Assembly: GCA_028868695.1 (NCBI GenBank)
Contig: JAGWTZ010000002.1
Coordinates: forward strand, 1 to 64,000
DNA length: 64,000 nucleotides
Source of the DNA: Alphaproteobacteria bacterium
Lineage (GTDB): Bacteria; Pseudomonadota; Alphaproteobacteria; Rhizobiales; Aestuariivirgaceae
Direction of reading: 5' to 3'
This document shows, piece by piece, positions 1 to 64,000 of this stretch. Position 1 is the stretch's first letter, and every line of letters starts with the position of its first letter. Under the pieces are notes generated by a model. It made no database searches. It worked only from the letters and a program-made list of their open reading frames with translations, and had not been told where the DNA came from. The translations under genes and the position numbers were made by a program.

Positions 1-482
1 TTTCCGGTGTCGGCTCCGGCGGCATGATCACCAAGATCGAGGCTGGCAAGATTGCCCTTTCCGGCGGCTGCCACATGGTGATTGCCTCAGGCCATGAACT
101 TCATCCCTTGCAGCGCATCATGAGTGGCGAGCGCTGCACCTGGTTCCTCGCCGAGGCCAATGCCCTGCAGGCCCGCAAGCGCTGGATTGCCGGCACATTG
201 CAGCCCGTGGGCCACCTCATCGTTGATGATGGCGCAAAAGCCGCGCTCGACAAGGGCAAAAGCCTTTTGCCCGCCGGCGTGAAAAAGGTGGAAGGCAATT
301 TCCAGCGCGGCGACACGGTGAGCATCATGCTGGGCCACAAGGAATTCGCCCGCGGGCTTGTCGCCTATGATGCCGAAGACGCGCGCAAGATGGCAGGCCA
401 CAAATCAGCCGAAGTGGCAAAACTGGTGGGCGTGGACCGCGGCAGCGAGCTTGTTCACCGCGATGATCTGGTGATGCTGTGA
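1..482 (+). CDS. proB: Glutamate 5-kinase, C-terminal part (truncated by window edge)
   Basis: This is the C-terminal 159 codons of glutamate 5-kinase, which phosphorylates the gamma-carboxyl of glutamate in the first step of proline synthesis. The visible part opens with the conserved GVGSGGM-x-TK segment of the kinase domain. It continues into a C-terminal PUA domain ([18 protein letters not shown] through [17 protein letters not shown]), as in bacterial ProB. The open frame enters from the left edge, so the true start lies outside the window. Its TGA overlaps the GTG of proA by four bases (GTGA), which implies translational coupling in a proBA operon. Confidence 0.93.
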
Positions 483-1729
483 GTGAAATGCTTGAGCTTG
501 GCAAACGCGCCCGCGCCGCGGCCAAGGAAATCGCGCTGGCCCCGGCGGAAACAAAGAACGCAGCCTTGCGCGCCATGGCCACGCATATCCGCGCTTCCGC
601 AAGCGCCATCCTTGCCGCCAACGCGGCAGACCTTGAAGCCGCCAAGGCCAAGGATTTGAAATCCTCCTTCGTGGACCGTCTCACGCTCAACCCTGCCCGC
701 CTTGAGGCCATGGCCAAGGGGCTGGAGGACATTGCCGCCCTCGCCGACCCCGTGGGCCGCGTGCTGGAAAAATGGACAAGGCCAAACGGCATGGAAATCA
801 GCCGCGTGGCTGTGCCGCTGGGGGTGATTGGCATCATCTATGAAAGCCGCCCCAATGTGACGGCCGATGCCGGAGGCCTGTGCCTCAAATCGGGCAACGC
901 CGCCATCCTGCGCGGCGGCTCGGATGGGTTCCAGTCTTCCAAGGCCATCATCGCCTGCCTGCGGGCGGGCCTCGCAGATGCGGGCCTGAGCCCGGATGCC
1001 ATCCAGATGGTGGAGACGACAGACCGCGCCGCCGTGGGTGAAATGCTCGCTGGCCTGGGCGGCACCATTGACCTGATCGTGCCGCGCGGCGGCAAGAGCC
1101 TGGTGGGCCGGGTGCAGGCCGAAGCCCGCGTGCCGGTGTTCAGCCATCTCGAAGGCATCTGCCATGTCTATGTCGGCAAGGCCGCTGATCTCGAAATGGC
1201 GAAGTCCATCGTGCTCAATGCCAAGATGCGCCGCACCGGCGTGTGCGGCTCGGCCGAAACCATCCTGGTGGACAAGGCGGTGGCAGCAACGATGCTCAAG
1301 CCGATCATCAGCACACTGATCAATGCCGGATGCGAAGTGCGCGGCGATGCCGAAACCCAGGCCGCAGACAAAGCCGTCAAGCCCGCCACCGAGGAAGACT
1401 GGCACACCGAATATCTCGACGCCATCGTCTCCATGAAAGTGGTGGATGGCGTGGATGAAGCCATCGCCCACATCGCCCGCTATGGCTCGCAGCACACCGA
1501 CTCCATCGTGACGCAAGACGCGGCCACCGCCGAGAAATTCCTGAACGAGGTGGATTCAGCCATCGTGCTGCATAACGCCTCCACGCAGTTTGCCGATGGC
1601 GGAGAGTTTGGCTTTGGCGCCGAAATCGGCATCGCCACGGGCAAGCTGCACGCGCGCGGGCCGGTGGGCGTAGCACAGCTCACCACCTTCAAATACCAGA
1701 TCCGCGGCCAGGGGCAGACGCGCCCATGA
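479..1729 (+). CDS. proA: Gamma-glutamyl phosphate reductase (glutamate-5-semialdehyde dehydrogenase)
   Basis: ProA reduces gamma-glutamyl phosphate to glutamate-5-semialdehyde with NADPH, the second step of proline synthesis. The 416-residue length is typical. Family landmarks are [21 protein letters not shown] near residues 121-141 and the catalytic cysteine Cys256 in [11 protein letters not shown]. The start is a GTG whose last two bases lie in the proB stop, and no better ATG stands upstream. The 3' end overlaps the first codon of nadD by four bases (ATGA), so proB-proA-nadD look cotranscribed and coupled. Confidence 0.97.
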
Positions 1730-2319
1730 TGCCAAGGCTGCCGCCGCATTCCCCCGGCCAGCGCATTGGCCTTTTCGGCGGCTCCTTCAACCCGGCCCAT
1801 GAGGGCCACCGCCAGGTGGCGCTCTATGCGCTCAAGAAGCTGCGGCTGGATTGGGTGTGGTGGCTGGTCAGCCCGCAAAACCCGTTGAAGGACACTAGCG
1901 AAACCGCCGCCTATGCCCAGCGTTTTGCCCAGACCAAGGCACTGGCCCGGCACCCGCGCTTTGTCGTCACCGACATTGAAAGCCAGATCGGCAGCCGCAC
2001 CACCATCGAAACCCTGCGCGCCCTGAAACATTATGCGGATGCGCAATTCGTCTGGATCATGGGGGCAGACAGCCTCGCAGGCCTGCACCACTGGCATGAT
2101 TGGAAAGAGATCGTGGAAACCGTGCCGCTGGCAGTGCTGGCCCGGCCAGGCTATTCGATCCGCGCCCTGGGCTCTGTCGCGGCACTCCGCTATCTTGAGG
2201 CCCGCGTGCCAATGGAAAGCCCGCAGGTGCTGGCAGCGAAGCACCCTCCCGCCTGGGCCTTCATTTCCATGCCCTTGCGCAAGGAAAGCTCAACCGCCAT
2301 AAGGGCGGCCCAGAGCTGA
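1726..2319 (+). CDS. nadD: Nicotinate-nucleotide adenylyltransferase
   Basis: NadD transfers AMP from ATP to nicotinate mononucleotide to make deamido-NAD in NAD synthesis. The N-terminal nucleotidyltransferase signature [11 protein letters not shown] is at about residues 18-28. The C-terminal SSTAIR motif, which contacts phosphates, sits close to the end of the 197-residue protein. The ATG overlaps the proA stop. A proA-nadD-rsfS-rlmH order is common in Hyphomicrobiales. The 92 bases to the next gene hold an imperfect hairpin. Confidence 0.95.
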
Positions 2320-2322
2320 ACC

Positions 2323-2354
2323 GGGCCTGTCGCATTCCCGTTTTGCGAAGGCCC
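2323..2354 (+). terminator. Imperfect hairpin between nadD and rsfS
   Basis: GGGCCT (2323-2328) can pair with AGGCCC (2349-2354), and CGCA/TGCG (2331-2334 and 2344-2347) extends the stem inside. There is no downstream U run, so this may be a 5' leader structure of rsfS or a weak pause site and not a Rho-independent terminator. Confidence 0.3.
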
Positions 2355-2396
2355 CAAGTTTGATAAATTGAGTCGCACAGCAAGAGGATCATTCCC

Positions 2397-3134
2397 CTGA
2401 GCAAGAAGCCCGTGAAGGCCAAGAAGGCCGCCAAGAAAGCCGTTAAGAAAACCGCCAAGACGGCTGTCAAGAAAGCCGCCAAGAAGGCCAGCAAGAAAGC
2501 CGCGAAGGCTCCGGTCAAGAAGGCCGCGAAGGCTGCCCCCGCCAAGAAGGCGAAAAAAGCTGCGCCGAAAAAGGCTGCCAAGGCGGCTGTCAAGAAGGCG
2601 GCTGTGAAAAAGGCTGCTGCCAAGAAAGTGGCCAAGAGGCCTGCCGCCAAGGCCGCGCCCAAAAAGGTGGCGGTGAAGAAGCCGGTTGCCAAGAAGCTGG
2701 CGCCCAAGAAAGTCGCGGCGAAAAAACCTGCGCCGCGCAAGCCTGCCCCGCTGAAGCTGGTGCCCGCCGCGCCAGTGCGCGTGCCCTATCGTGGCGCCGC
2801 CGCCGATCTGGTCAATGCCATCCTCACCACGCTGGAAGACGCCAAGGCCGAGAACACCGTGGCCATCAACCTTGAAGGCCGCTCCACCATGGCTGATGCG
2901 ATGGTGGTGACGACGGGCCGCGTCAACCGCCATGTCGCCGCCATTGCCGATCAGCTGCTGGCCAAGCTCAAGGACCGTGGCACGAAGAACATCCGCGTTG
3001 AGGGCCTTGAGGCTGGCGATTGGTGCCTGGTCGATACCGGCGATGTGATCGTCCACATCTTCCGCCCCGAGGTGCGCGCCTTCTACAATCTGGAAAAGCT
3101 GTGGTCGCTCGATGCGCCCAAAGAGCATCATTGA
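2397..3134 (+). CDS. rsfS: Ribosomal silencing factor RsfS with long Lys/Ala-rich N-terminal tail
   Basis: The C-terminal ~115 residues (from about YRGAAADLV) form an RsfS/Iojap domain. Its landmarks are an NTVAINLEGRSTMADAMVV-like core and a closing GDVIVHIFRPEVRAFYNLEKLW, the family signature. RsfS binds ribosomal protein uL14 on the 50S subunit and blocks subunit joining during starvation. Ahead of it lie about 122 residues made almost only of Lys, Ala, Pro and Val in KKAAKKA-like repeats, resembling histone H1 or AlgP tails; most RsfS proteins lack this. The start is uncertain. An AGAGG element at 2383-2387 is well spaced for CTG at 2397, while the first conventional start is GTG at 2412 (240 residues). 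The next gene begins directly after the stop. Confidence 0.9.
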   Translation: MSKKPVKAKKAAKKAVKKTAKTAVKKAAKKASKKAAKAPVKKAAKAAPAKKAKKAAPKKAAKAAVKKAAVKKAAAKKVAKRPAAKAAPKKVAVKKPVAKKLAPKKVAAKKPAPRKPAPLKLVPAAPVRVPYRGAAADLVNAILTTLEDAKAENTVAINLEGRSTMADAMVVTTGRVNRHVAAIADQLLAKLKDRGTKNIRVEGLEAGDWCLVDTGDVIVHIFRPEVRAFYNLEKLWSLDAPKEHH

Positions 3135-3617
3135 TTGCGGCTGCATATCGCGGCCGTTGGCAAGCTGAAATCCGGCCCTGAAAAGCTGATGGCGGAAGAT
3201 TATGCCGCCCGCATTCCCGCCCTCGGCAAGAAGGCGGGTGTCTCCGCCCTCACCGTCCGGGATTGGGCCGAAAGCCAGAAGCCGGATGTGGCCGCCCGCA
3301 TGGCTGAGGAAGAAGCGTTGCTCTGGTCGGCCGCCCCGGCGGGGGCTTATGTCATCGCGCTGGATGAGCGCGGCAAGGCACCCACTTCGCAGGACTTCGC
3401 CGAAAAGCTGCGCCTTCTGGCTGACCGCGGCCAACATGACATTGTTTTCATGTTGGGCGGGCCGGACGGCCACAGCGAAAACACCCGCAGGAAAGCTGGC
3501 GAATTGCTGGCCCTGGGGCCCATGACCTGGCCACACCGCCTGGCCCGCATCATGCTGCTTGAGCAAATTTACCGTTCAGTCACCATTCTGGTTAATCATC
3601 CTTACCACCGGGCATAA
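3135..3617 (+). CDS. rlmH: 23S rRNA (pseudouridine-1915-N3) methyltransferase RlmH
   Basis: RlmH is a SPOUT-class methyltransferase that methylates pseudouridine 1915 in helix 69 of 23S rRNA after subunit joining. The 160-residue length is normal. The SAM-binding knot segment FMLGGPDGHS and the C-terminal ILVNHPYHRA tail are characteristic. The start codon is TTG immediately after the rsfS stop TGA, so translation is probably coupled to rsfS. The pairing of rsfS and rlmH is widely conserved and both proteins act on the 50S subunit. Confidence 0.94.
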   Translation: MRLHIAAVGKLKSGPEKLMAEDYAARIPALGKKAGVSALTVRDWAESQKPDVAARMAEEEALLWSAAPAGAYVIALDERGKAPTSQDFAEKLRLLADRGQHDIVFMLGGPDGHSENTRRKAGELLALGPMTWPHRLARIMLLEQIYRSVTILVNHPYHRA

Positions 3618-3648
3618 TTTGGTCACTGTGCCCTTCTAGTTTTCAAGG

Positions 3649-4917
3649 ATGGATGTGGTTTTCAAACGCCTGCCGGTCGTTCTGCTTTGCCTCGGGCTTG
3701 TGCCCGCGGGCGTGCGCGCTGCCACGCCGGAAGAAACCCAAAGCCAGCTGCAAACCGTGCAGCAGACCTTGGCGCAATCCAATGCCAAGGTCTCTGACAT
3801 CACCGCCGCCCTGGCCGCGGCACTGAAAGCCCAAAGCGACATTTCCGAACGGCTGGTGGCCCTGGGCGGCAAGATCAGGGAGCAGCAGGCCGCCGCCGCT
3901 GAATCCGACGCCCGCCTTCGCCAGCTTGAAGGCCAATCCGTGACACTGGCCAGCGATCTCGCCGCCAAGTCGGATGAGCTGTCATCCCTGCTGGCGGGCC
4001 TCCAGCGCCTGCAGCAAAACCCGCCGCCCGCCTTGGTGGTGGAGCCTGGCAATGTGCTTGAAGCGTTGCGCGGCGCCATGATGTTCGGCGCCGTGGTGCC
4101 TGATTTCAGCGCCAAGGCCAAGGATCTGAAGGCCAGGCTGGATGAACTGCAAGCCATCCGTGATGCCACCGTGGATGAGCGCCAGCGCCAGGCCGAGGCC
4201 ATGCAGGCCTTGAACGCATCGCAAGATGAACTGCAAAACCTGCAGCGCCAGAAGAAGGCTTTTGCCGAAGCTGCCCAGCAAAACCTGGCCGCCGAGAAGG
4301 CCAATGCCGCCGCCCTTGCCGACAAGGCCAAGTCCTTGCAGCAACTGCTGGCCGACCTTCAGAAGGCGCGCGAGGCGGAAGAACAGCGCAAATCCGCCGA
4401 AGCCAAGGCCGCCGCCGATGCCGCCGCCAAGGCCGAGGCCGAGCGCCAGGCCGCCTTGCAGCGCTCGCTTGCCCCGCTTTCAACCCAGAAGGGCAAACTC
4501 ACCTATCCGGTGGCTGGCAGCTTGATCAAATCCTTTGGCGATGACACCGGCCTCGGCACCAAGCTTGACGGCCTGGCCATCGCCACCCCGGCCAACGCCG
4601 CCGTCACCGCGCCGGTTGACGGGAAGGTGGAGTTTGCCGGCAATTTCCGCTCCTACGGTCAACTCTTGATCTTGAACGCCGGGGAAGGCTATTTGGTGCT
4701 GCTTGCAGGCATGAAGCAGATTTCCGCGGAAATGGGCCAGGTGGTCAGGATGGGAGAGCCCGTGGGCGTGATGGGTGATGGCCCGTCAACCCTCACCCTC
4801 CTTGGTGATGAAACAGACCACAGCCATCCGATTTTTTATGTAGAGTTTCGCAGAGACAACGCGCCGGTTGATTCGACCCCCTGGTGGGCAGCCGGCAGAA
4901 AAGAGGCAATGAAATGA
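3649..4917 (+). CDS. EnvC-like murein hydrolase activator (coiled coil plus degenerate LytM domain)
   Basis: The protein has 422 residues. An N-terminal signal peptide (RLPVVLLCLGLVPAGVRA) is followed by a long Gln/Ala/Lys-rich coiled coil (about 25-285) and a C-terminal M23/LytM-like domain (about 290-420). The zinc ligands of active LytM peptidases are absent: the HxGxD and HxH positions read LDGLAIA and VLLAGM. It should therefore act like EnvC, a periplasmic regulator of cell-wall amidases during division, and not as a hydrolase. ATG 3649 was taken; GTG 3655 is an alternative better spaced from AAGGATG. The stop overlaps ctpA by four bases. Confidence 0.88.
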   Translation: MDVVFKRLPVVLLCLGLVPAGVRAATPEETQSQLQTVQQTLAQSNAKVSDITAALAAALKAQSDISERLVALGGKIREQQAAAAESDARLRQLEGQSVTLASDLAAKSDELSSLLAGLQRLQQNPPPALVVEPGNVLEALRGAMMFGAVVPDFSAKAKDLKARLDELQAIRDATVDERQRQAEAMQALNASQDELQNLQRQKKAFAEAAQQNLAAEKANAAALADKAKSLQQLLADLQKAREAEEQRKSAEAKAAADAAAKAEAERQAALQRSLAPLSTQKGKLTYPVAGSLIKSFGDDTGLGTKLDGLAIATPANAAVTAPVDGKVEFAGNFRSYGQLLILNAGEGYLVLLAGMKQISAEMGQVVRMGEPVGVMGDGPSTLTLLGDETDHSHPIFYVEFRRDNAPVDSTPWWAAGRKEAMK

Positions 4918-6260
4918 AAGTGAAGACCGGTTTGAAGAATGCGGGCCTTGTGGCGCTGGGCGCGGTTTCCGCCATCGCCGTGGCGCAGGTTGTGAACCTT
5001 GCCACCGCCGCCACCAATGGCGACAACTACAAGCTGCTCAACCTCTTTGGCGAGGTTTATGACCGGGTGCGCTCCGACTATGTCGAAAAGCCGGATGAGC
5101 AGAAGATGATGGAAGCTGCCATCAACGGCATGCTGATGTCGCTGGACCCGCACTCCAGCTACATGAACGCCAAGGACTTCGCCGAAATGAACATCAAGAC
5201 CAAGGGCGAGTTCGGCGGCCTTGGCATCGAAGTGACCATGGAGAACGGCGTGATCAAGGTGGTCTCGCCCTATGACGACACGCCCGCCAAAAAGGCCGGC
5301 CTCCTCGCCAATGACCTGATCGTGAAGATCGACGGCAAGGATGTGCAGGGCATGACGCTGAACGAGGCGGTGGACAAGATGCGCGGCCCGGTGGGCTCGC
5401 CCATCACTGTCTCGGTGGTGCGCGACAAGAAGGACCCCTTCGATGTGAAGATGGTGCGCGACACCATCAAGATTGAATCGGTGAAATCCAGCCAGGAAGG
5501 CGATGATGTCGGCTATGTCCGCATCTCCACCTTCAACGAACAGGCCGACAGCGGCCTGCAGAAGGCCATCACCGAACTCGACAAGAAAATGGACGGCAAG
5601 GAAAAGGGCTTCATCCTTGACCTGCGCAACGACCCGGGCGGCTTGCTGCAGCAGGCCATCGCCGTTTCCGACGTGTTCATGGAAAAGGGCGAGGTGGTTT
5701 CCACCCGCGGCCGCAACCCCGACCAGGTGGAACGCTACAGCGCCACCAAGGGCGATCTCACCAATGGCAAGCCGCTGGTGGTGCTGATCAATGGCGGCTC
5801 AGCCTCGGCTTCGGAAATCGTCGCCGGCGCCTTGCAGGACCAGAAGCGCGCCACGCTGATCGGCACCCGCTCCTTCGGCAAGGGCTCGGTGCAAACCATC
5901 ATCCCGCTGGGCAATGAAGGCGCCATGCGCCTCACCACGCAGCGCTACTTCACGCCTTCGGGCCGCTCCATCCAGGCCAAGGGCATTGATCCGGATATCG
6001 TGATCGAAGAACCGCTGCCGCCGGAACTGCAGGGCAAGAATGTTTCAACCGAGGGCGAGCAGGGCCTCAACGGGCACCTGGCCAACCCCAATGGCGGCCA
6101 GGAAGGCGGCGGCTCCTCGGCCTATGTGCCCGAAGACAAGACCAAGGATGAGCAACTGAAGGCCGCCATCGCGCTGCTGCATGGCGAAAAGGTTGTGACC
6201 AACGTCAAGCCCGCCGACGCCAAGGCGCCGGATGCTGGCGACACCAAGAGCTCGAACTAA
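4914..6260 (+). CDS. ctpA: Carboxy-terminal processing protease, S41 family
   Basis: This is a 448-residue periplasmic serine protease anchored by an N-terminal signal or membrane segment (residues 9-33). A PDZ domain (about 98-170) is followed by the S41 catalytic core. The Ser/Lys dyad is visible as Ser298 in GGSASASE and Lys323 in SFGKGSVQ, with the same 25-residue spacing as in Tsp/Prc. Such proteases degrade periplasmic proteins, including peptidoglycan hydrolases. The start ATG 4914 overlaps the upstream stop (ATGA) and is preceded by AGAGG. The EnvC-like/CtpA pairing is standard in Hyphomicrobiales. A strong terminator follows. Confidence 0.95.
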   Translation: MKVKTGLKNAGLVALGAVSAIAVAQVVNLATAATNGDNYKLLNLFGEVYDRVRSDYVEKPDEQKMMEAAINGMLMSLDPHSSYMNAKDFAEMNIKTKGEFGGLGIEVTMENGVIKVVSPYDDTPAKKAGLLANDLIVKIDGKDVQGMTLNEAVDKMRGPVGSPITVSVVRDKKDPFDVKMVRDTIKIESVKSSQEGDDVGYVRISTFNEQADSGLQKAITELDKKMDGKEKGFILDLRNDPGGLLQQAIAVSDVFMEKGEVVSTRGRNPDQVERYSATKGDLTNGKPLVVLINGGSASASEIVAGALQDQKRATLIGTRSFGKGSVQTIIPLGNEGAMRLTTQRYFTPSGRSIQAKGIDPDIVIEEPLPPELQGKNVSTEGEQGLNGHLANPNGGQEGGGSSAYVPEDKTKDEQLKAAIALLHGEKVVTNVKPADAKAPDAGDTKSSN

Positions 6261-6270
6261 CCCTTAAAGT

Positions 6271-6310
6271 AAAATGGCGGCTTGAAGTGAACCCTCAAGC
6301 CGCCATTTTT
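6271..6310 (+). terminator. Rho-independent terminator after ctpA
   Basis: A perfect 15-bp inverted repeat (arms 6271-6285 and 6295-6309, 9-base loop) ends in a run of T. The 5' arm begins with four A, so the element could also work on the minus strand for the convergent rppH transcript. Confidence 0.93.
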
Positions 6311-6366
6311 ATGTTTTAAATTCAGTTGGTTGGAGCAGGTTCCACGTTCGCTCGCGGCGCCTTCTG

Positions 6367-6864
6367 TCACCCCGCCAAATGGCGGAAATCCCGGATCACC
6401 TCAGCATAGACCTCGCGCTTGAAGGGAATGATCAGGTCCATCAGCTCATCAATCCTGGCCCAGCGCCACTGGTCAAATTCCTGCTTGTGGCCGGGCACCT
6501 TGAGGGTGATCTCGCTCTCCGCGCCGGTGAACCGAAGGGCAAACCATTTCTGCTTCTGCCCGCGGTATCGCCCGCCCCAGGATTTGCCGATGAGATGTTC
6601 GGGCAGGTCATAGGTGTACCAGCCCCGCGATTCCTCGATCAGCGAAGCGGAAGTGACGCCGGTCTCCTCATGCAATTCGCGCAAGGCGGCCGCCTGCAGG
6701 TCTTCGCCCTCATCAACGCCGCCCTGCGGCATCTGCCACCATTTGCCGATGCCGTCATCATTCTGCTTTTCGAAGCGGCGGCCGATCCACACCAGGCCTT
6801 GTTCATTGAGCAGCATCACGCCCACACAAGGGCGGTAGGCTGTAATCACTTTTTTGGACGACAT
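6367..6864 (-). CDS. rppH: RNA pyrophosphohydrolase (Nudix)
   Basis: RppH removes pyrophosphate from triphosphorylated mRNA 5' ends and so triggers RNase E-dependent decay. The Nudix box runs from [12 protein letters not shown] to RELHEETGV (about residues 48-70) and matches GX5EX7REUXEEXGU. The N-terminal [21 protein letters not shown] is typical of the alphaproteobacterial RppH group (also called dinucleoside polyphosphate hydrolase). ATG 6864 overlaps the upstream stop by one base (TGATG). A GTG three bases earlier is possible. It is convergent to ctpA. Confidence 0.95.
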
Positions 6865-8048
6865 CACCCCATCCTGCCTTTGAAGGCCGCCGTGGCCGGA
6901 ACGATCACCACGCCGCGGGATTGGGCCTCATTCACCCAATCGCGTACCGTGTCGATGGTCACATCCAGCCCGGAACCGGACCCAATGGCAATCTCGCCCT
7001 TGCGGGCCTGGTCTTCAAGGCCCTGCAATGCCGCAGTGATGGAGGCGGCATCCGGGTTCTGGTCGATGACCACCGCGCCGTGCCGCACTGGCAGGTTGAT
7101 GCTGCCCGCCACCTGGTCGGTGGCCGAGAGCGCCACCGAGCCATCTTCAAGATAGGCCAGCCCGCGCTTCTTCACTTCCAGCAGCAGGGTTTTCACAGCA
7201 GTGGGCGAGGCGAGGAAGCGCCCACCCATGTAATTGACGATGCCCGCATAGCCGGCAAAGCGGCTCATGTGCCAGGCCAGGGCTTCCTGGTTGGTGTTGA
7301 TGTCGGCGTCAGCCAGCAAGGTCTTGGGGCCGGGATTGGTGGCAGGATAGCCCACCGGCTCCAGCGGCAATTGCAGCAGCACCTCGTGGCCATCGTCACG
7401 CGCCTTGTCCACCTGCGCCTGCAGATTGTTGCCATAGGGCGCAAAGGCAAAGGTCACATCGGCCGGCAGGTCGGTGATCGCCCGGCGCGTCGATTTCTCG
7501 TTGAGGCCCATGCCGCCGAGAATGATCACGATCTTCGGCGCATCGGAATGGATGGCCGACATCGAAACCGGCTTGCCATAAAGCTCCCACGGCTTCTTGC
7601 CGTTGTCGGCGATCCTGGGCAGCGGCCCGGCGGAAGAATTTTCGGTGATGGCGGCAATCGGCGCCTTGATCAGGCTCGGCCTCGAATTGGTGATGACGGT
7701 GACATATTTGTCGATCTTCACCACCTTCTTGGAAGGAACCTCGGGGGCGGCGTCAGTGGCGGCCGTTTCAATGTCAGCCGTATCATGGGCGGCAGGCGCT
7801 GGCGGCGCCTCGCCTTCGGAAAGCACCACGGGCTTGGCCGTTTCAATCTTCTCAACCGGCGGCAGCGCCTGCGCCACCTGTGGCTCTCCGGCAAATTTCA
7901 TCGGCTGGCGCACCAGCCAGGCCCCGCCCGCGCCATAGGCCACGAACAAGCAGGCAAAGGCCGTCACCAGGGCCGAGGGCCTCTGTTGCCATAGTCTGGT
8001 GAACAGGCTGCGTTTCTGCAGCGGTTGTCTCAATTCATCTCGGCGCAT
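6864..8048 (-). CDS. Divergent polysaccharide deacetylase (YibQ/DUF610 family)
   Basis: This 394-residue protein has one N-terminal membrane anchor (about residues 22-47) and a Pro/Ala-rich linker. Its C-terminal half carries the divergent polysaccharide deacetylase fold: [21 protein letters not shown], then [12 protein letters not shown] and [12 protein letters not shown]. It is probably periplasmic; the enzymatic activity of this family is poorly established. ATG 8048 was chosen over an upstream TTG. It is coupled to rppH. In relatives the gene sits beside envC/ctpA; here it lies on the opposite strand. A candidate CtrA site lies about 40 bases upstream. Confidence 0.88.
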
Positions 8049-8087
8049 GATACTCAATTCGAATCGCCCCCACTCTGGCGGCCAAGC

Positions 8088-8107
8088 GTTAATGGCATGT
8101 TAACCAT
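8088..8107 (-). promoter_or_regulatory. Candidate CtrA binding site
   Basis: TTAA (8089-8092), seven bases, then TTAACCAT (8100-8107) fits the published CtrA full-site consensus TTAA-N7-TTAAC, and the second half also matches the TTAACCAT half site. It lies between the yibQ-like gene (minus strand, 40 bases away) and the SDR gene (plus strand, 84 bases away), so either could be the target. Confidence 0.55.
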
Positions 8108-8190
8108 GTGCCCCGGCAAGCGCCGCATGGACGAAGCCGCCGCCAGCGCTTAAGGTGTTCACTGATCAAAGGATTGAACAGGAAGATAAA

Positions 8191-8934
8191 ATGGCGGACA
8201 GGTTGAAAGACAAGGTGGCTTTGGTGACATCAGCAGCGCAAGGCATTGGCCGCGCCAGCGCCCTGGCCATGGCGCGCGAAGGGGCCACAGTCTGGGCCAC
8301 GGACATCCGTGAAGACCTGCTGGCGGGGCTTGCCAAGGAACATGCCAATATCAAGACCTTCACCCTCGACGTGCTGAAGCAGGACCAGATCGCCGCCGCC
8401 GCGCAGCGCATCGAAAGGCTGGACGCGCTGTTCAACTGCGCGGGCTTCGTTCACAACGGCACCATCATGGATGTGGATGACGCGGCCTGGGATTTCTCCT
8501 TCAACCTCAATGTCCGCTCGCATTTCCACATGATCAAGGCCTTCATGCCGCGCTTCCTGGCGCAGGGCAAAGGCTCGGTCATCAACATGGCGTCGGTGGC
8601 TTCCTCGATCAAGGGCCTGCCCAACCGGCTGGTCTATGGCGCTTCCAAGGCGGCGGTCATCGGCCTCACCAAGGCGGTGGCGGCCGACTATGTGGCCAAG
8701 GGCATCCGCTGCAATGCCATCTGCCCCGGAACCGTGGAAACACCCTCGCTCTATGACCGCATGCGCGCCCAGGGAGATTTTGAAAAGGCCAAGGCCGCCT
8801 TCATCGCCAGGCAGCCGATGGGCCGCCTCGCCCAGCCCGAGGAAATCGCCGCGGTGGTGGTTTATCTGGCCAGCGACGAAAGCGCCTTCACCACTGGCCA
8901 GACCTTCATCGTCGATGGCGGCATGACGCTCTGA
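8191..8934 (+). CDS. Short-chain dehydrogenase, 2-keto-3-deoxy-L-fuconate dehydrogenase/DHRS6-like
   Basis: This is a 247-residue classical SDR. The NAD-binding motif reads TSAAQGIG instead of TGxxxGIG, which mirrors TAAAQGIG in the animal DHRS6 (BDH2) group. Other shared blocks are LFNCAGFVHNG, NLNVRSHFHMIKAF, YGASKAAVIGLTKAVAADY (YxxxK) and CPGTVETPS. Bacterial members of this group oxidise 2-keto-3-deoxy-L-fuconate; animal members act on 3-hydroxybutyrate or 4-oxoproline. The substrate here is therefore a guess. ATG 8191 is preceded by AGGAAG at good spacing; an upstream TTG-type start would add an unsupported tail. No sugar-acid partners are adjacent. Confidence 0.88.
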   Translation: MADRLKDKVALVTSAAQGIGRASALAMAREGATVWATDIREDLLAGLAKEHANIKTFTLDVLKQDQIAAAAQRIERLDALFNCAGFVHNGTIMDVDDAAWDFSFNLNVRSHFHMIKAFMPRFLAQGKGSVINMASVASSIKGLPNRLVYGASKAAVIGLTKAVAADYVAKGIRCNAICPGTVETPSLYDRMRAQGDFEKAKAAFIARQPMGRLAQPEEIAAVVVYLASDESAFTTGQTFIVDGGMTL

Positions 8935-9030
8935 TCCCTGCTGCCGCGCCCGGCGCGACGGAAACTGCTCCCACCTTCGTCTTCTCTGTGAACGGGCCAA
9001 CCGGCCCATGGTGCAAACACGGAGTTGAAG

Positions 9031-9465
9031 ATGCTCAACAAATTGCTGATTGGGGCTGCTGCCCTTGGCGTTTTGGGTGGCGTGGCCTTTGCCGAAACCA
9101 ACGCGGCCAGCCCGCCCCCGGCGCCGGACCAGAACGCCCAGGCCGCGCAAAACGGCCCAGATGGCGGCCAGGATGGCCAAGGCTGGTGGGGCCGGCACAT
9201 GCGCCGCCACGGCCATGGCATGATGGGCGGCATGGGCGGTCCCGGTGGCATGATGGGCGGCCAGGGCGGCCCCGGCATGATGGGTGGCCCCGGCATGATG
9301 GCCATGATGAACCACCAGGGTTTCAAACTGAATTTGGGCAATGGCGTTGATGTCGGCGTGATGTGCGGCAAGGAAGCCTTGAAGGATTGCATTGCCGAAG
9401 CCCAGCCACTGATTGACGCGGCCAAGGCCGCCGCCGCGGCGCAGCCCGCCGCCAAGACACCCTGA
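9031..9465 (+). CDS. Small exported Met/Gly-rich protein of unknown function
   Basis: I do not recognise a family. The 144-residue product has a clear signal peptide (MLNKLLIGAAALGVLGG, cleavage likely after AFA). A Pro/Ala/Gln/Asp-rich stretch follows, then GRHMRRHGHGMMGGMGG and further GGMMGG/GGPGMM repeats (about 55-95, Met, Gly and His rich). A short C-terminal part contains two cysteines (VGVMCGKEALKDC). ATG 9031 has GGAG six bases upstream. Met/His-rich exported proteins sometimes bind copper, but nothing nearby supports that. A GC-rich hairpin follows the gene. Confidence 0.8.
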   Translation: MLNKLLIGAAALGVLGGVAFAETNAASPPPAPDQNAQAAQNGPDGGQDGQGWWGRHMRRHGHGMMGGMGGPGGMMGGQGGPGMMGGPGMMAMMNHQGFKLNLGNGVDVGVMCGKEALKDCIAEAQPLIDAAKAAAAAQPAAKTP

Positions 9466-9479
9466 CACGGCGCAAGCCG

Positions 9480-9518
9480 GCGCAGCCGCCCGCCCCCTCC
9501 CAGGCCGGGCGGCTGCGC
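9480..9518 (+). terminator. GC-rich hairpin downstream of the Met-rich protein gene
   Basis: A perfect 13-bp inverted repeat (9480-9492 with 9506-9518) lies 15 bases after the stop. No T run follows, so intrinsic termination is uncertain; it may stabilise the mRNA 3' end. Confidence 0.5.
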
Positions 9519-9611
9519 TGGCTGAGCATGAACAAATTGCAATCCCCCCGCCTTGCTGCATAAACTAAACATGCTGTCACGGCGCTGCTGCGCCATATGG
9601 GGGGAAAGATC

Positions 9612-10250
9612 ATGACCGTTCAAAGCATCGCCGTGAAAGCCATGCGCCCAACGCAAATGGCCGTGGGCCGCAAGCTGGTGAAGGCCAAGCGCAAGGGCCT
9701 GCGTGAGCGCGAGCGCAAGCCGCAGGAACTGGTCGACTTCATTCTCGAAAACCCCATCCGCGTCGTCATGGGCCCCGGCAACCAGATCTATGTCGTTGAC
9801 CACCATCACCTGGCCCATGCCTTGCTGGATGAAGGCTTCGACACTGCCCCCGTGGTGGTGATCGGCGATCTCGCCAACCTCGCCATGCCGGAATTCTGGA
9901 AGCAGATGGAAGGCAAGGGCTGGCTGCACCCCTATGACAACAAGGGCCGCAAGCGCCCCATCCGCGACATTCCCAAAAAGATCAGCAAGCTCGAAGATGA
10001 CCCCTACCGCTCACTGGCGGGCATGGTGCGCCTGGAAGGCGGCTTCCAGAAAACCACAACGCCCTATGCCGAATTCACCTGGGCGGATTTCTACCGCAAG
10101 CAAATTCCTGAAAAGCTTCTGAAGAAGGATTTTGAAAAGGCCCTGCATTGGGCCAAGCGCCTGGCCTCAACGCCGGAAGCCGCCGCCCTGCCCGGCTACA
10201 CGCCCAAAGGCGCCGCCAAGGCCGATAAGAAAAAAACAGACGATCAATAG
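9612..10250 (+). CDS. ParB-like nuclease domain protein, stand-alone
   Basis: The 212-residue protein resembles the ParB-like superfamily (ParBc_2 type). It has KPQELVDFILENPIRVVMGPGNQIYVVDHHHLAHALLDEGF near residues 36-76, followed by WKQMEGKGWLHPYDNKGRK. It is not the chromosome-partitioning ParB: there is no ParA neighbour and no obvious HTH. The C terminus is Lys-rich. ATG 9612 is preceded by GGGGAAAG and was preferred to an upstream in-frame start. The stop overlaps the convergent kinase-like gene by seven bases. Its role is unknown. Confidence 0.75.
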   Translation: MTVQSIAVKAMRPTQMAVGRKLVKAKRKGLRERERKPQELVDFILENPIRVVMGPGNQIYVVDHHHLAHALLDEGFDTAPVVVIGDLANLAMPEFWKQMEGKGWLHPYDNKGRKRPIRDIPKKISKLEDDPYRSLAGMVRLEGGFQKTTTPYAEFTWADFYRKQIPEKLLKKDFEKALHWAKRLASTPEAAALPGYTPKGAAKADKKKTDDQ

Positions 10251-11182
10251 GCCTTGCCGCTGAGAAAGGCCTCGCAGAGGTCAGCCGTTTGCCGCGCGAA
10301 CGCAGGCTTCACCTCCCGCGCCAGGTCAATCTCCGCATGGCTTCCCAGCCAGGCGGTGAGCAGGATGCGCCGGAACATGATGAAGGTCCTGATCTCCGCC
10401 TCATCCGCCTTGGTGAGCACGCGCAGCTTTCTGTAACCCTCAATCCAATGCGCGATCAGTGCGAGTGATTGCGCCTCATGCTCATGGAAGGAAATCATGT
10501 TGGCCGCGTCATACATGAACCATGAAAAGCCGCTGTCATCAAAGTCGATGACCTTAATGGCGGCACCATCCACCAGCAGGTTGGCCAGCCGCAAATCACC
10601 ATGGATCAGGTTGAAGCGCGAGGGCGCTTGCCCATAGGCCTTGAGGCGCTGTTCAATCACATCAACGGCGCGCCCATAAAGGGGCAGCATCTCTGGCGTG
10701 ACGCCAAGGCCTTGCCGCCAATCCCCCCAGCGTTTCTCCGCGCCAAAGGCGGCATCAAAATCCCAGTGTGGCCGCGTGAAGAAGGCCGGGCGCTGCCAGC
10801 GCTCCACATGATCATGCAGCCGCGCCGCAATGCCGCCCAGGGTCTCGGCGAAGATAGCCAGATCATCACCGATCTGCGGCTCCACGCCCGCTTCCCATGA
10901 AAACAGCACGCCCTGCCGTGCGCCGATCTGTTGCAGATAGGCCCCGTTCCGGCCACGCAGCGGCTTTGCTGCATCGATCACGCGCTCTTCATGCAGGCTT
11001 TCCAGCCAGGCCATCTCGGAGGCGATCTCCTCCGCAGTGTGATAGCCGGGCCGCGTGATGCGCAGCGCAAAGCTGGGCCCTGCCGCCGTATCAATCCGGT
11101 AGGTTTCATTTTCGGAGACATTGACCAGACGGAGATCAAACTCCCCGCCCAGGTCAAAGGCCCGCGCCACATCATGCTTCAT
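10244..11182 (-). CDS. Aminoglycoside-phosphotransferase-fold kinase (SrkA/homoserine-kinase-like)
   Basis: A 312-residue small-molecule or protein kinase of the APH/choline-kinase fold. It shows a glycine-poor N-lobe (VNVSENETYRI), the Brenner motif LIHGDLRLANLL (catalytic Asp) and the metal-binding IDFDDSGF. SrkA-like stress kinases and type II homoserine kinases share these features, and substrate cannot be told apart here. ATG 11182 lies inside the end of the upstream methyltransferase gene (11-base overlap), so the two are probably cotranscribed. An upstream TTG would extend it by two residues. Confidence 0.82.
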   Translation of the reverse strand: MKHDVARAFDLGGEFDLRLVNVSENETYRIDTAAGPSFALRITRPGYHTAEEIASEMAWLESLHEERVIDAAKPLRGRNGAYLQQIGARQGVLFSWEAGVEPQIGDDLAIFAETLGGIAARLHDHVERWQRPAFFTRPHWDFDAAFGAEKRWGDWRQGLGVTPEMLPLYGRAVDVIEQRLKAYGQAPSRFNLIHGDLRLANLLVDGAAIKVIDFDDSGFSWFMYDAANMISFHEHEAQSLALIAHWIEGYRKLRVLTKADEAEIRTFIMFRRILLTAWLGSHAEIDLAREVKPAFARQTADLCEAFLSGKAY

Positions 11183-12011
11183 CGTCAAGCGTCTTCAACA
11201 CATCCGCCAGCCGCGCAGTGGCGCTGCCGGGCTTCTTGGGCTGCGGCTGGCTGGCATGTGGTTTCCAGGCCATGGCCCAAAGAATGTCCAGCGTGGCGCG
11301 CACCCGGCCGTCGCCATCGGCATAGTGAAGCTGATAATCCTGCGCGCAAGCCAGCAGCATGCGGCGAGACGTGAAACTCTTGCGCCGCCCCAGCAGCGGA
11401 TTGGCAAACCCGAAAGCCTTGATCTCACGCATCAGCGCCAGCCCGTCGCCATAGCGCAAGGTGAGGTGGTCAACATCAGTGACCGGAAGTGCAAGCCCCG
11501 CCCGCTGCAGCAGGCTGCCCATTTCCCGAACCCCGATCATCGGCGCCACCCGCAGCGAAGCGCCATCATCAAGGCTGCTTTCCGCCGCCAGCCAGCTTTG
11601 CCGCAACTCTTGCAAGGTGTCCGCCGCAAAGCAGCAGGCCATGAACAACCCATCCGGCCGCAGCGCGCGGGCGCATTGCGCCAGCTGGCCGGGCACGTCA
11701 TTCACGCAGTGCAGGTCCAGCCCATGCAAAACCAGCTCATAGGCTCCGGCTTCCAGCGCCAGCGCTTCATCTCCCTGCGGTGGAACAATCTCGATTGCCC
11801 CGCATTTGCCGCTGGCCGCCAGCACGGAGCGGAACGGCTCCGCCGCGCCGGCAATCACCGCCACCTGCTCAAAGCGGTGATTGATCACCGCCAGCCGCGC
11901 TTCCAGGTCTTCCGCCACTTGCGCCAGCAGCGGCGCTTGCGCGGCACTGGCCTTGGCCTGCCGCGCGCGGTAGACTTCACGGTCAAAGATCTGAGGGATA
12001 TCCGCCACCAT
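11172..12011 (-). CDS. SAM-dependent methyltransferase, BioC/NDUFAF5-like
   Basis: A 279-residue protein beginning MVADIPQIFDREVYRARQAKA, which matches the alphaproteobacterial group related to mitochondrial NDUFAF5 and BioC. The Rossmann core is diverged (VAVIAGAAEPFRSVL, YELVLHGLDLHCVNDVPGQLAQCARALRPDGLF), but the post-motif layout is that of class I methyltransferases. The mitochondrial homologue supports complex I assembly; function here is inferred only. The start at 12011 is the first ATG that gives the conserved N terminus. The open frame continues 70 codons upstream through comF sequence, which is spurious. It is divergent from comF. Confidence 0.82.
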   Translation of the reverse strand: MVADIPQIFDREVYRARQAKASAAQAPLLAQVAEDLEARLAVINHRFEQVAVIAGAAEPFRSVLAASGKCGAIEIVPPQGDEALALEAGAYELVLHGLDLHCVNDVPGQLAQCARALRPDGLFMACCFAADTLQELRQSWLAAESSLDDGASLRVAPMIGVREMGSLLQRAGLALPVTDVDHLTLRYGDGLALMREIKAFGFANPLLGRRKSFTSRRMLLACAQDYQLHYADGDGRVRATLDILWAMAWKPHASQPQPKKPGSATARLADVLKTLDDEA

Positions 12012-12072
12012 GGAGGGGGAGCTAGCCGAAAAGCCCGGCCCATTCCAGTTCCAGTTTGCCAGGCGCTGGGGC

Positions 12073-12801
12073 ATGGCAGGCTGGCGCGGGCTTGTGGCCG
12101 CCCTCACCCCGGCCCATTGCCTTGCCTGCGCCGAGCCTGTGGAGGAATCCGCCTGTGTCTGTGCTTCCTGCTGGCAGAAGCTGAAATTCCTCGATGAGCC
12201 TGTCTGCAATGTGCTGGGCACGCCCTTTGCCTATGATCCCGGAGAAGGCGTGTTGAGCCCGCAGGCCCTGAGCCACCCGCCGGCCTGGGACAGGGCGCGC
12301 GCCGCCTTGGTGTTTGATGATGTTTCGAAAGAGTTCGTCCACGCCTTCAAATATGGCGACAGGGCCGAGGCCGGCCTGTTCATGGCCCGCCTGATGGCGA
12401 GGGCCGGCAGACGGCTGGTTGCCGAGGCCGATGTCATCCTGCCCGTACCCCTGCATTGGACAAGGCTGTGGAAACGCCGTTTCAACCAGGCTGCCTTTCT
12501 GGCCCAGCACATCGCCAAGGCGGGCGGCAAGGCTTTTGAACCGCAAGCCCTGAAGCGCCTGCGCGCCACACCACAGCAAGTGGGGCTGGATGCCGAGGCA
12601 CGGCGCAAGAACATGCGCAAGGCCTTTGCCGTGGCGAGGCCCGATGCGGTGGCCGGCAAGGCCGTGCTGCTGGTTGATGATGTGCGCACCACCGGCGCCA
12701 CCATCACCGCTTGCGCCGACGCCCTGAAATCCGCAGGGGCCGTCCGCGTTGATGTCTTGACCTTTGCCCTTGTGAATGAGCCGTTTCGGCCTCATATTTA
12801 G
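12073..12801 (+). CDS. comF: ComF family phosphoribosyltransferase-like protein
   Basis: A 242-residue ComF-type protein. The N-terminal cysteines (HCLACAEPVEESACVCASCW) form a zinc-finger-like segment. The C-terminal phosphoribosyltransferase signature VLLVDDVRTTGATITACADAL is complete, with DVILPVPLHWTRLWKRRFNQA before it. ComF proteins assist DNA uptake in competent bacteria, but many non-competent species keep one of unknown role. ATG 12073 leaves 61 bases from the divergent methyltransferase start; an earlier in-frame ATG at 12010 would overlap that start. grxC follows after three bases. Confidence 0.88.
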   Translation: MAGWRGLVAALTPAHCLACAEPVEESACVCASCWQKLKFLDEPVCNVLGTPFAYDPGEGVLSPQALSHPPAWDRARAALVFDDVSKEFVHAFKYGDRAEAGLFMARLMARAGRRLVAEADVILPVPLHWTRLWKRRFNQAAFLAQHIAKAGGKAFEPQALKRLRATPQQVGLDAEARRKNMRKAFAVARPDAVAGKAVLLVDDVRTTGATITACADALKSAGAVRVDVLTFALVNEPFRPHI

Positions 12802-12804
12802 GCC

Positions 12805-13065
12805 ATGCCTGAGATTACAATTTACACCACCGAACTCTGCCCCTATTGCCGCCGCGCCAAGGCGCTGCTTGAGCAAAAGGGCGCGGCCTATCATGAAATT
12901 GACGTGACCTATGACCCCGGCATGCGCGCCACCATGGCGCAGCGCGCCGGCGGCATCCGCACCGTGCCGCAAATCTTCATCGGCAGCACCCATGTGGGCG
13001 GCTGTGATGAGATCTATGCGCTTGAGGCAAAGGGCGGGCTTGACCCGTTGCTGGCCCGCGCATGA
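12805..13065 (+). CDS. grxC: Glutaredoxin 3
   Basis: An 86-residue dithiol glutaredoxin that reduces disulfides and glutathione mixed disulfides in the cytoplasm. It has the CPYC active site (Cys12 and Cys15), the TVPQIFIG cis-proline loop and the GGCDEI glutathione-binding segment. It begins three bases after the comF stop and ends with a four-base overlap (ATGA) with the nitrilase gene. The comF-grxC-nitrilase-DUF1178 order is a conserved alphaproteobacterial cluster. Confidence 0.96.
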   Translation: MPEITIYTTELCPYCRRAKALLEQKGAAYHEIDVTYDPGMRATMAQRAGGIRTVPQIFIGSTHVGGCDEIYALEAKGGLDPLLARA

Positions 13066-13904
13066 GTTTCAAGGCAGGGCTTGTCCAACTCCGCTCCGGC
13101 ACCGATGAGGGCCAGAACCTCTCTGCGGCGCGCGCACTGATCCGCGAGGCTGCCGCCAAGGGCGCTGATTTCATCACCACGCCGGAAATCACCAACCTGT
13201 TTGAGCCGGACCGCAAGGCCATGGCCGCCAAGCTTTCGCCGCAAGGCGAGAACATCTCGGTGCGCGGCTTTTCCGAATTGGCCAAGGAAATCGGCCGCTG
13301 GCTCCACATCGGCTCTCTCGCCCTCAAGAGCGAAAGCGGCCTGGCCCTGAACCGCAGCCTCATTTTCGCGCCCGATGGCCGCATCGCCGCCAGCTATGAC
13401 AAGGTGCACCTCTTTGACGTGGACCTGCCGAATGGCGACAAATACCGTGAGAGCGAGGCTTACCAGGGCGGCAAGGACGCCGTGGTGGTGGACCTGCCCT
13501 TCTGCGCCCTGGGCCTTGCCATCTGTTATGATGTGCGCTTCCCGGCGCTGTTCAACACCCTCGCCAATGCCGGGGCCAATGTGCTGGTGGCACCCGCCGC
13601 CTTCACCGTGCCCACTGGCCAGGCCCACTGGCATGTGCTGCAGCGTGCCCGTGCCATTGAAACCGGCAGCTTCATGATCACCGCCGCCCAGGGCGGGGAC
13701 CACAAGAACGGCCGCGCCACCTATGGCCATTCCCTTGTCGTCAACCCCTGGGGCGAGGTGATCGCCGAACTGCCGCATGATGAACCCGGCGTCCTGCTGG
13801 CTGATATTGACGTGGGCGAGGCGGCCAAGGCACGCGCCCGCATTCCCGCCCTTGCCAATGCCCGGCCCTTCGCCTTGAAACGCCTCAATGCCATGGCTAT
13901 GTGA
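13062..13904 (+). CDS. Carbon-nitrogen hydrolase, Nit1/Nit2-like (probable deaminated glutathione amidase)
   Basis: A 280-residue nitrilase-superfamily amidase with the catalytic triad Glu42 (TTPEITNL), Lys114 (YDKVHLFDV) and Cys155 (LAICYDVRFP). The DLPNGDKYRES segment is typical of the Nit1 group, which repairs deaminated glutathione, or of omega-amidase. The glutaredoxin gene directly upstream, with a four-base overlap, is consistent with a glutathione-related job, but this is inference. The downstream start overlaps its stop. Confidence 0.9.
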   Translation: MSFKAGLVQLRSGTDEGQNLSAARALIREAAAKGADFITTPEITNLFEPDRKAMAAKLSPQGENISVRGFSELAKEIGRWLHIGSLALKSESGLALNRSLIFAPDGRIAASYDKVHLFDVDLPNGDKYRESEAYQGGKDAVVVDLPFCALGLAICYDVRFPALFNTLANAGANVLVAPAAFTVPTGQAHWHVLQRARAIETGSFMITAAQGGDHKNGRATYGHSLVVNPWGEVIAELPHDEPGVLLADIDVGEAAKARARIPALANARPFALKRLNAMAM

Positions 13905-13909
13905 AGCCC

Positions 13910-14350
13910 ATGATCCACTATGACCTGCAATGCGAGAAGGGCCATCTCTTCGATGGCTGGTTCGCCTCCGGCGAGGCCTTCGAGAGGCAGCAGGCACGCG
14001 GGCTTGTGGAATGCTCCGTGTGCGGATCAAACAAGGTTGAAAAGCAGCTGATGGCGCCGGGCATCCCGGTCAAGTCCAACCGCAAGGCGGATGCGGCCCC
14101 CATGCATTCAGGCCCTGCCGATCCGCGCTTTGCCCAGATGATGCAGATGATGCGCGAGTACAAAAGCCACGTCGAGGCCAACTCGGAAGACGTCGGCCCC
14201 CGCTTTGCCGAAGAGGCGCGCAAGATCCATTACAAGGAGGCGCAAGACCGCGGCATCCGCGGCCAGGCCTCGCGCGAGGAAGCGCTGGAACTGATGGAAG
14301 AGGGCATCGAAGTCCACCCCCTCCCGGTTTTGCCGGAAGAGGGGAATTGA
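13910..14350 (+). CDS. DUF1178 family protein
   Basis: A 146-residue protein of the DUF1178 family, found almost only in Proteobacteria. The N terminus MIHYDLQCEKGHLFDGWF and the CSVCGS pair suggest a small zinc-ribbon-like site. The C-terminal part is charged and ends in a segment of Pro and Glu (EVHPLPVLPEE). ATG 13910 was chosen because it gives the family N terminus; a GTG at 13901 overlapping the previous stop is an alternative. Its function is unknown. Confidence 0.88.
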   Translation: MIHYDLQCEKGHLFDGWFASGEAFERQQARGLVECSVCGSNKVEKQLMAPGIPVKSNRKADAAPMHSGPADPRFAQMMQMMREYKSHVEANSEDVGPRFAEEARKIHYKEAQDRGIRGQASREEALELMEEGIEVHPLPVLPEEGN

Positions 14351-14361
14351 GCGCGCGGCGC

Positions 14362-15114
14362 TCACCCCCTCTGCCCCACCACCATGTAGTTGACACCCAT
14401 GTCCCGTGAGCCGCGCCATTCATCGGCCAGCGGGTGATAGGTGACACCGCTTTCCGCCTTCACGCCCACGCCGTTTTCAGACATCCAGCCGCGCAGCTCA
14501 TCTGGCGTGACAAAGCGCTCCCATTCATGCGTGCCCTTGGGCAGCCAGCCCAGCACATATTCGGCGCCGATGATGGCAAGGCCAAAGCTTTTCAGCGTGC
14601 GGTTCAGCGTGGCCACGAACATCAGCCCGCCGGGCTTCAGCATCGAGGCGCAGGAGGCCACAAAGAAAGCCGGCTGCGCCACATGCTCAATCACTTCCAT
14701 GTTGAGGATGATGTCGAACTTCTCACCTGCCGCGGCGAGGTCCTCGGCCATGCCCACGCGGTAGTCGATGGCAAGCTCCATCTCCGCGGCGTGGACGCGC
14801 GCCGTCTTGATGTTTTTCTCCGAGGCATCGACGCCCACAACCGAAGCCCCTAGCCGGGCCATGGGCTCGCACAACAGCCCGCCGCCGCAGCCGATGTCCA
14901 AAAGCCGCAGGCCCTCCAAGGGCGCGCGGGCCAGCGGGTCCAGCCCCAGCCGGGCGCAGGCCTGTTCCTTGATCCAGGCCAGCCGCACCGGGTTGAACTT
15001 GTGCAGCACCCCCATTTTGCCCTTCGGGTTCCACCATTCGGCGGCAAGTTTCGAGAATTTCTCCACCTCGCCTGAATCGAGGCTGGAAAGCGGGGCGGTT
15101 GTATGCATTGTCAT
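14362..15114 (-). CDS. ubiG: Ubiquinone biosynthesis O-methyltransferase
   Basis: UbiG carries out both O-methylations of the ubiquinone ring. The 250-residue protein has the SAM motif [28 protein letters not shown]. It also has the UbiG-specific N terminus ([27 protein letters not shown]) and [29 protein letters not shown], which is thought to contact the membrane. ATG 15114 is preceded by GGAAG. It is divergent from lysC, as in many Hyphomicrobiales, and their promoters must share the 129 bases between. Confidence 0.96.
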
Positions 15115-15243
15115 GGCGGCTTCCGGAGTGATTTTTCGCGCCCCTTATTGCATAGAATTGGCCCATCGCCTAAGAGTGCATCGCGCCGCAGCAGGGGGCC
15201 AGAATCCCCTGTCCAAGCGGTTGAAAAAGCAAGGATTTGGCCA

Positions 15244-16497
15244 ATGGGCCGTTTGGTTATGAAATTCGGGGGCACCTCGGTTGCGGATATTGAGCGCATC
15301 CGCAACGTGGCCCGCCATGTGGAGCGTGAAGTCAAGGCTGGCAACCATGTTGCCGTGGTGGTCTCGGCCATGGCCGGCACCACCAACCAGCTGGTGGAAT
15401 GGTGCCGCCAGGCCGCCCCCATGCATGACGCGCGCGAATATGATGCCGTGGTGGCCACGGGTGAGCAGATCACCGCCGGCCTTCTGGCCATCGCGCTGCA
15501 GGAAATCGGCATCCCCGCCCGCTCCTGGGCCGGCTGGCAGATTCCCATCGAGACAGATGGCGTGCACGGCTCGGCCCGCATGACCAACATCAACGGCAGC
15601 GAAATCATCAAGCGCATGGAACAGGGCCAGGTGGCGGTGATCACCGGCTTCCAGGGCATCGGCCCGGACAAGCGCATCACCACCCTGGGCCGCGGCGGCT
15701 CCGACACCTCGGCCGTGGCCGTTGCGGCGGCCCTCAAGGCGTCCTGCGACATCTACACCGACGTGGACGGCGTTTACACCACAGACCCGCGCATCGTTTC
15801 CCACGCCCACAAGCTGGACCGCATTTCTTACGAAGAGATGCTGGAGCAAGCCTCGCTGGGCGCCAAGGTGCTGCAGACGCGCTCGGTCGAGCTCGCCATG
15901 GTCTACAAGGTGCCGCTGCAGGTGCGCTCATCCTTCGAGCCGCCGGATTCCCCCAACCAGAACAAGCCGGATGGCACGGGCCCCGGCACCATCGTTTGCG
16001 AAGAGGATAAAGCCATGGAACAGCATGTGGTCAGCGGTGTGGCCTATTCGCGTGACGAGGCCAAGATCTCGCTGCGCAAGGTGAAGGACAAGCCGGGCAT
16101 TTCCGCCGGCATCTTCGGCCCTCTGGCCGAGGCCGACATCAGCGTGGATATGATCGTGCAGAACGTTTCCGCCGATGGCACGACGACCGATCTCACCTTC
16201 ACCCTGCCCCGCAAGGACCTGCGCAAGGCCCTCGACGTGCTGGGCAAGCTGAAGGAGCAGATCGGCTTCAATGACATCGTGCACTCGGCCGATGTGGCCA
16301 AGGTGTCGATCGTCGGCATCGGCATGAGGAGCCACGCGGGCGTTGCCGCCAAGATGTTCAAGACGCTGGCCGACAAGGGCATCAACATCCAGGCGATCAC
16401 CACCTCGGAAATCAAGATCAGCGTGCTGATCGATGAAGCCTATACCGAACTGGCGGTGCGCGCCCTGCACACGGCTTACGGGCTGGACAAGGCCTGA
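15244..16497 (+). CDS. lysC: Aspartate kinase
   Basis: Aspartate kinase makes beta-aspartyl phosphate, the first step towards lysine, threonine, methionine and diaminopimelate. The 417-residue protein begins MGRLVMKFGGTSVADIERIRN, with the kinase KFGGTS motif. It has GRGGSDTSAVAVAAAL and the C-terminal pair of ACT domains (about 265-405), which bind feedback inhibitors. ATG 15244 gives the usual N terminus; the open frame upstream is not conserved-looking. It is followed after 67 bases by ptsP. Confidence 0.96.
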   Translation: MGRLVMKFGGTSVADIERIRNVARHVEREVKAGNHVAVVVSAMAGTTNQLVEWCRQAAPMHDAREYDAVVATGEQITAGLLAIALQEIGIPARSWAGWQIPIETDGVHGSARMTNINGSEIIKRMEQGQVAVITGFQGIGPDKRITTLGRGGSDTSAVAVAAALKASCDIYTDVDGVYTTDPRIVSHAHKLDRISYEEMLEQASLGAKVLQTRSVELAMVYKVPLQVRSSFEPPDSPNQNKPDGTGPGTIVCEEDKAMEQHVVSGVAYSRDEAKISLRKVKDKPGISAGIFGPLAEADISVDMIVQNVSADGTTTDLTFTLPRKDLRKALDVLGKLKEQIGFNDIVHSADVAKVSIVGIGMRSHAGVAAKMFKTLADKGINIQAITTSEIKISVLIDEAYTELAVRALHTAYGLDKA

Positions 16498-16504
16498 ACC
16501 GCCG

Positions 16505-16555
16505 ATGGGCATCATGTTCGCAAACCGGTTCTGGCAAAAGGCCCTGATCGCCTGA
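16505..16555 (+). CDS. Possible 16-residue leader peptide ahead of ptsP
   Basis: An ATG-started frame of 16 codons (MGIMFANRFWQKALIA) fills most of the lysC-ptsP gap. Its TGA (16553-16555) overlaps the AGGA that serves ptsP at 16565. I see no clear ribosome binding site for it, so it may be chance. If translated, it would couple to ptsP. Confidence 0.25.
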   Translation: MGIMFANRFWQKALIA

Positions 16556-16564
16556 GGATATCGC

Positions 16565-18829
16565 ATGCCTAGCCCCACTCTCGGCCCGCGTATCCTCCTC
16601 CGCAAACTCCGCGAGGTGATGGCGGGGCAGGAGACGGCGCAGCAGCGGCTCGACAAGATCGTGACGATGATCGCCGGCAACATGGTTGCCGAAGTGTGCT
16701 CGATCTATGTCATGCGCCCGGATGGCGTGCTGGAGCTTTATGCCACCGAAGGCCTGAAGCGCGAGGCGGTGCACAAATCCCAGCTCAAGGCTGGCGAAGG
16801 CCTTGTCGGCATGATCGCCGAGCAGGCCATCGGCCTCAACCTCACCGAAGCTGTCGATCACCCGGCCTTCAAATACCTGCCAGAAACCGGCGAAGAGCTG
16901 TTCCACTCCTTCCTTGGCGTGCCGATCATGCGCGGCGGCTCGGTGATCGGCGTGCTTGTGGTGCAGAACAAGACGCGCCGCCACTACACCGAGGAAGAGG
17001 AAGAGGCGCTGCAAACCACGGCCATGGTGCTGGCCGAGGTTCTGGCCACATCCGGCTTCCTGGAGGCCACCCAGACAGTTTTCTCCGGCACGGTTGAACT
17101 GCGCACCCAGGGCCTGCGCGCCGAAAGCCTGGCCGAAGGCATAGCCCTTGGCCATGTGGTGCTGCATGAGCCGCGCGTCCACATCCAGAACATGATCGCC
17201 GAGAGCGTGCCGCTGGAGCTGGAGCGTTTGGATGGCGCTGTCTCGCATTTGCGCCAGCAGGTGGAAGACCTGCTTGCCGGCCATGAGGCGCTGGGCGCCA
17301 ATGACAGCGCCGATGTGCTCGAAACCATCCGCATGTTCGCCCATGACAAGGGCTGGCTTGGCCGCCTGAAGGAGGCGGTGCAAACCGGCCTCACCGCCGA
17401 GGCGGCGGTGGAGCGCGTGCAAAACGACAACCGCGCCCGCATGATGCGCACGCCGGACCCCTACCTGCGCGAGCGCATGCATGACCTCGACGACCTGTCG
17501 AACCGCTTGCTGCGTTATCTCACCGGAGCTGTCGCCACCGCCTCGCGCACCGACCTGCCGGACAACGCCATCGTCATTTCCCGCAACATGGGCCCGGCCG
17601 AATTGCTGGATTATGACCGCAGCAAGATCCGCGGCGTGGTGCTGGAGGAAGGCGGCAAGACCAGCCATGTGGCCATCGTGGCGCGCGCCCTGGGCATTCC
17701 CGCCATCGGCCAGGCCACCGGCATCATCAACATGGTGGATGATGGCAGCGCCATCATCGTTGACGGCGGCAGCGGTGAAATCTTCGTGCGCCCGTCACCG
17801 GAGCTGGAGAAATCCTACGCCGAGAAGGTGCGTTTCTATGCCACGAAGCAAGAGCGCTTCCGCGCCTTGCGCGACTTGCCGGCCACCACAAGGGACGGCC
17901 AGACCGTCACGCTCAACATCAATGCCGGCCTGGTGGTGGACATGCCGCACTTGCATGAATCGGGTGCGGCCGGCGTTGGCCTCTACCGCACCGAGCTGCA
18001 TTTCATGATGGCCTCGCGCTTTCCCAGGCTTTCTGCCCAGGTGAAACACTACAAGAGCATCATTGACCAGGCGCAAGGCAAGCCCGTGGTGTTCCGCACG
18101 CTGGACATCGGCGCCGACAAGACGCTGCCTTACCTGCGCCAGCCGCGCGAGGAAAACCCGGCCCTGGGCTGGCGTTCCATCCGCATGGCCTTGGACCGGC
18201 CGGCGCTGCTCCGCCTGCAGGTGCGCGCCATGCTGCTGGCCGGGGCGGGCATTGATCTCAAGATCATGTTCCCGATGATCGCCGATGTGCAGGAATTTGT
18301 GGCGGCGCGCGATGTGGTGCTGAAGGAGCACGCCTATCTTGCAACCCGCGGGCATGCCCTGCCACAAAGCCTGAAGATCGGCGTGATGATCGAAATTCCC
18401 GCTTTGCTCTGGCAGCTTGATGACTTGCTGCCGCTGGCGGATTTTGCCTCCATTGGCTCCAACGACCTGGTGCAGTTCCTCTTTGCGTCTGACCGTGGCA
18501 ACCCCAAGCTCATCGGCCGCTATGATCCCCTTTCGCCGGCGGCACTTGGCGCCATGCGCCAGATCGTCGAGAAGGGAAAGCAGCACGGCAAGACAGTGAC
18601 CCTGTGCGGCGAGCTTGGCGGCCGGCCGCTTGAGGCCATGGGCCTTGTCGGCGTCGGCCTCACCTCCATGAGCATGGTGCCATCCGGCATCGGCCCGGTG
18701 AAAGCCATGATCCGCTCGCTGGACCAGGCCAAGCTTTGGGCCTTCATGCAGCCGCTACTGCATTCTGGCCGCCATTCGATCCGCGCCGAGCTGGCGGAGT
18801 TTGCCAGGGCCAACGGCACCGAAATCTAA
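16565..18829 (+). CDS. ptsP: Phosphoenolpyruvate-protein phosphotransferase of the nitrogen PTS (EI-Ntr)
   Basis: A 754-residue enzyme I-Ntr that takes phosphate from PEP and starts the NPr/EIIA-Ntr relay controlling nitrogen, potassium and carbon-storage responses. An N-terminal GAF domain (about 20-160), known in relatives to bind glutamine, precedes the EI part. The phosphorylated histidine is His368 in GGKTSHVAIVARALGIP. The C-terminal TIM-barrel PEP site shows LYRTELHFM, GSNDLVQF and TLCGELGGRP. The order lysC-ptsP is conserved in Hyphomicrobiales; prfA, often next, is absent here. Confidence 0.96.
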   Translation: MPSPTLGPRILLRKLREVMAGQETAQQRLDKIVTMIAGNMVAEVCSIYVMRPDGVLELYATEGLKREAVHKSQLKAGEGLVGMIAEQAIGLNLTEAVDHPAFKYLPETGEELFHSFLGVPIMRGGSVIGVLVVQNKTRRHYTEEEEEALQTTAMVLAEVLATSGFLEATQTVFSGTVELRTQGLRAESLAEGIALGHVVLHEPRVHIQNMIAESVPLELERLDGAVSHLRQQVEDLLAGHEALGANDSADVLETIRMFAHDKGWLGRLKEAVQTGLTAEAAVERVQNDNRARMMRTPDPYLRERMHDLDDLSNRLLRYLTGAVATASRTDLPDNAIVISRNMGPAELLDYDRSKIRGVVLEEGGKTSHVAIVARALGIPAIGQATGIINMVDDGSAIIVDGGSGEIFVRPSPELEKSYAEKVRFYATKQERFRALRDLPATTRDGQTVTLNINAGLVVDMPHLHESGAAGVGLYRTELHFMMASRFPRLSAQVKHYKSIIDQAQGKPVVFRTLDIGADKTLPYLRQPREENPALGWRSIRMALDRPALLRLQVRAMLLAGAGIDLKIMFPMIADVQEFVAARDVVLKEHAYLATRGHALPQSLKIGVMIEIPALLWQLDDLLPLADFASIGSNDLVQFLFASDRGNPKLIGRYDPLSPAALGAMRQIVEKGKQHGKTVTLCGELGGRPLEAMGLVGVGLTSMSMVPSGIGPVKAMIRSLDQAKLWAFMQPLLHSGRHSIRAELAEFARANGTEI

Positions 18830-18933
18830 TTCGGCGCGCCGCCGGCAGCCTTAATCAGCCATTCACCATTTTTGTTCATCATACGCAGAATCCGTTCCGT
18901 AAACGAGCGTTAAGAGTTGCGTAGAGAGTGAAC

Positions 18934-20103
18934 ATGACGATCGAAGTGCCAGAGCTGCAGTCCCCGCGCCAAGAACCGCAGATGTTCTCCGGGCCAGCCA
19001 CCAAGCCCAAAGCCAGGAAAGACCCAGCCGCCGAAGTGGGCTATTTCCTGTGGCGTGAGCGCGAGACCCGCGGCCTCTCCATTGAGCAGGCCTCTGACGC
19101 CACTGGCATCCACCCCTATCACATTGAGGCCATCGAAACCGGTGATCTCACCCACATGCCGCCGCGCCTTGAGGCGATGGAAATGATCGCCGGCTATGCG
19201 CAGTTCCTGGGCTTTGAGCCGGAGCCGCTGCTTGAGCACCTCGCAACCTTCCTGCCGGCCCCGCCGCTGGTGCGCCCGCAGTTCCACCCGGCACGCCCGC
19301 CGATCCTGTCCAGTGCCAAGGTGCTGCAGTTTGGCAAGATGCCGAAGATCCCTTCGCTGAACATCAACCTCAACAAGTTCCCCGGCGGCTCCGGCGGCGT
19401 GATCGCCTCGCTGGCCACGGCCTTTGTGTTGCTGGCGGGCAGCCACTGGCTGCTCTCCGGCCACAGCCAGGGCACGGCGCCCGGCACTGAGCAAACCGCC
19501 CAGGCCGCTCCCAAGGCCACCTCCCCCGCAGCGGCTGGCAATGATGAGCTTGCCACCGCTTCCACATCCAGCACTGCCGCAGATGTCAAAGTGACCGACA
19601 CCCCGGCTCCAGAAGGTGGCAAACTGGCCAACGCCTTGCCCGCCGAAGATGACCCCGACGCCTTGGGCACCTTCATCCAGGACCAGGCCACCGACCCTGC
19701 CGCCAAGACCAAGCCCGGCAAGGCGGCCACGGCTTCGACCAAGATCCAGGACCGCATCAAGCCTGAAGAGCAGTTGAAGGTGGCCTCGGCCAACCCCATT
19801 CCGCAGCCTTCCGAAGGCCGCGTCTATGGCGCCGAGAACAAGGACGCCCGCATTGTGCTGAAGGCCACCGCCCCGGTGTGGCTGCGCATCGAAGACGCGC
19901 AAGGCATCGCCGTGATGACCCAGATGCTCAACACGGGCGATACCTACCGCGTGCCCAACCGTGACGGCCTCATTGCCCTGTCGCGAGATGGCGGCCGGCT
20001 CGCCTTCATGATTGACGGACAGGAAAAGGGCGTGCTTGGCCCGCCCGGAAAAATCCTGGTGAGCGAAAAGCTTGACGTCGCGGCCCTCGAATCCAAGAAA
20101 TAG
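18934..20103 (+). CDS. RodZ-like HTH/transmembrane/DUF4115 protein
   Basis: A 389-residue bitopic protein. A Cro/C1-type HTH (about 30-95: EVGYFLWRERETRGLSIEQA...GIHPYHIEAIETGDL) faces the cytoplasm, and one membrane segment lies near 152-172 (VIASLATAFVLLAGSHWLL). A low-complexity Ala/Thr/Pro periplasmic linker and a C-terminal DUF4115 beta domain (about 300-389) follow. This is the architecture of RodZ, which links MreB to the rod-shape wall machinery. ATG 18934 has GAGAG upstream. A bidirectional terminator follows the gene. Confidence 0.88.
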   Translation: MTIEVPELQSPRQEPQMFSGPATKPKARKDPAAEVGYFLWRERETRGLSIEQASDATGIHPYHIEAIETGDLTHMPPRLEAMEMIAGYAQFLGFEPEPLLEHLATFLPAPPLVRPQFHPARPPILSSAKVLQFGKMPKIPSLNINLNKFPGGSGGVIASLATAFVLLAGSHWLLSGHSQGTAPGTEQTAQAAPKATSPAAAGNDELATASTSSTAADVKVTDTPAPEGGKLANALPAEDDPDALGTFIQDQATDPAAKTKPGKAATASTKIQDRIKPEEQLKVASANPIPQPSEGRVYGAENKDARIVLKATAPVWLRIEDAQGIAVMTQMLNTGDTYRVPNRDGLIALSRDGGRLAFMIDGQEKGVLGPPGKILVSEKLDVAALESKK

Positions 20104-20122
20104 TTGAATATCACCACATGCA

Positions 20123-20150
20123 AAAAGGCCCCGGTCTCCGGGGCCTTTTC
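20123..20150. terminator. Bidirectional Rho-independent terminator
   Basis: A perfect 12-bp inverted repeat (20123-20134 and 20138-20149) with a 3-base loop, flanked by A and T runs. It lies between the convergent rodZ-like and beta-CASP genes and fits termination on both strands. Confidence 0.92.
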
Positions 20151-20176
20151 TGTTTCAGGAACAGCCTTGCGGGCGT

Positions 20177-21844
20177 TCAGTTTTCATCATAGCTGCGCCC
20201 GCGCGAAGGCCGGCGCCGCGCCACATTGAGCGGCGGCAGCGGCGGCTGGTCTTCCGCGGTGAGTGCCCGCCGCACCCGCCGCAGGATCACGCCACGCTGC
20301 TTGTCAGTGGCTGCAGCATCGAGCGCAGACTGCAGATCGCGCAGCGCGCCCTGATAGTCGTTGTTCCAATCCGGCTTGGCCACCAGCTCATGATCAAGCC
20401 GCGGCAACGCGCCGGAACCTTGTTCAACAAGCCGTGCCTGCGCGCCCGTCAGCTCATAGGCTTCATCGAGCGCCGGGCGGATGATGCGGTCTTCGGCAAT
20501 CAGGCGGCCCTTGATGCCATTGGCCAGCGCAATCTGCCTGTCCTCTTCGCCATGCGTGAGGAACAGGTTGCGGGCAATCGGCAGGCGCTTTTCGATCCAG
20601 CTTTCCAGTTCCGGCCCATCGGCATGGCCTGAATAGTCATCGATGGTGCGGATGGTGGCGGCCACGCGCACATCCTGGCCCATGATGCGCACTTCCTTGG
20701 CGCCCTTGACCAGCTCAGCCCCCAACGTGCCCTCGCCCTGATAGCCCACGAACAGCACCGTTGTGGATTTCTGCCACAGGTGATTGAGCAAATGATGGCG
20801 GATGCGCCCGGCTTCGGCCATGCCCGAGGCGGAGATGACGATGTTGAAACCGGCAAAGCGGTTCAGCGCCTTGGAGTCTTCCACCGTTTCAGTGCAGCGC
20901 ACCTGCGGCGAGGCAAAGGCCCTGGCCAGTTCATCGCCATTCTGAAGCTCGCCCGCATGCTTGCGGAAAATCTCGGTGGCCTTGTTGGCCAGCGGTGAAT
21001 CGATGAACAGCGGCGCCTTGGGCGCCTTGCCCTGCTCCATCAGCATCACAATGTCAGTCACCACTTCCTGTGTGCGCTCAACGGCAAAGGACGGAATGAG
21101 CAAGGCCCCGCCGCGCTGTGCCGCAGCATTCAATTCCGCCGCCAGCAGCTCGCGGCGCTTGTCCGGCGCGCGTTCAAAGCGGTCATGCCCGCCATAGGTG
21201 GATTCGCAGATCACATAATCCCAGTTGGCCGGGCCTTCAGGGTCACGCTCCAGCATCTTGTTGTCGGGGCCGATGTCGCCGGAGAAAAGGATGCGCAGCG
21301 GCTTGCCCCCGGCCTGGTCCACTTCGGTTTCAATCGAGGAAGAGCCCAACAGGTGCCCCGCATTCCAGAAACGCATGCGGATGCCCGGCGCTGGCGAGAA
21401 CCACTCCTGATAGGGATGCGGCACAAACAGCTCAAGGCAGGCCGTGGCGTCCAGCAGTGTATAGATCGGCTCGATCTCGGCATTGCCCTTGCGCGCGTTG
21501 CGGATGTTGAGCTGCTTGACTTCCATCTCCTGGATGTGGCCCGAGTCCGGCAGCATGATGGCGCAAAGGTCATCGGTGCCGGCGGTGCAGTGGATCTTCT
21601 TCTTGAAGCCATGCTTCGTCAGCTTCGGCACCACGCCCGTGTGGTCAATGTGGGCGTGGGTGAGCACCAGCGCATCAAGCCTTTCCGGCTCGAATGGAAA
21701 GGGCCGGTAGTTCAGCTGGTTCATGCTGCGCGAGCCCTGGAACATGCCGCAATCCACCAGAACGCGGGCCTGCTCCGTCTCTATCAGGTAACACGAGCCG
21801 GTGACGGTGCGCGCCGCCCCATGGAAATGCAGCTTGACGGTCAT
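20177..21844 (-). CDS. Metallo-beta-lactamase/beta-CASP RNA-processing nuclease
   Basis: A 555-residue protein with the MBL-fold metal motif THAHIDH (His63, His65, Asp67, His68) and a beta-CASP insert. The later motifs ISASGMAEAGRIRHHL and YSGHADGPEL are those of the CPSF73-like RNA nuclease group. Its bacterial members are predicted exo/endoribonucleases. The C-terminal ~90 residues are basic and probably bind nucleic acid. The start overlaps the upstream LOG gene stop by four bases. Confidence 0.9.
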   Translation of the reverse strand: MTVKLHFHGAARTVTGSCYLIETEQARVLVDCGMFQGSRSMNQLNYRPFPFEPERLDALVLTHAHIDHTGVVPKLTKHGFKKKIHCTAGTDDLCAIMLPDSGHIQEMEVKQLNIRNARKGNAEIEPIYTLLDATACLELFVPHPYQEWFSPAPGIRMRFWNAGHLLGSSSIETEVDQAGGKPLRILFSGDIGPDNKMLERDPEGPANWDYVICESTYGGHDRFERAPDKRRELLAAELNAAAQRGGALLIPSFAVERTQEVVTDIVMLMEQGKAPKAPLFIDSPLANKATEIFRKHAGELQNGDELARAFASPQVRCTETVEDSKALNRFAGFNIVISASGMAEAGRIRHHLLNHLWQKSTTVLFVGYQGEGTLGAELVKGAKEVRIMGQDVRVAATIRTIDDYSGHADGPELESWIEKRLPIARNLFLTHGEEDRQIALANGIKGRLIAEDRIIRPALDEAYELTGAQARLVEQGSGALPRLDHELVAKPDWNNDYQGALRDLQSALDAAATDKQRGVILRRVRRALTAEDQPPLPPLNVARRRPSRGRSYDEN

Positions 21845-22590
21845 GGCAGTTTCAATCCTCTCTCAACCAGCGCCGCCCAGGCCGCATCCGGCGTGTCAGC
21901 GAAGGTGAACAGGTCAAGGTCCTTGCGGTTGATCAGCCCGGCATCGGCAAAATGGCTGAAGTTCACCGCCGTGTTCCAGAACTTGGAGTCAAACAGGACA
22001 ACCGGCAAGGGCTTTGTCATCTTGCCCGTCTGCCGCAGGGTGAGCAGCTCGAACAGCTCATCCATGGTGCCAAAGCCGCCGGGGAACACCACCAGCGCCG
22101 AGGCGCGCATTGCAAAATGCATCTTGCGCATGGCGAAATAGTGGAAGCGGAAGGTGAGCTCCGGCGTCGAATAGGGGTTCGGCTCCTGCTCCATGGGCAG
22201 CGTGATGTTATAGCCGATGGAGGGCGCGCCGGCGTCATAGGCGCCGCGGTTGGCCGCCTCCATGATGCCGGGGCCGCCGCCGGTGGCAATCACATTGATG
22301 CGCGGCGAGGAGTGCCCATCCAGCGCGCCACCACGCTCCGAGCAGATCTTGCCGAAGCCGCGCGCGCCGTCATACCAGCCATTTGCGCCGCCCGGTTTCA
22401 CCCGCGCCGAGCCAAACACCACCACGGTGGATTCGATGTTCTTGGCGCGCAGCGATTCTTCCGCCTTCATGTATTCAAGCTGGAAGCGGATGCCGCGCGT
22501 GGAGTCACCCAGCACAAAGTCCTGGTCCAGCGCCGCAAGGCGGAAGGCAGGGTTGTCCATCTGCGGTTTGTTGGAGGGAATGTCGTTCAT
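21841..22590 (-). CDS. LOG family (TIGR00730/PpnN-like) nucleotide-processing protein
   Basis: A 249-residue Rossmann protein with the LOG signatures ATGGGPGIMEAANRGA and PGGFGTMDELFELLTLRQTGK. Members hydrolyse nucleoside 5'-monophosphates to the base and ribose-5-phosphate; the older name lysine decarboxylase is incorrect. The larger MKAEESLRAKNIESTVVVFGSARV N-terminal form resembles the long LOG subgroup. ATG 22590 (MNDIPSNKPQMDNPAF) was chosen over an upstream start that would add an unlikely hydrophobic tail. It is coupled by ATGA to the nuclease gene. Confidence 0.9.
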   Translation of the reverse strand: MNDIPSNKPQMDNPAFRLAALDQDFVLGDSTRGIRFQLEYMKAEESLRAKNIESTVVVFGSARVKPGGANGWYDGARGFGKICSERGGALDGHSSPRINVIATGGGPGIMEAANRGAYDAGAPSIGYNITLPMEQEPNPYSTPELTFRFHYFAMRKMHFAMRASALVVFPGGFGTMDELFELLTLRQTGKMTKPLPVVLFDSKFWNTAVNFSHFADAGLINRKDLDLFTFADTPDAAWAALVERGLKLP

Positions 22591-22671
22591 GCATACACCA
22601 CTAGCGGATTGGAGGGGAAAAGGGAAACACGAGGCCGTGAACACGGCGTAACTCGCAGGCCTTGAATGGCT

Positions 22672-23436
22672 TCAGCGCGCGCCCTGCATCGCGTGGCCGA
22701 GATATTCAAAAAAGCCCGGATGCGACCACACGGCGGAAGCCCCGGAAATCGGCTTGCTTTCCAGCCGGCCCTGCAGCGCCTGTGCGACAGCATCGCCCAA
22801 GGGTTCCAGCGCGGCGGCAGTCTGCAGATAGGGATAGGTGACGAAGCAGTCCTCTGTCTCGGGCGCAATCCTGGCCTGGGCGATGATGTTGCCGGTGTCG
22901 ATGCCTTCATCAACGAGATGGATGGTGACGCCGCAATGCTCCATGTCATTTTTCACTTTAGCCCAATAGGCGCCATGCGCGCCGCGATAGCCCGGCGTGA
23001 TGCCCTGGTGGGTGTTGATCACCGTGGCGCCCAGCGCCGCCAGTGTCTTGCGGCTGAGAATGCGCGTGCCATTGACGATCACCACATCCGGCTTCAGCCG
23101 GGCGATGAGCGCATGGCAATCACTGCCGTTCACACTCGTCACATGTGCAATGGCCGCCGATTGCGGTGGCAAAGGTTCAAGCCCCAGCTTGCGCCTGAGG
23201 AAGCGCAGCCGCAGCGCCGACCACCTGTTGAGAACCGGCCGCACCAGCAGCACAAAGCCGATCTGGCTCAATGCCCGGCCGAGCCCCAGCTTCCTGATGC
23301 GCAGCTTCACCAGCCTCGCGCGCGGCACCGGCTGCTCAATGATTGCCGGAAATTGGCCAAAGCGGGCCATCAGCTCATTGTACACCATCCACGTCGTGGG
23401 GTTTTCTCCGCCGAGGAGAAGCAGGCGGTTATTCAT
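22672..23436 (-). CDS. Formyltransferase-fold protein of unknown substrate
   Basis: A 254-residue protein whose centre carries the formyltransferase core. It shows KPDVVIVNGTRILS, NTHQGITPGYRGAHGAYWA (HxGxxPxYRG) and GVTIHLVDEGIDTGNIIAQ. This resembles methionyl-tRNA or glycinamide-ribotide formyltransferases. It lacks the C-terminal tRNA-binding domain of Fmt, and the N terminus (LLLLGGENPTTWMVYNEL) differs from PurN. Such proteins often formylate amino sugars or lipid head groups. ATG 23436 has AAGGG upstream. It is 81 bases upstream of the LOG gene. Confidence 0.75.
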   Translation of the reverse strand: MNNRLLLLGGENPTTWMVYNELMARFGQFPAIIEQPVPRARLVKLRIRKLGLGRALSQIGFVLLVRPVLNRWSALRLRFLRRKLGLEPLPPQSAAIAHVTSVNGSDCHALIARLKPDVVIVNGTRILSRKTLAALGATVINTHQGITPGYRGAHGAYWAKVKNDMEHCGVTIHLVDEGIDTGNIIAQARIAPETEDCFVTYPYLQTAAALEPLGDAVAQALQGRLESKPISGASAVWSHPGFFEYLGHAMQGAR

Positions 23437-23554
23437 GCATTAACCCTTCTGGCCTTCATTGCCGCGAGCTTAGGGCGCAACCCTCAACGCTGGGTTCAAG
23501 CTGGGCATGGCTAACGCGAAATTCCACAACAGCGTTAACGCCGGGCGCAAAGCC

Positions 23555-24139
23555 CTAGGCCAGCGCCTCGCGCACCCTCTTTTGCAGCTCCGGCACCACC
23601 TCGGCCTCGAACCATGGGTTCTTCTTGAACCACAGCAAATTGCGCGGGCTGGGGTGCGGCAGCGCCAGCATGCCCGGCGGCAAGTTTCGCCAATCTTTCA
23701 CAGTCTCGGCCAGCGTCGCCCTGGCCCGCTCCCGCAAATGCCAGGCAATGGCATATTGCCCGATGGCCAGGGTGAGCCGGATGTTGGGCGCCAGCGCCAG
23801 CAGTGGCCCGCGCCATTGTGCTGCACATTCAGGCCGCGGCGGCAGGTCACCGCCCTTGCCCCGGCCCGGGTAGCAAAAGCCCATGGGCAGGATGAGAAAG
23901 CGGGCGGGATCATAGAACTCATCGCGCGCCACCCCCAGCCAGCGGCGCAAACGCTCGCCGCTCGGGTCATTGAAGGGAATGCCGGTCTCATGCACGCGCG
24001 TGCCGGGCGCCTGCCCCGCAATCAACACGCGCCCGCGCGGATCAAACTGGAAAACTGGCCTTGGCCTAAGGGGAAGATGCGCGGCGCACAACCGGCAGGC
24101 CCGCACTTCTTCGATCAGTGGCTGGTGATCAGAGGTCAC
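23555..24139 (-). CDS. Uracil-DNA glycosylase family protein
   Basis: A roughly 194-residue member of the uracil-DNA glycosylase superfamily. It has CRLC, VLIAGQAPGTRVHETGIPFND (motif A-like, GxAPG), ILPMGFCYPG, LTLAIGQYA and the HPSPRN loop. A role in removing deaminated bases is inferred; some family members act on substrates other than uracil. The start is uncertain: GTG 24139 overlaps the end of the alcohol dehydrogenase gene by 11 bases, and other GTGs lie just upstream. It appears to be the last gene of the N-formylglutamate amidohydrolase operon. Confidence 0.82.
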   Translation of the reverse strand: MTSDHQPLIEEVRACRLCAAHLPLRPRPVFQFDPRGRVLIAGQAPGTRVHETGIPFNDPSGERLRRWLGVARDEFYDPARFLILPMGFCYPGRGKGGDLPPRPECAAQWRGPLLALAPNIRLTLAIGQYAIAWHLRERARATLAETVKDWRNLPPGMLALPHPSPRNLLWFKKNPWFEAEVVPELQKRVREALA

Positions 24140-25289
24140 CCACCACACACTTCTTGGCCAGCGCCTTGTATTGCTTCTCTGTGAACTGGATGGGGTTGCC
24201 ACCGGCGGAAGGATCCTTCACCGCCATCTTCGCCACTTCATCAAGGCGCTTGGTGTCGATGCCGATATCCGCCAGCTTGTGGGGGATGCCCAATTCCTTG
24301 CGCAAGGCCAGAACCCATTTGAGGAAGCCGTTGAACCCGCCCTTGATGCCGAGATAGGCGCTGGCGCGTTCAATGTCCTTCTCGATCTTCTTGCGGTTGG
24401 CTTTGAGAACATAGGGCATGACAATGCCATTGAGCAGCCCGTGATGCGCGTCATAAAGCCCACCGAACGGATGCGCCAGCGCATGCATCGCGCCAAGACC
24501 GCGCTGGAAGGCCGTGGCCCCCATGGCCGAGGCCACCAGCATGTTGCCGCGGGCATCAAGGTCCTTGGGCTTCTTCACCGCTTTCACAAGGTTCTCCTTG
24601 ATCAGCAGCATGCCTTCAAGCGCAACGCCCTTGGCCAGCGGGTGATAGAAGGGCGCGCAATAGGCTTCAAGGTTGTGCGACAGCGCGTCCATGCCCGTGG
24701 CGGCCGTGAGCTTCGCGGGCAGGCCCACCGTCAGCTCAGGGTCAAGGATCGAAACCTTGGGCATGATCGCCGGGTGGAAAATGATCTTCTTTTCATGGGT
24801 GGTGGGGTGCGTGACAACGCCGGCCCGGCCCACTTCAGAGCCGGTGCCCGCCGTGGTCGGCACGGCAATGATCGGCGCAATCCTGGAAGCATCAGCGCGC
24901 GTCCACCAATCGCCGATGTCTTCAAGATCAAACACCGAAATGGTCTGGCCATGCATCAGGGCGATCATCTTGCCGATATCGAGGCCAGAACCGCCGCCCA
25001 GCGCAATCACGCCATCATGCATCCCGGCCTTGAACGCCTTCACGCCCGCCGTGATGTTGGCTTCCACCGGATTGGGGCGCACATCCGAAAACAGCGCGGC
25101 ACCAAGGCCTGCGGCCTTGAGATCGGCCATCATGGCATCCACCATCGGCATCTTCGCAAGGCCCGGATCAGTCACCAGCAGCGGGCGCTTGATGCCAACG
25201 GCCTTGCAATGGTCTGCCAGTTCCTTGATGCGGCCCGCGCCAAACTTGATGGCGGTGGGGAAATTCAGGTTGCGATTGGGAAGGGTCAT
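24129..25289 (-). CDS. Iron-containing (group III) alcohol dehydrogenase
   Basis: A 386-residue Fe-ADH. The nucleotide-binding GGGSGLDIGK and TTAGTGSEV segments are intact. Metal ligands are visible in TGMDALSHNLEAY and MHALAHPFGGLYDAHHG. These enzymes interconvert alcohols and aldehydes with NAD(P). Its start overlaps the aldehyde dehydrogenase stop by four bases, so the alcohol-to-aldehyde-to-acid steps are probably sequential. In context it may oxidise an omega-hydroxyl on a gamma-glutamylated substrate (see findings). Confidence 0.92.
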   Translation of the reverse strand: MTLPNRNLNFPTAIKFGAGRIKELADHCKAVGIKRPLLVTDPGLAKMPMVDAMMADLKAAGLGAALFSDVRPNPVEANITAGVKAFKAGMHDGVIALGGGSGLDIGKMIALMHGQTISVFDLEDIGDWWTRADASRIAPIIAVPTTAGTGSEVGRAGVVTHPTTHEKKIIFHPAIMPKVSILDPELTVGLPAKLTAATGMDALSHNLEAYCAPFYHPLAKGVALEGMLLIKENLVKAVKKPKDLDARGNMLVASAMGATAFQRGLGAMHALAHPFGGLYDAHHGLLNGIVMPYVLKANRKKIEKDIERASAYLGIKGGFNGFLKWVLALRKELGIPHKLADIGIDTKRLDEVAKMAVKDPSAGGNPIQFTEKQYKALAKKCVVGDL

Positions 25290-26677
25290 ATCGTCGTCCT
25301 TAGGTGAAAGCTCTTCGGGCGGGTCAGCGCCTCATAGCCGATGGTGGAAAGGGTGGCGCCGCGGCCTGTGTCCTTGACTCCTGTCCATGTAAGGGCGGGG
25401 TCAAGATAGTCGCAGCGGTTCATGAAAACGGTGCCAGTTTCAACCTGAGCGCCGATCGCCTTGGCAGCGGCGGCGTCCGAGGTCCAGATCGCGGCAGTAA
25501 GGCCAAATTCCGAGTCATTCATCAACTGGATGGCTTCTTCGTCGGATGAAACCTTCATGATGCCGACAACAGGGCCGAAACTTTCATCGCGCATCACACT
25601 CATCTGATGGTTCACATCGGTGAGGATTTGCGGCGCAAGATAGGGCGTGCCCTTCTTCGAGACGGCAAACAGTCTCTCGTCGATATGCGCACGCGCCCCG
25701 CCACGGATCGCCGAGGCAATCTGCTTGCGCACAAAAGCCGCGGCATCGGCCTTGATCATCGGCCCCAGCGTGGTGGCTTCATCCAGCGGTGAGCCGAGCA
25801 CATATGTCTTGGTCAGTTCCACCGCACCTTCCACAAAATCCTTGTAGAGCGATTTGTGCACATAAATGCGCTCTATGCCACAGCAGCTTTGCCCGGAATT
25901 GAAGAAAGCGCCATCCACCAGGTTTTCAACCGCATGGGCGAGGTTGGCATCGCTGCGCACATAGGCAGGGTCCTTGCCGCCGAGCTCCAACCCGACAGAA
26001 AGGAAATGCCCCGCCGCGGCGCGCTCGATGGCCTTGCCGCCGGGCACCGAGCCGGTGAAGCACACCATGTTGGCCATGCGGCTGGAGATCACATCGGCGG
26101 CTTGCTCATGGCTCATCACCAGATTGGCGAACAAGCCTTTGGGCAGCCCCGCCTTCACAAAGGCCTTGGCGAAGCGCTCGCCCACCAGCAGCGTGTGCGA
26201 GGCATGCTTCAGCACCACGGCATTGCCCGCCATCAGCGCCGGGATGATGGAATTCACTGCCGTGAGATAAGGATAGTTCCACGGCGCAATGGTGAACACC
26301 ACGCCCAGCGGCACGCGCTGAATGAAACGCTCGAAGCCATCCTTCTTGGCGGGCACAACATTGGCCAGCGCAGCCTCGGCAATGCTGATCATGTGCCGCG
26401 CACGCTCTTCAAAGCCGCGCAATTCGCCCGCGCCATAGCGCACCGGGCGGCCCATCTGCCAGGCCAGCTCCGGCACGATCTCATCCTTCATCGCCAGCAT
26501 GGCATCGACCGCCGCCGAGCAATACTTCGCCCGTTCGGCAATGCTCAGCGCGCCCCAGGCCTTCTGGGCATCGCGCGCCGCTGAGAAAGCAGCAGCAACC
26601 TCTTTCTTGGAGGCAATCTTGCGCTTGGCCACGATGGAGCCATCGGCCGGCGAAATGGAGGTGATGATGTTGGCCAT
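25286..26677 (-). CDS. Aldehyde dehydrogenase family protein
   Basis: A 463-residue NAD(P)-dependent aldehyde dehydrogenase. It shows the cofactor site FTIAPWNYPYL, the FTGSVPGG glycine motif, catalytic Glu in LELGGKDPAY and catalytic Cys in FNSGQSCCGIERIYV. The C-terminal EESFGPVV-like segment is DESFGPVVGI. It resembles succinate-semialdehyde and lactaldehyde dehydrogenases; substrate is not decided. It sits between the glutamine-synthetase-like gene (13-base gap) and the Fe-ADH gene (four-base overlap). Confidence 0.92.
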   Translation of the reverse strand: MANIITSISPADGSIVAKRKIASKKEVAAAFSAARDAQKAWGALSIAERAKYCSAAVDAMLAMKDEIVPELAWQMGRPVRYGAGELRGFEERARHMISIAEAALANVVPAKKDGFERFIQRVPLGVVFTIAPWNYPYLTAVNSIIPALMAGNAVVLKHASHTLLVGERFAKAFVKAGLPKGLFANLVMSHEQAADVISSRMANMVCFTGSVPGGKAIERAAAGHFLSVGLELGGKDPAYVRSDANLAHAVENLVDGAFFNSGQSCCGIERIYVHKSLYKDFVEGAVELTKTYVLGSPLDEATTLGPMIKADAAAFVRKQIASAIRGGARAHIDERLFAVSKKGTPYLAPQILTDVNHQMSVMRDESFGPVVGIMKVSSDEEAIQLMNDSEFGLTAAIWTSDAAAAKAIGAQVETGTVFMNRCDYLDPALTWTGVKDTGRGATLSTIGYEALTRPKSFHLRTTI

Positions 26678-26690
26678 GGAAAAGCCCTGC

Positions 26691-28067
26691 TCAGTAACGC
26701 TCGAAGCCGCGCTTCAATTCAAGGTCAGTGATGCGGCGGTCAAACTCCAGCTGCTCCCACTTGGCGGTATGAACATAATGGTCAACCACATCATCGCCCA
26801 TCACCCCGCGCAGGAAGGCTGATTCATCCAGCAGCTTGGTGGCGTCACGCAGCGTCTTGGGAATTTCGCGCAGCTTGCGCGAGGTGTCATACACATCGCC
26901 CGAGGCCACGGCTTCCAGATCCATCTTCTTCTCAATGCCATCAAGGCCCGCCGCAATGAGGGCCGAGAAGGCAAGATAGGGATTGAGATCGGCCCCGCCC
27001 ACGCGGCATTCCACGCGGATGGCCTTTGAATCCGCCCCGCAGATGCGGAAGCCCGCCGTGCGGTTGTCGAAGCTCCACACCGCGCGGGTGGGCGCAAATG
27101 TGCCTGCCATAAAACGCTTGTAGGAGTTGATATAAGGCGCAAGGAAATAGGTGATCTCTCCGGCATGGGCGAGCTGGCCCGCGAGATAATGCTTCATCAT
27201 GGGCGACATGCCGTGATCGCCGCTCTTGTCGAAGAAATGCGGCGTCTTGCCATCGGAAGACCACAGCGATTGATGGATATGCGAGCTGTTGCCCGCCATG
27301 CCATAATCCCATTTGGCCATGAAGGTGACGGCCTTGCCCACGCCATAGGCGATTTCCTTGGCGCCGTTCTTGATGATCGCATGGGTGTCGGCCATGCGCA
27401 GCGCTTCATCATATTTGACGTTGATTTCTTCCTGGCCCGGGCCCCACTCGCCCTTGGAGTTCTCAACCACGATGCCTGCCCCGGCAAGCCCATTGCGAAG
27501 GGCGCGCATGTAAACCTCTTCCTTCGAGGTTTGCAGGATGTTGTAGTCTTCGATGTAGTAGCCTGATGTCTTGAGGCTGCGATAACCCTTCTGATGCGCA
27601 AGCTCATAGGTGTCATCAAACAGGAAGAACTCGAGTTCCGAAGCCATATAGGCTTTCATCTTCATGTCATCGAGGCGCTTCAGCTGCTTCTTCAGCATGG
27701 CCCGGGGGCTGTGCGGCGTGTCCTGATGCGTGTGATGGTCCAGCACATCGCAGATCACCAGCGCCGTGCCTGGCAGCCAGGGCGTCTTGCGCATGGTTGA
27801 AAGATCAGGCTTCAGCACAAAGTCGCCATAGCCCTTTTCCCAGCTAGTGGCCTTGTAGCCGGGCACCGGCTCCATCTCGATGTCCACACCCAGAAGATAG
27901 TTGCAGCCGTGGGTTTCCTCATAGCCACCCTCGGCAAAATATGCGGCATGAAAACGCTTGCCGATCAGCCGTCCTTGCATGTCCACAAGTGCCGCCACCA
28001 CGGTGTCGATCGTGCCGGCCTTCACCTCGGCCCTCAGCTGCTCAAGCGTCAGCATGCCATTGCTCAT
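26691..28067 (-). CDS. Glutamine synthetase-like ligase (probable gamma-glutamyl-amine synthetase)
   Basis: A 458-residue member of the GlnA superfamily. Landmarks are GNSSHIHQSLW, NSYKRFMAGTFAPTRAVWSFDNRTAG, RVECRVGGADLNPYLAFSALIAAGLDGI and a GS-type N terminus. It lacks the adenylylation-loop tyrosine context of housekeeping GlnA and resembles the PuuA/GlnT/IpuC group. That group joins glutamate to amines such as putrescine, ethanolamine or isopropylamine derivatives. ATG 28067 with GGGAGAG upstream was chosen over an upstream start. It overlaps the amidohydrolase gene by four bases. Substrate is inferred from neighbours only. Confidence 0.9.
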   Translation of the reverse strand: MSNGMLTLEQLRAEVKAGTIDTVVAALVDMQGRLIGKRFHAAYFAEGGYEETHGCNYLLGVDIEMEPVPGYKATSWEKGYGDFVLKPDLSTMRKTPWLPGTALVICDVLDHHTHQDTPHSPRAMLKKQLKRLDDMKMKAYMASELEFFLFDDTYELAHQKGYRSLKTSGYYIEDYNILQTSKEEVYMRALRNGLAGAGIVVENSKGEWGPGQEEINVKYDEALRMADTHAIIKNGAKEIAYGVGKAVTFMAKWDYGMAGNSSHIHQSLWSSDGKTPHFFDKSGDHGMSPMMKHYLAGQLAHAGEITYFLAPYINSYKRFMAGTFAPTRAVWSFDNRTAGFRICGADSKAIRVECRVGGADLNPYLAFSALIAAGLDGIEKKMDLEAVASGDVYDTSRKLREIPKTLRDATKLLDESAFLRGVMGDDVVDHYVHTAKWEQLEFDRRITDLELKRGFERY

Positions 28068-28819
28068 TTCGTCTCTCCCAGTTTGGCGCCCGCTTGCAAA
28101 AGGGGAATCGAAAGCCGCTGCGCCCATTGTTGTTGGTTGCGTTCACTTTCAATGAGGTCATTGCAGATTTCAATCATCAGATGATGCAAGCCGCGCGGGG
28201 CCGCATGCAAATTCAGCAAATGCAGCACGCCATCCTTCGGCCCGTAGGGTTCATTGAGCATGGCGCTGATGCCGGGGAAGGATTTGATCAGCATGTTCGC
28301 CAGCCATGTGTCGCGGTCAAACAGCAGGCCAAGGTCCACCGCGCGCCGCTTGCCCTTGTACACGCGCGTGAAGGAGTGGATGGATACCACCGCCGTGGGC
28401 CTGCCCTCTGCGGCGCGCGCATCAAGATACTGCTCCAGCGCATGGTTGAACGGCCGGTAAATTTCGCGGGTGCGCGCCAGCCGCGCCGCCGCACCAAGGC
28501 CCTTGTTGCCGGGAATCTCGAAAACCTCGCTCAATTCCGGCATCGCGCCGGGGGATTCTGGCGGCCGGTTGCAATCATAGACCAGCCGCGAAACCTTCTG
28601 CACCAGCAGCGGCGCGTCAATCAGCTTGGACAGCAGCCTTGCCGTGCCTTCAGCGCCAATGTCATAGGCAATATGCCGCGCCAGGTCAGCCTCGGCGAGG
28701 CCCAGCCGGTTATAGGCTGCGGGAATGTGGTTGGAGGCATGCTCGCACACCAGCACGAAGGGCGACTTGCCCTCGCCATTCACCCACTCGAAAACCTCAA
28801 CTCCGGCAGCCATATCCAT
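28064..28819 (-). CDS. N-formylglutamate amidohydrolase family protein
   Basis: A 251-residue protein of the HutG-like N-formylglutamate deformylase family. It has VLVCEHASNHIPAAYNRLGL, VYDCNRPPESPGAMPE, VVSIHSFTRV and HHLMIEICNDLI. The CEHASN and SIHSF blocks carry the predicted metal ligands. Classical members act in histidine degradation, but no hut genes are nearby. In this operon it may instead hydrolyse a gamma-glutamyl or N-acyl-glutamate product. ATG 28819 is preceded by AGGAG. It is the first gene of a minus-strand operon and divergent from the GMC oxidoreductase. Confidence 0.88.
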   Translation of the reverse strand: MDMAAGVEVFEWVNGEGKSPFVLVCEHASNHIPAAYNRLGLAEADLARHIAYDIGAEGTARLLSKLIDAPLLVQKVSRLVYDCNRPPESPGAMPELSEVFEIPGNKGLGAAARLARTREIYRPFNHALEQYLDARAAEGRPTAVVSIHSFTRVYKGKRRAVDLGLLFDRDTWLANMLIKSFPGISAMLNEPYGPKDGVLHLLNLHAAPRGLHHLMIEICNDLIESERNQQQWAQRLSIPLLQAGAKLGETK

Positions 28820-28903
28820 TCTCACTCCTGTTTTGGGCATATTTCCAAATGCCGCGGCCCTTGCCAAGCGATCTCAGGCGCCTGACGATTCCGCGTGATC
28901 AAG

Positions 28904-28944
28904 TGTCGCAAAACCCGCGCGGTCCTTGCAGTGCATAAGCGACA
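28904..28944. promoter_or_regulatory. Inverted TGTCGC repeat in divergent promoter region
   Basis: TGTCGC (28904-28909) and GCGACA (28939-28944) face each other across 29 bases, between the amidohydrolase and GMC oxidoreductase genes. It is a possible operator shared by both transcripts. Six-base arms are short, so chance is possible. Confidence 0.25.
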
Positions 28945-28967
28945 AGCACACATGCTTCAGGTGCAAC

Positions 28968-30638
28968 ATGGCGAAACTGGCCGCAAACACATTTGACTTC
29001 ATCATCATTGGCTCTGGCTCGGCCGGCTCGGTTCTGGCCAGCCGCCTGTCGGAAGACCGGCGCAACAAGGTTCTGGTGCTGGAATATGGCGGCACCGACC
29101 GCGGCCCCCTGATCCAGATGCCCTCGGCCCTGTCCTACCCCATGAACATGAATCTCTACAATTGGGGTTTCGAGACCGAGCCTGAGCCGCACCTGAACAA
29201 CCGCCGCCTTGTCACCCCGCGTGGCAAGGTGATGGGCGGCTCCAGCTCCATCAACGGCATGGTCTATGTCCGTGGCCACGCCAAGGATTTCGACACATGG
29301 GCCGAAATGGGCGCCACCGGCTGGTCCTATGCCGATGTGCTTCCCTATTTCAAGCGCCAGGAGAATGTCGAGGGTGGCGATCCCGGCTGGCGCGGCCATG
29401 ATGGCCCGCTTTACGTCAAGAAGGGCATCCGCAAGAACCCGCTCTATCAGGCTTTCATTGATGCCGGCCACCAGGCGGGCTATCCCGTCAGCCAGGACTA
29501 CAACGGCCACCAGCAGGAAGGCTTCGCCGCCTTCGAGATGACCGTGCACAACGGCCTGCGCTGGTCAGCCGCCAATGCCTATCTCTGGCCTGCGATCAAG
29601 AAGGGCCGCATCGACATGGAAACCGGCGCCATGGCGCGGCGCATCCTGTTTGATGGCAAGAAGGCCATCGGCGTGGAATATGAGCAGGGCGGCGAAATCA
29701 AGACCGCCATGGCCAGCCGCGAAGTGATCGTCTCGGCTTCCACCATCAACTCCCCGGCCATCCTGCAGCGTTCCGGCATCGGCGCGCCGGAGGTTTTGAA
29801 GGCCGCTGGCGTGAATTTGGTCCATGCCCTTCCCGGCGTGGGCGAAAATCTGCACGATCACCTCGAAATCTATTTCCAGCTGCGCTGCCTGCAGCCCATC
29901 ACCCTGAATTCAAAGCTGGGCCTGTTCTCAAAGGCGAAGATCGGGCTTGAATGGCTGCTGTTCGGCACCGGCCTTGGCGCCACCAACCATTTCGAAAGCT
30001 GCGGCTTCATCCGCAGCCGCGCCGGCATCGAATACCCCGATATCCAGTATCACTTCCTGCCAGCGGCCATGCGCTATGACGGCAAGGTGGCCTTCGCCGG
30101 CCATGGCTTCCAGGTGCATGTGGGTCCGATGCGGTCAAAGTCGCGCGGCCATGTCCGCATCAGGAACGCGGATGCCAGGCAAAGCCCGGAAATCTTCTTC
30201 AACTACATGAGCCATGAGGATGACTGGAAGGAATTCCGCGCCTGCGTTCGCCTGACGCGCGAGCTCTTCCATCAGGAAGCGATGAAGCCTTACGCTGGCG
30301 AAGAGATTCAGCCGGGATCAGCCGTCCAGTCGGACGCTGAAATTGACGCCTTCATCCGCGAACATTGCGAAAGCGCCTATCACCCCTGCGGCACCTGCAA
30401 GATGGGCTCCACCAAGGACAAGATGGCGGTGGTCGATCCCGAATGCCGCGTCATCGGCACCCAGAACCTGCGCGTGGTGGATAGCTCGATCATGCCGCAG
30501 GTGACCAACGGCAACCTCAACGCGCCATCCATCATGATTGGCGAAAAGGGCGCCGATCACATTTTGGGGCGGCAAATGCTGCCGCCCTCAAATCTCGAAC
30601 CCTGGATCAACCCCAACTGGAAGAAGAGCCAACGCTGA
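28968..30638 (+). CDS. GMC family oxidoreductase, choline dehydrogenase (BetA)-like
   Basis: A 556-residue FAD enzyme. It has the N-terminal dinucleotide fold ([20 protein letters not shown]) and the GMC signature [20 protein letters not shown]. It also has [11 protein letters not shown] and the C-terminal [10 protein letters not shown]...VVDSSIMP...[17 protein letters not shown]. Similarity of layout to BetA, which oxidises choline to betaine aldehyde, is clear, but substrate could be another amino alcohol. ATG 28968 starts the conserved N terminus; the open frame extends 14 codons upstream. No betB or betI neighbours are present. It is divergent from the glutamine-synthetase-like operon. 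Confidence 0.9.
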
Positions 30639-30647
30639 GCGCCATGT

Positions 30648-30851
30648 TCAGCGCTTGGCCGGGGCGGGGCAAGTTGATGCGCCGATGACCCGGTAGATCG
30701 GGCACCAGGAAATTGCGGCCGTGGCAATCAGGATCAGGCCAGCCCAGCCCACCATGTGCCAGGCATCAGTGCCCCAAATTGCCCAGGCAACAAGGGCCAG
30801 CCCCAGCACCACGCGCACCACCCGGTCAAGGGAACCTACATTCGCATTCAT
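30648..30851 (-). CDS. DUF2892 (YgaP-like transmembrane) small membrane protein
   Basis: A 67-residue protein with two hydrophobic segments (VVRVVLGLALVAWAIW and HMVGWAGLILIATAAISW) and a CPIYRVIG-type end, typical of DUF2892. The domain is often fused to rhodanese in YgaP or found alone beside redox genes. ATG 30851 has GGAGAAG upstream. It lies downstream of the Crp/Fnr gene in the same direction, with a nested dyad between them that may be its operator. Confidence 0.88.
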   Translation of the reverse strand: MNANVGSLDRVVRVVLGLALVAWAIWGTDAWHMVGWAGLILIATAAISWCPIYRVIGASTCPAPAKR

Positions 30852-30896
30852 GTCACTTCTCCTTTTGTGATGGAGAAATCTTGGGCCCTGGCCGCC

Positions 30897-30919
30897 ACCA
30901 AGTCTGTGACTTGGTCACA
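30897..30919 (-). promoter_or_regulatory. Overlapping dyads upstream of the DUF2892 gene, candidate Crp/Fnr site
   Basis: Two palindromes interlock: ACCAAGT-N5-ACTTGGT (30897-30915) and TGTGAC-TTG-GTCACA (30905-30919). The second resembles a Crp half-site pair but with a 5-base instead of 6-base gap between TGTGA and TCACA. They start 45 bases upstream of the DUF2892 start and include the stop codon of the regulator gene, so autoregulated expression of DUF2892 is plausible. Confidence 0.5.
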
Positions 30920-31574
30920 CTTCCGCGGCAAAATCCAAAAGCTGTTGCGGCCTGGCAATGGCAATGCGCCCGCGCTTCACGGCAAGCCAGCCCTTCTGCT
31001 CAAACTCTTTGAGATGGCGGCTCACCACTTCGCGCGCCGTGCCCAGCTCCTGGGCAATGGCCTGCTGGGTGAGCTTCAGTTCCGGCGCGCCGCCCGCCAG
31101 CAGCGCCGCCAGCCTGCGGTCCACCCTCCGGTCCATCACCGTTTGCATCAGGCCCAGCACATCCCCCAGCCGCCCGGCGAAGCCTTGGAACACGAAGCCG
31201 CGAAACCGTGGCGAAACATCCATCAGGGCCTGAAACTTCGCCTTGCCCAAAACCAGCGCCAGCCCATCGCTTTCGGCCAGTGCCTCGGCCTCGTAAGCCG
31301 AGTTTGCCATCAGGCAGGCCGTGGTCACGATGCAGCTTTGCCCGCTGGCAAGGTGATAAAGCACAATCTGGCGGCCATTGCCCGCCGTGACCATCACTTT
31401 CACGCGGCCAGATTCAAGGATGATGAAGCCCTCGCAGGCCCGGCCCGGCGCAAACAGCGTATCCCCCGCCTTGAATGGCACGGCCTGCACCGCACCGGCC
31501 ACCAGCTGGGCTGCTTCGTCTTCAAGGCCCAGCCTGCGGGCCAGCTTCTCATGCGGCGGGGTCTTGTTGAGCAT
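30915..31574 (-). CDS. Crp/Fnr family transcriptional regulator
   Basis: A 219-residue regulator with an N-terminal cyclic-nucleotide-binding-like beta barrel (about 15-130; FKAGDTLFAPGRACEGFIILESGRVKV). A C-terminal winged HTH follows (ELKLTQQAIAQELGTAREVVSRHLKEFEQKG). It has none of the N-terminal Fnr iron-sulfur cysteine cluster, so it is not a classical oxygen sensor. Two cysteines (SCIVTTACLM) lie in the barrel and could be redox sensitive. Its start shares one base with the cfa stop (TGATG), placing it in the cfa operon. Confidence 0.9.
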   Translation of the reverse strand: MLNKTPPHEKLARRLGLEDEAAQLVAGAVQAVPFKAGDTLFAPGRACEGFIILESGRVKVMVTAGNGRQIVLYHLASGQSCIVTTACLMANSAYEAEALAESDGLALVLGKAKFQALMDVSPRFRGFVFQGFAGRLGDVLGLMQTVMDRRVDRRLAALLAGGAPELKLTQQAIAQELGTAREVVSRHLKEFEQKGWLAVKRGRIAIARPQQLLDFAAEV

Positions 31575-32770
31575 CAGGCGGAAGCCTGCGGCTTCCTGAT
31601 CTTGTAGATGCCCACATCAATGATGCCTTCGGCAAAGCCGGCCTCGCAATAGCAGAGATAGAGCGTCCACAGCCGCTTGAACCGCTCGTCAAACCCCAGG
31701 GGCTTGATCTTGGGCCAAGCCGCCTCGAAGCGCACGCGCCATTGCCGCAAAGTTTCGGCATAGCTTTGGCCGAAGCACTCAAATTTCTCGAGCAGCAGCC
31801 CGGCCTTTTGCGCCTGGTCGCGGATGATCTCCTTGGTCAGCAGCATGCCGCCGGGAAACACATAGCGCTGGATGAAGTCCACGCCCGCGCGGTAGGCAGG
31901 GTAGTTCTCTTCCAGGATGGTGATGCCCTGCACCGCCGCCGCCCGGCCTGGCTTCAGCCGGTCAAACAGCGTTTTGAAATAGACGGGCCAATGCGGCTCA
32001 CCCACCGCCTCGATCATTTCAATGGAGGCGATAGCGTCAAAGGCGCCCTTGGTGTCGCGGTAATCTTCGATCACCAGCTCCACATGGCTGTCGAGCTTCT
32101 CTCGGGCCATGCGCTCTTTGGCGAAGGCCAGCTGCTCGGTTGAAAGGGTGATGCCCTTGAGGCTGGCCCCCGCCTTGGCCGCCATCTCGGCAAAGCCGCC
32201 CCAGCCGCAGCCGATTTCCAGAACCTTGGCCCCGGGCTTCACCTCGGCCGCTTCCAGCACATGCTGGTATTTCAGGGTCTGGGCCGACTCGAGGCTGTTG
32301 GCCTTGCCATCAAAGATGGCCGAGGAATAGCTCATCGTGTCATCCAGCCAGCATTTGTAGAACTCGTTGCCGAGGTCATAATGCGCCGAAATGTTCTCGC
32401 GCGAGCCCTTGCGGTTGTTGTCGCGCAGCCTGTGCCAGATCTTGTCGAAGAAGCTGGAGGTGAAGAACCCGCCAGCCGTATCCAGCCCATGGCGGTTCTG
32501 CAGGTAGAACCGGAAAAACGCCGTGGGGTTGCTGCTTTCGATGTCCCCCGCCATGTAGCGCTCGAAGAACCCAAGCTGGGCGCGCCGCAGCGAGGCCCAC
32601 AAAACCTTGAAATTGTGCAAGGTGAGATCAGCCTGTTCGCCAGGCTCGGTTCCCCCCAGCGTCACCTTGCGGCCCGAGGGCAAGGTGAGGTCGAGCCTCC
32701 CCTTGAAGCTTTTCGGCAACAGCCGTTCTGCGGCAGCCACCACCATCCGTTCAAAAACCGGTTGCGCCAT
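31574..32770 (-). CDS. cfa: Cyclopropane-fatty-acyl-phospholipid synthase family methyltransferase
   Basis: A 398-residue enzyme that methylenates cis double bonds of membrane phospholipid acyl chains using SAM. It has an N-terminal lipid-binding part (DLTLPSGRKVTLGG...), then SAHYDLGNEFYKCWLDDTMSYS, the SAM motif VLEIGCGWGGFAEMAAKAG and IEMIEAVGEPHWPVYF, all standard Cfa blocks. ATG 32770 was selected; an earlier GTG-like start adds nine residues without a site. Its operon with a Crp/Fnr regulator suggests stress or stationary-phase control. Confidence 0.93.
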   Translation of the reverse strand: MAQPVFERMVVAAAERLLPKSFKGRLDLTLPSGRKVTLGGTEPGEQADLTLHNFKVLWASLRRAQLGFFERYMAGDIESSNPTAFFRFYLQNRHGLDTAGGFFTSSFFDKIWHRLRDNNRKGSRENISAHYDLGNEFYKCWLDDTMSYSSAIFDGKANSLESAQTLKYQHVLEAAEVKPGAKVLEIGCGWGGFAEMAAKAGASLKGITLSTEQLAFAKERMAREKLDSHVELVIEDYRDTKGAFDAIASIEMIEAVGEPHWPVYFKTLFDRLKPGRAAAVQGITILEENYPAYRAGVDFIQRYVFPGGMLLTKEIIRDQAQKAGLLLEKFECFGQSYAETLRQWRVRFEAAWPKIKPLGFDERFKRLWTLYLCYCEAGFAEGIIDVGIYKIRKPQASA

Positions 32771-33060
32771 CCCCGTTTCCCCTACGCAAGCACACACCCA
32801 ACAAGCCCAAGATTGTTACGGATTTTCCAAACTTTCAAGCCCCGCTGTCAAAGCCTGCTCAACACCCCCAAAACCGGGCCTCCTGCGGCCAAATAGAATT
32901 TGACCATATGGCAAACCCGTGCAAGCATGCCTGTCAGGAATCCGGCAGAAAGCCGGATCCACTGGGAAGGACGTTACGTCGACTGACGGCACAGGGTTCG
33001 CCGCTTCTGTCATGAATTTCCGAACCGCTCAAAATCCAAGAGTCTATTGAGGAGACCCAC
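32771..33060. other. Intergenic region between cfa and the peptide-binding protein gene
   Basis: This 290-base gap between divergent genes must hold both promoters. It contains a short hairpin ATCCGGC-AGAAA-GCCGGAT (32940-32958), a GACGTTACGTC palindrome-like element near 32972-32982, and a GAGGAG ribosome binding site just before 33061. I see no convincing ORF or RNA gene in it. Confidence 0.6.
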
Positions 33061-34656
33061 ATGTCAGAATTTGAACACAAACTCGCTTCAGCCCAGCGGG
33101 CTGTTGGCCTGGGCAAGCTGTCCCGCCGCGATTTTATCCAGTTCACCATGGCTGCCGGCTTTACCCTTTCGGCATCGCAAGCCATGTTTGCCACCGCCGC
33201 CCGGGCGGCCCCCAAGAAGGGCGGCCACTTCAAGTCCGGCGTTGGCCACGGCCAGACCACCGACTCGCTTGATCCGGCAACCTGGTCCAACGGCTTCACC
33301 TTCCATTTCGGCCGCTCGCTGTTTGGCGCGCCGCTCTGCCAGGTGGGCGCCAAGAACGAAATCATCCCGCATGTCGCCGAAAGCATCGAGCCTTCGGATG
33401 GCGCGAAGAAGTGGGTGTTCAAGCTGCGCAAGGGCATCACCTTCCACGATGGCCGCACGCTGACTGCCGACGACGTGGTCAACACCATCAACTACCACAT
33501 CGGGCCGGACGCCAAGTCCCCCGCCAAGTCGGTGCTGGCTGGCGTTGACAGCTGCAAGGCCGACGGCAAGGACACGGTTGTGTTCACCCTGAAGTCCGGC
33601 AACGCCGACTTCCCGGTGCTGCTGACCGACTATCACCTTGGCATCTATCCCTCGAAGGATGGCAAGATCGACTTCGCCAAGGGCATCGGCGCTGGCCCCT
33701 ATGTGCTCAAGAGCTTTGAGCCGGGCGTCAAGCTGCAGGCCGAGCGCAACAAGAACTACTTCAAGGACACCTGGTTCGACTCGGTCGAAATGCTTTCGAT
33801 CGTTGACGTCGCGGCCCGCACCAACGCCTATCTCTCGGGCGAAGTGCACTACATCAACCGCGCCGACCTCAAGACCATCGACATGCTGAAGAACGCGCCG
33901 GACACCGAACTCTATAACGTTTCCGGTTCCGCGCACTATTCCGCCCCGATGCAGGTTGACCAGAAGCCCTTCGACAAGCTGGAAATCCGCCAGGCCCTGA
34001 AGTGGGCGATCAACCGCCAGGAAATCGTCGACAAGATCCTGTACGGCTACGGCTCGCCCGGCAATGACGTGCCGCTGTCTGGCGCCATCAAGTATGCGAT
34101 CAACCCTGAGCCGGTCTATACCTATGATCCGGACAAGGCCAAGTCGCTTCTCAAGAAGGCCGGCCTTGACGGCCTGAAGGTTGACCTCTCGGCTTCCGAC
34201 GCTGCCTTCGCCGGTGGTGTGGACGCTGCCCTCCTCATGGCCGAACACGCCAAGAAGGCCGGCATCGAGATCAACGTGATCCGCGAACCGAACGACAGCT
34301 ATTGGGACAACGTCTGGCTCAAGAAGCCCTGGTGCCTGTGCTATTGGGGCACCCGTCCGGCGGCCGACATGTTCCTGTCGATCTCGCTGGCTGCTGACGC
34401 TGCCTGGAACGATACCCACTGGAAGAACCCGCGCTTCAACGAGCTGCTGGTTGCTGCCCGTTCTGAACTGGATGAAAAGAAGCGTGCGGCCCAATATGCC
34501 GAAATGCTCCAGCTCGTCCACGATGATGGCGGCCAGATGGTTCTCGCCTTCAACAACTATGTCGGCGCCCTGTCCAACAAGATCGGCCATGGTTCCTTCA
34601 ACACCGACCTTGATGACGATGGCGGTTACAACTGGGAACGTTGGTGGATGGCCTAA
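33061..34656 (+). CDS. Family 5 (oligopeptide/dipeptide-type) ABC substrate-binding protein, Tat-exported, orphan
   Basis: A 531-residue periplasmic binding protein of the OppA/DppA class. The twin-arginine signal SRRDFIQ (about residues 21-27) and a hydrophobic stretch ending ATAARA predict Tat export of a folded protein. SBP_bac_5 landmarks are WVFKLRKGITFHDGRTLTADDVV (about 119-141), GIGAGPYVLKSFEPG and IRQALKWAINRQEIVDKILYGYG. No permease or ATPase gene is adjacent, so it must borrow a transporter encoded elsewhere. It has a strong ribosome binding site and its own terminator, so it looks monocistronic and well expressed. Confidence 0.92.
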   Translation: MSEFEHKLASAQRAVGLGKLSRRDFIQFTMAAGFTLSASQAMFATAARAAPKKGGHFKSGVGHGQTTDSLDPATWSNGFTFHFGRSLFGAPLCQVGAKNEIIPHVAESIEPSDGAKKWVFKLRKGITFHDGRTLTADDVVNTINYHIGPDAKSPAKSVLAGVDSCKADGKDTVVFTLKSGNADFPVLLTDYHLGIYPSKDGKIDFAKGIGAGPYVLKSFEPGVKLQAERNKNYFKDTWFDSVEMLSIVDVAARTNAYLSGEVHYINRADLKTIDMLKNAPDTELYNVSGSAHYSAPMQVDQKPFDKLEIRQALKWAINRQEIVDKILYGYGSPGNDVPLSGAIKYAINPEPVYTYDPDKAKSLLKKAGLDGLKVDLSASDAAFAGGVDAALLMAEHAKKAGIEINVIREPNDSYWDNVWLKKPWCLCYWGTRPAADMFLSISLAADAAWNDTHWKNPRFNELLVAARSELDEKKRAAQYAEMLQLVHDDGGQMVLAFNNYVGALSNKIGHGSFNTDLDDDGGYNWERWWMA

Positions 34657-34679
34657 GCGCCATAGCCGTGAACAAACAG

Positions 34680-34707
34680 AAACCCCGGTGGCAACACCGG
34701 GGTTTTT
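34680..34707 (+). terminator. Rho-independent terminator after the peptide-binding protein
   Basis: A perfect 11-bp stem (34680-34690 with 34695-34705), GCAA tetraloop, then a T run. It lies 23 bases after the stop. Confidence 0.94.
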
Positions 34708-34722
34708 CTTTATAGTGGCGCC

Positions 34723-35115
34723 ATGTACCGCTCGATCACCCGCAACATTGAAGTGACGGCCAAGCCGCAATTTCTCGAAGGCCAGTCCCAGCCGGAAGAC
34801 GGCAAGTTTGTCTGGGCCTACACCATCACCATCGCCAACCACGGGGCGGAAACGGTTCAGCTTCTCACCCGCCATTGGGTCATCACCGATGCGCTGGGCC
34901 ACCGTCAGGAAGTGCGCGGGCCTGGCGTGGTGGGCGAACAGCCGGTGCTGAAACCCAGTGACAGTTTCACCTATTCCTCTGGCTGCCCGCTGCCCACGCC
35001 GTCTGGCCTGATGGTAGGCACCTATGGGATGAAGACCATGGCGGGCGAGGTGTTTGACGTGGCCATTCCCGCCTTCTCCCTCGACAGCCAGTTTGACAGG
35101 CACAGCGTGAACTGA
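34723..35115 (+). CDS. apaG: ApaG domain protein
   Basis: A 130-residue fibronectin-III-like ApaG protein: [30 protein letters not shown], then [36 protein letters not shown]. ApaG has been linked to cobalt and magnesium tolerance in enterics, with no established biochemical role. The stop shares one base with the argE start (TGATG). Confidence 0.94.
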
Positions 35116-36263
35116 TGCAGGGCCTTTCCACACAAGAGGTGCTGGCCAGGCTCATCGCCTTTGACACCACCACCCGCAACAGCAACCTGCCGCTCATCGC
35201 CTGGGTTGAATCCTATCTCGACTCATTCAACGTGCCCCACCTGCGGGTGGATTATGAGCCGGGCAAGACCAATCTCTACGCCACCATTGGCCCGGATGTG
35301 CCGGGCGGCATCGTGCTGTCCGGCCATACCGATGTGGTGCCGGTCGATGGGCAAGTCTGGCAAAGCAACCCCTTCATTCTGGCGGAGCGTGACGGGAAAT
35401 ATTTCGGCCGCGGCACGGCCGACATGAAAGGCTTCATCGCCGTGGCCCTCGCCCTGGTGCCTCGCCTCAAGGCGATGAACCTGAAAACACCGGTTCATCT
35501 GGCCTTGTCCTGCGATGAGGAAGTGGGCTGCAAGGGTGTCCGCCCCTTGGTGGCGCACATGCGCGATCACCTGAAGCGCCCGCGCGCCGTGTTTGTGGGC
35601 GAGCCCACGTCGATGAAAGTGGTCAACGGCCACAAAAGCGCCGTGACCTTTTCAACCGAAGTGAAAGGTCATGAGGCGCATTCCAGCCTCACCCACCAGG
35701 GCGTGAACGCCATCATGGTGGCAGGTGAGGTGATCAGCGAGATCAACACGCTGCGCAAGGAACTGATCGCGGTGGGCGATCCCTCAGGCCGCTTTGACCC
35801 GCCCTATTCCACCATTCATGTGGGCGTGATTTCCGGCGGCACCGCCAAGAACATCATTCCGCGGCGCTGCGATTTCCAATGGGAAACCCGCTTGCTCCCC
35901 ACCGCAGACCGGGATTTCGTGCCCGCCCGCCTGGAAGCGCTGCGCCTGCGGCTGGAGCCGGGGATGAAGGCCGTCGCCGAGGATGTCGGCATCACCACCA
36001 CCAAGACCAATGAGGTGCCGGGCTTGCGGCCGGAGCCTGATTCCGTGGCCGAGAGCCTCGCGCTGCAGGCCACCGGCGCCAACGCCACCCACGCGGTCTC
36101 CTATTGCACCGAGGCCGGCCTATTCCAAACGATCGGCATCCCCGCCGTCATCTGCGGGCCGGGCAACATCGAACAGGCCCACAAGCCGGATGAATTCGTG
36201 GCGATCGAACAGCTTAAATTGTGTGAAGATTTTATTCTTCGCCTGGCGCGAAGCTGCACCTGA
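35115..36263 (+). CDS. argE: Acetylornithine deacetylase (M20 family)
   Basis: A 382-residue zinc metallohydrolase that releases ornithine from N-acetylornithine in arginine synthesis. Metal-site motifs are LSGHTDVVPVDG (His and Asp), GRGTADMKGF and the catalytic Glu pair in ALSCDEEVGCKG. The dimerisation domain (GHEAHSS... ISGGTAKNIIP) is intact. It is translationally linked to apaG. Other M20 amidohydrolases look alike, but the FDTTTRNSNLPLIAWVESYL N terminus fits ArgE best. Confidence 0.9.
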   Translation: MQGLSTQEVLARLIAFDTTTRNSNLPLIAWVESYLDSFNVPHLRVDYEPGKTNLYATIGPDVPGGIVLSGHTDVVPVDGQVWQSNPFILAERDGKYFGRGTADMKGFIAVALALVPRLKAMNLKTPVHLALSCDEEVGCKGVRPLVAHMRDHLKRPRAVFVGEPTSMKVVNGHKSAVTFSTEVKGHEAHSSLTHQGVNAIMVAGEVISEINTLRKELIAVGDPSGRFDPPYSTIHVGVISGGTAKNIIPRRCDFQWETRLLPTADRDFVPARLEALRLRLEPGMKAVAEDVGITTTKTNEVPGLRPEPDSVAESLALQATGANATHAVSYCTEAGLFQTIGIPAVICGPGNIEQAHKPDEFVAIEQLKLCEDFILRLARSCT

Positions 36264-36407
36264 AGCAGCGCACTGACAAAAGCCTGACACGCCAAAATCT
36301 ATTCCGGTGTTAACAAAAAACATTCCTCCGCATTGCTGCGGAATAGCATCGCGCCGGATTTGTAATTCCTGTGCAAGGCAATGTTCCTTGCCAATCAGGA
36401 GTGAAAA
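36264..36407 (+). promoter_or_regulatory. Structured 5' leader of the small repeat protein gene
   Basis: The 144-base gap contains two hairpins: CCGCA/TGCGG with flanking ATTCC/GGAAT (about 36323-36346), and GCAAGG/CCTTGC (36373-36378 and 36386-36391). The second ends just before the AGGAG ribosome binding site at 36397-36401. This could regulate translation or mRNA stability. Confidence 0.4.
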
Positions 36408-36665
36408 ATGAAATCCAAGATTCTCGCCGCCATGGCCGCCACGGCCTTGCTCGCCACCACAGCCTTCGCAGCCGCGCCGGCTGCCCCTGCCGATGAACTG
36501 GCCTGGGGCTATCAGCAGAAGCAGAATGGCGGCGGTTCGGGTGGCGGCTCGGGCGGCGGCGGCAGCAACTCTGGCGGCACCTCCACCAGCACCGGCACTT
36601 CGCTGGCCTGGGGCTATCAGCAAAAGCAGAAGGGCCAGAACGGCGGCTCCAGCAGCGGCGCGTAA
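36408..36665 (+). CDS. Small exported protein with a duplicated LAWGYQQKQ motif
   Basis: I know no family for this 85-residue protein. Residues 1-21 are a signal peptide with likely cleavage after AFA. The rest is Gly/Ser/Thr-rich low-complexity sequence holding two exact copies of LAWGYQQKQ (31-39 and 66-74), separated by a flexible Gly-Ser linker. There are no cysteines and no lipobox. AGGAG at ideal spacing and a clean signal sequence argue that it is translated. The mature form would be about 64 residues, disordered apart from the motifs. It is followed by a GC-rich inverted repeat and the convergent enolase gene. Confidence 0.78.
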   Translation: MKSKILAAMAATALLATTAFAAAPAAPADELAWGYQQKQNGGGSGGGSGGGGSNSGGTSTSTGTSLAWGYQQKQKGQNGGSSSGA

Positions 36666-36677
36666 ATCTTCACTGCG

Positions 36678-36706
36678 TAGGGGCGGGCGGGCCTCCGGCC
36701 CCCCGT
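36678..36706 (+). terminator. Possible GC-rich terminator after the small exported protein
   Basis: GGGCC-TCC-GGCCC with extra G/C pairs around it, followed by CGTTT. There is only a short T run, so the call is weak. Confidence 0.4.
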
Positions 36707-36723
36707 TTCGCACACAATGAGAG

Positions 36724-37827
36724 CTAGGCCTTCTCGGAAACCTGATAGGCCGATTTCTCCAGCCAGCCCGGATTGATTTCAACGCCCCAGCCCGGGGCAT
36801 CGCTGATGATGGCATGGCCATCTTCAATCCGGTAAGGCTTACCGCGGAACAAGCCATATTGCCAAGGATAGTAGTCGGCTTCCTCGATCGAGAATTCGAG
36901 ATACTTCCCCGCATTGGGAATGGCCTTGAGCAAATGCATCGTGCACATGGTCACCAGCGAGAGATTGGCGGCATGCGGCGTCACCGGCAGCCCGGCTGCC
37001 TCAGCCATCTTGCAGACAGTGAGTGTGCGGCTGATGCCGCCCAGATACATCACATCCGGCTGCACGATATCCACCGCGCGCATGCCGATCATTGTCTTCC
37101 AGGCCGTGAACTCGCAGTCCTGTTCCCCACCCGCCACATCAACGCTGAGCGCGTCTGCCACCTGCTTGGTCCACTCGAATTCCCAATAGGGGCATGGCTC
37201 CTCGAAATGGCCGATGCCATTGGCTTCCAGCATGCGGCCCACTTCGATGGCCTTCTTTGGTGAATAGCAGGAATTGCCGTCCACCAGCTTGTCGATGCCA
37301 TCGCCCAGGGCTTTCGCCACGTAAGGGATCACCTTTTCAGTGCGCCCAGGCCATTCGTCCTGGTCGCGGCCTGTCTCGACACCCACCCGCCACTTGAAGG
37401 CGTCAAAGCCCTTTTCATCGCGCAGCTTCAGGAAGCGCTTGGCCTCATCTTCCGGCGTGATGTCCCGCTTCATGGAAGAAGCATAGGCGCGCAGCTTGCC
37501 GGGCGAGCCGCCCAGCAGGGAAACAACGGGCTTGCCCGCCTGCTTGCCGCGCCAATCCCACACCGCTGTGTCCAGCCCCGTCATTGCACGGCGCAGATAA
37601 GAGCCGGGGAACTTGTGTTCCTTCTCATTGATCATCGCGAGGATGTCGTCGAGATCGGCAATGCCGCGGCCCAGCGCGTAGGGCGCCACCTGGCGGTGGA
37701 AAATCTCGCAGGTGATGTCGGCATTGTAGGTCGACACCTGGCCCCAGCCCTGAGAGCCATCTTCTGCCGTCAGCCGCGTGAAGCCGACAAAGCGGTTGCA
37801 GAAGGTTTCAAGCCTGATGATCTTCAT
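36724..37827 (-). CDS. Enolase superfamily (mandelate racemase/muconate lactonizing enzyme type)
   Basis: A 367-residue enolase-superfamily protein, probably an acid-sugar dehydratase or racemase. Metal ligands are likely in LVDGNSCYS (Asp), FEEPCPYWE (Glu) and VAGGEQDCE (Glu). The base candidates are Lys in DAFKWRVG and His in VTPHAANLS, as in the mandelate racemase group. Its start overlaps the inner-membrane permease gene by four bases, so it is the last gene of a five-gene transporter operon and probably acts on the imported compound. The exact substrate is unknown. Confidence 0.88.
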   Translation of the reverse strand: MKIIRLETFCNRFVGFTRLTAEDGSQGWGQVSTYNADITCEIFHRQVAPYALGRGIADLDDILAMINEKEHKFPGSYLRRAMTGLDTAVWDWRGKQAGKPVVSLLGGSPGKLRAYASSMKRDITPEDEAKRFLKLRDEKGFDAFKWRVGVETGRDQDEWPGRTEKVIPYVAKALGDGIDKLVDGNSCYSPKKAIEVGRMLEANGIGHFEEPCPYWEFEWTKQVADALSVDVAGGEQDCEFTAWKTMIGMRAVDIVQPDVMYLGGISRTLTVCKMAEAAGLPVTPHAANLSLVTMCTMHLLKAIPNAGKYLEFSIEEADYYPWQYGLFRGKPYRIEDGHAIISDAPGWGVEINPGWLEKSAYQVSEKA

Positions 37828-38624
37828 TCCAGATTCAATGCCGCCTGACGCGCCGCCTCGCGCCGCCGCATCACCTCATAGATGATCGCCCCGATGATGG
37901 TGAGGCTGATCATGATGGTGGCCAGCGCGTTGATGTCCGGCTTGATGCCGGAGCGCACCTTCGAGCCGATATAGACTGTCAACGTGTTGGAGGCGCCGCG
38001 CGTGAACTGCGTGGTGTTGAAGTTCTCGATGGATTGGAAGAAGGCCAGCACGGCGCCAGCCGCAATGGCGGGATAAAGATGCGGCAGCAAAATGCGGCGC
38101 AGCATCTGCGCATGGGTGGCGCCCAGGTCGAGCGCGGCTTCCTCCAACGCGCCATCAAAGCTTTGCAGCCGCGCCAGCACCATCAGCATAACATAGGCGG
38201 CAATGAAGCTCGATTGGCCCAGAACCGAAAGATGCAGCCCCGCCGGCACATTGAACTTGTACCAGAACAGCAGCGTGGAAATGCCGATCACCGCGCCGGG
38301 CGTCAGCACCGGGGCGATCATCACGCCATAAAGCAGCGCCTTGCTGCGGCCCGTGAGGCTGTTGACCAGAATGGCCCCCGCCGTGCCCAGCGGCACCGAC
38401 ACCAGAACAACAAATACAGCAACGACAAAGGTATTGCCCGTGTATTGCCAGATGTATTCGTCATTATAGAGCTTGGAGAACCACTGCAGCGTGAAGCCTT
38501 TCCACGGCATCGGCGAGGGAAAGGCCGAGTCATTGAACGCCGCCGCAGCCATCACCGCCAGCGGCACCAGCAGGTAGAACAGGAAAACGAAGGAGTAGAA
38601 GCGCAGGAAAAAGTGCTTGCCCAT
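37824..38624 (-). CDS. ABC transporter permease, PotC-like
   Basis: A 266-residue inner-membrane permease with about six membrane helices. The cytoplasmic coupling motif is EEAALDLGATHAQMLRRILLPHLYPAI (EAA loop). It resembles PotC and other second permeases of the spermidine/putrescine-type family. ATG 38624 gives the conserved MGKHFFLRFYSFVFLFYLLVPL start; an in-frame upstream start would overlap the partner permease stop. The stop overlaps the enolase gene. Confidence 0.9.
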   Translation of the reverse strand: MGKHFFLRFYSFVFLFYLLVPLAVMAAAAFNDSAFPSPMPWKGFTLQWFSKLYNDEYIWQYTGNTFVVAVFVVLVSVPLGTAGAILVNSLTGRSKALLYGVMIAPVLTPGAVIGISTLLFWYKFNVPAGLHLSVLGQSSFIAAYVMLMVLARLQSFDGALEEAALDLGATHAQMLRRILLPHLYPAIAAGAVLAFFQSIENFNTTQFTRGASNTLTVYIGSKVRSGIKPDINALATIMISLTIIGAIIYEVMRRREAARQAALNLE

Positions 38625-38637
38625 GTCCGTCAGCCCC

Positions 38638-39570
38638 TCACTTGGCAATGTCGGCAAGGCCGACCTTGAACAGGCGCATCATCAGTGTCACGAAGATCAC
38701 GCACACAATCAGCAGCAGGAAGGCATAGGCAGCGCCCGTGTTCCAATCCTGGCTTTCAAACATCCATTGCTGGATGATTTCCGTGAACCAGCGTGAAGAG
38801 GGCGAAGACACCAGCGTCGGCACGAGGATCGAGCCCACTGACAGCATGAACACCGTGACACAGCCCGAGGCGATGCCCGGCTTGGTGTGCGGCACGATCA
38901 CCCGCCAATGCGTCTGCCACCAATGCGCGCCCAAATCTTGCGCCGCCTCGATCTGGTTGGTGTCCAGCGACGTCATGGCGTTGTAGAGCGGGAAAAGCAT
39001 GAACAGGATATAGGCATAGTTGAGCCCGATGATCACGCCGGAATAGCCGCCAAGGCCCCATGTCCAATGGACAGGATCAGTGATGATGCCCAGCGATTGC
39101 AGGGTGATCGTCAATGGACCCTTATAAGCCAGGATGATGAACCAGGCGAAGGCGCGCAGCAATTCGCTCACCCACATGGGCACCACCAGCAGCAGCAGGA
39201 ATGTGGGCAGGCTCTTGGGCGAAATCACCTTCGCCATGTAATAGGCGATGGGGTAGCACAGCAGAAGCGACACGATCGTCGTCAGCCCGCTGTAGATGAT
39301 GGTGATCATGAACACCCAGAGGTGGATGGGCACGGTGATCTTGCCGCCGAGGAAATCAATCTCCGTGGGGTTGTGAAACACCGACATGTAGTTGTTGAAG
39401 GAATAGACATCCTTAGGCCCGCCCACATCCACCACAGGCAGATAGGGCCGGAAGCTTTGCTCAAAAAGGCCGAGATAGGGGAAGATCACCAGCGCCAGCA
39501 GCCAGAAGGCGGTGAGCGCCGCGGCCAGCAGGGTCAGCCCCGAGCCATAGCGGCGGAACAGTTCGCGCAT
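38638..39570 (-). CDS. ABC transporter permease, PotB-like
   Basis: A 310-residue permease, the first of the pair, with about six membrane segments. A sizeable periplasmic loop follows helix 1 (GLFEQSFRPYLPVVDVGGPKDVYSF). The EAA loop is QIEAAQDLGAHWWQTHWRVIVPHTKPGIASG. It forms a heterodimer with the downstream permease. It begins three bases after the ATPase gene ends. Confidence 0.9.
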   Translation of the reverse strand: MRELFRRYGSGLTLLAAALTAFWLLALVIFPYLGLFEQSFRPYLPVVDVGGPKDVYSFNNYMSVFHNPTEIDFLGGKITVPIHLWVFMITIIYSGLTTIVSLLLCYPIAYYMAKVISPKSLPTFLLLLVVPMWVSELLRAFAWFIILAYKGPLTITLQSLGIITDPVHWTWGLGGYSGVIIGLNYAYILFMLFPLYNAMTSLDTNQIEAAQDLGAHWWQTHWRVIVPHTKPGIASGCVTVFMLSVGSILVPTLVSSPSSRWFTEIIQQWMFESQDWNTGAAYAFLLLIVCVIFVTLMMRLFKVGLADIAK

Positions 39571-39573
39571 GGC

Positions 39574-40677
39574 TCACTCCTTCTCTTCGTAGGCGACGGC
39601 CTCGGAATCGAGCAGCACCAGCGCCTTGTCGGCATCGAAGGTGATGTTGGTGGCGGTGCCAGGCGGCGGCGGCGGGTTGGCCGGATCATTGCGCAATTCA
39701 GCGCTGCGGCGCTTGCCGGTCCTGTCGCGCATCAGGGCAACCGCAAAATTGCCCTCGAAGGAAACATCCTCCACCGTCACCGGCACGAAATTCGTGCTGG
39801 CCTTCGGCTTGGCCACGAAACCCACATGCTCGGGCCGCACATAGAGGCGGCACTTGGAATCCTTGGTCACACCTTCGCCAAGCGTGACGGCAAACTCACC
39901 CACATCGGTCTTGAACTTGCCTTCGCGGCCGCTGATCCCCGACAGCGTGCCGGAGAACTTGTTGTTCTCGCCCACGAAGGAAGCAACAAAGCCGTTCGAC
40001 GGCGTGTTGTAGATCTTCTGCGGAATATCAACCTGCTGGATCTGGCCGCGGCTCATCACTGCCACACGGTCCGACATGGCCAAGGCCTCGCCCTGGTCAT
40101 GGGTGATGTAGATGAAGGTGACGTTGGTGCGTTTCTGGATGGCGCGAAGCTCGGCGCGCATGTGCTGGCGCAGCTTGAGGTCAAGGGCGGAAAGCGGTTC
40201 GTCCAGCAGCATCAGCTGCGGCTCCACGGCAAGGGCGCGGGCGATGGCCACGCGCTGGCGCTGGCCACCGGAAAGCTGTGAAGGCAGCCGGTCGGCCACG
40301 CCCTCAAGCTCGACGAGCCTCAACAGCTCTTCCGCCTTGGCGCGCCGTGTGGCCTTGTCCACGCCGCGCACTTCAAGGCCAAAGGAAATGTTCTCCCAAA
40401 TCTTCATCAGCGGGAAAAGAGCGAGGTTCTGGAAGATCATCGCCGTGGGGCGCTTGTTGGGGCCGATGCCCCGCATGTCCTTGTCGCCGATCAGGACCTG
40501 GCCTTGGGTGGGCTCAATGAAGCCGGAAACCATGCGCAGGATGGTGGTCTTGCCGCAGCCCGAAGGCCCAAGAAATGAAAAGAACTCGCCTGGATTGATC
40601 TTGACCGATACGTTGTCCACCGCCCGGTATTTGTCGAAATCCATCGAAACACCGCGCAACTCCACACTTGCGGACAT
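39574..40677 (-). CDS. ABC transporter ATP-binding protein, PotA-like
   Basis: A 367-residue import ATPase. It has Walker A GPSGCGKTT, signature LSGGQRQRVAIARAL, Walker B LMLLDEPLSALD and the H-loop THDQGEALAMSDRV. A C-terminal TOBE/OB domain (about 245-350) is typical of the Pot/MalK class and may bind regulators. It is preceded by GAGGA, and a hairpin separates it from the binding-protein gene. Confidence 0.93.
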   Translation of the reverse strand: MSASVELRGVSMDFDKYRAVDNVSVKINPGEFFSFLGPSGCGKTTILRMVSGFIEPTQGQVLIGDKDMRGIGPNKRPTAMIFQNLALFPLMKIWENISFGLEVRGVDKATRRAKAEELLRLVELEGVADRLPSQLSGGQRQRVAIARALAVEPQLMLLDEPLSALDLKLRQHMRAELRAIQKRTNVTFIYITHDQGEALAMSDRVAVMSRGQIQQVDIPQKIYNTPSNGFVASFVGENNKFSGTLSGISGREGKFKTDVGEFAVTLGEGVTKDSKCRLYVRPEHVGFVAKPKASTNFVPVTVEDVSFEGNFAVALMRDRTGKRRSAELRNDPANPPPPPGTATNITFDADKALVLLDSEAVAYEEKE

Positions 40678-40732
40678 GAATCCTCGCCCCTGTAATTATG
40701 ACTGACTTGAAGTCTTGTTATTGATTGGAAAA

Positions 40733-40757
40733 TCCGGGCGGCACGGGGCCGCCCGGA
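40733..40757 (-). terminator. Intra-operon hairpin between binding-protein and ATPase genes
   Basis: On the minus strand a perfect 10-bp stem (40748-40757 with 40733-40742) and 5-base loop is followed by TTTT. Placed after the binding-protein gene, it may partly terminate transcription so that the binding protein is made in excess. Confidence 0.7.
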
Positions 40758-40780
40758 CTTCAATGGCATATGAAAGCGTA

Positions 40781-41941
40781 TTAAGCGGCTTTCCACTTGT
40801 CGGCGTATTCGCCGCGCAGCTTGATGAACCAGGCTTCCTGGGCCGGCCACCACCACAGCTTCTTCAGCGCATCGCCCGGATAGGCGGCGTTGTAGAACTT
40901 GGCGACGTCCGGAGACATCTTTTCGATGCCGCCCTTGCCAACCGGGTTGGCCGAGAAGGCCGAGGCCCAAGCCGCAGAGCCTTCTGCCGTGGAAATCCAC
41001 TTGGCGAAAGCATGGGCCTGTTCAGCGTTCTTGGCGCCCTTGAGCAGGTAATAGCCCTGGCTCCAGGCGAAAGCGCCTTCCTTCGGGGCAATGAAGCCGT
41101 AGCCGTCATTGCGCAGGTTATAGCCGGTCGAGTCCCACGTCAGGCCAAGCTCGGCGCCGTTGGTCTTGAAGCCGGCCTGGGCTTCGTTTTCACCGCCCCA
41201 GAACTGGGCGACGTTCTTCTTGTGCTTGACAGCTTCAGCGAGAGCGATGTCCCACAGCTGCTTCATCGTGGCTTCGTCCTTGTAGCCGTCGAGCCAGGGC
41301 TTCGGCAGCTTGCCGGCGGCGTCGAGCACGCGGCCCATGGCGGCGAGCGAAGAATGGGCGCGGATGCAGATCTTGCCGGCCATCTTGTCGTCCCAAAGGT
41401 CAGCGAGGCCGATGGAGCCGTAGTCGCCCTTGATCGTCTTGCTGTTGAAGGTCAGGGCTTCCGTGCCCCAAACCGACGGAACGAAATAACGCTGGCCCTT
41501 GATTTCGCCAGCATCGCCCGGCTTGCCGCCAGGAACGCCATCGAGATAGTTGTCGAGGGCAAGCTTCTTCACATCCCACGGCTGGATGAGGTCGTTGGAG
41601 ACCCAGCCCGGCAGACGGTCAAGGGTCGGCTCCATCACGTCCACGGCGCCGGTCTGGACAGCCAGCTTGGCGTCGGCGAACATGGTGTCCTGGTTGTCAA
41701 CTTCCTTGAAGTTGGTCTTGATGCCGGTGGCCTTTTCGAAAGCCGGGAACACCGTCTTCTTCAGATCATCATAGCCGGCCCAGCCTTCGAAATTCAGCTC
41801 GCCCGAAGATGAGAAGGCGTTCTGAACGGTCAGCGGGGCAGAAAAGCCCACGGCGCCGATCGCGACCGCAGACTTGAGCAGGCGGCGGCGCGACACCGTG
41901 GCGGCGCGGACCAGTTCCTGCGTGGAAGTCAATTTCGTCAT
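40781..41941 (-). CDS. ABC transporter substrate-binding protein, PotD-like, Tat signal
   Basis: A 386-residue periplasmic binding protein of the spermidine/putrescine-type cluster. The twin-arginine signal SRRRLLKSA (about 17-25) leads a mature part with LNFEGWAGYDDLKKTVFPAFEKATGI. Many aromatic residues line the likely pocket (LWWWPAQEAW near the end). ATG 41941 has GAGGAGAGGA upstream; the longer frame adds 33 unconvincing residues. It heads the transporter-enolase operon. The ligand is more likely a sugar acid or related acid than a polyamine, given the enolase. Confidence 0.9.
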   Translation of the reverse strand: MTKLTSTQELVRAATVSRRRLLKSAVAIGAVGFSAPLTVQNAFSSSGELNFEGWAGYDDLKKTVFPAFEKATGIKTNFKEVDNQDTMFADAKLAVQTGAVDVMEPTLDRLPGWVSNDLIQPWDVKKLALDNYLDGVPGGKPGDAGEIKGQRYFVPSVWGTEALTFNSKTIKGDYGSIGLADLWDDKMAGKICIRAHSSLAAMGRVLDAAGKLPKPWLDGYKDEATMKQLWDIALAEAVKHKKNVAQFWGGENEAQAGFKTNGAELGLTWDSTGYNLRNDGYGFIAPKEGAFAWSQGYYLLKGAKNAEQAHAFAKWISTAEGSAAWASAFSANPVGKGGIEKMSPDVAKFYNAAYPGDALKKLWWWPAQEAWFIKLRGEYADKWKAA

Positions 41942-42042
41942 GTTTGTCCTCTCCTCAAAAATACCGTCTCTGTCCTCCGGCGGAGGGCCGGATGGGACGA
42001 TATTGAATTTGAGTATGACTCCTGTGTGACAGTGTTGCAATG

Positions 42043-42075
42043 GGGTCCGGTCCTTGGCACCAGCCGCCCGGACCC
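42043..42075 (-). terminator. Possible terminator after the diacylglycerol kinase gene
   Basis: GGGTCCGG (42043-42050) pairs with CCGGACCC (42068-42075) across 17 bases. No T run follows, so it may be an mRNA-end stabiliser instead of a terminator. Confidence 0.4.
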
Positions 42076-42086
42076 GCTGGAGTCAT

Positions 42087-42461
42087 TCACCCAGCAAGGT
42101 GCGGCCAGAAAATCAGCACCCCGGCCAGAAATGCGCCAAAAGCGGCAACCAGAACGGCGCCGGCAGCGATATCCTTGGCTGCGGCGATGTCGGGATTGAA
42201 TTCTTTTGTCACCACATCGCACAAAAATTCAAAGGCAGAGTTCATGATTTCGGCAAACAGCACGAATGCGATGGACGCAATGAGCCATAACCATTCTGCA
42301 CGGCTCAGCCCCAGCCAGAAACCGGCACCCCCCACCGCCAGCCCAATGGCCACATGCAGCCACATGTTATGCTGCGTGCGGGCCACCAGGGCCAGGCCGC
42401 GAAAGGCATAGACAAAGCTCTTCGCCCGGGCGGCAGGGCTGAAGGGCTGCCCCTGCGTCAT
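42087..42461 (-). CDS. Diacylglycerol kinase family membrane protein
   Basis: A 124-residue integral membrane kinase of the DgkA/undecaprenol-kinase family with three hydrophobic segments. The catalytic block is [13 protein letters not shown], matching the ExxNTAxE consensus, and FVYAFRGL is the N-terminal motif. It phosphorylates diacylglycerol or undecaprenol. ATG 42461 overlaps the leuB stop by four bases (ATGA), an unusual partner. The open frame upstream lies in leuB antiphase and is spurious. Confidence 0.9.
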
Positions 42462-43567
42462 GCCAGGGCCTGCAGCTCTTTCAGGATGGCCTCGCCCATC
42501 TGGCTGGTCGTGGCATTGGCCGGCCTGTCCCCGGCAATGTCCTTGGTGCGCAGCCCCTTGGCCAGAACCGCCGAAATGGCCTGGTCCAGCTTGTCGGCCC
42601 ACGCTCCCATGCCGAAGGAATAGCGCAACGCCATGCCGAAGGAGGCGATCATGGCGATGGGGTTTGCCGCCCCCGTGCCGGCAATGTCCGGAGCCGAGCC
42701 ATGCACAGGCTCATACAGCGCCTTGCGGCGCTTGGTCTTGGCATCCGGCGCCCCCAGCGAGGCCGAGGGCAGCATGCCGAGCGAGCCGGTCAGCATCGCC
42801 GCCACGTCCGACAGCACGTCGCCAAACAGGTTGTCAGTCACGATCACGTCATACTGCTTGGGCCAGCGCACCAGCTGCATGGCGCAATTGTCGGCCAGCA
42901 CATGCTCCAGCGTGGCTTGCGGATATTCTTCGCGGTGCACGCGGCTCACCACTTCGTGCCAGAGAACACCCGTCTTCATCACATTGCGCTTTTCAGCCGA
43001 GGAAACCTTGTTCTTGCGCGTCTTGGCCAGGTCAAAGGCCACCCGGGCGATGCGCTCGATTTCGAAAGTGTCATAGACCTGCGTGTCGATGCCGCGCTTC
43101 TGGCCATTTCCAAGGTCGGTGATGGTCTTCGGCTCACCGAAGTAAACACCGCCCGTGAGCTCGCGAACGATCAGGATATCGAGGCCTTCGACGACGTCCT
43201 TTTTGAGCGATGAGGCATCGGCCAGAGCGGGGTAGCAAATGGCCGGGCGCAGGTTGGCGAACAGGCCGAGATCCTTGCGCAGGCGCAAAAGGCCGGCTTC
43301 GGGGCGCACATCATAAGGAACCTTGTCCCACTTCGGCCCGCCCACAGCGCCGAACAGCACGGCATCGGAGGCCATGGCCTTGGCCATGTGTTCTTCCGAG
43401 ATCGCCTTGCCATGCGCGTCATAGGCGCAGCCGCCCACCAGGCCACGGTCAGTCTCAAACTTGGCAATGCCCTGTTTGGTGAACCAGGCCAGAAGTTTCT
43501 CGACCTCGGCCATCACTTCAGGGCCAATGCCATCACCGGGAAGCAGGAACAGATTATAGGAAGCCAT
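42458..43567 (-). CDS. leuB: 3-isopropylmalate dehydrogenase
   Basis: LeuB oxidises and decarboxylates 3-isopropylmalate in leucine synthesis. The 369-residue protein has the N-terminal [23 protein letters not shown], the Tyr-bearing [19 protein letters not shown] and the signature [27 protein letters not shown]. It precedes the kinase gene with a four-base overlap. No other leu gene is in the window. Confidence 0.96.
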
Positions 43568-43610
43568 CGCGCACTCTCATTTTTGTGAGGGGTGATCTAG
43601 CACAGCCAGC

Positions 43611-43637
43611 AAAAAAGCAAAGCCCGCCGGTGCGGGC
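43611..43637 (-). terminator. Rho-independent terminator after the isomerase gene
   Basis: Read on the minus strand, GCCCGC-ACCG-GCGGGC is followed by TTTGCTTTTTT. It ends the inositol-type transporter operon before leuB. Confidence 0.85.
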
Positions 43638-43676
43638 ATGGCCCAGGCGCCAGCGGGCTTCGAAAAGCGGCCAAAC

Positions 43677-44474
43677 TCAACCTTCGAGATAATCCATGCT
43701 GCGCGCCAGGTCGCGGGCAATCTGCCTGGATTTGTGCACCTCGCCGGCAAAGGGCTCAAATGAGATGTAGCCCTTGTAGCCGCCGGCGATCAGCTTTTTC
43801 ACCTGGCCCTTGTTGTCCAGCATGTCCTTGGCATCCACCAGAACACGCTGCGCATCGCGCATCGTCGAGGCCTTGTACTTGCGGTCCACCACACCGGAAA
43901 CATGGATCAACCCGGTGCGCTTGGGAAAGAACGCGGTTTCGCCTGCCACGAAGTGGTGGAAGGTGTCATGCGTCAGCTTGAAGCGCGCAGCCCCGCCCAC
44001 GTCGTCAATGGCGGCAAGCGCCTCCTTCTTCAGGCGCAGCGAGCACTCGGCGAAGCCCAGCGGCTCCACGCAGCCAATGAGGCCATGGTTCTTGAGGATG
44101 CCCTTGAGGCCATCCAGCGCCACGCGCAGGCCCATCAGGCGCTCTTCGGTGCCGGGTTTGAACTTCTTGTCATTGGTGGGAACCAGGATCAGGTTCTTGC
44201 CGCCGGCCAGGGCAATATATTCGGCCAGGCGGTTGGCTTCGTCGGCCTTCTTCCTGTCCCACTGGTTCCAGCGCTGCAGGCCGTTGATGTTGATGATGGT
44301 GATGCCCTTGTCCTTGGCCATCTTGCCGATCATCTTGGCGTTCTTGTTGCCCATCAGCGAGGCGGGGATGTCATTGCGGATTTCAACCGCATTGATGCCA
44401 AGGCGGAGCGCCAGGTCAAAGAATTCGGCATAGCCCAGCGTCGGAGCCACCATGTGGTTCAGGGAAAATTGCAT
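43677..44474 (-). CDS. Sugar phosphate isomerase/epimerase-fold TIM barrel (inosose isomerase IolI-like)
   Basis: A 265-residue xylose-isomerase-like TIM barrel. It begins MQFSLNHMVAPTLGYAEFFDLALRLGINAVEIRND, close to the rhizobial group labelled 2-keto-myo-inositol isomerase or hydroxypyruvate isomerase. Metal ligands are probably in GCVEPLGF (Glu), THDTFHHF (Asp and His) and the C-terminal ISFEPFAGEV (Glu). Placed last in an ABC importer operon that resembles inositol transport, an inosose isomerase role is the best guess. ATG 44474 has AAGGA upstream. Confidence 0.85.
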   Translation of the reverse strand: MQFSLNHMVAPTLGYAEFFDLALRLGINAVEIRNDIPASLMGNKNAKMIGKMAKDKGITIININGLQRWNQWDRKKADEANRLAEYIALAGGKNLILVPTNDKKFKPGTEERLMGLRVALDGLKGILKNHGLIGCVEPLGFAECSLRLKKEALAAIDDVGGAARFKLTHDTFHHFVAGETAFFPKRTGLIHVSGVVDRKYKASTMRDAQRVLVDAKDMLDNKGQVKKLIAGGYKGYISFEPFAGEVHKSRQIARDLARSMDYLEG

Positions 44475-44504
44475 GTTTGAAGTCCTTGGTTGAAAGTCGT
44501 CGGG

Positions 44505-45560
44505 TCAGGCCTTGCGGCGCTTGTTCTGGCGGTACTGGTCGATCACCACGGCGGCCACGATGATGACGCCCTTGACGATCTCCTGGTAATAGGCGCCCAC
44601 CTTCAGGAAGGTGAAGCCGGAGGTGACCACGCCGAGAATGATGGTGCCGATGAAGGTGCCGGTGATGCGCCCCACGCCGCCGGCCAGCGATGTGCCGCCG
44701 ATCACGCAGGAGGCAATGGCGTCAAGCTCATAGCCAACGCCCATGCCCGGCTGGGCCGATTCCGCGCGCGCCGCCGTCATCACCGCCGCCAGGCCCGAAA
44801 GCAGGCCCGCAAAGGTGTAGACCTTCACCAGATGGTTGCCGATATTGATGCCGGACACGCGCGCCGCCTGCGGGTTGGCGCCGATGGCATAAGTGAATTT
44901 GCCATAGCGCGTGTAGGTGAGGAGGATGTGGAACACCACCGCGACGATCAGGAACACGATCACCGGCCGCGGCACGGGGAAACCCAAAAATTGGAAACTG
45001 TGGCCGAACCACGAGAAGCTGTCGGTGAGCAGCGCCACTGGCTGGCCCAGCGTGTACCACTTGGCAAGGCCGCGCGCCGAAACCATCATGCCCAACGTGG
45101 CGATGAAGGGCGGTATCTTGGTTTTGGCGATGATGATGCCGTTAACCCAGCCCAGCAACGCGCCCAGCGCCAGGCCCACCGCAATCGCCCACAAGGGGTT
45201 GAGGTCCACCCAGCCTTGCGAAAGGAAAACCGCCCTTTCATTGGTGGCCACTTGCGCAAAACTTGCCGCCACCATGGCAATGAACCCCACCATGGAGCCG
45301 GATGACAAGTCCACGCCACCGGTGATGATGACTTGTGTCACGCCAATCGCAATGATGCCTGTCACCGCCACTTGCAGCACGATGATCGAGATGCGCTGCT
45401 TGTTGGCCACAAAGCTTTCGCCGATCAGAATCCAGCCGAGGATTTCAAAAACCAGCACGATGCCGAGAAGCACCAGCAGGATGGAGACTTCCGGCGGCCA
45501 GCGCCGCACTGACTTCAGGCCCGTGAGGGATTTGCCGGCTTGTTGCGTGTTATCAGACAT
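44505..45560 (-). CDS. Sugar ABC transporter permease, RbsC-like (probable myo-inositol importer)
   Basis: A 351-residue permease of the ribose/inositol class with eight to ten membrane segments. The conserved core GGVDLSSGSMVGFIAMVAASFA and NGIIIAKTKIPPFIATLGMMVSARG and the region GANPQAARVSGINI are all present. It likely forms a homodimer. GGGGAGCAAGAAG serves as the ribosome binding site. It lies between the ATPase and isomerase genes. Confidence 0.9.
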   Translation of the reverse strand: MSDNTQQAGKSLTGLKSVRRWPPEVSILLVLLGIVLVFEILGWILIGESFVANKQRISIIVLQVAVTGIIAIGVTQVIITGGVDLSSGSMVGFIAMVAASFAQVATNERAVFLSQGWVDLNPLWAIAVGLALGALLGWVNGIIIAKTKIPPFIATLGMMVSARGLAKWYTLGQPVALLTDSFSWFGHSFQFLGFPVPRPVIVFLIVAVVFHILLTYTRYGKFTYAIGANPQAARVSGINIGNHLVKVYTFAGLLSGLAAVMTAARAESAQPGMGVGYELDAIASCVIGGTSLAGGVGRITGTFIGTIILGVVTSGFTFLKVGAYYQEIVKGVIIVAAVVIDQYRQNKRRKA

Positions 45561-45578
45561 CTTCTTGCTCCCCGCCGC

Positions 45579-47120
45579 TCAATGCGCCGCCAATTCCATG
45601 ATCTTCACCTGGTTCGCGTCCTTGCGGTCAAGGAACCCGGTCACCCGGCCTTCATGCACCACCATGATGCGGTCGCTCATGCCCAGAACTTCGGGCATTT
45701 CCGATGAAATCATGATCACTGCCACGCCCTGCCCCGCCAATTGCGAGACCAGGCGGTGGATTTCCGCCTTGGCGCCCACGTCAATGCCGCGGGTCGGTTC
45801 ATCCAGGATGAGAATGCGCGGCTGGGTCAGCAGCCAGCGGGCGATCAGCACCTTCTGCTGGTTGCCGCCGGAAAGATTCATGATCGGCTCATGCATGTCG
45901 GGCGTGCGCACCCGAAGCGTCTGGGCCATGGCCTCGGAATCCTTGGAAAGCCGGGATTGCTGCACAAAGCCATAGTTGACATAGCGGCTCTGCAGCACCG
46001 CCATCTGCGTGTTGTCCTGGATGTCGAGAAGCAGGAAGCAGCCGGTGTCCTTGCGGTCTTCCGTCAGGAAGGCCATGCCATTTTTCATGGCAATGGAGGG
46101 CGAGGTGATGGAAATCTGCTTGCCGTCAATTTCAATGGTGCCGGCGCTGGCCGGCGTCACGCCAAATATGGTTTCAGCGATGTTCGAGCGGCCGGAGCCG
46201 ACAAGGCCCGCAATGCCCAGGATCTCGCCTTCGCGCACATCGAAGCTCACGTCATGGAACACGCCCTTCAGCGTGAGCCCCTTCACCGAGAGCTTCACCT
46301 TGCCGATCGGCACTTCTTCCTTGGGGAACATCTGGGTGATTTCGCGGCCCACCATCATGCGGATGATGTCGTCGCGCGTCACTTCGGTGGAAAGCTTGGT
46401 GGCGATGTATTTGCCGTCACGGAACACCGAAACTTCATCGGCGATCTCGAACAGCTCGCTCATCTTGTGGGTGATGTAGATGATGCCTTTGCCCTGGTCC
46501 TTCAGGGCATGGATGATCCGGAACAGATGCGCCACTTCCTTCTCGGTCAGCGCCGAGGTGGGCTCATCCATGATGAGAACGTCGGAATTGAACGACACCG
46601 CCTTGGCGATTTCCACCATCTGGCGGTTGGCCACCGAAAGGCTGCCCACTTCCACGCCGGGGTCAAGTTCAATGTTCAGCCGCTTGAACAGCTCTTCGGT
46701 TTTGCGGCGCATTTCGGCGTGATTGATCAGGCCGAAGCGGTTGGTCGGCTCGCGGCGGATCCAGATGTTTTCCGCGACCGTCATCGGCCCCATCAGGTTC
46801 AGTTCCTGGTGGATCATGGCGATGCCGTTTTCGAGGGCATCGAGCGGGCTCTTCAGCCGGATGTCCTGGCCGCGCAATTTGAAGGTGCCTGAATCCGGCG
46901 TGTAAATGCCGGCGATGATTTTCATCAGCGTGGATTTGCCCGCACCATTTTCGCCCATCAGCGCATGGACAGTGCCGCGGCGCAGCTTGAAATGCACGTC
47001 ATCCAGCGCCAGCACGCCGGGGAATTCCTTGCGCACATGCTCCACCTCCAGCACATAGCCTGCTGCGGGAACGGCGCCGCTTTCGCGGACGGCTTGCATC
47101 GTGGAAGGGCTGATCATCAT
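45579..47120 (-). CDS. Sugar ABC transporter ATP-binding protein, RbsA-like with two nucleotide domains
   Basis: A 513-residue double-domain ATPase. Domain 1 has Walker [10 protein letters not shown] and the signature [15 protein letters not shown], as in RbsA-type proteins. Domain 2 has a degenerate Walker [10 protein letters not shown] and [19 protein letters not shown] 47120 was chosen with GGGAG just upstream; a GTG at 47144 lies inside the upstream hairpin loop and is unlikely. It energises the neighbouring permease. Confidence 0.92.
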
Positions 47121-47132
47121 CGCTCCCGAGAA

Positions 47133-47164
47133 AAAATGCGCCACCCCGGAGGATGGCGCATTTT
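47133..47164 (-). terminator. Intra-operon hairpin between binding-protein and ATPase genes
   Basis: A perfect 11-bp inverted repeat (47133-47143 and 47154-47164) with a 10-base loop, T-rich on the minus-strand 3' side. It follows the binding-protein stop at 47179 and probably lowers expression of the ATPase and permease relative to the binding protein. Confidence 0.75.
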
Positions 47165-47178
47165 CAATTTTCTGTCGA

Positions 47179-48102
47179 TTAGTTCTTGGACATGAAGTCG
47201 GCCATGTTGGCCGGCGTCACCAGCTGGAAGGGGATGTAAACCTTGGCATCCACCTTTTCGCCCTTGACCAGCTTGATGGCGGTGTCAACGGCACCCTTGC
47301 CCTGGCCGGCAGCGTCCTGGAACACGGTGACCGACAGGTCGCCAGCCTTCATCGAGGCGAGGGCTTCCTGGGTGGCGTCAATGCCGCCCACCGGAATGTC
47401 CTTGGTGGACCAGCCAGCGGCCTTCATGGCCTTGATGGCGCCCAGGGCCATGTTGTCATTGTTGGCGATCACGGCGCGCGGCTTCTTGCCGGCCGAGATC
47501 CAGTTGGTCATGAGGTCCTGCGCCTTCACCGGATCCCAGCCAGCGGTCTGCTCGTCGATGATCTTCATGCCCTTGCAGGCGTCGGTGGCGATGACTTCAT
47601 GGATGTCCTTGGTGCGCTGCACGGCAGCCTGGTTGGCGAGGTCGCCTTCCATGACGAGGATGTCGCCCTTGCCGCCGATGAGCTTGCAGATTTCCTTGGT
47701 TTCCAGCGTGCCGGAGTCAGCTTCGTTGGAGGCCACGAAGGCGCCCTTCGGGCCCAGCTTGTCAACGTCAGCCGGCTGGCGGTTCACGTAAACGATCGGG
47801 ATGCCGGCGTCATTGGCCAGCTTGGTCATTGGCGCGGTGGCCGAGGTGTCAACGGCGTTGACAATCACGGCATCAACCTTGGCGGCGATGAAGTTCTGGA
47901 TCTGCGAGAGCTGCTTGGCAACGTCGTCGTCAGCGATTTCGATCTGGACCGGCTGCTTGGCGTCGGCGGCGGCCTTTTCAATGCCCTTGCGGAGCACGGT
48001 GAGGAAGGTGTCAGAGTTGGCCATCGACACGCCGATGTTGCCGGCGAAAGCCGTGCCCGACATCAAGGTGACGGCGGCAGCGGCAAGAAGAAATTTTTTC
48101 AT
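47179..48102 (-). CDS. Periplasmic sugar-binding protein, RbsB/IbpA-like (probable myo-inositol)
   Basis: A 307-residue binding protein with signal peptide [20 protein letters not shown]. The mature start [21 protein letters not shown] is followed by [36 protein letters not shown] and a hinge segment [21 protein letters not shown]. Its layout recalls rhizobial and Caulobacter inositol-binding proteins more than RbsB. ATG 48102 has GGGAG at good spacing. It heads the operon with the ATPase, permease and IolI-like genes. Confidence 0.9.
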
Positions 48103-48498
48103 TATGAACTCCCAATTCACGGCGTCCGGCGGCGCCTGTTGTTGGCCGGATGAGGCTGTTCCACACAGAACAAAGTTTCACCCGCAACATCTTGAGCAGC
48201 AAAAGGCAGAATGGGGCATGCATCGACCATGATGCCGTCTCCTTCCTCCCTTGGGCCGCCGTGCTTCTGATGGCGCGTTGCGGTGGCTTAGAAATAGAAT
48301 ATTTGTTTTATTTCCAAGTTGGTCTGGATAGGATATTTCAAAATTTCCGGCAAAGTCAATTTATGTCACACCCCCCTGCCGAAATCCTATCATTTTCCCT
48401 CATTTCGGCGCTGATAGCTTTTGCAAGGGCGCGCGGCGGCTGAATTTGCCTCAAATCAGGCCGCAAACCGGGGCTTCATCAACGGGCGGCTCAGCCCC
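48103..48498 (-). promoter_or_regulatory. AT-rich control region upstream of the inositol-type transporter operon
   Basis: This 396-base gap holds no convincing gene. Its middle is markedly AT-rich against the GC-rich genome. An imperfect dyad TTaGAAATA-N12-TATTTCcAA spans 48288-48317, and a further TATTTC lies exactly 25 bases on (48334-48339). This suggests a multi-site operator. An RpiR-type regulator is a candidate because such proteins (IolR) control inositol genes in relatives. The 3' end of the pyc transcript also falls here. Confidence 0.5.
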
Positions 48499-51400
48499 CT
48501 AGGCTTCCCACTCGGCCACCAGATCCTTGGCCTCCACCTGGTCCCCAGGCTTCACATGCAGCGATTTCAGCATGCCGGCCCGTTCTGCCGTCAGGGCTGT
48601 CTGCATCTTCATCGCTTCCATCTGCAGGATGATGTCACCCTTGGCGAGGCTCTGGCCAGGCTTGGCGACAAGGCCGATGATAAGGCCGGGCATGGGTGCT
48701 GCGATATGAGCGGCGTTGGCGGCATCGGCCTTGGCGCGCGCTGCGACTTTCGCTTTCACCGAGCGGTTGGGCACCGACACTTCGCGCGGCTGGCCGTTGA
48801 GTTCGAAGAACACCTTCACCTGCCCGGTGTCGGAGGTCGTGCCGACTGTTTGCAGCGTGACTTCCAGCCGCTTGCCGGGGTCAATCTCCGCCGTGATCTG
48901 TTCGCCGGGCTGCATGCCATAGAAGAAAGTGTGGGTGGGCAGGCTGCGCACCGGGCCATAGGCGCGGTGGCGGGCGCGGTAATCCATGAACACCTTGGGA
49001 TACATCAGGTATCCGTTCAGGTCTTCTTCATCCAGCACTTCATCTTCATTGCCTTCGCTGCCAAGCTTGAGATCAGCGCTCACCTTGGCGCGGATGGCGG
49101 CAATGTCGGCCGGCGCAAGCGCTGCACCGGGCCGCGTGGTGATCGCCTTCTCGCCCTTCAGCACTTTCCGGGAGATGCCTGCAGGCCAGCCGCCTTCCGG
49201 CTGGCCGAGATTGCCCTTCAGCATGTCCACCACCGATTCCGGGAAGGCCACTTCAACAGCCGGGTCTTCCACCTGGGCGCGGCTGAGGTTCTGGGAAACC
49301 ATCATCAGGGCCATGTCACCCACCACCTTGGAGGATGGTGTCACCTTCACAATGTCTCCGAACATCATGTTGGCTTGCGCATAGGCGCGCGCCACTTCAT
49401 GCCAGCGCTCTTCCAGGCCCATGCTGCGCGCCTGTGCCTTCAAGTTGGTGAACTGCCCGCCGGGCATTTCATGGAGATAGACTTCCGAGGCAGGTGCGGC
49501 GAGGCCGCTTTCAAAGGCCGCATATTGCGCCCGCACTTGCTCCCAGTAGTCGGAGATGGTGCGAATGGCGGCAATGTCCAGCCCTGTGTCACGCTCGGTG
49601 TGACGCAGCGCCTCGACGATCGAGCCAAGGCAGGGCTGGGATGTGCCGCCCGAGAAGGCATCCATCACCGCATCCGCCGCATCAACGCCAGCATCGGCGG
49701 CAGCGAGCACGGTGGAACCGGCAATGCCAGAGGTATCATGCGTGTGGAAGTGGATGGGCAGGCTCACCTCTTCCTTCAAAGCCTTGATCAGCACGCGCGC
49801 CGCGGCGGGCTTCAGCAGCCCCGCCATGTCTTTCAGCCCCAGGACATGCGCCCCCGCCTTCTCCAATTCCTTGGCCATGCGGACGTAATAGTGAAGGTCA
49901 TATTTGGCGCGGGCCGGGTCAAGAATATCGCCCGTATAGCAAATGGCACCCTCGCAAATCCGCCCCGCCTCATTCACGGCATCCATGGCCACGCGCATGT
50001 TCTCAACCCAGTTGAGCGAGTCAAACACGCGGAACACATCAACGCCCGTCCTGGCCGCCTGGGCCACGAATCCCTTCACCACATTGTCGGGATAGGTGGT
50101 GTAGCCAACGCCATTGGCGCCACGCAGCAGCATTTGCAGCAGGTGGTTGGGCATGGCGGCGCGCAAATCGCGCAGCCGCTGCCAGGGGCATTCCTGCAGG
50201 AAACGGTAGGCCACGTCGAAAGTGGCCCCGCCCCAGCACTCCACCGAGAACAGCTTCGGCAGGTTTCCGGCATAGGCCGGCGCCACATTCAGCATGTCGA
50301 AAGAGCGCATGCGCGTGGCCAGCAGGCTTTGGTGGCCGTCCCGCATGGTGGTGTCGGTGATCAGCAGCCGCTTTTCAGCCTTCATCCACGCCGCAATGGC
50401 TTGCGGACCTTCGGCAAGCAGCTTTTGGCGCAAGCCGTGAGCCGGGGCGGCCGCTGCCTTCGGCGGCCGCGGCGCATGAACGTGACCGGCGGGCTTGGGG
50501 CGGCCGATCACTTCCGGGTGCCCATTCACCGTGATGTCGGCAATGTATGTGAGGATCTTGGTCGCCCTGTCGCGCCGCTTCTTGAAGACAAAAAGCTCCG
50601 GCGTTGTGTCAATGAACTTGGTCGTGCAGGTGTCGTTGAGGAAGCTGGGGTGTTTGAGCAGGTTCTCGACAAAGGCAATATTGGTGGCCACGCCACGGAT
50701 GCGGAATTCGCGGAGCGCGCGGTCCATGCGGGCAATCGCCTTTTCCGGCGTGGGCGCCCAGGCGATCATCTTCACCAGCAGCGAGTCATAGTGGCGCGTC
50801 ACCACCGCGCCCGCATAGGCCGTGCCGCCATCAAGGCGGATGCCCGGGCCGTTGGATGAGCGGTAGGCGGTGATGCGGCCATAGTCGGGGATGAAGTTGT
50901 TCTGCGGGTCTTCCGTGGTGATGCGGCACTGGATGGCATGGCCGCGCAGGTGAATGTCACTTTGCGATTTGGCGCCCGTCGCCTCTTCCAGCGTCTTGCC
51001 CTCGGCAATCAGGATTTGCGCCTGAACAATGTCGATGCCCGTCACTTCCTCGGTGACAGTGTGCTCCACCTGCACGCGCGGGTTCACCTCGATGAAGTAG
51101 AACTTTTGGCTGTCCATATCCATGAGGAACTCGACAGTGCCGGCGCATTCATAACTCACATGGCCACAGATCTTGCGCGCCAGTTCGCACACTTCAGCGC
51201 GCTGGGCATCGGCGAGATAGGGTGCTGGCGCACGCTCCACAACCTTCTGGTTCCGGCGTTGCACGGTGCAGTCACGCTCGAAGAGATGATAGAGCCCGCC
51301 GTGCTTGTCGCCGAGGATTTGCACCTCGACATGGCGCGCACGCTGAATCATTTTTTCAAGATAGCCTTCGCCATTGCCGAATGCGGCCACGGCTTCGCGC

Positions 51401-51969
51401 CGCCCTTCCAAAATCTTGTCGCGCAGTTCTGCCGGCCCGGTGATGGCGCGCATGCCGCGCCCGCCCCCGCCCCATGAAGCTTTCAGCATCAGCGGATAGC
51501 CGATTGCGGCGGCCTGCTTCTCAATCAGCGTGAAGTCATCGCCCAATACTTCGGTTGCGGGAATGACGGGCACGCCCGCCGCCACCGCCACCTTGCGGGC
51601 CGAAGCCTTGTCGCCCAGCGCGCGCATGGTTGCAGCCTTCGGCCCGATGAACACAATGCCCGCCGCTGTGCAGGCATCCACGAACTCCGGATTTTCCGAT
51701 AGCAGGCCATAGCCCGGATGGATGGCATCAGCGCCAGAGGCCTTGGCCACGCGGATGATTTCCGGAATGGAGAGATAAGCCTCCACCGGCTTCAAGCCTT
51801 CGCCGATCAGATAAGCCTCATCGGCCTTGAAGCGGTGCAGGGAGAGCTTGTCCTCCTCGGCAAACACCGCCACCGTGCGCATGCCCAGTTCATTGGCGGC
51901 GCGCATCACGCGGATGGCAATTTCACCGCGGTTGGCGATCAGGATTTTGCTGAAGGATGTGGCGGGCAT
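48499..51969 (-). CDS. pyc: Pyruvate carboxylase
   Basis: A 1156-residue single-chain anaplerotic enzyme that makes oxaloacetate from pyruvate, bicarbonate and ATP. Domains in order are: biotin carboxylase (about 1-460; KILIANRGEIAIRVMRAANELG, SWGGGGRGMR, FIEVNPRVQVEHTVTEE), carboxyltransferase (about 535-830; DTTMRDGHQSLLATRMR), allosteric/tetramer domain, and biotinyl domain ending EAMKMQTAL (biotin on Lys). ATG 51969 begins MPATSFSKILIANRG; the frame upstream starts with TTG only. The 103-base upstream gap carries three CGTCAC-type elements. Confidence 0.97.
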   Translation of the reverse strand: MPATSFSKILIANRGEIAIRVMRAANELGMRTVAVFAEEDKLSLHRFKADEAYLIGEGLKPVEAYLSIPEIIRVAKASGADAIHPGYGLLSENPEFVDACTAAGIVFIGPKAATMRALGDKASARKVAVAAGVPVIPATEVLGDDFTLIEKQAAAIGYPLMLKASWGGGGRGMRAITGPAELRDKILEGRREAVAAFGNGEGYLEKMIQRARHVEVQILGDKHGGLYHLFERDCTVQRRNQKVVERAPAPYLADAQRAEVCELARKICGHVSYECAGTVEFLMDMDSQKFYFIEVNPRVQVEHTVTEEVTGIDIVQAQILIAEGKTLEEATGAKSQSDIHLRGHAIQCRITTEDPQNNFIPDYGRITAYRSSNGPGIRLDGGTAYAGAVVTRHYDSLLVKMIAWAPTPEKAIARMDRALREFRIRGVATNIAFVENLLKHPSFLNDTCTTKFIDTTPELFVFKKRRDRATKILTYIADITVNGHPEVIGRPKPAGHVHAPRPPKAAAAPAHGLRQKLLAEGPQAIAAWMKAEKRLLITDTTMRDGHQSLLATRMRSFDMLNVAPAYAGNLPKLFSVECWGGATFDVAYRFLQECPWQRLRDLRAAMPNHLLQMLLRGANGVGYTTYPDNVVKGFVAQAARTGVDVFRVFDSLNWVENMRVAMDAVNEAGRICEGAICYTGDILDPARAKYDLHYYVRMAKELEKAGAHVLGLKDMAGLLKPAAARVLIKALKEEVSLPIHFHTHDTSGIAGSTVLAAADAGVDAADAVMDAFSGGTSQPCLGSIVEALRHTERDTGLDIAAIRTISDYWEQVRAQYAAFESGLAAPASEVYLHEMPGGQFTNLKAQARSMGLEERWHEVARAYAQANMMFGDIVKVTPSSKVVGDMALMMVSQNLSRAQVEDPAVEVAFPESVVDMLKGNLGQPEGGWPAGISRKVLKGEKAITTRPGAALAPADIAAIRAKVSADLKLGSEGNEDEVLDEEDLNGYLMYPKVFMDYRARHRAYGPVRSLPTHTFFYGMQPGEQITAEIDPGKRLEVTLQTVGTTSDTGQVKVFFELNGQPREVSVPNRSVKAKVAARAKADAANAAHIAAPMPGLIIGLVAKPGQSLAKGDIILQMEAMKMQTALTAERAGMLKSLHVKPGDQVEAKDLVAEWEA

Positions 51970-52037
51970 GGCGGTCAGGTCCAAGTTTGCAGTGCACAAT
52001 TAAACCCAATCTGAGTGATGTAAAGACAAAATCAAAT

Positions 52038-52072
52038 CGTCACATTGCGTAACCGTCACTCAAGTTGTGACG
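52038..52072 (-). promoter_or_regulatory. Three CGTCAC-type elements upstream of pyc
   Basis: CGTCAC at 52038-52043 and 52054-52059 in direct orientation, 16 bases apart, then GTGACG at 52067-52072 inverted; the last two form GTCAC-N7-GTGAC. They lie 69 to 103 bases upstream of the pyc start and look like a regulator binding array. Confidence 0.4.
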
Positions 52073-52591
52073 TTATTTCGTCAACCCGCCAAAGGCTGTG
52101 CCGCGCAGCCAATCTGCTGCTTTCACAACCAGCTCTGAAACCGGCTCGTCGACGTCAAGCCGCAGAGCCAGCTCATCTGGCCCCGGCGCTTCCAGCGTCT
52201 TCAACTGGCTGTCCAGCAGCGAAGGCGGCATGAAATGCCCCTTGCGGGCGGCAATGCGCGCTTCCAGCAGCGCGCGGCTGCCATCCAAGAACACGAAAGC
52301 CACCGGCCGCCCCGCAGCTTCGGCGATCCGCTGGCGGTAAACCTTCTTGAGCGCCGAGCAGGAGGCGATCTTTCCACCCGGCCCGGCCAGCGCCTTGCCA
52401 ATTTCCGCCAGCCAGGGCCAGCGGTCTTCATCCGTCAGCGGCGTGCCGGATGACATCTTGGCAATATTGGCCGCCGGATGAAGCCTGTCGCCTTCGGTGA
52501 ACTGCGCGCCCAGCTGCTGCGCCAGCGCCTCGCCCACCGAGGTTTTGCCGCAGCTTGCAACGCCCATCACCACTGCCGCACCCTGGAACAT
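52073..52591 (-). CDS. gntK: Gluconokinase
   Basis: A 172-residue P-loop kinase that phosphorylates gluconate to 6-phosphogluconate. Walker A is GVASCGKT (about 10-17). GDRLHPAANIAKMSSGTPLTDEDRWPWL is the highly typical gluconate-kinase block, and ARKGHFMPPSLLDSQLKTLE is the C-terminal signature. ATG 52591 shares one base with the SDR stop (TGATG). It is the second gene of a two-gene operon. Confidence 0.95.
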   Translation of the reverse strand: MFQGAAVVMGVASCGKTSVGEALAQQLGAQFTEGDRLHPAANIAKMSSGTPLTDEDRWPWLAEIGKALAGPGGKIASCSALKKVYRQRIAEAAGRPVAFVFLDGSRALLEARIAARKGHFMPPSLLDSQLKTLEAPGPDELALRLDVDEPVSELVVKAADWLRGTAFGGLTK

Positions 52592-53364
52592 CACAGCACC
52601 GACGTGATGCCGCCATCCACGTAAAGGATGTGGCCATTGACGAAGGATGAGGCGGGCGAGGCCAGGAAGATGGCCGCGCCAATCAGCTCATCCACATTGC
52701 CCCAGCGCCCGGCAGGGGTGCGCTTTTCCAGCCAGGCGGAAAACTCAGGGTTATCCACCAGCGCCTGGTTCAGCGGTGTCTTGAAATAGCCGGGGCCAAT
52801 CGCATTCACCTGCAGGCCATGCCGGGCCCAATCCGCGCACATGCCCTTGGTGAGCATCTTGATGGCGCCCTTGGTGGCAGTGTAAGGCGCAATCGAAGGC
52901 CGCCCCAGCTCGCTCTGCACCGAGCAGATATTGATGATCTTGCCTGCCCCGCGCGCAATCATGCCGCGCGCCACCGCCTTGCCCACCAGAAAGGCGCTTT
53001 CAATGTTCACGCGCAAGAGCTCGCGGAACTTGTCGGCGGGGAAATCCTCCAGCGGCGTGCGGAACTGCATGCCGGCATTGTTGACGAGAATGTCTAACGC
53101 GCCATGCTGCGCCTCAAGCGCCGCCACGGCTTCTGAAACCTCGGCCTCGTTTGTCACATCAAAGGCCGCGGCATGCACCTCGATGCCCTTGCCGGCCAGA
53201 TCCTGCCGCGCCGCTTCCAGCTTTGCCTTGTCCCGGCCATTGATGATCAGCCGCGCACCAGCCAGCCCCAGGCCCTCGGCCAGCGCGAAGCCAATGCCCT
53301 GGCTGGAGCCGGTGACCAAAGCGCATTTCCCTGAAAGGCCGAAAAGTTGTCTGACAACGCTCAT
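52591..53364 (-). CDS. SDR oxidoreductase, gluconate 5-dehydrogenase (IdnO)-like
   Basis: A 257-residue SDR with TGSSQGIG cofactor motif, NNAGMQFR, and ICSVQSELGRPSIAPYTATKGAIKMLTKGM (Tyr-x3-Lys plus IdnO-type flanks). It also has GPGYFKTPL. Enzymes of this type interconvert gluconate and 5-ketogluconate. The directly coupled gluconokinase supports that role. It is divergent from a 2-hydroxyacid dehydrogenase that could reduce 2-ketogluconate. Confidence 0.88.
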   Translation of the reverse strand: MSVVRQLFGLSGKCALVTGSSQGIGFALAEGLGLAGARLIINGRDKAKLEAARQDLAGKGIEVHAAAFDVTNEAEVSEAVAALEAQHGALDILVNNAGMQFRTPLEDFPADKFRELLRVNIESAFLVGKAVARGMIARGAGKIINICSVQSELGRPSIAPYTATKGAIKMLTKGMCADWARHGLQVNAIGPGYFKTPLNQALVDNPEFSAWLEKRTPAGRWGNVDELIGAAIFLASPASSFVNGHILYVDGGITSVL

Positions 53365-53447
53365 CTTTTTGCCTGTGTTGTTGACCCCGCCGCCGCCCCA
53401 CCGCTATCAGCTTATGCACAACCGCTTCAAGCCTTTTCGAGGAACTG

Positions 53448-54389
53448 ATGACCAAGCCCGTGGTGTTGATGACCGGCCCCTTCTCTGAAGAAGACGTGGC
53501 CGCCCTGGAAAGGGATTACGAAATCCACAAGCTCTGGGAGCAGAAGGACCAGGCCGCCTTTTTCGCCCAGCATGGCCCGCGCATCCGCGCCATCGCCACC
53601 CGCGCCGAACTGGGCGCAAGGCCGGAGCTGCTTGCGCAGCTGCCCAATGTTGAAATGGTCTCAAGCTTTGGCGTGGGCCTGGATGCCATTGATTTTCCAA
53701 CCTGCAAGGCGCGCGGCATCAAGGTGTCCTACACGCCGGGCGTGCTCACCGAAGAGGTGGCCGATCTTACGATTGCCCTGATGCTGGGCATTGCCCGGCA
53801 ATTGCCGCAGGCCGATGCCTTCATGCGCCGGGGAGAATGGGTGAAGGGGCATTACCCGCTGGTGACACGCATGTATGGCAAGCGGCTGGGCATTCTCGGC
53901 ATGGGCCAGATCGGCCAGGCCATCGCCAAGCGCGCCGCCAGCTTCTCAATGCCCGTCAGCTATCACGCCCGCCACCAGCGCAGCGACGTGGCCTTCCCCT
54001 ATCATGCCACGGCGGTGGACCTGGCCCGCAACAGCGATTTCCTCGTGGTCATCGTTCCCGGTGGTGCCGCCACCGAGAAGCTGGTCAACGCTGATGTGCT
54101 GACGGCTCTTGGCCCCAAGGGCTTCCTTGTCAATGTGGCGCGCGGCTCGGTGGTGGATGAGGAAGCGCTGCTCACCAGCCTTGAGAACAAGGCCATCGCC
54201 GGCGCGGCGCTGGATGTGTTCTGGAATGAGCGCGACATCAACCGCCGCTTCTTCGCACTCGACAATGTGGTGCTGCATCCGCATGGCGGCAGCGCCACGG
54301 TGGAGACACGCGGCGCCATGGGCAAGCTGGTGCGCGACAACCTCGCCGCCCACTTCGCAGGCAAGCCCCTTCTCACGCCCGTCGGCTGA
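53448..54389 (+). CDS. D-isomer 2-hydroxyacid dehydrogenase (GhrB-like)
   Basis: A 313-residue NAD(P)-dependent dehydrogenase. Rossmann motif GILGMGQIGQAIAKRA, catalytic Arg in NVARGSVVDE, Glu 29 residues later in DVFWNERD, and His in HPHGGSAT complete the Arg-Glu-His triad. The DVFWNERDINRRFF segment is unusual against the common DVFxxEP. It may act as a 2-ketoaldonate, glyoxylate or hydroxypyruvate reductase. GAGGA precedes the ATG. It is divergent from the IdnO-like gene and followed after 21 bases by the thioredoxin-fold gene. Confidence 0.88.
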   Translation: MTKPVVLMTGPFSEEDVAALERDYEIHKLWEQKDQAAFFAQHGPRIRAIATRAELGARPELLAQLPNVEMVSSFGVGLDAIDFPTCKARGIKVSYTPGVLTEEVADLTIALMLGIARQLPQADAFMRRGEWVKGHYPLVTRMYGKRLGILGMGQIGQAIAKRAASFSMPVSYHARHQRSDVAFPYHATAVDLARNSDFLVVIVPGGAATEKLVNADVLTALGPKGFLVNVARGSVVDEEALLTSLENKAIAGAALDVFWNERDINRRFFALDNVVLHPHGGSATVETRGAMGKLVRDNLAAHFAGKPLLTPVG

Positions 54390-54410
54390 GCCAGAAAGCA
54401 GGAGAATGCC

Positions 54411-54974
54411 ATGACCACACAGGAAAGCTGGAAGACTGATCCACTGAACTGGGGCCACGGTCCCGCCGTGTTCGAGGCCTTTCTCGAACCCACCTGCCCG
54501 TTTTGCGCCCGCACCTTTCCGAAGCTGTTTCAACTGTTGCAGCTGGCGGGCGAAGAGCGGCTGACAGTCAAGGTGCGGCTGCACAGCCAGCCTTGGCACA
54601 TGTATTCCGGCGTTATCTGCCGCGCCATCCTGGCAGCCGCAACCCTGCCCGGAGGCAAGGAGGCGGCCAAAAAGGTGATGGAGGCCGTGTTCGCCCACCG
54701 CGACGCGTTTGAGTTCACCCACCACGCCAGCGGCCCGAACATGGATTGCACGCCCAATGACATCCTGAAGCGCATCGCTCACTACAGCAGTGTTGATGTT
54801 TCCGCCCCCTTTGCCCTGCCCGGCCTTGACAGGGAGGTGAAATGGCACACGCGCTATGCGCGGCAGAACGGCATCCACGTTTCGCCCACCTTCATGGTGA
54901 ACGGCATCGTGCGCGCCGAACTGGGCAGCGGCGATGAGCTTTCCAAATGGCAGGACGCGCTGGGCCTCGCCTGA
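54411..54974 (+). CDS. DsbA/thioredoxin-fold protein with CPFC, no signal peptide
   Basis: A 187-residue thioredoxin-like protein of the DsbA or FrnE-related type. CPFC is at about residues 30-33 (FLEPTCPFCARTFPKLF) and the cis-proline loop is VSPTFMVNG. It lacks an N-terminal signal, so it should be cytoplasmic. Proteins of this family can act as disulfide oxidoreductases or as glutathione-dependent isomerases; no substrate is apparent. AGGAG precedes ATG 54411. The stop lies 3 bases from the convergent mttB-like gene stop. Confidence 0.82.
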   Translation: MTTQESWKTDPLNWGHGPAVFEAFLEPTCPFCARTFPKLFQLLQLAGEERLTVKVRLHSQPWHMYSGVICRAILAAATLPGGKEAAKKVMEAVFAHRDAFEFTHHASGPNMDCTPNDILKRIAHYSSVDVSAPFALPGLDREVKWHTRYARQNGIHVSPTFMVNGIVRAELGSGDELSKWQDALGLA

Positions 54975-54977
54975 GGC

Positions 54978-56537
54978 CTAGTTCACGCTGTCTGGCAATT
55001 CCCGCTCGCGCCGCGCAACGAAGGCAGCCAGCTCTTCGGCCTTGGCTTCGTCCATCTTGGGTTTTTCATAGGCCGCCAGCATGGCCCGCGCCTTGTCGCG
55101 CCCGCGCGTGTCATGGTCCTTGGCCCCTTCCGCGCTCCATTGCTCGAAGGAGTTGAAATCCATGATCGAAGGCATGAAGAAGGCCTTGTCGAAATGTTCC
55201 AGCGTGTGCTGCGTGCCGAGGAAATGCCCGGCCGGGCCCACTTCGCGCACCGCCGCCATGGCATCCTTGAAATCATCAAACTTCAGGCCCTGGCCATATT
55301 TGTACCAGCCCGCCACCTGCTCGCAATCCGTGACAAACTTGGAATAGCCGCAAGCAAGTCCCGCTTCCAGCCAGCCAGCCGAATGCCAGATGTAGTTGGC
55401 GCCGGACAGCACCGCGGCATGCATCAGCATGTTGGATTCATAGCCCGCCTGCGCATCATTGAGCTTGGAGCCCACATGGAACCCGGACGTGCGCCAAGGC
55501 AACTTGTATTTGCGCGCCAGCTGCCCCATCACGAACATCATCTGGGCCGCCTCGGGCGTGCCACCCATCGGCGCGCCGGACTTCATGTCCACAGTCACCA
55601 TGAACTGGCCATAGATCACCGGCGCGCCCTTGCGGATCAGCTGCGTGAAGGCCACGCCCGCCAAGGCCTCGGCATTCACCTGCGCCACCGCGCCGATTGA
55701 TGAGGCGGAAGTCGAAGCGCCACACAGCGCGAATGGGGCTGCGATGATCGGCTGGTTGTGGCTGGCATAGACGCGCATGGCATCCAGCATCGTCTGGTCC
55801 CACACAAGGGGCGAATTGCAGTTGGTGATGGAAACAACAACCGTATTGTCCTTCACAAAGGCGTCGCCGAACACGATGCCCGCCATCTTCATCACATCCT
55901 CGGCGCGCTCCTTCGAGGTGACAATGCCCATATACGGCTTGTCGGAATGGGTCATCGCCGAATGGATGATGTGCAAGTGCCGCTTCGGCACCGGGATTTC
56001 CATCGGTTCGCAGATGATCGAGCTGGCGGAATGGATATGCGGCGCCATCTGCGCCAGCTTGTGGAAGTTGTTGAGGTCGCCCAGCGAGCCATAGCGGCGC
56101 ACATTGTCAAGGTCCCGCACATAGGGCGCGCCATACATGGGGATGAAGATTGAATTCTTGCCGCCCACCCGCACCGTGCGCTCAGGGTTGCGCGCGTGCA
56201 GGGTGAATTCCTCTGGCGCTGTGGAGATCAGCTGCATCAGCAGCGCGCGGTCAATGCGCACGCGCGTGCCCTGCACATCCGCCCCTGCCGCCTTCCACAT
56301 GGCGGGCGCCGCATCATCGCGGAACTCGCAGCCCACCTCTTCGAGGATTTTCAGTGACTCGTCGTGGATCAGTTCCACCGCCTCATTGGGCAGGATCTCA
56401 TAGGTGGGAATGTTGCGCACCAGCGCGGGCATTGACACCATCGGCGCGCCGCGCAGCGCGCGCCGCCCTTCGCGGCCGCCTCCGCCGCGCCGGGCGCTGG
56501 TGGAAGTGGTTTCAACAACTGCGCTTGTGTCTGACAT
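54978..56537 (-). CDS. Trimethylamine methyltransferase (MttB) family protein, non-pyrrolysine
   Basis: A 519-residue MttB-superfamily protein (TIM barrel with the ILxEVGCEFRDDAA and GTPEAAQMMFVMGQLARKYKLPWRTSG blocks). The frame is uninterrupted with no in-frame TAG, so it belongs to the non-Pyl group. Characterised members demethylate quaternary amines such as glycine betaine, proline betaine or carnitine and pass the methyl to a corrinoid protein. No corrinoid protein gene lies next to it. ATG 56537 was chosen over an upstream start. It is transcribed after a LysR-type gene with a strong palindrome between. Confidence 0.9.
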   Translation of the reverse strand: MSDTSAVVETTSTSARRGGGGREGRRALRGAPMVSMPALVRNIPTYEILPNEAVELIHDESLKILEEVGCEFRDDAAPAMWKAAGADVQGTRVRIDRALLMQLISTAPEEFTLHARNPERTVRVGGKNSIFIPMYGAPYVRDLDNVRRYGSLGDLNNFHKLAQMAPHIHSASSIICEPMEIPVPKRHLHIIHSAMTHSDKPYMGIVTSKERAEDVMKMAGIVFGDAFVKDNTVVVSITNCNSPLVWDQTMLDAMRVYASHNQPIIAAPFALCGASTSASSIGAVAQVNAEALAGVAFTQLIRKGAPVIYGQFMVTVDMKSGAPMGGTPEAAQMMFVMGQLARKYKLPWRTSGFHVGSKLNDAQAGYESNMLMHAAVLSGANYIWHSAGWLEAGLACGYSKFVTDCEQVAGWYKYGQGLKFDDFKDAMAAVREVGPAGHFLGTQHTLEHFDKAFFMPSIMDFNSFEQWSAEGAKDHDTRGRDKARAMLAAYEKPKMDEAKAEELAAFVARRERELPDSVN

Positions 56538-56588
56538 GATGGGGCCTGCAAGGTTTGCTTGGGCCATCATCGCCCGCGCCCGCGCCAC

Positions 56589-56640
56589 AACTCAAGCGAA
56601 TAACAAGCCGCGCTCGCTTGAGTTTGTTTCAAGCGAAACT
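56589..56640 (-). promoter_or_regulatory. LysR-type operator: palindrome with extra half site
   Basis: AACTCAAGCGA (56589-56599) and TCGCTTGAGTT (56614-56624) form a perfect 11-bp inverted repeat with 14-base spacer, 52 to 87 bases upstream of the mttB-like start. A further TTCAAGCGAA follows at 56628-56637, at the lysR stop. This is the position and spacing expected for a LysR-regulator binding site. Confidence 0.65.
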
Positions 56641-57525
56641 GCCCAGCAGCCACTCCTTCAGGATGGCGGCCTGCGCGCTCAACGGCTTTCGCGTGCTCCA
56701 CGTCACGTGATAGCATTCGGGTGCCGCCATCTCGGCCTTGCCCACCTTGACGAGCTGGCCTGATTTCAGCAGCGGCTCCACCAGCCGCGCCCAGCCCAGC
56801 GCCACGCCCTGACCGCTCTGTGCTGCCTGCAGGGAGATCACGTAGCTGTTGAAGCGCCGCAGGTTCAGCTTGCGCCCCGGCTGGCCTGTGGCGCGCAGGA
56901 ACTCGGCCCAATCGGTCCAGGAAGGGTCCGCCCCCTCGACAGAAAGCAGCGGCAGGCCCGCCAGGTCCTTGGCTGATTTCACCTTGAACTTGCGCATGAA
57001 GGCCGGGCTCGCCACCGGGAAAATGCGGTCATCAAACATTTTGGCGGAGTGCTCCTCCGCCCACGCGCCGTCGCCATAGCGGATGCGCAGATCCACATCG
57101 GGGCGGAACAATTCCTGTGCCCGGTCAGAAATCACATGGTCAATGATGATATCCTGGTGCGCCGCCCAGAAGGCGCCCAGCCGCGGCAGCAGCCAAAGCT
57201 GTGCAAAGGCCGTGGTGGTGCCAATGGAAACGCCGCCCGTCGCGCCACTGGATTTCAGTTGCTTGAACGTCGCTGAAAGTTTCTCGAAGGAATCGCTCAG
57301 GCTCGCCGCCAGCGCCTCGCCCTCGCTGGTCAGCGCCAGCGCCCGGTGCAGCCGCCTGAACACGGCGTGCCCAAGTTCTCCCTCCAGAAGCTTGATGTGC
57401 TTCGAGATGGCCCCGGTGGTGACATTCAATTCCGCCGCCGCCCGCGTCAGGCTCAGGTGCCGTGCCGCAGCCTCAAAGGCCACCAGGCTGCTGAAGGCGG
57501 GAAGGCTGTAGGGTCTGCGGAGCAT
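56629..57525 (-). CDS. LysR-family regulator, GcvA-like
   Basis: A 298-residue LysR-type regulator. The N-terminal winged HTH reads FEAAARHLSLTRAAAELNVTTGAISKHIKLLEGELG, and the C-terminal ligand domain (about 95-298) has the GcvA-like SVEGADPSWTDWAEFL and GVALGWARLVEPLLKSGQLVKV. It is encoded directly upstream of, and in the same direction as, the MttB-like gene. Repeated TTCGCTTGA/TCAAGCGAA elements near both of its ends point to control of itself and of mttB. Confidence 0.9.
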   Translation of the reverse strand: MLRRPYSLPAFSSLVAFEAAARHLSLTRAAAELNVTTGAISKHIKLLEGELGHAVFRRLHRALALTSEGEALAASLSDSFEKLSATFKQLKSSGATGGVSIGTTTAFAQLWLLPRLGAFWAAHQDIIIDHVISDRAQELFRPDVDLRIRYGDGAWAEEHSAKMFDDRIFPVASPAFMRKFKVKSAKDLAGLPLLSVEGADPSWTDWAEFLRATGQPGRKLNLRRFNSYVISLQAAQSGQGVALGWARLVEPLLKSGQLVKVGKAEMAAPECYHVTWSTRKPLSAQAAILKEWLLGSFA

Positions 57526-57540
57526 GGATCACATCATGGC

Positions 57541-57575
57541 TTGAGGGCTTGGCTTCGCTTGACCTTAGTTCAAGC
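57541..57575 (-). promoter_or_regulatory. Candidate autoregulatory site of the LysR gene
   Basis: GCTTGA-N7-TCAAGC (57557-57575), with TTCGCTTGA at 57554-57562 sharing the core found upstream of the mttB-like gene. It lies 31 to 50 bases upstream of the lysR start and contains a TTGA...TCAA dyad. Confidence 0.5.
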
Positions 57576-57607
57576 CGCGCAGCGCCACAACCGGGCCAGC
57601 AAATGCC

Positions 57608-58477
57608 TCATGGCTGCGTCACGATGGGAATGCGCGGGTTCTGGTCGCGCTGCAGTTTCGCCGCAAGCCCCACTGCCAGAGCCTGCGCCAGGCACATGGG
57701 CGCCGCCAGAGAGCGTGAGAAGGTGTATTCATGCTCTGGCACTGCAAAGAACACCTTGGCATTCTTGGCGAGCGGCGAAAGCGTCGAGTCGGTGATTGCG
57801 ATGACCGGCACATCCCTTGCCGCCACGGCTTCAACGATGTTGACCACCTCAGTGGCATAAAACCGGAAGGCCACGGCAAACAGCAGGTCTCCCCTGCGCA
57901 TCACCCCAGCCATATGGGTGGCAAGGCCGCCGCTGGCATCCAGCAGCACCGTGCGCTTGCCCAGCATGGTAAGGATATAGCGCATCAGTTCCACGATGGG
58001 CGCAGAGCGCAGCTGCCCCGCAAGATAGATGGTGTCGGCCTTCTCCATCAGCGAGATGGCCGCCTCAAGCGAGGCTGCATCAATGCCGGTCATCAGGTCT
58101 TGCAGCGAGGCGATGTCGCGCAGCACCAGTTCATTGAGAAGGCCCTGCGGCCCGCTGTCCGGCTTGCGGCTCAGCTCTGTGCGCAAGGCCTTCACGCGCG
58201 CATCAAAGCCCGGCGCGGCGGTGGTGAGGCGCTTCTGGAAGACGGCCTGCAATTCCTTGAAGCCGTCATAGCCGAGCGATTGCGCAAACCGCACAAAGCT
58301 GGAGGCATGAATGCCGCAGGAATCCGCAATCGCATTGAGCGATTTCACCGCCACGTCATTCGGGTTCTGCGTCAGATAAACCGCAATCTGCTGATAGGCT
58401 TTGCTCATCCCGTCATGGTTTTCATGGATGACGCGGATCAGCTCCTCGTAGTCCTTCAATTCCTGCTGCTGGGCCAC
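57608..58477 (-). CDS. MurR/RpiR family transcriptional regulator
   Basis: A 289-residue regulator with an N-terminal HTH_6 domain (about 10-85; VKSLNAIADSCGIHASSFVRFAQSLGYDGFKELQ) and a C-terminal SIS sugar-binding domain (about 125-265; ADTIYLAGQLRSAPIVELMRYIL, DLLFAVAFRFYATEVV). SIS domains sense phosphosugars or related acids. GTG 58477 has GGGGAGAG at good spacing and was preferred to GTG 58501, which overlaps the dehydrogenase stop. It is the third gene of the operon starting at 60910. Confidence 0.88.
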   Translation of the reverse strand: MAQQQELKDYEELIRVIHENHDGMSKAYQQIAVYLTQNPNDVAVKSLNAIADSCGIHASSFVRFAQSLGYDGFKELQAVFQKRLTTAAPGFDARVKALRTELSRKPDSGPQGLLNELVLRDIASLQDLMTGIDAASLEAAISLMEKADTIYLAGQLRSAPIVELMRYILTMLGKRTVLLDASGGLATHMAGVMRRGDLLFAVAFRFYATEVVNIVEAVAARDVPVIAITDSTLSPLAKNAKVFFAVPEHEYTFSRSLAAPMCLAQALAVGLAAKLQRDQNPRIPIVTQP

Positions 58478-58497
58478 GCCACTCTCCCCTGCCGGCC

Positions 58498-59937
58498 TCA
58501 CACCGTCATCTGCGCAAGCTTGACGTTGAGATAGTCATGGATGCTTTCGCTGCCGCCCTCGCGGCCCATGCCGGAGGCCTTGATGCCGCCGAAGGGGGCC
58601 TCGGCGGCAGCCAGCGCAAAGCTGTTGATGCCCACCATGCCAGCTTGCAAGCGCTGCGCCGCCTCGCGCATGCGCCTGGCATTGGACGTGAAGGCATAGG
58701 CCGAAAGGCCAAGCTCCGTGGCGTTGGCACGGGTATAAACCTCTTCATCCGTGGCAAAGGGCGTGATGGCGGCAATGGGGCCGAAGTTTTCCTCGGCAAT
58801 GGCCTTGGCATCATCAGGCAAGCCGGAGATCACCGTGGGCTCATAGAAGAAGCCCTTGTTCTGGCCGTCTGGGCGCTTGCCGCCGGCTTCGATCTTGCCG
58901 CCGCGTTTCCGGGCATCGGCCACAATGGCCTCAATGGCATCCACCCGCCGCTGGTTGATCAGCGGGCCCATCTGCGAAGTTTCATCAAGCCCATGCCCCA
59001 GCTTCAGCGCCTTGGCGCGGGCCGCAAAGCCAGAGACGAACTTGCCATGCAGGCTTTCATGCACATAGAAACGGTCTCCGGTCACGCACACCTGTCCGGC
59101 ATTGGCGAACTTCACCGGCACGCAGATGTCGAGGGTCTTCTCCAGGTCGGCATCATCGAAGACCACCACCGGCGCATTGCCGCCCAGCTCCATCGAAACC
59201 CGCTTCAGCGTGGCGGCGGAATCGCGGATCATCTGCTGGCCCACGGCGGTGGAGCCAGTGAGCGAGATCTTGCGCACCAAGGGCGAGGCCATGATCGGCG
59301 CATAGGTTGTCTCGGTGGGTCCGATCACCAGATTGACCGTGCCCGCCGGAAGCCCGGCCTCCCGCAGGCAATCCACCAGCAGCATCGCTGTGCCGGGCAC
59401 TTCCCGCGAGGGCCGGACAATCACCGTGCAGCCAGCCGCAAGGGCGGGAGCCACCTTGCGGGCAATCAGCACGGCAGGGAAATTCCAGGCCGTAAAGGCC
59501 GCCACCACGCCAATCGGCTCGTGATGCACTTCAATGCGCCCACCCGGCGCGCGGCTTTCAACGATGCGGCCATAGATGCGCCGCGCCTCTTCGGCATGCC
59601 AGCGGAACTGGTCAATGGAAAGCTGCCACTCGCGCCGCGCCTGGGCGATGGGCTTACCGGTTTCCAGCACCATGGTGCGGGCCACTTCCTCAGTGCGCGC
59701 CGTCATGACATTGGCGGCATTGTGCAAGATGTCGGCCCGCGCCCAGGCCGAAAGCCCGCGCCAGCCAGCCATTGCCTTGTTGGCCGATTCAATCGCGCCT
59801 TCGACATCGCCAGCCGTTGCAATGGGCGCCGTGCCCAGCTGTTCGCCAGTGGCCGGGTCAATGACTGGCAGCACGCCGCCTTGCGTCTTGGCAATCCACG
59901 CCCCGCCGATGAAGAGGCCGAATTGATTGTAGTTCAT
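58498..59937 (-). CDS. NAD(P)-dependent aldehyde dehydrogenase, succinate-semialdehyde dehydrogenase-like
   Basis: A 479-residue aldehyde dehydrogenase: cofactor site FTAWNFPAVLIARKVAPALAAG, SLTGSTAVG, catalytic Glu in MELGGNAPVVVF and Cys in FANAGQVCVTGDRFYVH. The C-terminal AAEAPFGGIKASGMGREGG is that of GabD and related semialdehyde dehydrogenases. Substrates such as succinate, glutarate or malonate semialdehyde cannot be told apart. ATG 59937 is one base after the upstream stop. The partner genes encode a hydroxyacid dehydrogenase and an RpiR regulator. Confidence 0.9.
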   Translation of the reverse strand: MNYNQFGLFIGGAWIAKTQGGVLPVIDPATGEQLGTAPIATAGDVEGAIESANKAMAGWRGLSAWARADILHNAANVMTARTEEVARTMVLETGKPIAQARREWQLSIDQFRWHAEEARRIYGRIVESRAPGGRIEVHHEPIGVVAAFTAWNFPAVLIARKVAPALAAGCTVIVRPSREVPGTAMLLVDCLREAGLPAGTVNLVIGPTETTYAPIMASPLVRKISLTGSTAVGQQMIRDSAATLKRVSMELGGNAPVVVFDDADLEKTLDICVPVKFANAGQVCVTGDRFYVHESLHGKFVSGFAARAKALKLGHGLDETSQMGPLINQRRVDAIEAIVADARKRGGKIEAGGKRPDGQNKGFFYEPTVISGLPDDAKAIAEENFGPIAAITPFATDEEVYTRANATELGLSAYAFTSNARRMREAAQRLQAGMVGINSFALAAAEAPFGGIKASGMGREGGSESIHDYLNVKLAQMTV

Positions 59938-59938
59938 G

Positions 59939-60910
59939 TCAACCTGCCTTGGGGCCAGCGCCCACACCATTCACAACCAGCGCCGGATTGAGCTTTCCGG
60001 CGAAGAAATCGAGCACATTCTGCACCGAAGACACCGCCATGCGTTCAGCGCACTCCAGCGTCAGCGCCGCATTGTGCGGCGTGATGATCACCTGGTCGAA
60101 GCCCAGCAGCGGGTGGTCCGGCGGCGGCGGCTCGGCATCCAGCACATCAATGCCGGCGGCTCCCACACGCCCGCTGCGCAATGCGGCCGCAAGGGCAGCC
60201 TCGTCGATCAGCCCGCCGCGCGCCGTGTTGATGACGGCGGCGCCCGGCTTGATCTGTGCCAGCTGCGCAACCCCCAGCACCGGTCCGTCAGACTTGGGAA
60301 TGTGCAAGGAGACCACATCGGCCCGCGCCAGTGCGGCGCCAAGATCAGCCTCGGAACTCACTGGCCCCTCGGGCCATCCCTGCTTCAGCAAATATGGGTC
60401 ATAAGCCGAAACGCTCATGCCAAAGACGCCAGCCATCCGCGCCAGCAGCCGCCCGATCCGGCCATAGCCCACGATGAGCAGATGCTTGCCTGCAACCTCG
60501 CGGGACTCAAGCGTGTTGCGCCAGGCCCATTGCCCATGCCGCACCGCTTTCTCGGCGCGGTTCAACCGCCGCGAGGCTGCAAGGATCAGCATCATCGCAT
60601 GCTCGGCCACGGCGCTGGAATTGACGTCACCCACAATCGCCAGCGGAATTCCGCGCGCCGTCAGGGCTGGAACATCCACCGCGTCATAACCCACGCCATG
60701 GCGCGAAACGATCTTGAGCCTGTGCGCTGCAGCCACAGTCTCTGCCCGCAACGGCTGCGTGCGGATCACCAGCGCGTCCGCCCCGGCGATGAGCGGCACA
60801 TAGGAGGACTCGCTTACTTCCTCGACATGCTGAAAGCTGAAGCCCGGGCTCGCCTCAAGCAGCGCAAGCCCCGCGGGGTGCAGTTTTCCGGCCAACAGAA
60901 CATGCGGCAT
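59939..60910 (-). CDS. D-isomer 2-hydroxyacid dehydrogenase (PGDH-like)
   Basis: A 323-residue dehydrogenase with IVGYGRIGRLLARMAG, SRHGVGYDAVD, and the triad Arg (NTARGGLIDE), Glu (DVLDAEP) and His (TPHNAALT). It resembles phosphoglycerate- and hydroxypyruvate-type reductases. ATG 60910 is preceded by GGGAG; the open frame reaches 141 codons further but that part has no family features. It is the first gene of a three-gene operon with the semialdehyde dehydrogenase and RpiR regulator. Confidence 0.88.
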   Translation of the reverse strand: MPHVLLAGKLHPAGLALLEASPGFSFQHVEEVSESSYVPLIAGADALVIRTQPLRAETVAAAHRLKIVSRHGVGYDAVDVPALTARGIPLAIVGDVNSSAVAEHAMMLILAASRRLNRAEKAVRHGQWAWRNTLESREVAGKHLLIVGYGRIGRLLARMAGVFGMSVSAYDPYLLKQGWPEGPVSSEADLGAALARADVVSLHIPKSDGPVLGVAQLAQIKPGAAVINTARGGLIDEAALAAALRSGRVGAAGIDVLDAEPPPPDHPLLGFDQVIITPHNAALTLECAERMAVSSVQNVLDFFAGKLNPALVVNGVGAGPKAG

Positions 60911-60987
60911 CTTTGTCTCCCATCTTGCACGGCCACCAATGCAGATTGCGCCGCGCCCATTTTCCGGCCCGCCCCAAAATGGTTTCT

Positions 60988-61026
60988 GTATGCTTTTTGC
61001 AATGAAAATTGTCAAGAATGCATACG
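60988..61026 (-). promoter_or_regulatory. Candidate promoter flanked by GTATGC/GCATAC operator arms
   Basis: On the minus strand a consensus -35 TTGACA (61011-61016) is followed 17 bases later by CATACA (60988-60993, poor -10). GCATAC (61021-61026) lies just upstream of the -35 and GTATGC (60989-60994) overlaps the -10, giving an inverted repeat across the promoter. It lies about 80 bases before the hydroxyacid dehydrogenase start. The RpiR protein of this operon is the likely ligand-responsive factor. Confidence 0.45.
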
Positions 61027-61181
61027 GCAACAAATCTTCCGGGAGCCGTCCCCTGCCTGAATTGACTGGCATTTGCTCAGTCAGAATCATGCTGGCAGGA
61101 TGCTTCTGGCATTCAACTTGCTTGAAAACGCCCACTGTCGCAGGATGAAACCACATTTCCGGCAAAGCGGGATTTTCAGCA

Positions 61182-62651
61182 ATGACCCTCGGGTCGCAAG
61201 TTCCAGGGGCTAGAAGCAAGGTCTTGGCCCTGTTCGCCCTGCTCTGTTTCAGCGTCGTCTTTGCCGCCGTGATCTCAGACCACAGCCACGTGCTGGCAGA
61301 CCCGGACACGCTGTGGCACGTCACCCTCGGCAAGGGCGTGGTGCAGGATGGCTGGCCGCATGGAGTTGAAACAGCATCCTACACCTTTCAGGGCCAGCCC
61401 TTCCTTGAAGTGGAGTGGCTGTCGGACGTCATTTACTATGCGGGCTACGCCGCCGCGGGCTGGCTTGGCGTGATCACCATCGCCGCCGCCATGGCTGGCT
61501 TCTTGGCTGTCATCCTGTTCCTTGCGCTGGCCGATCATGTGAAGCCGCTCTATGCCGCCACGGCCAGCATTTTGCTGTGCTTTGCCACTTATCCGGAATT
61601 CATCGCGCGGCCCCACCTCATTTCCTATGTGATGCTGGTGTTCTGGACATGGCGGCTGTTCCGCCGCGCAGGGCGCGATGAGGCTCCGGAATTCCTGCTG
61701 CTTCCGCTTTTGTCGCTGTGGATCAACCTCCATCCCAGCTATGCCTTGGCTGGCGTGATTGCCAGCTTTGCCTTTCTCGACGTCGCCTGGCGCAATTTCC
61801 GCACCAAGCCGGGGCTGGTCGGCAGATGGGGCCTGTTCCTGCTGCTCTGCCCGCTGTTTTTGTTGCTCAACCCCTATGGCACGCGCCCGCTATGGGTGAC
61901 GCTGGGCGTGGCAACCCACAATGCCACGATGAAGGACATTGAAGAATGGCAGCCCTTCACCCTGGGCAACTGGCCCTTCACTGACATTTACTTCTTCGCC
62001 GTTCCCGTGCTGCTGCTTGTTATCCGGCCAATCCTGCCAGCCGTTCGGGCAGGCTTTGGCCTGTTCTCACTTTACCTTTTCATGAAGCACCTGCGCTTCG
62101 CCTTCGCTTATACCTTGCTGGCGCCGGTCGTGCTGGCGCAGGCCATAGTGGCGCAAGTTCCAGCCCTTTCCGCCAAGGCATGGCGCGCGGCGGAGCCCGA
62201 TGATGTAGAACGCGCGGCCGCCAGGGGCTTTGCCTGGTTTGCGGGCCTGCTGCTCGTGGTACCTGTGGCGGCAATTGCCATCGCCAACGCCCGCGCGCCA
62301 CGCCCCCCGCCGGAATTCTATGTGCAGGATGCCATTGATTTCGCCAAGACGCACCAGCTCACAGGCCATGTGCTCAATGACTATGGCTTCGGCGGCGCGC
62401 TCATCTTCAACGGCGTGCCCACTTTTGTCGATGGCCGCAGCGACCAGCTGTTCCTCGGCCAGTTCTGGGCCGATCTCAAGGCCTCCATCCGGCCAGATGG
62501 CAAGGCCGCCTTCGACAAGATCCTTGCCAGCCAGAATATCCGCTGGACATTGCTCAAGCCCGATGACCTGCGAAATCTTTTCCTTGCCAGCGAAGGCTGG
62601 CAAAAGGCCTATGAAGACAAATACGCCACCATCTACACACCGCCCCAGTGA
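61182..62651 (+). CDS. Polytopic membrane protein, possible GT-C type glycosyltransferase
   Basis: A 489-residue integral membrane protein with about nine to eleven hydrophobic segments and a soluble C-terminal part (about 375-489). An acidic motif after helix 1 (LADPDTLWHVTLGKGVVQDGWP) recalls the catalytic-loop region of GT-C transferases that use polyprenyl-phosphate sugars, but the link is an inference. The segments ETASYTFQGQPFLEVEWLSDVIYY and LWINLHPSYALAGV are other landmarks. It overlaps the glycosyltransferase gene region and probably shares an operon. Confidence 0.7.
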   Translation: MTLGSQVPGARSKVLALFALLCFSVVFAAVISDHSHVLADPDTLWHVTLGKGVVQDGWPHGVETASYTFQGQPFLEVEWLSDVIYYAGYAAAGWLGVITIAAAMAGFLAVILFLALADHVKPLYAATASILLCFATYPEFIARPHLISYVMLVFWTWRLFRRAGRDEAPEFLLLPLLSLWINLHPSYALAGVIASFAFLDVAWRNFRTKPGLVGRWGLFLLLCPLFLLLNPYGTRPLWVTLGVATHNATMKDIEEWQPFTLGNWPFTDIYFFAVPVLLLVIRPILPAVRAGFGLFSLYLFMKHLRFAFAYTLLAPVVLAQAIVAQVPALSAKAWRAAEPDDVERAAARGFAWFAGLLLVVPVAAIAIANARAPRPPPEFYVQDAIDFAKTHQLTGHVLNDYGFGGALIFNGVPTFVDGRSDQLFLGQFWADLKASIRPDGKAAFDKILASQNIRWTLLKPDDLRNLFLASEGWQKAYEDKYATIYTPPQ

Positions 62652-62668
62652 TTGCAGGAAACAGCGTG

Positions 62669-63688
62669 ATGGCCAGAACCAGCGTGACGCGCAGAAAAAA
62701 CCAAACCGGCTTTGCAGTCAGCGTTGTGGTGCCGTGCTTCAATGAGGAAGAAGGCATTGCCGAATTTCATCGCCGCCTTGCGGCCGCATTGTGTGCCCTG
62801 CCGGGAAGCGGCGAAATCATCTATGTCAATGACGGCTCGGCAGACCAGACCTTGCAGGCCCTCAACCGCCTGCCGGATGAAGGCCTTTGCCTGCGTGTGG
62901 TCAATCTCTCGCGCAATTTCGGCCATCAAATGGCGGCCAGCGCCGGGCTTGCCTTGGCGCGTGGCCAGCGGGTGTTGATCATCGATGCCGACTTGCAAGA
63001 CCCGCCCGAGCTATTGCCGGACATGATGCGCCTGATGGATGAAGGGGCCGATGTGGTCTATGGGCAGCGCGTGTCGCGCCGCGGCGAATCCCGCTTCAAG
63101 CTGGCGTCTGCCGCCCTGTTTTACCGCATGCTGCGCCGCCTTTCGGGCGTTGACATCCCGCGCGATGCAGGGGATTTCCGGCTAATCACCCGCCAGATCG
63201 CGGACATCCTGAACGCCATGCCGGAGCAACACAGGTTCCTGCGCGGCATGGTGGCCATGGTCGGCTTCCGGCAGGTGGCTTTGCCCTATGAACGCGATGC
63301 CCGCCACGCCGGCGTCACACATTATCCCCTCGGCCGCATGCTGGGCCTTGCGATTGACGGCATCACCGGCTTTGCCACCGCACCCTTGCGTGCCTTCTTC
63401 CAGCTCAGCGCCATTGTGGGGTTGATGGCTGTGGCGCTGGCGGGCTGGACGCTCTATTCCTACTTTGCCTTCTCGACCACGCCGGGCTGGCCCAGCCTGA
63501 TGTCCACGGTCTTGTTCTTCTCGGCCATCCAGATTTTTGGCATCGCCCTGATCGGCGAATATGTCGGCCGGACTTTCATCCAAACCAAATCCCGTCCGCT
63601 CTATCTGGTGCAGTCAATCCAGGAGAATGGCAAGCCTATCAAGCCCAACAGATCCGGGCGGAAAGGTAGCCATGCCAGCGGCCGCTGA
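62669..63688 (+). CDS. Glycosyltransferase family 2, polyprenyl-phosphate type (DPM1/ArnC/GtrB-like)
   Basis: A 339-residue enzyme that probably loads a sugar on undecaprenyl phosphate. N-terminal GT-A fold: VSVVVPCFNEEEGI, YVNDGSAD, IIDADLQDPPELLPDM (DxD-type metal site) and DAGDFRLI. The C terminus holds two membrane helices (AFFQLSAIVGLMAVALAGW and LMSTVLFFSAIQIFGIALIGEYVG). ATG 62669 has AGGA upstream; GTG 62648 overlapping the previous stop is an alternative. It precedes a methyltransferase gene by overlap. Confidence 0.92.
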   Translation: MARTSVTRRKNQTGFAVSVVVPCFNEEEGIAEFHRRLAAALCALPGSGEIIYVNDGSADQTLQALNRLPDEGLCLRVVNLSRNFGHQMAASAGLALARGQRVLIIDADLQDPPELLPDMMRLMDEGADVVYGQRVSRRGESRFKLASAALFYRMLRRLSGVDIPRDAGDFRLITRQIADILNAMPEQHRFLRGMVAMVGFRQVALPYERDARHAGVTHYPLGRMLGLAIDGITGFATAPLRAFFQLSAIVGLMAVALAGWTLYSYFAFSTTPGWPSLMSTVLFFSAIQIFGIALIGEYVGRTFIQTKSRPLYLVQSIQENGKPIKPNRSGRKGSHASGR

Positions 63689-64000
63689 CCAAATCCGCGG
63701 CTATGACGACCTTTTCTTTGATTGGGTCGAGGCCACTTCCCTGAATTCTGCCAGGCAGGCCTTGCCGCTGGTTGCGCGGGCCATGAAGGTCGAAAGCGTT
63801 GCCGACATTGGCTGCGGCTCCGGCGCTTGGCTGGCCGTCTGGAACGAACTCGGTGTTGGCAATGTCACAGGCATCGATGGGAGCTATGTGCGCAAGGAGC
63901 GGCTGATGTTCGAAGCCGCCAACTTCATCGGGCAGGATCTCCGCCAACCCATCGCCCTGCCGCGCCGCTTTGATCTGGTGCAATGCCTTGAGGTTGCCGA
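63672..64000 (+). CDS. SAM-dependent methyltransferase, N-terminal part (cut by window edge)
   Basis: An open frame from ATG 63672 runs off the right edge. It encodes a class I methyltransferase start: RGYDDLFFDWVEATSLNSAR, then the SAM motif VADIGCGSGAWLAVWNELG, VTGIDGSYVRKERL and RFDLVQCLEVA, which is motif II-like. It overlaps the glycosyltransferase stop by 17 bases, so it is translated from the same message. Its target is probably a glycan or sugar intermediate, but the rest of the gene is not visible. Confidence 0.85.
   Translation, partial: MPAAADQIRGYDDLFFDWVEATSLNSARQALPLVARAMKVESVADIGCGSGAWLAVWNELGVGNVTGIDGSYVRKERLMFEAANFIGQDLRQPIALPRRFDLVQCLEVA

Follow-up and report, generated by a model that had tools for sequence, protein, structure and literature searches.

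We think that the window, that is, the whole stretch of 64,000 nucleotides of alphaproteobacterial DNA analysed here, very likely contains a compact operon for the gamma-glutamylation of ethanolamine, as far as can be judged from its sequence. A glutamine synthetase-like (GS-like) ligase would use ATP to join glutamate to the amine of ethanolamine, an Fe-alcohol dehydrogenase (Fe-ADH) would oxidise the hydroxyl to an aldehyde, an aldehyde dehydrogenase (ALDH) would make gamma-glutamylglycine, and a zinc amidohydrolase of the FGase family would cleave the latter to glutamate and glycine. We infer the substrate and all four of these reactions, and document gene content, coupling, family placement and synteny. 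A preliminary description of the same DNA had proposed this pathway for an amino alcohol, very probably rightly, with ethanolamine as that amino alcohol. Homology and synteny speak in favour of its mechanism (a ligase outside GlnA and PuuA, a gene order published for ethanolamine, and EtoX in many homologous operons), whereas the novelty that it claimed for the amidohydrolase step did not hold. The window would add a transporter-less form of a known route for the recycling of nitrogen and carbon from membrane phospholipids, of which ethanolamine is a breakdown product.

Genes of the predicted operon and its divergent neighbour, with positions in the window
Gene and predicted role	Position	Strand	Match and remarks
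FGase-family gene, predicted gamma-glutamylglycine amidohydrolase	28064..28867	-	PF05013 2.6e-41; likely ATG 28840
GS-like ligase, predicted ethanolamine gamma-glutamylase	26691..28127	-	PF00120 2e-98; likely ATG 28067
ALDH, predicted gamma-glutamyl-acetaldehyde-amide dehydrogenase	25286..26677	-	PF00171 8.4e-121
Fe-ADH, predicted gamma-glutamylethanolamide dehydrogenase	24129..25289	-	PF00465 1.9e-47
GMC oxidoreductase, BetA-like choline dehydrogenase, divergent neighbour	28926..30638	+	TIGR01810 841.3 bits; likely ATG 28968

The minus-strand genes are transcribed in the order FGase, GS-like ligase, ALDH, Fe-ADH, with ATGA overlaps at the FGase/GS and ALDH/Fe-ADH junctions and a gap of 13 bases between GS and ALDH; ALDH and Fe-ADH are in this way coupled to the ligase. 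These junctions, together with the Pfam and NCBIfam matches, bear out the gene set, the tight coupling and the divergent BetA-like GMC gene that had first been described. No promoter-like site was found between positions 23900 and 31000 (2.1 would be expected by chance), no transporter gene lies inside the operon, and no RpiR regulator is present among the window genes that were read adjoining it; these two absences count against our reading. The CFA, SBP5, ArgE, enolase-like and Pot-type neighbours (31-42 kb) were considered as further parts of the pathway and rejected, since they are near the operon in only two of the 15 loci of the genus in the stretches read (L192 and L201).

This four-gene ethanolamine route is of an already described kind, with a compact local layout. 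Westermann 2023 (PMC10132767) described in Phaeobacter sp. MED193 an operon RpiR-GGAH-EtoV-EtoW-EtoX-ETAGA-GAADDH-GETADH, of which five proteins rise on phosphorylethanolamine; EtoX binds ethanolamine (Kd 7.9 uM), and the steps past this binding are predicted or proposed, the pathway being called predicted in the figure of that paper. Compared by this published description, the Phaeobacter operon has the same four enzyme roles as the window, a gamma-glutamylglycine amidohydrolase standing at the FGase position, and the order amidohydrolase-ligase-ALDH-ADH becomes that of the window once the transporter genes are removed. It has EtoVWX and RpiR, whereas the window has neither and instead carries a divergent BetA-like gene. 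The same paper cites Vetting 2015 for a route demonstrated in C. salexigens and A. tumefaciens C58, whereas for Krysenko 2019 (PMC6529630) the route in C. salexigens is one predicted in silico. Compared by a published table (Table 2 of a 2022 review, PMC9397018), the four C. salexigens steps are assigned to PF00120, PF00465, PF00171 and PF05013, that is, to the same Pfam families for the same steps as in the window. The C. salexigens pathway differs from that of the window in its link to the TRAP protein Csal_0678, which binds ethanolamine (PMC4646407); one paper on this organism, in the portion available to us, names Csal_0679 simply as one of five putative glutamine synthetases. GlnA4 of Streptomyces coelicolor, compared by its description in PMC6529630, glutamylates ethanolamine, as is predicted for the window ligase, and its cluster differs from the window operon by a short-chain dehydrogenase and by a glutamine amidotransferase, both listed in the legend of Fig. 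2.

The preliminary description regarded it as new that an N-formylglutamate amidohydrolase should carry out the last step. This claim fails, because such an enzyme was already proposed for this step by Krysenko 2019 (SCO1615, of the formylglutamate-amidohydrolase family) and is tabulated in PMC9397018, in addition to the amidohydrolase at the FGase position in PMC10132767. Within the parts of the pathway literature available to us, we found no enzyme assay of the FGase step on gamma-glutamylglycine.

The grouping of the window genes is not a matter of chance, because the same families recur around homologous ligases in other genomes, as emerged from the comparison of neighbourhoods that the preliminary description had suggested. 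Among 80 named loci, which are the best matches listed of one GS scan, lean to the Hyphomicrobiales and in some cases end at contig ends, ALDH accompanies GS, in the same orientation and no more than 6 kb away, in 74, Fe-ADH in 70 and FGase in 63. An RpiR gene lies near GS in 56 of these 80 listed matches, and FGase linkage is lacking in 17 of them; this linkage is not universal, which counts against our reading. What stands between FGase and GS in the 63 loci (again among the matches listed) is a TRAP transporter in 22, an amino-acid permease in 37 and nothing in 4; the TRAP transporter and RpiR are frequent, neither of them universal, in the homologous operons. A gene order found in relatives is RpiR / FGase-DctQ-DctM-DctP-GS-ALDH-FeADH, with the extra genes DctM, DctP, DctQ and RpiR identified by Pfam. 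The rhizobial form (S. meliloti pSymB, L157, and Agrobacterium, L090) has FGase, GS, ALDH and FeADH as in the window and differs from it by an amino-acid permease between FGase and GS and by a divergent RpiR. An even draw of 289 genomes of the class gave 31 with the ligase, the window's own included; in the 30 other loci, all of which were read, FGase is nearby in 8, and ALDH adjoins the ligase in 14 and Fe-ADH in 23. FGase linkage is absent in 22 of these 30, and another locus, L041, ends at a contig edge before the FGase position.

The Pseudomonas loci among the matches listed (L131, L134, L140, L143 and L145-L148) carry the ligase, seven of the eight together with ALDH and Fe-ADH; FGase was seen in none of these eight listed loci, one of which (L148) is truncated 0.7 kb upstream of the ligase, and when seven neighbouring genes from two of the loci were scanned against Pfam, no hydrolase was found.

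We favour ethanolamine as the substrate because the gene order of the relatives matches that of the Phaeobacter operon, because 4uab is matched by the DctP of an operon of this kind (L059), and because both the ligase and the FGase of the window sit in operon-linked groups of their trees. The sole PDB sequence that this DctP matches at 1e-40 is 4uab/4xf5 (646 bits), and we take 4uab to be Csal_0678 with ethanolamine. In the PDB, the window ligase is closest to 11zs (661 bits), followed by 5dm3 (559 bits; presumably Csal_0679), with a drop to 180 bits for the glutamine synthetase that comes next. In the GS tree the window ligase falls within a clade of 58 rows that holds TRAP- and permease-linked ligases and leaves GlnA and PuuA outside (SH-aLRT 94, quick search); many members of this clade share an operon with an EtoX TRAP transporter or an amino-acid permease. 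The family is a discrete one, because of 152 GS rows, which include some duplicates, 15 share 25-31% identity with the window ligase and the rest at least 49%.

Could the same chemistry serve for a different small amino alcohol, for example propanolamine, alaninol or N-methylethanolamine? We consider this improbable. The neighbouring BetA-like gene, which is beside the operon in all 15 loci read in the genus, would fit a choline-related substrate, and the transporter that marks the substrate elsewhere is absent here. However, the window ligase shares 61-69% identity with the 25 TRAP-linked ligases of the named loci (among the matches listed; for such ligases in the class draw the figure is as low as 56%), and the tree places it among the TRAP- and permease-linked ligases. 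Choline itself has no N-H and cannot be glutamylated. The beta-hydroxyaspartate cycle consumes glycine, and the presence of the four genes beside bhc genes on two plasmids, of Aminobacter (L155) and Paracoccus (L156) (2 of 6 plasmid loci opened), is what would be expected if glycine is a product of the predicted ethanolamine route. These two plasmids were typed conjugative and mobilizable.

The predicted hydrolase deserves separate consideration, as its family carries the Pfam name of N-formylglutamate amidohydrolase, and one may ask whether it is a deformylase of the histidine pathway that stands in the operon by chance. The predicted structure of the window FGase (pLDDT 92) resembles 2q7s, which is annotated as an N-formylglutamate amidohydrolase (Z 23.3), and is closest to 2odf, Atu2144 (Z 36.6), in a list that is a second look at Foldseek's matches only, so that families absent from it may still be related. 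The FGase tree was built from 82 of 119 rows. In it, 58 further FGases linked to operons, that of Agrobacterium (L090) among them, form a group with the window FGase, whereas 17 unlinked paralogues, of which several come from the same genomes as operon FGases, stand apart; the split has an SH-aLRT of 87 (quick search), and of six rows classed as unlinked within the operon group one is a duplicate of an operon gene and five belong to loci of the TRAP type that are truncated or have no ligase. Moreover, another FGase of the genome (C37) matches the Pfam family better, with 245.9 bits against 143.2 for the window FGase, and FGase is kept with GS in 63 of the 80 named loci among the matches listed. 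We therefore rejected the window FGase as a HutG-like deformylase, on its grouping with the operon FGases and on the stronger FGase at C37, and its chance presence in the operon seems to us very improbable.

As a gamma-glutamylglycine hydrolase, which is the role that we predict, the window enzyme has a solved relative in Atu2144 (2odf). The FGase of the Agrobacterium operon (L090) matches this protein end to end (525 bits), and His43, His65, Asp69, His164 and Glu233 are invariant in 36 FGase sequences. Poly-gamma-glutamate hydrolases have Z scores of 11.8-12.9 against the window model, which we do not take as functional evidence, because they are at most about 1 unit above those of other amidases and carboxypeptidases; the PghL paper (PMC6506827) had remarked on the resemblance to 2odf. 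FGases also occur near distant GS-like genes (25-30% identical to the window ligase) at L071, L072 and L074, hinting at a wider use of this family with gamma-glutamyl ligases.

The phylogenetic placement of the ligase, which had been suggested at the outset, puts it outside both GlnA and PuuA, in agreement with the model scores. It reaches 263 bits against the GlnA model TIGR00653 (cut-off 429) and 186 against the PuuA model NF045547 (cut-off 650), and it is also below the NCBIfam cut-off for type III GS. The flap glutamate of GlnA (GYEAP in E. coli) is replaced by phenylalanine in the window ligase (GTFAP) and in all ten aligned relatives, and is a tyrosine in PuuA in the alignment against E. 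coli GlnA; given the role of this glutamate in GlnA, its replacement argues against a GlnA identity. A housekeeping GlnA was rejected on the score below the TIGR00653 cut-off, the flap phenylalanine and the tree position, and a PuuA-type gamma-glutamylputrescine synthetase on its NF045547 score (186 against 650 bits) and the tree position. That the ligase is just a glutamine synthetase isoform with unrelated neighbours, as its PF00120 membership might suggest, is hardly credible in view of these scores and the flap substitution, of a stronger GS match elsewhere in the genome (at C99), which the tree places with E. coli GlnA, and of the conserved synteny around the ligase. A further GS of this genome (G000:C9:8484-9494) groups with PuuA in the tree; in L194-L198 and L202-L204 such a second, PuuA-grouping GS is located a few kb past the GMC gene, and in the window's genome it is on another contig.

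Within the genus, the ligase is present in 32 of 36 genomes, and 15 loci were read. FGase and the BetA-like GMC gene occur in all 15, RpiR in 7 and Fe-ADH in 14, the remaining locus ending at a contig edge. ALDH is found in 5, and none was seen by the operon in L193-L198 and L201-L204, which keep FGase, GS and Fe-ADH; this counts against our reading. None of the 15 loci has an EtoX-type TRAP transporter or a permease of the type found at L037. EtoX was not found in the window's genome either, with matches in all five control genomes; neither was the L037-type permease, for which the control was weak (a match in the genome of L037 itself and in one of three further genomes), nor EutB, for which only E. 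coli matched among 14 controls. The negative results for EtoX and for this permease also weigh against our reading.

The divergent GMC gene is, by model score, a probable BetA: it passes the betA model TIGR01810 (841.3 bits against a cut-off of 732.1), and five of the genome's six other GMC genes (all but that at C62 were scanned) score 315-483 bits, all below this cut-off. For BetB, the genome has 11 matches and none above the cut-off (best 456.5 against 668.6 bits). The simplest reading is that genes for the choline and ethanolamine head groups lie side by side. A more speculative possibility, which we regard as unlikely, is that in this genus the ethanolamine unit has recruited the BetA-like flavoprotein, which would oxidise gamma-glutamylethanolamide, perhaps all the way to the acid, alongside or instead of Fe-ADH and ALDH; the preliminary description had offered the GMC enzyme as a possible oxidase of the hydroxyl. 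We raise it because all 15 genus loci read have this gene next to the operon whereas 10 of them lack ALDH, and because a GMC gene takes the place of Fe-ADH after GS-ALDH in a Thiothrix MAG. In the latter (L123, 9947-14433), GS-ALDH is directly followed by a GMC oxidoreductase at the usual place of Fe-ADH, suggesting that it replaces this enzyme. Elsewhere in the window, a long frame at 54978-56588 has a translation that resembles, by eye, the trimethylamine-methyltransferase (MttB) family.
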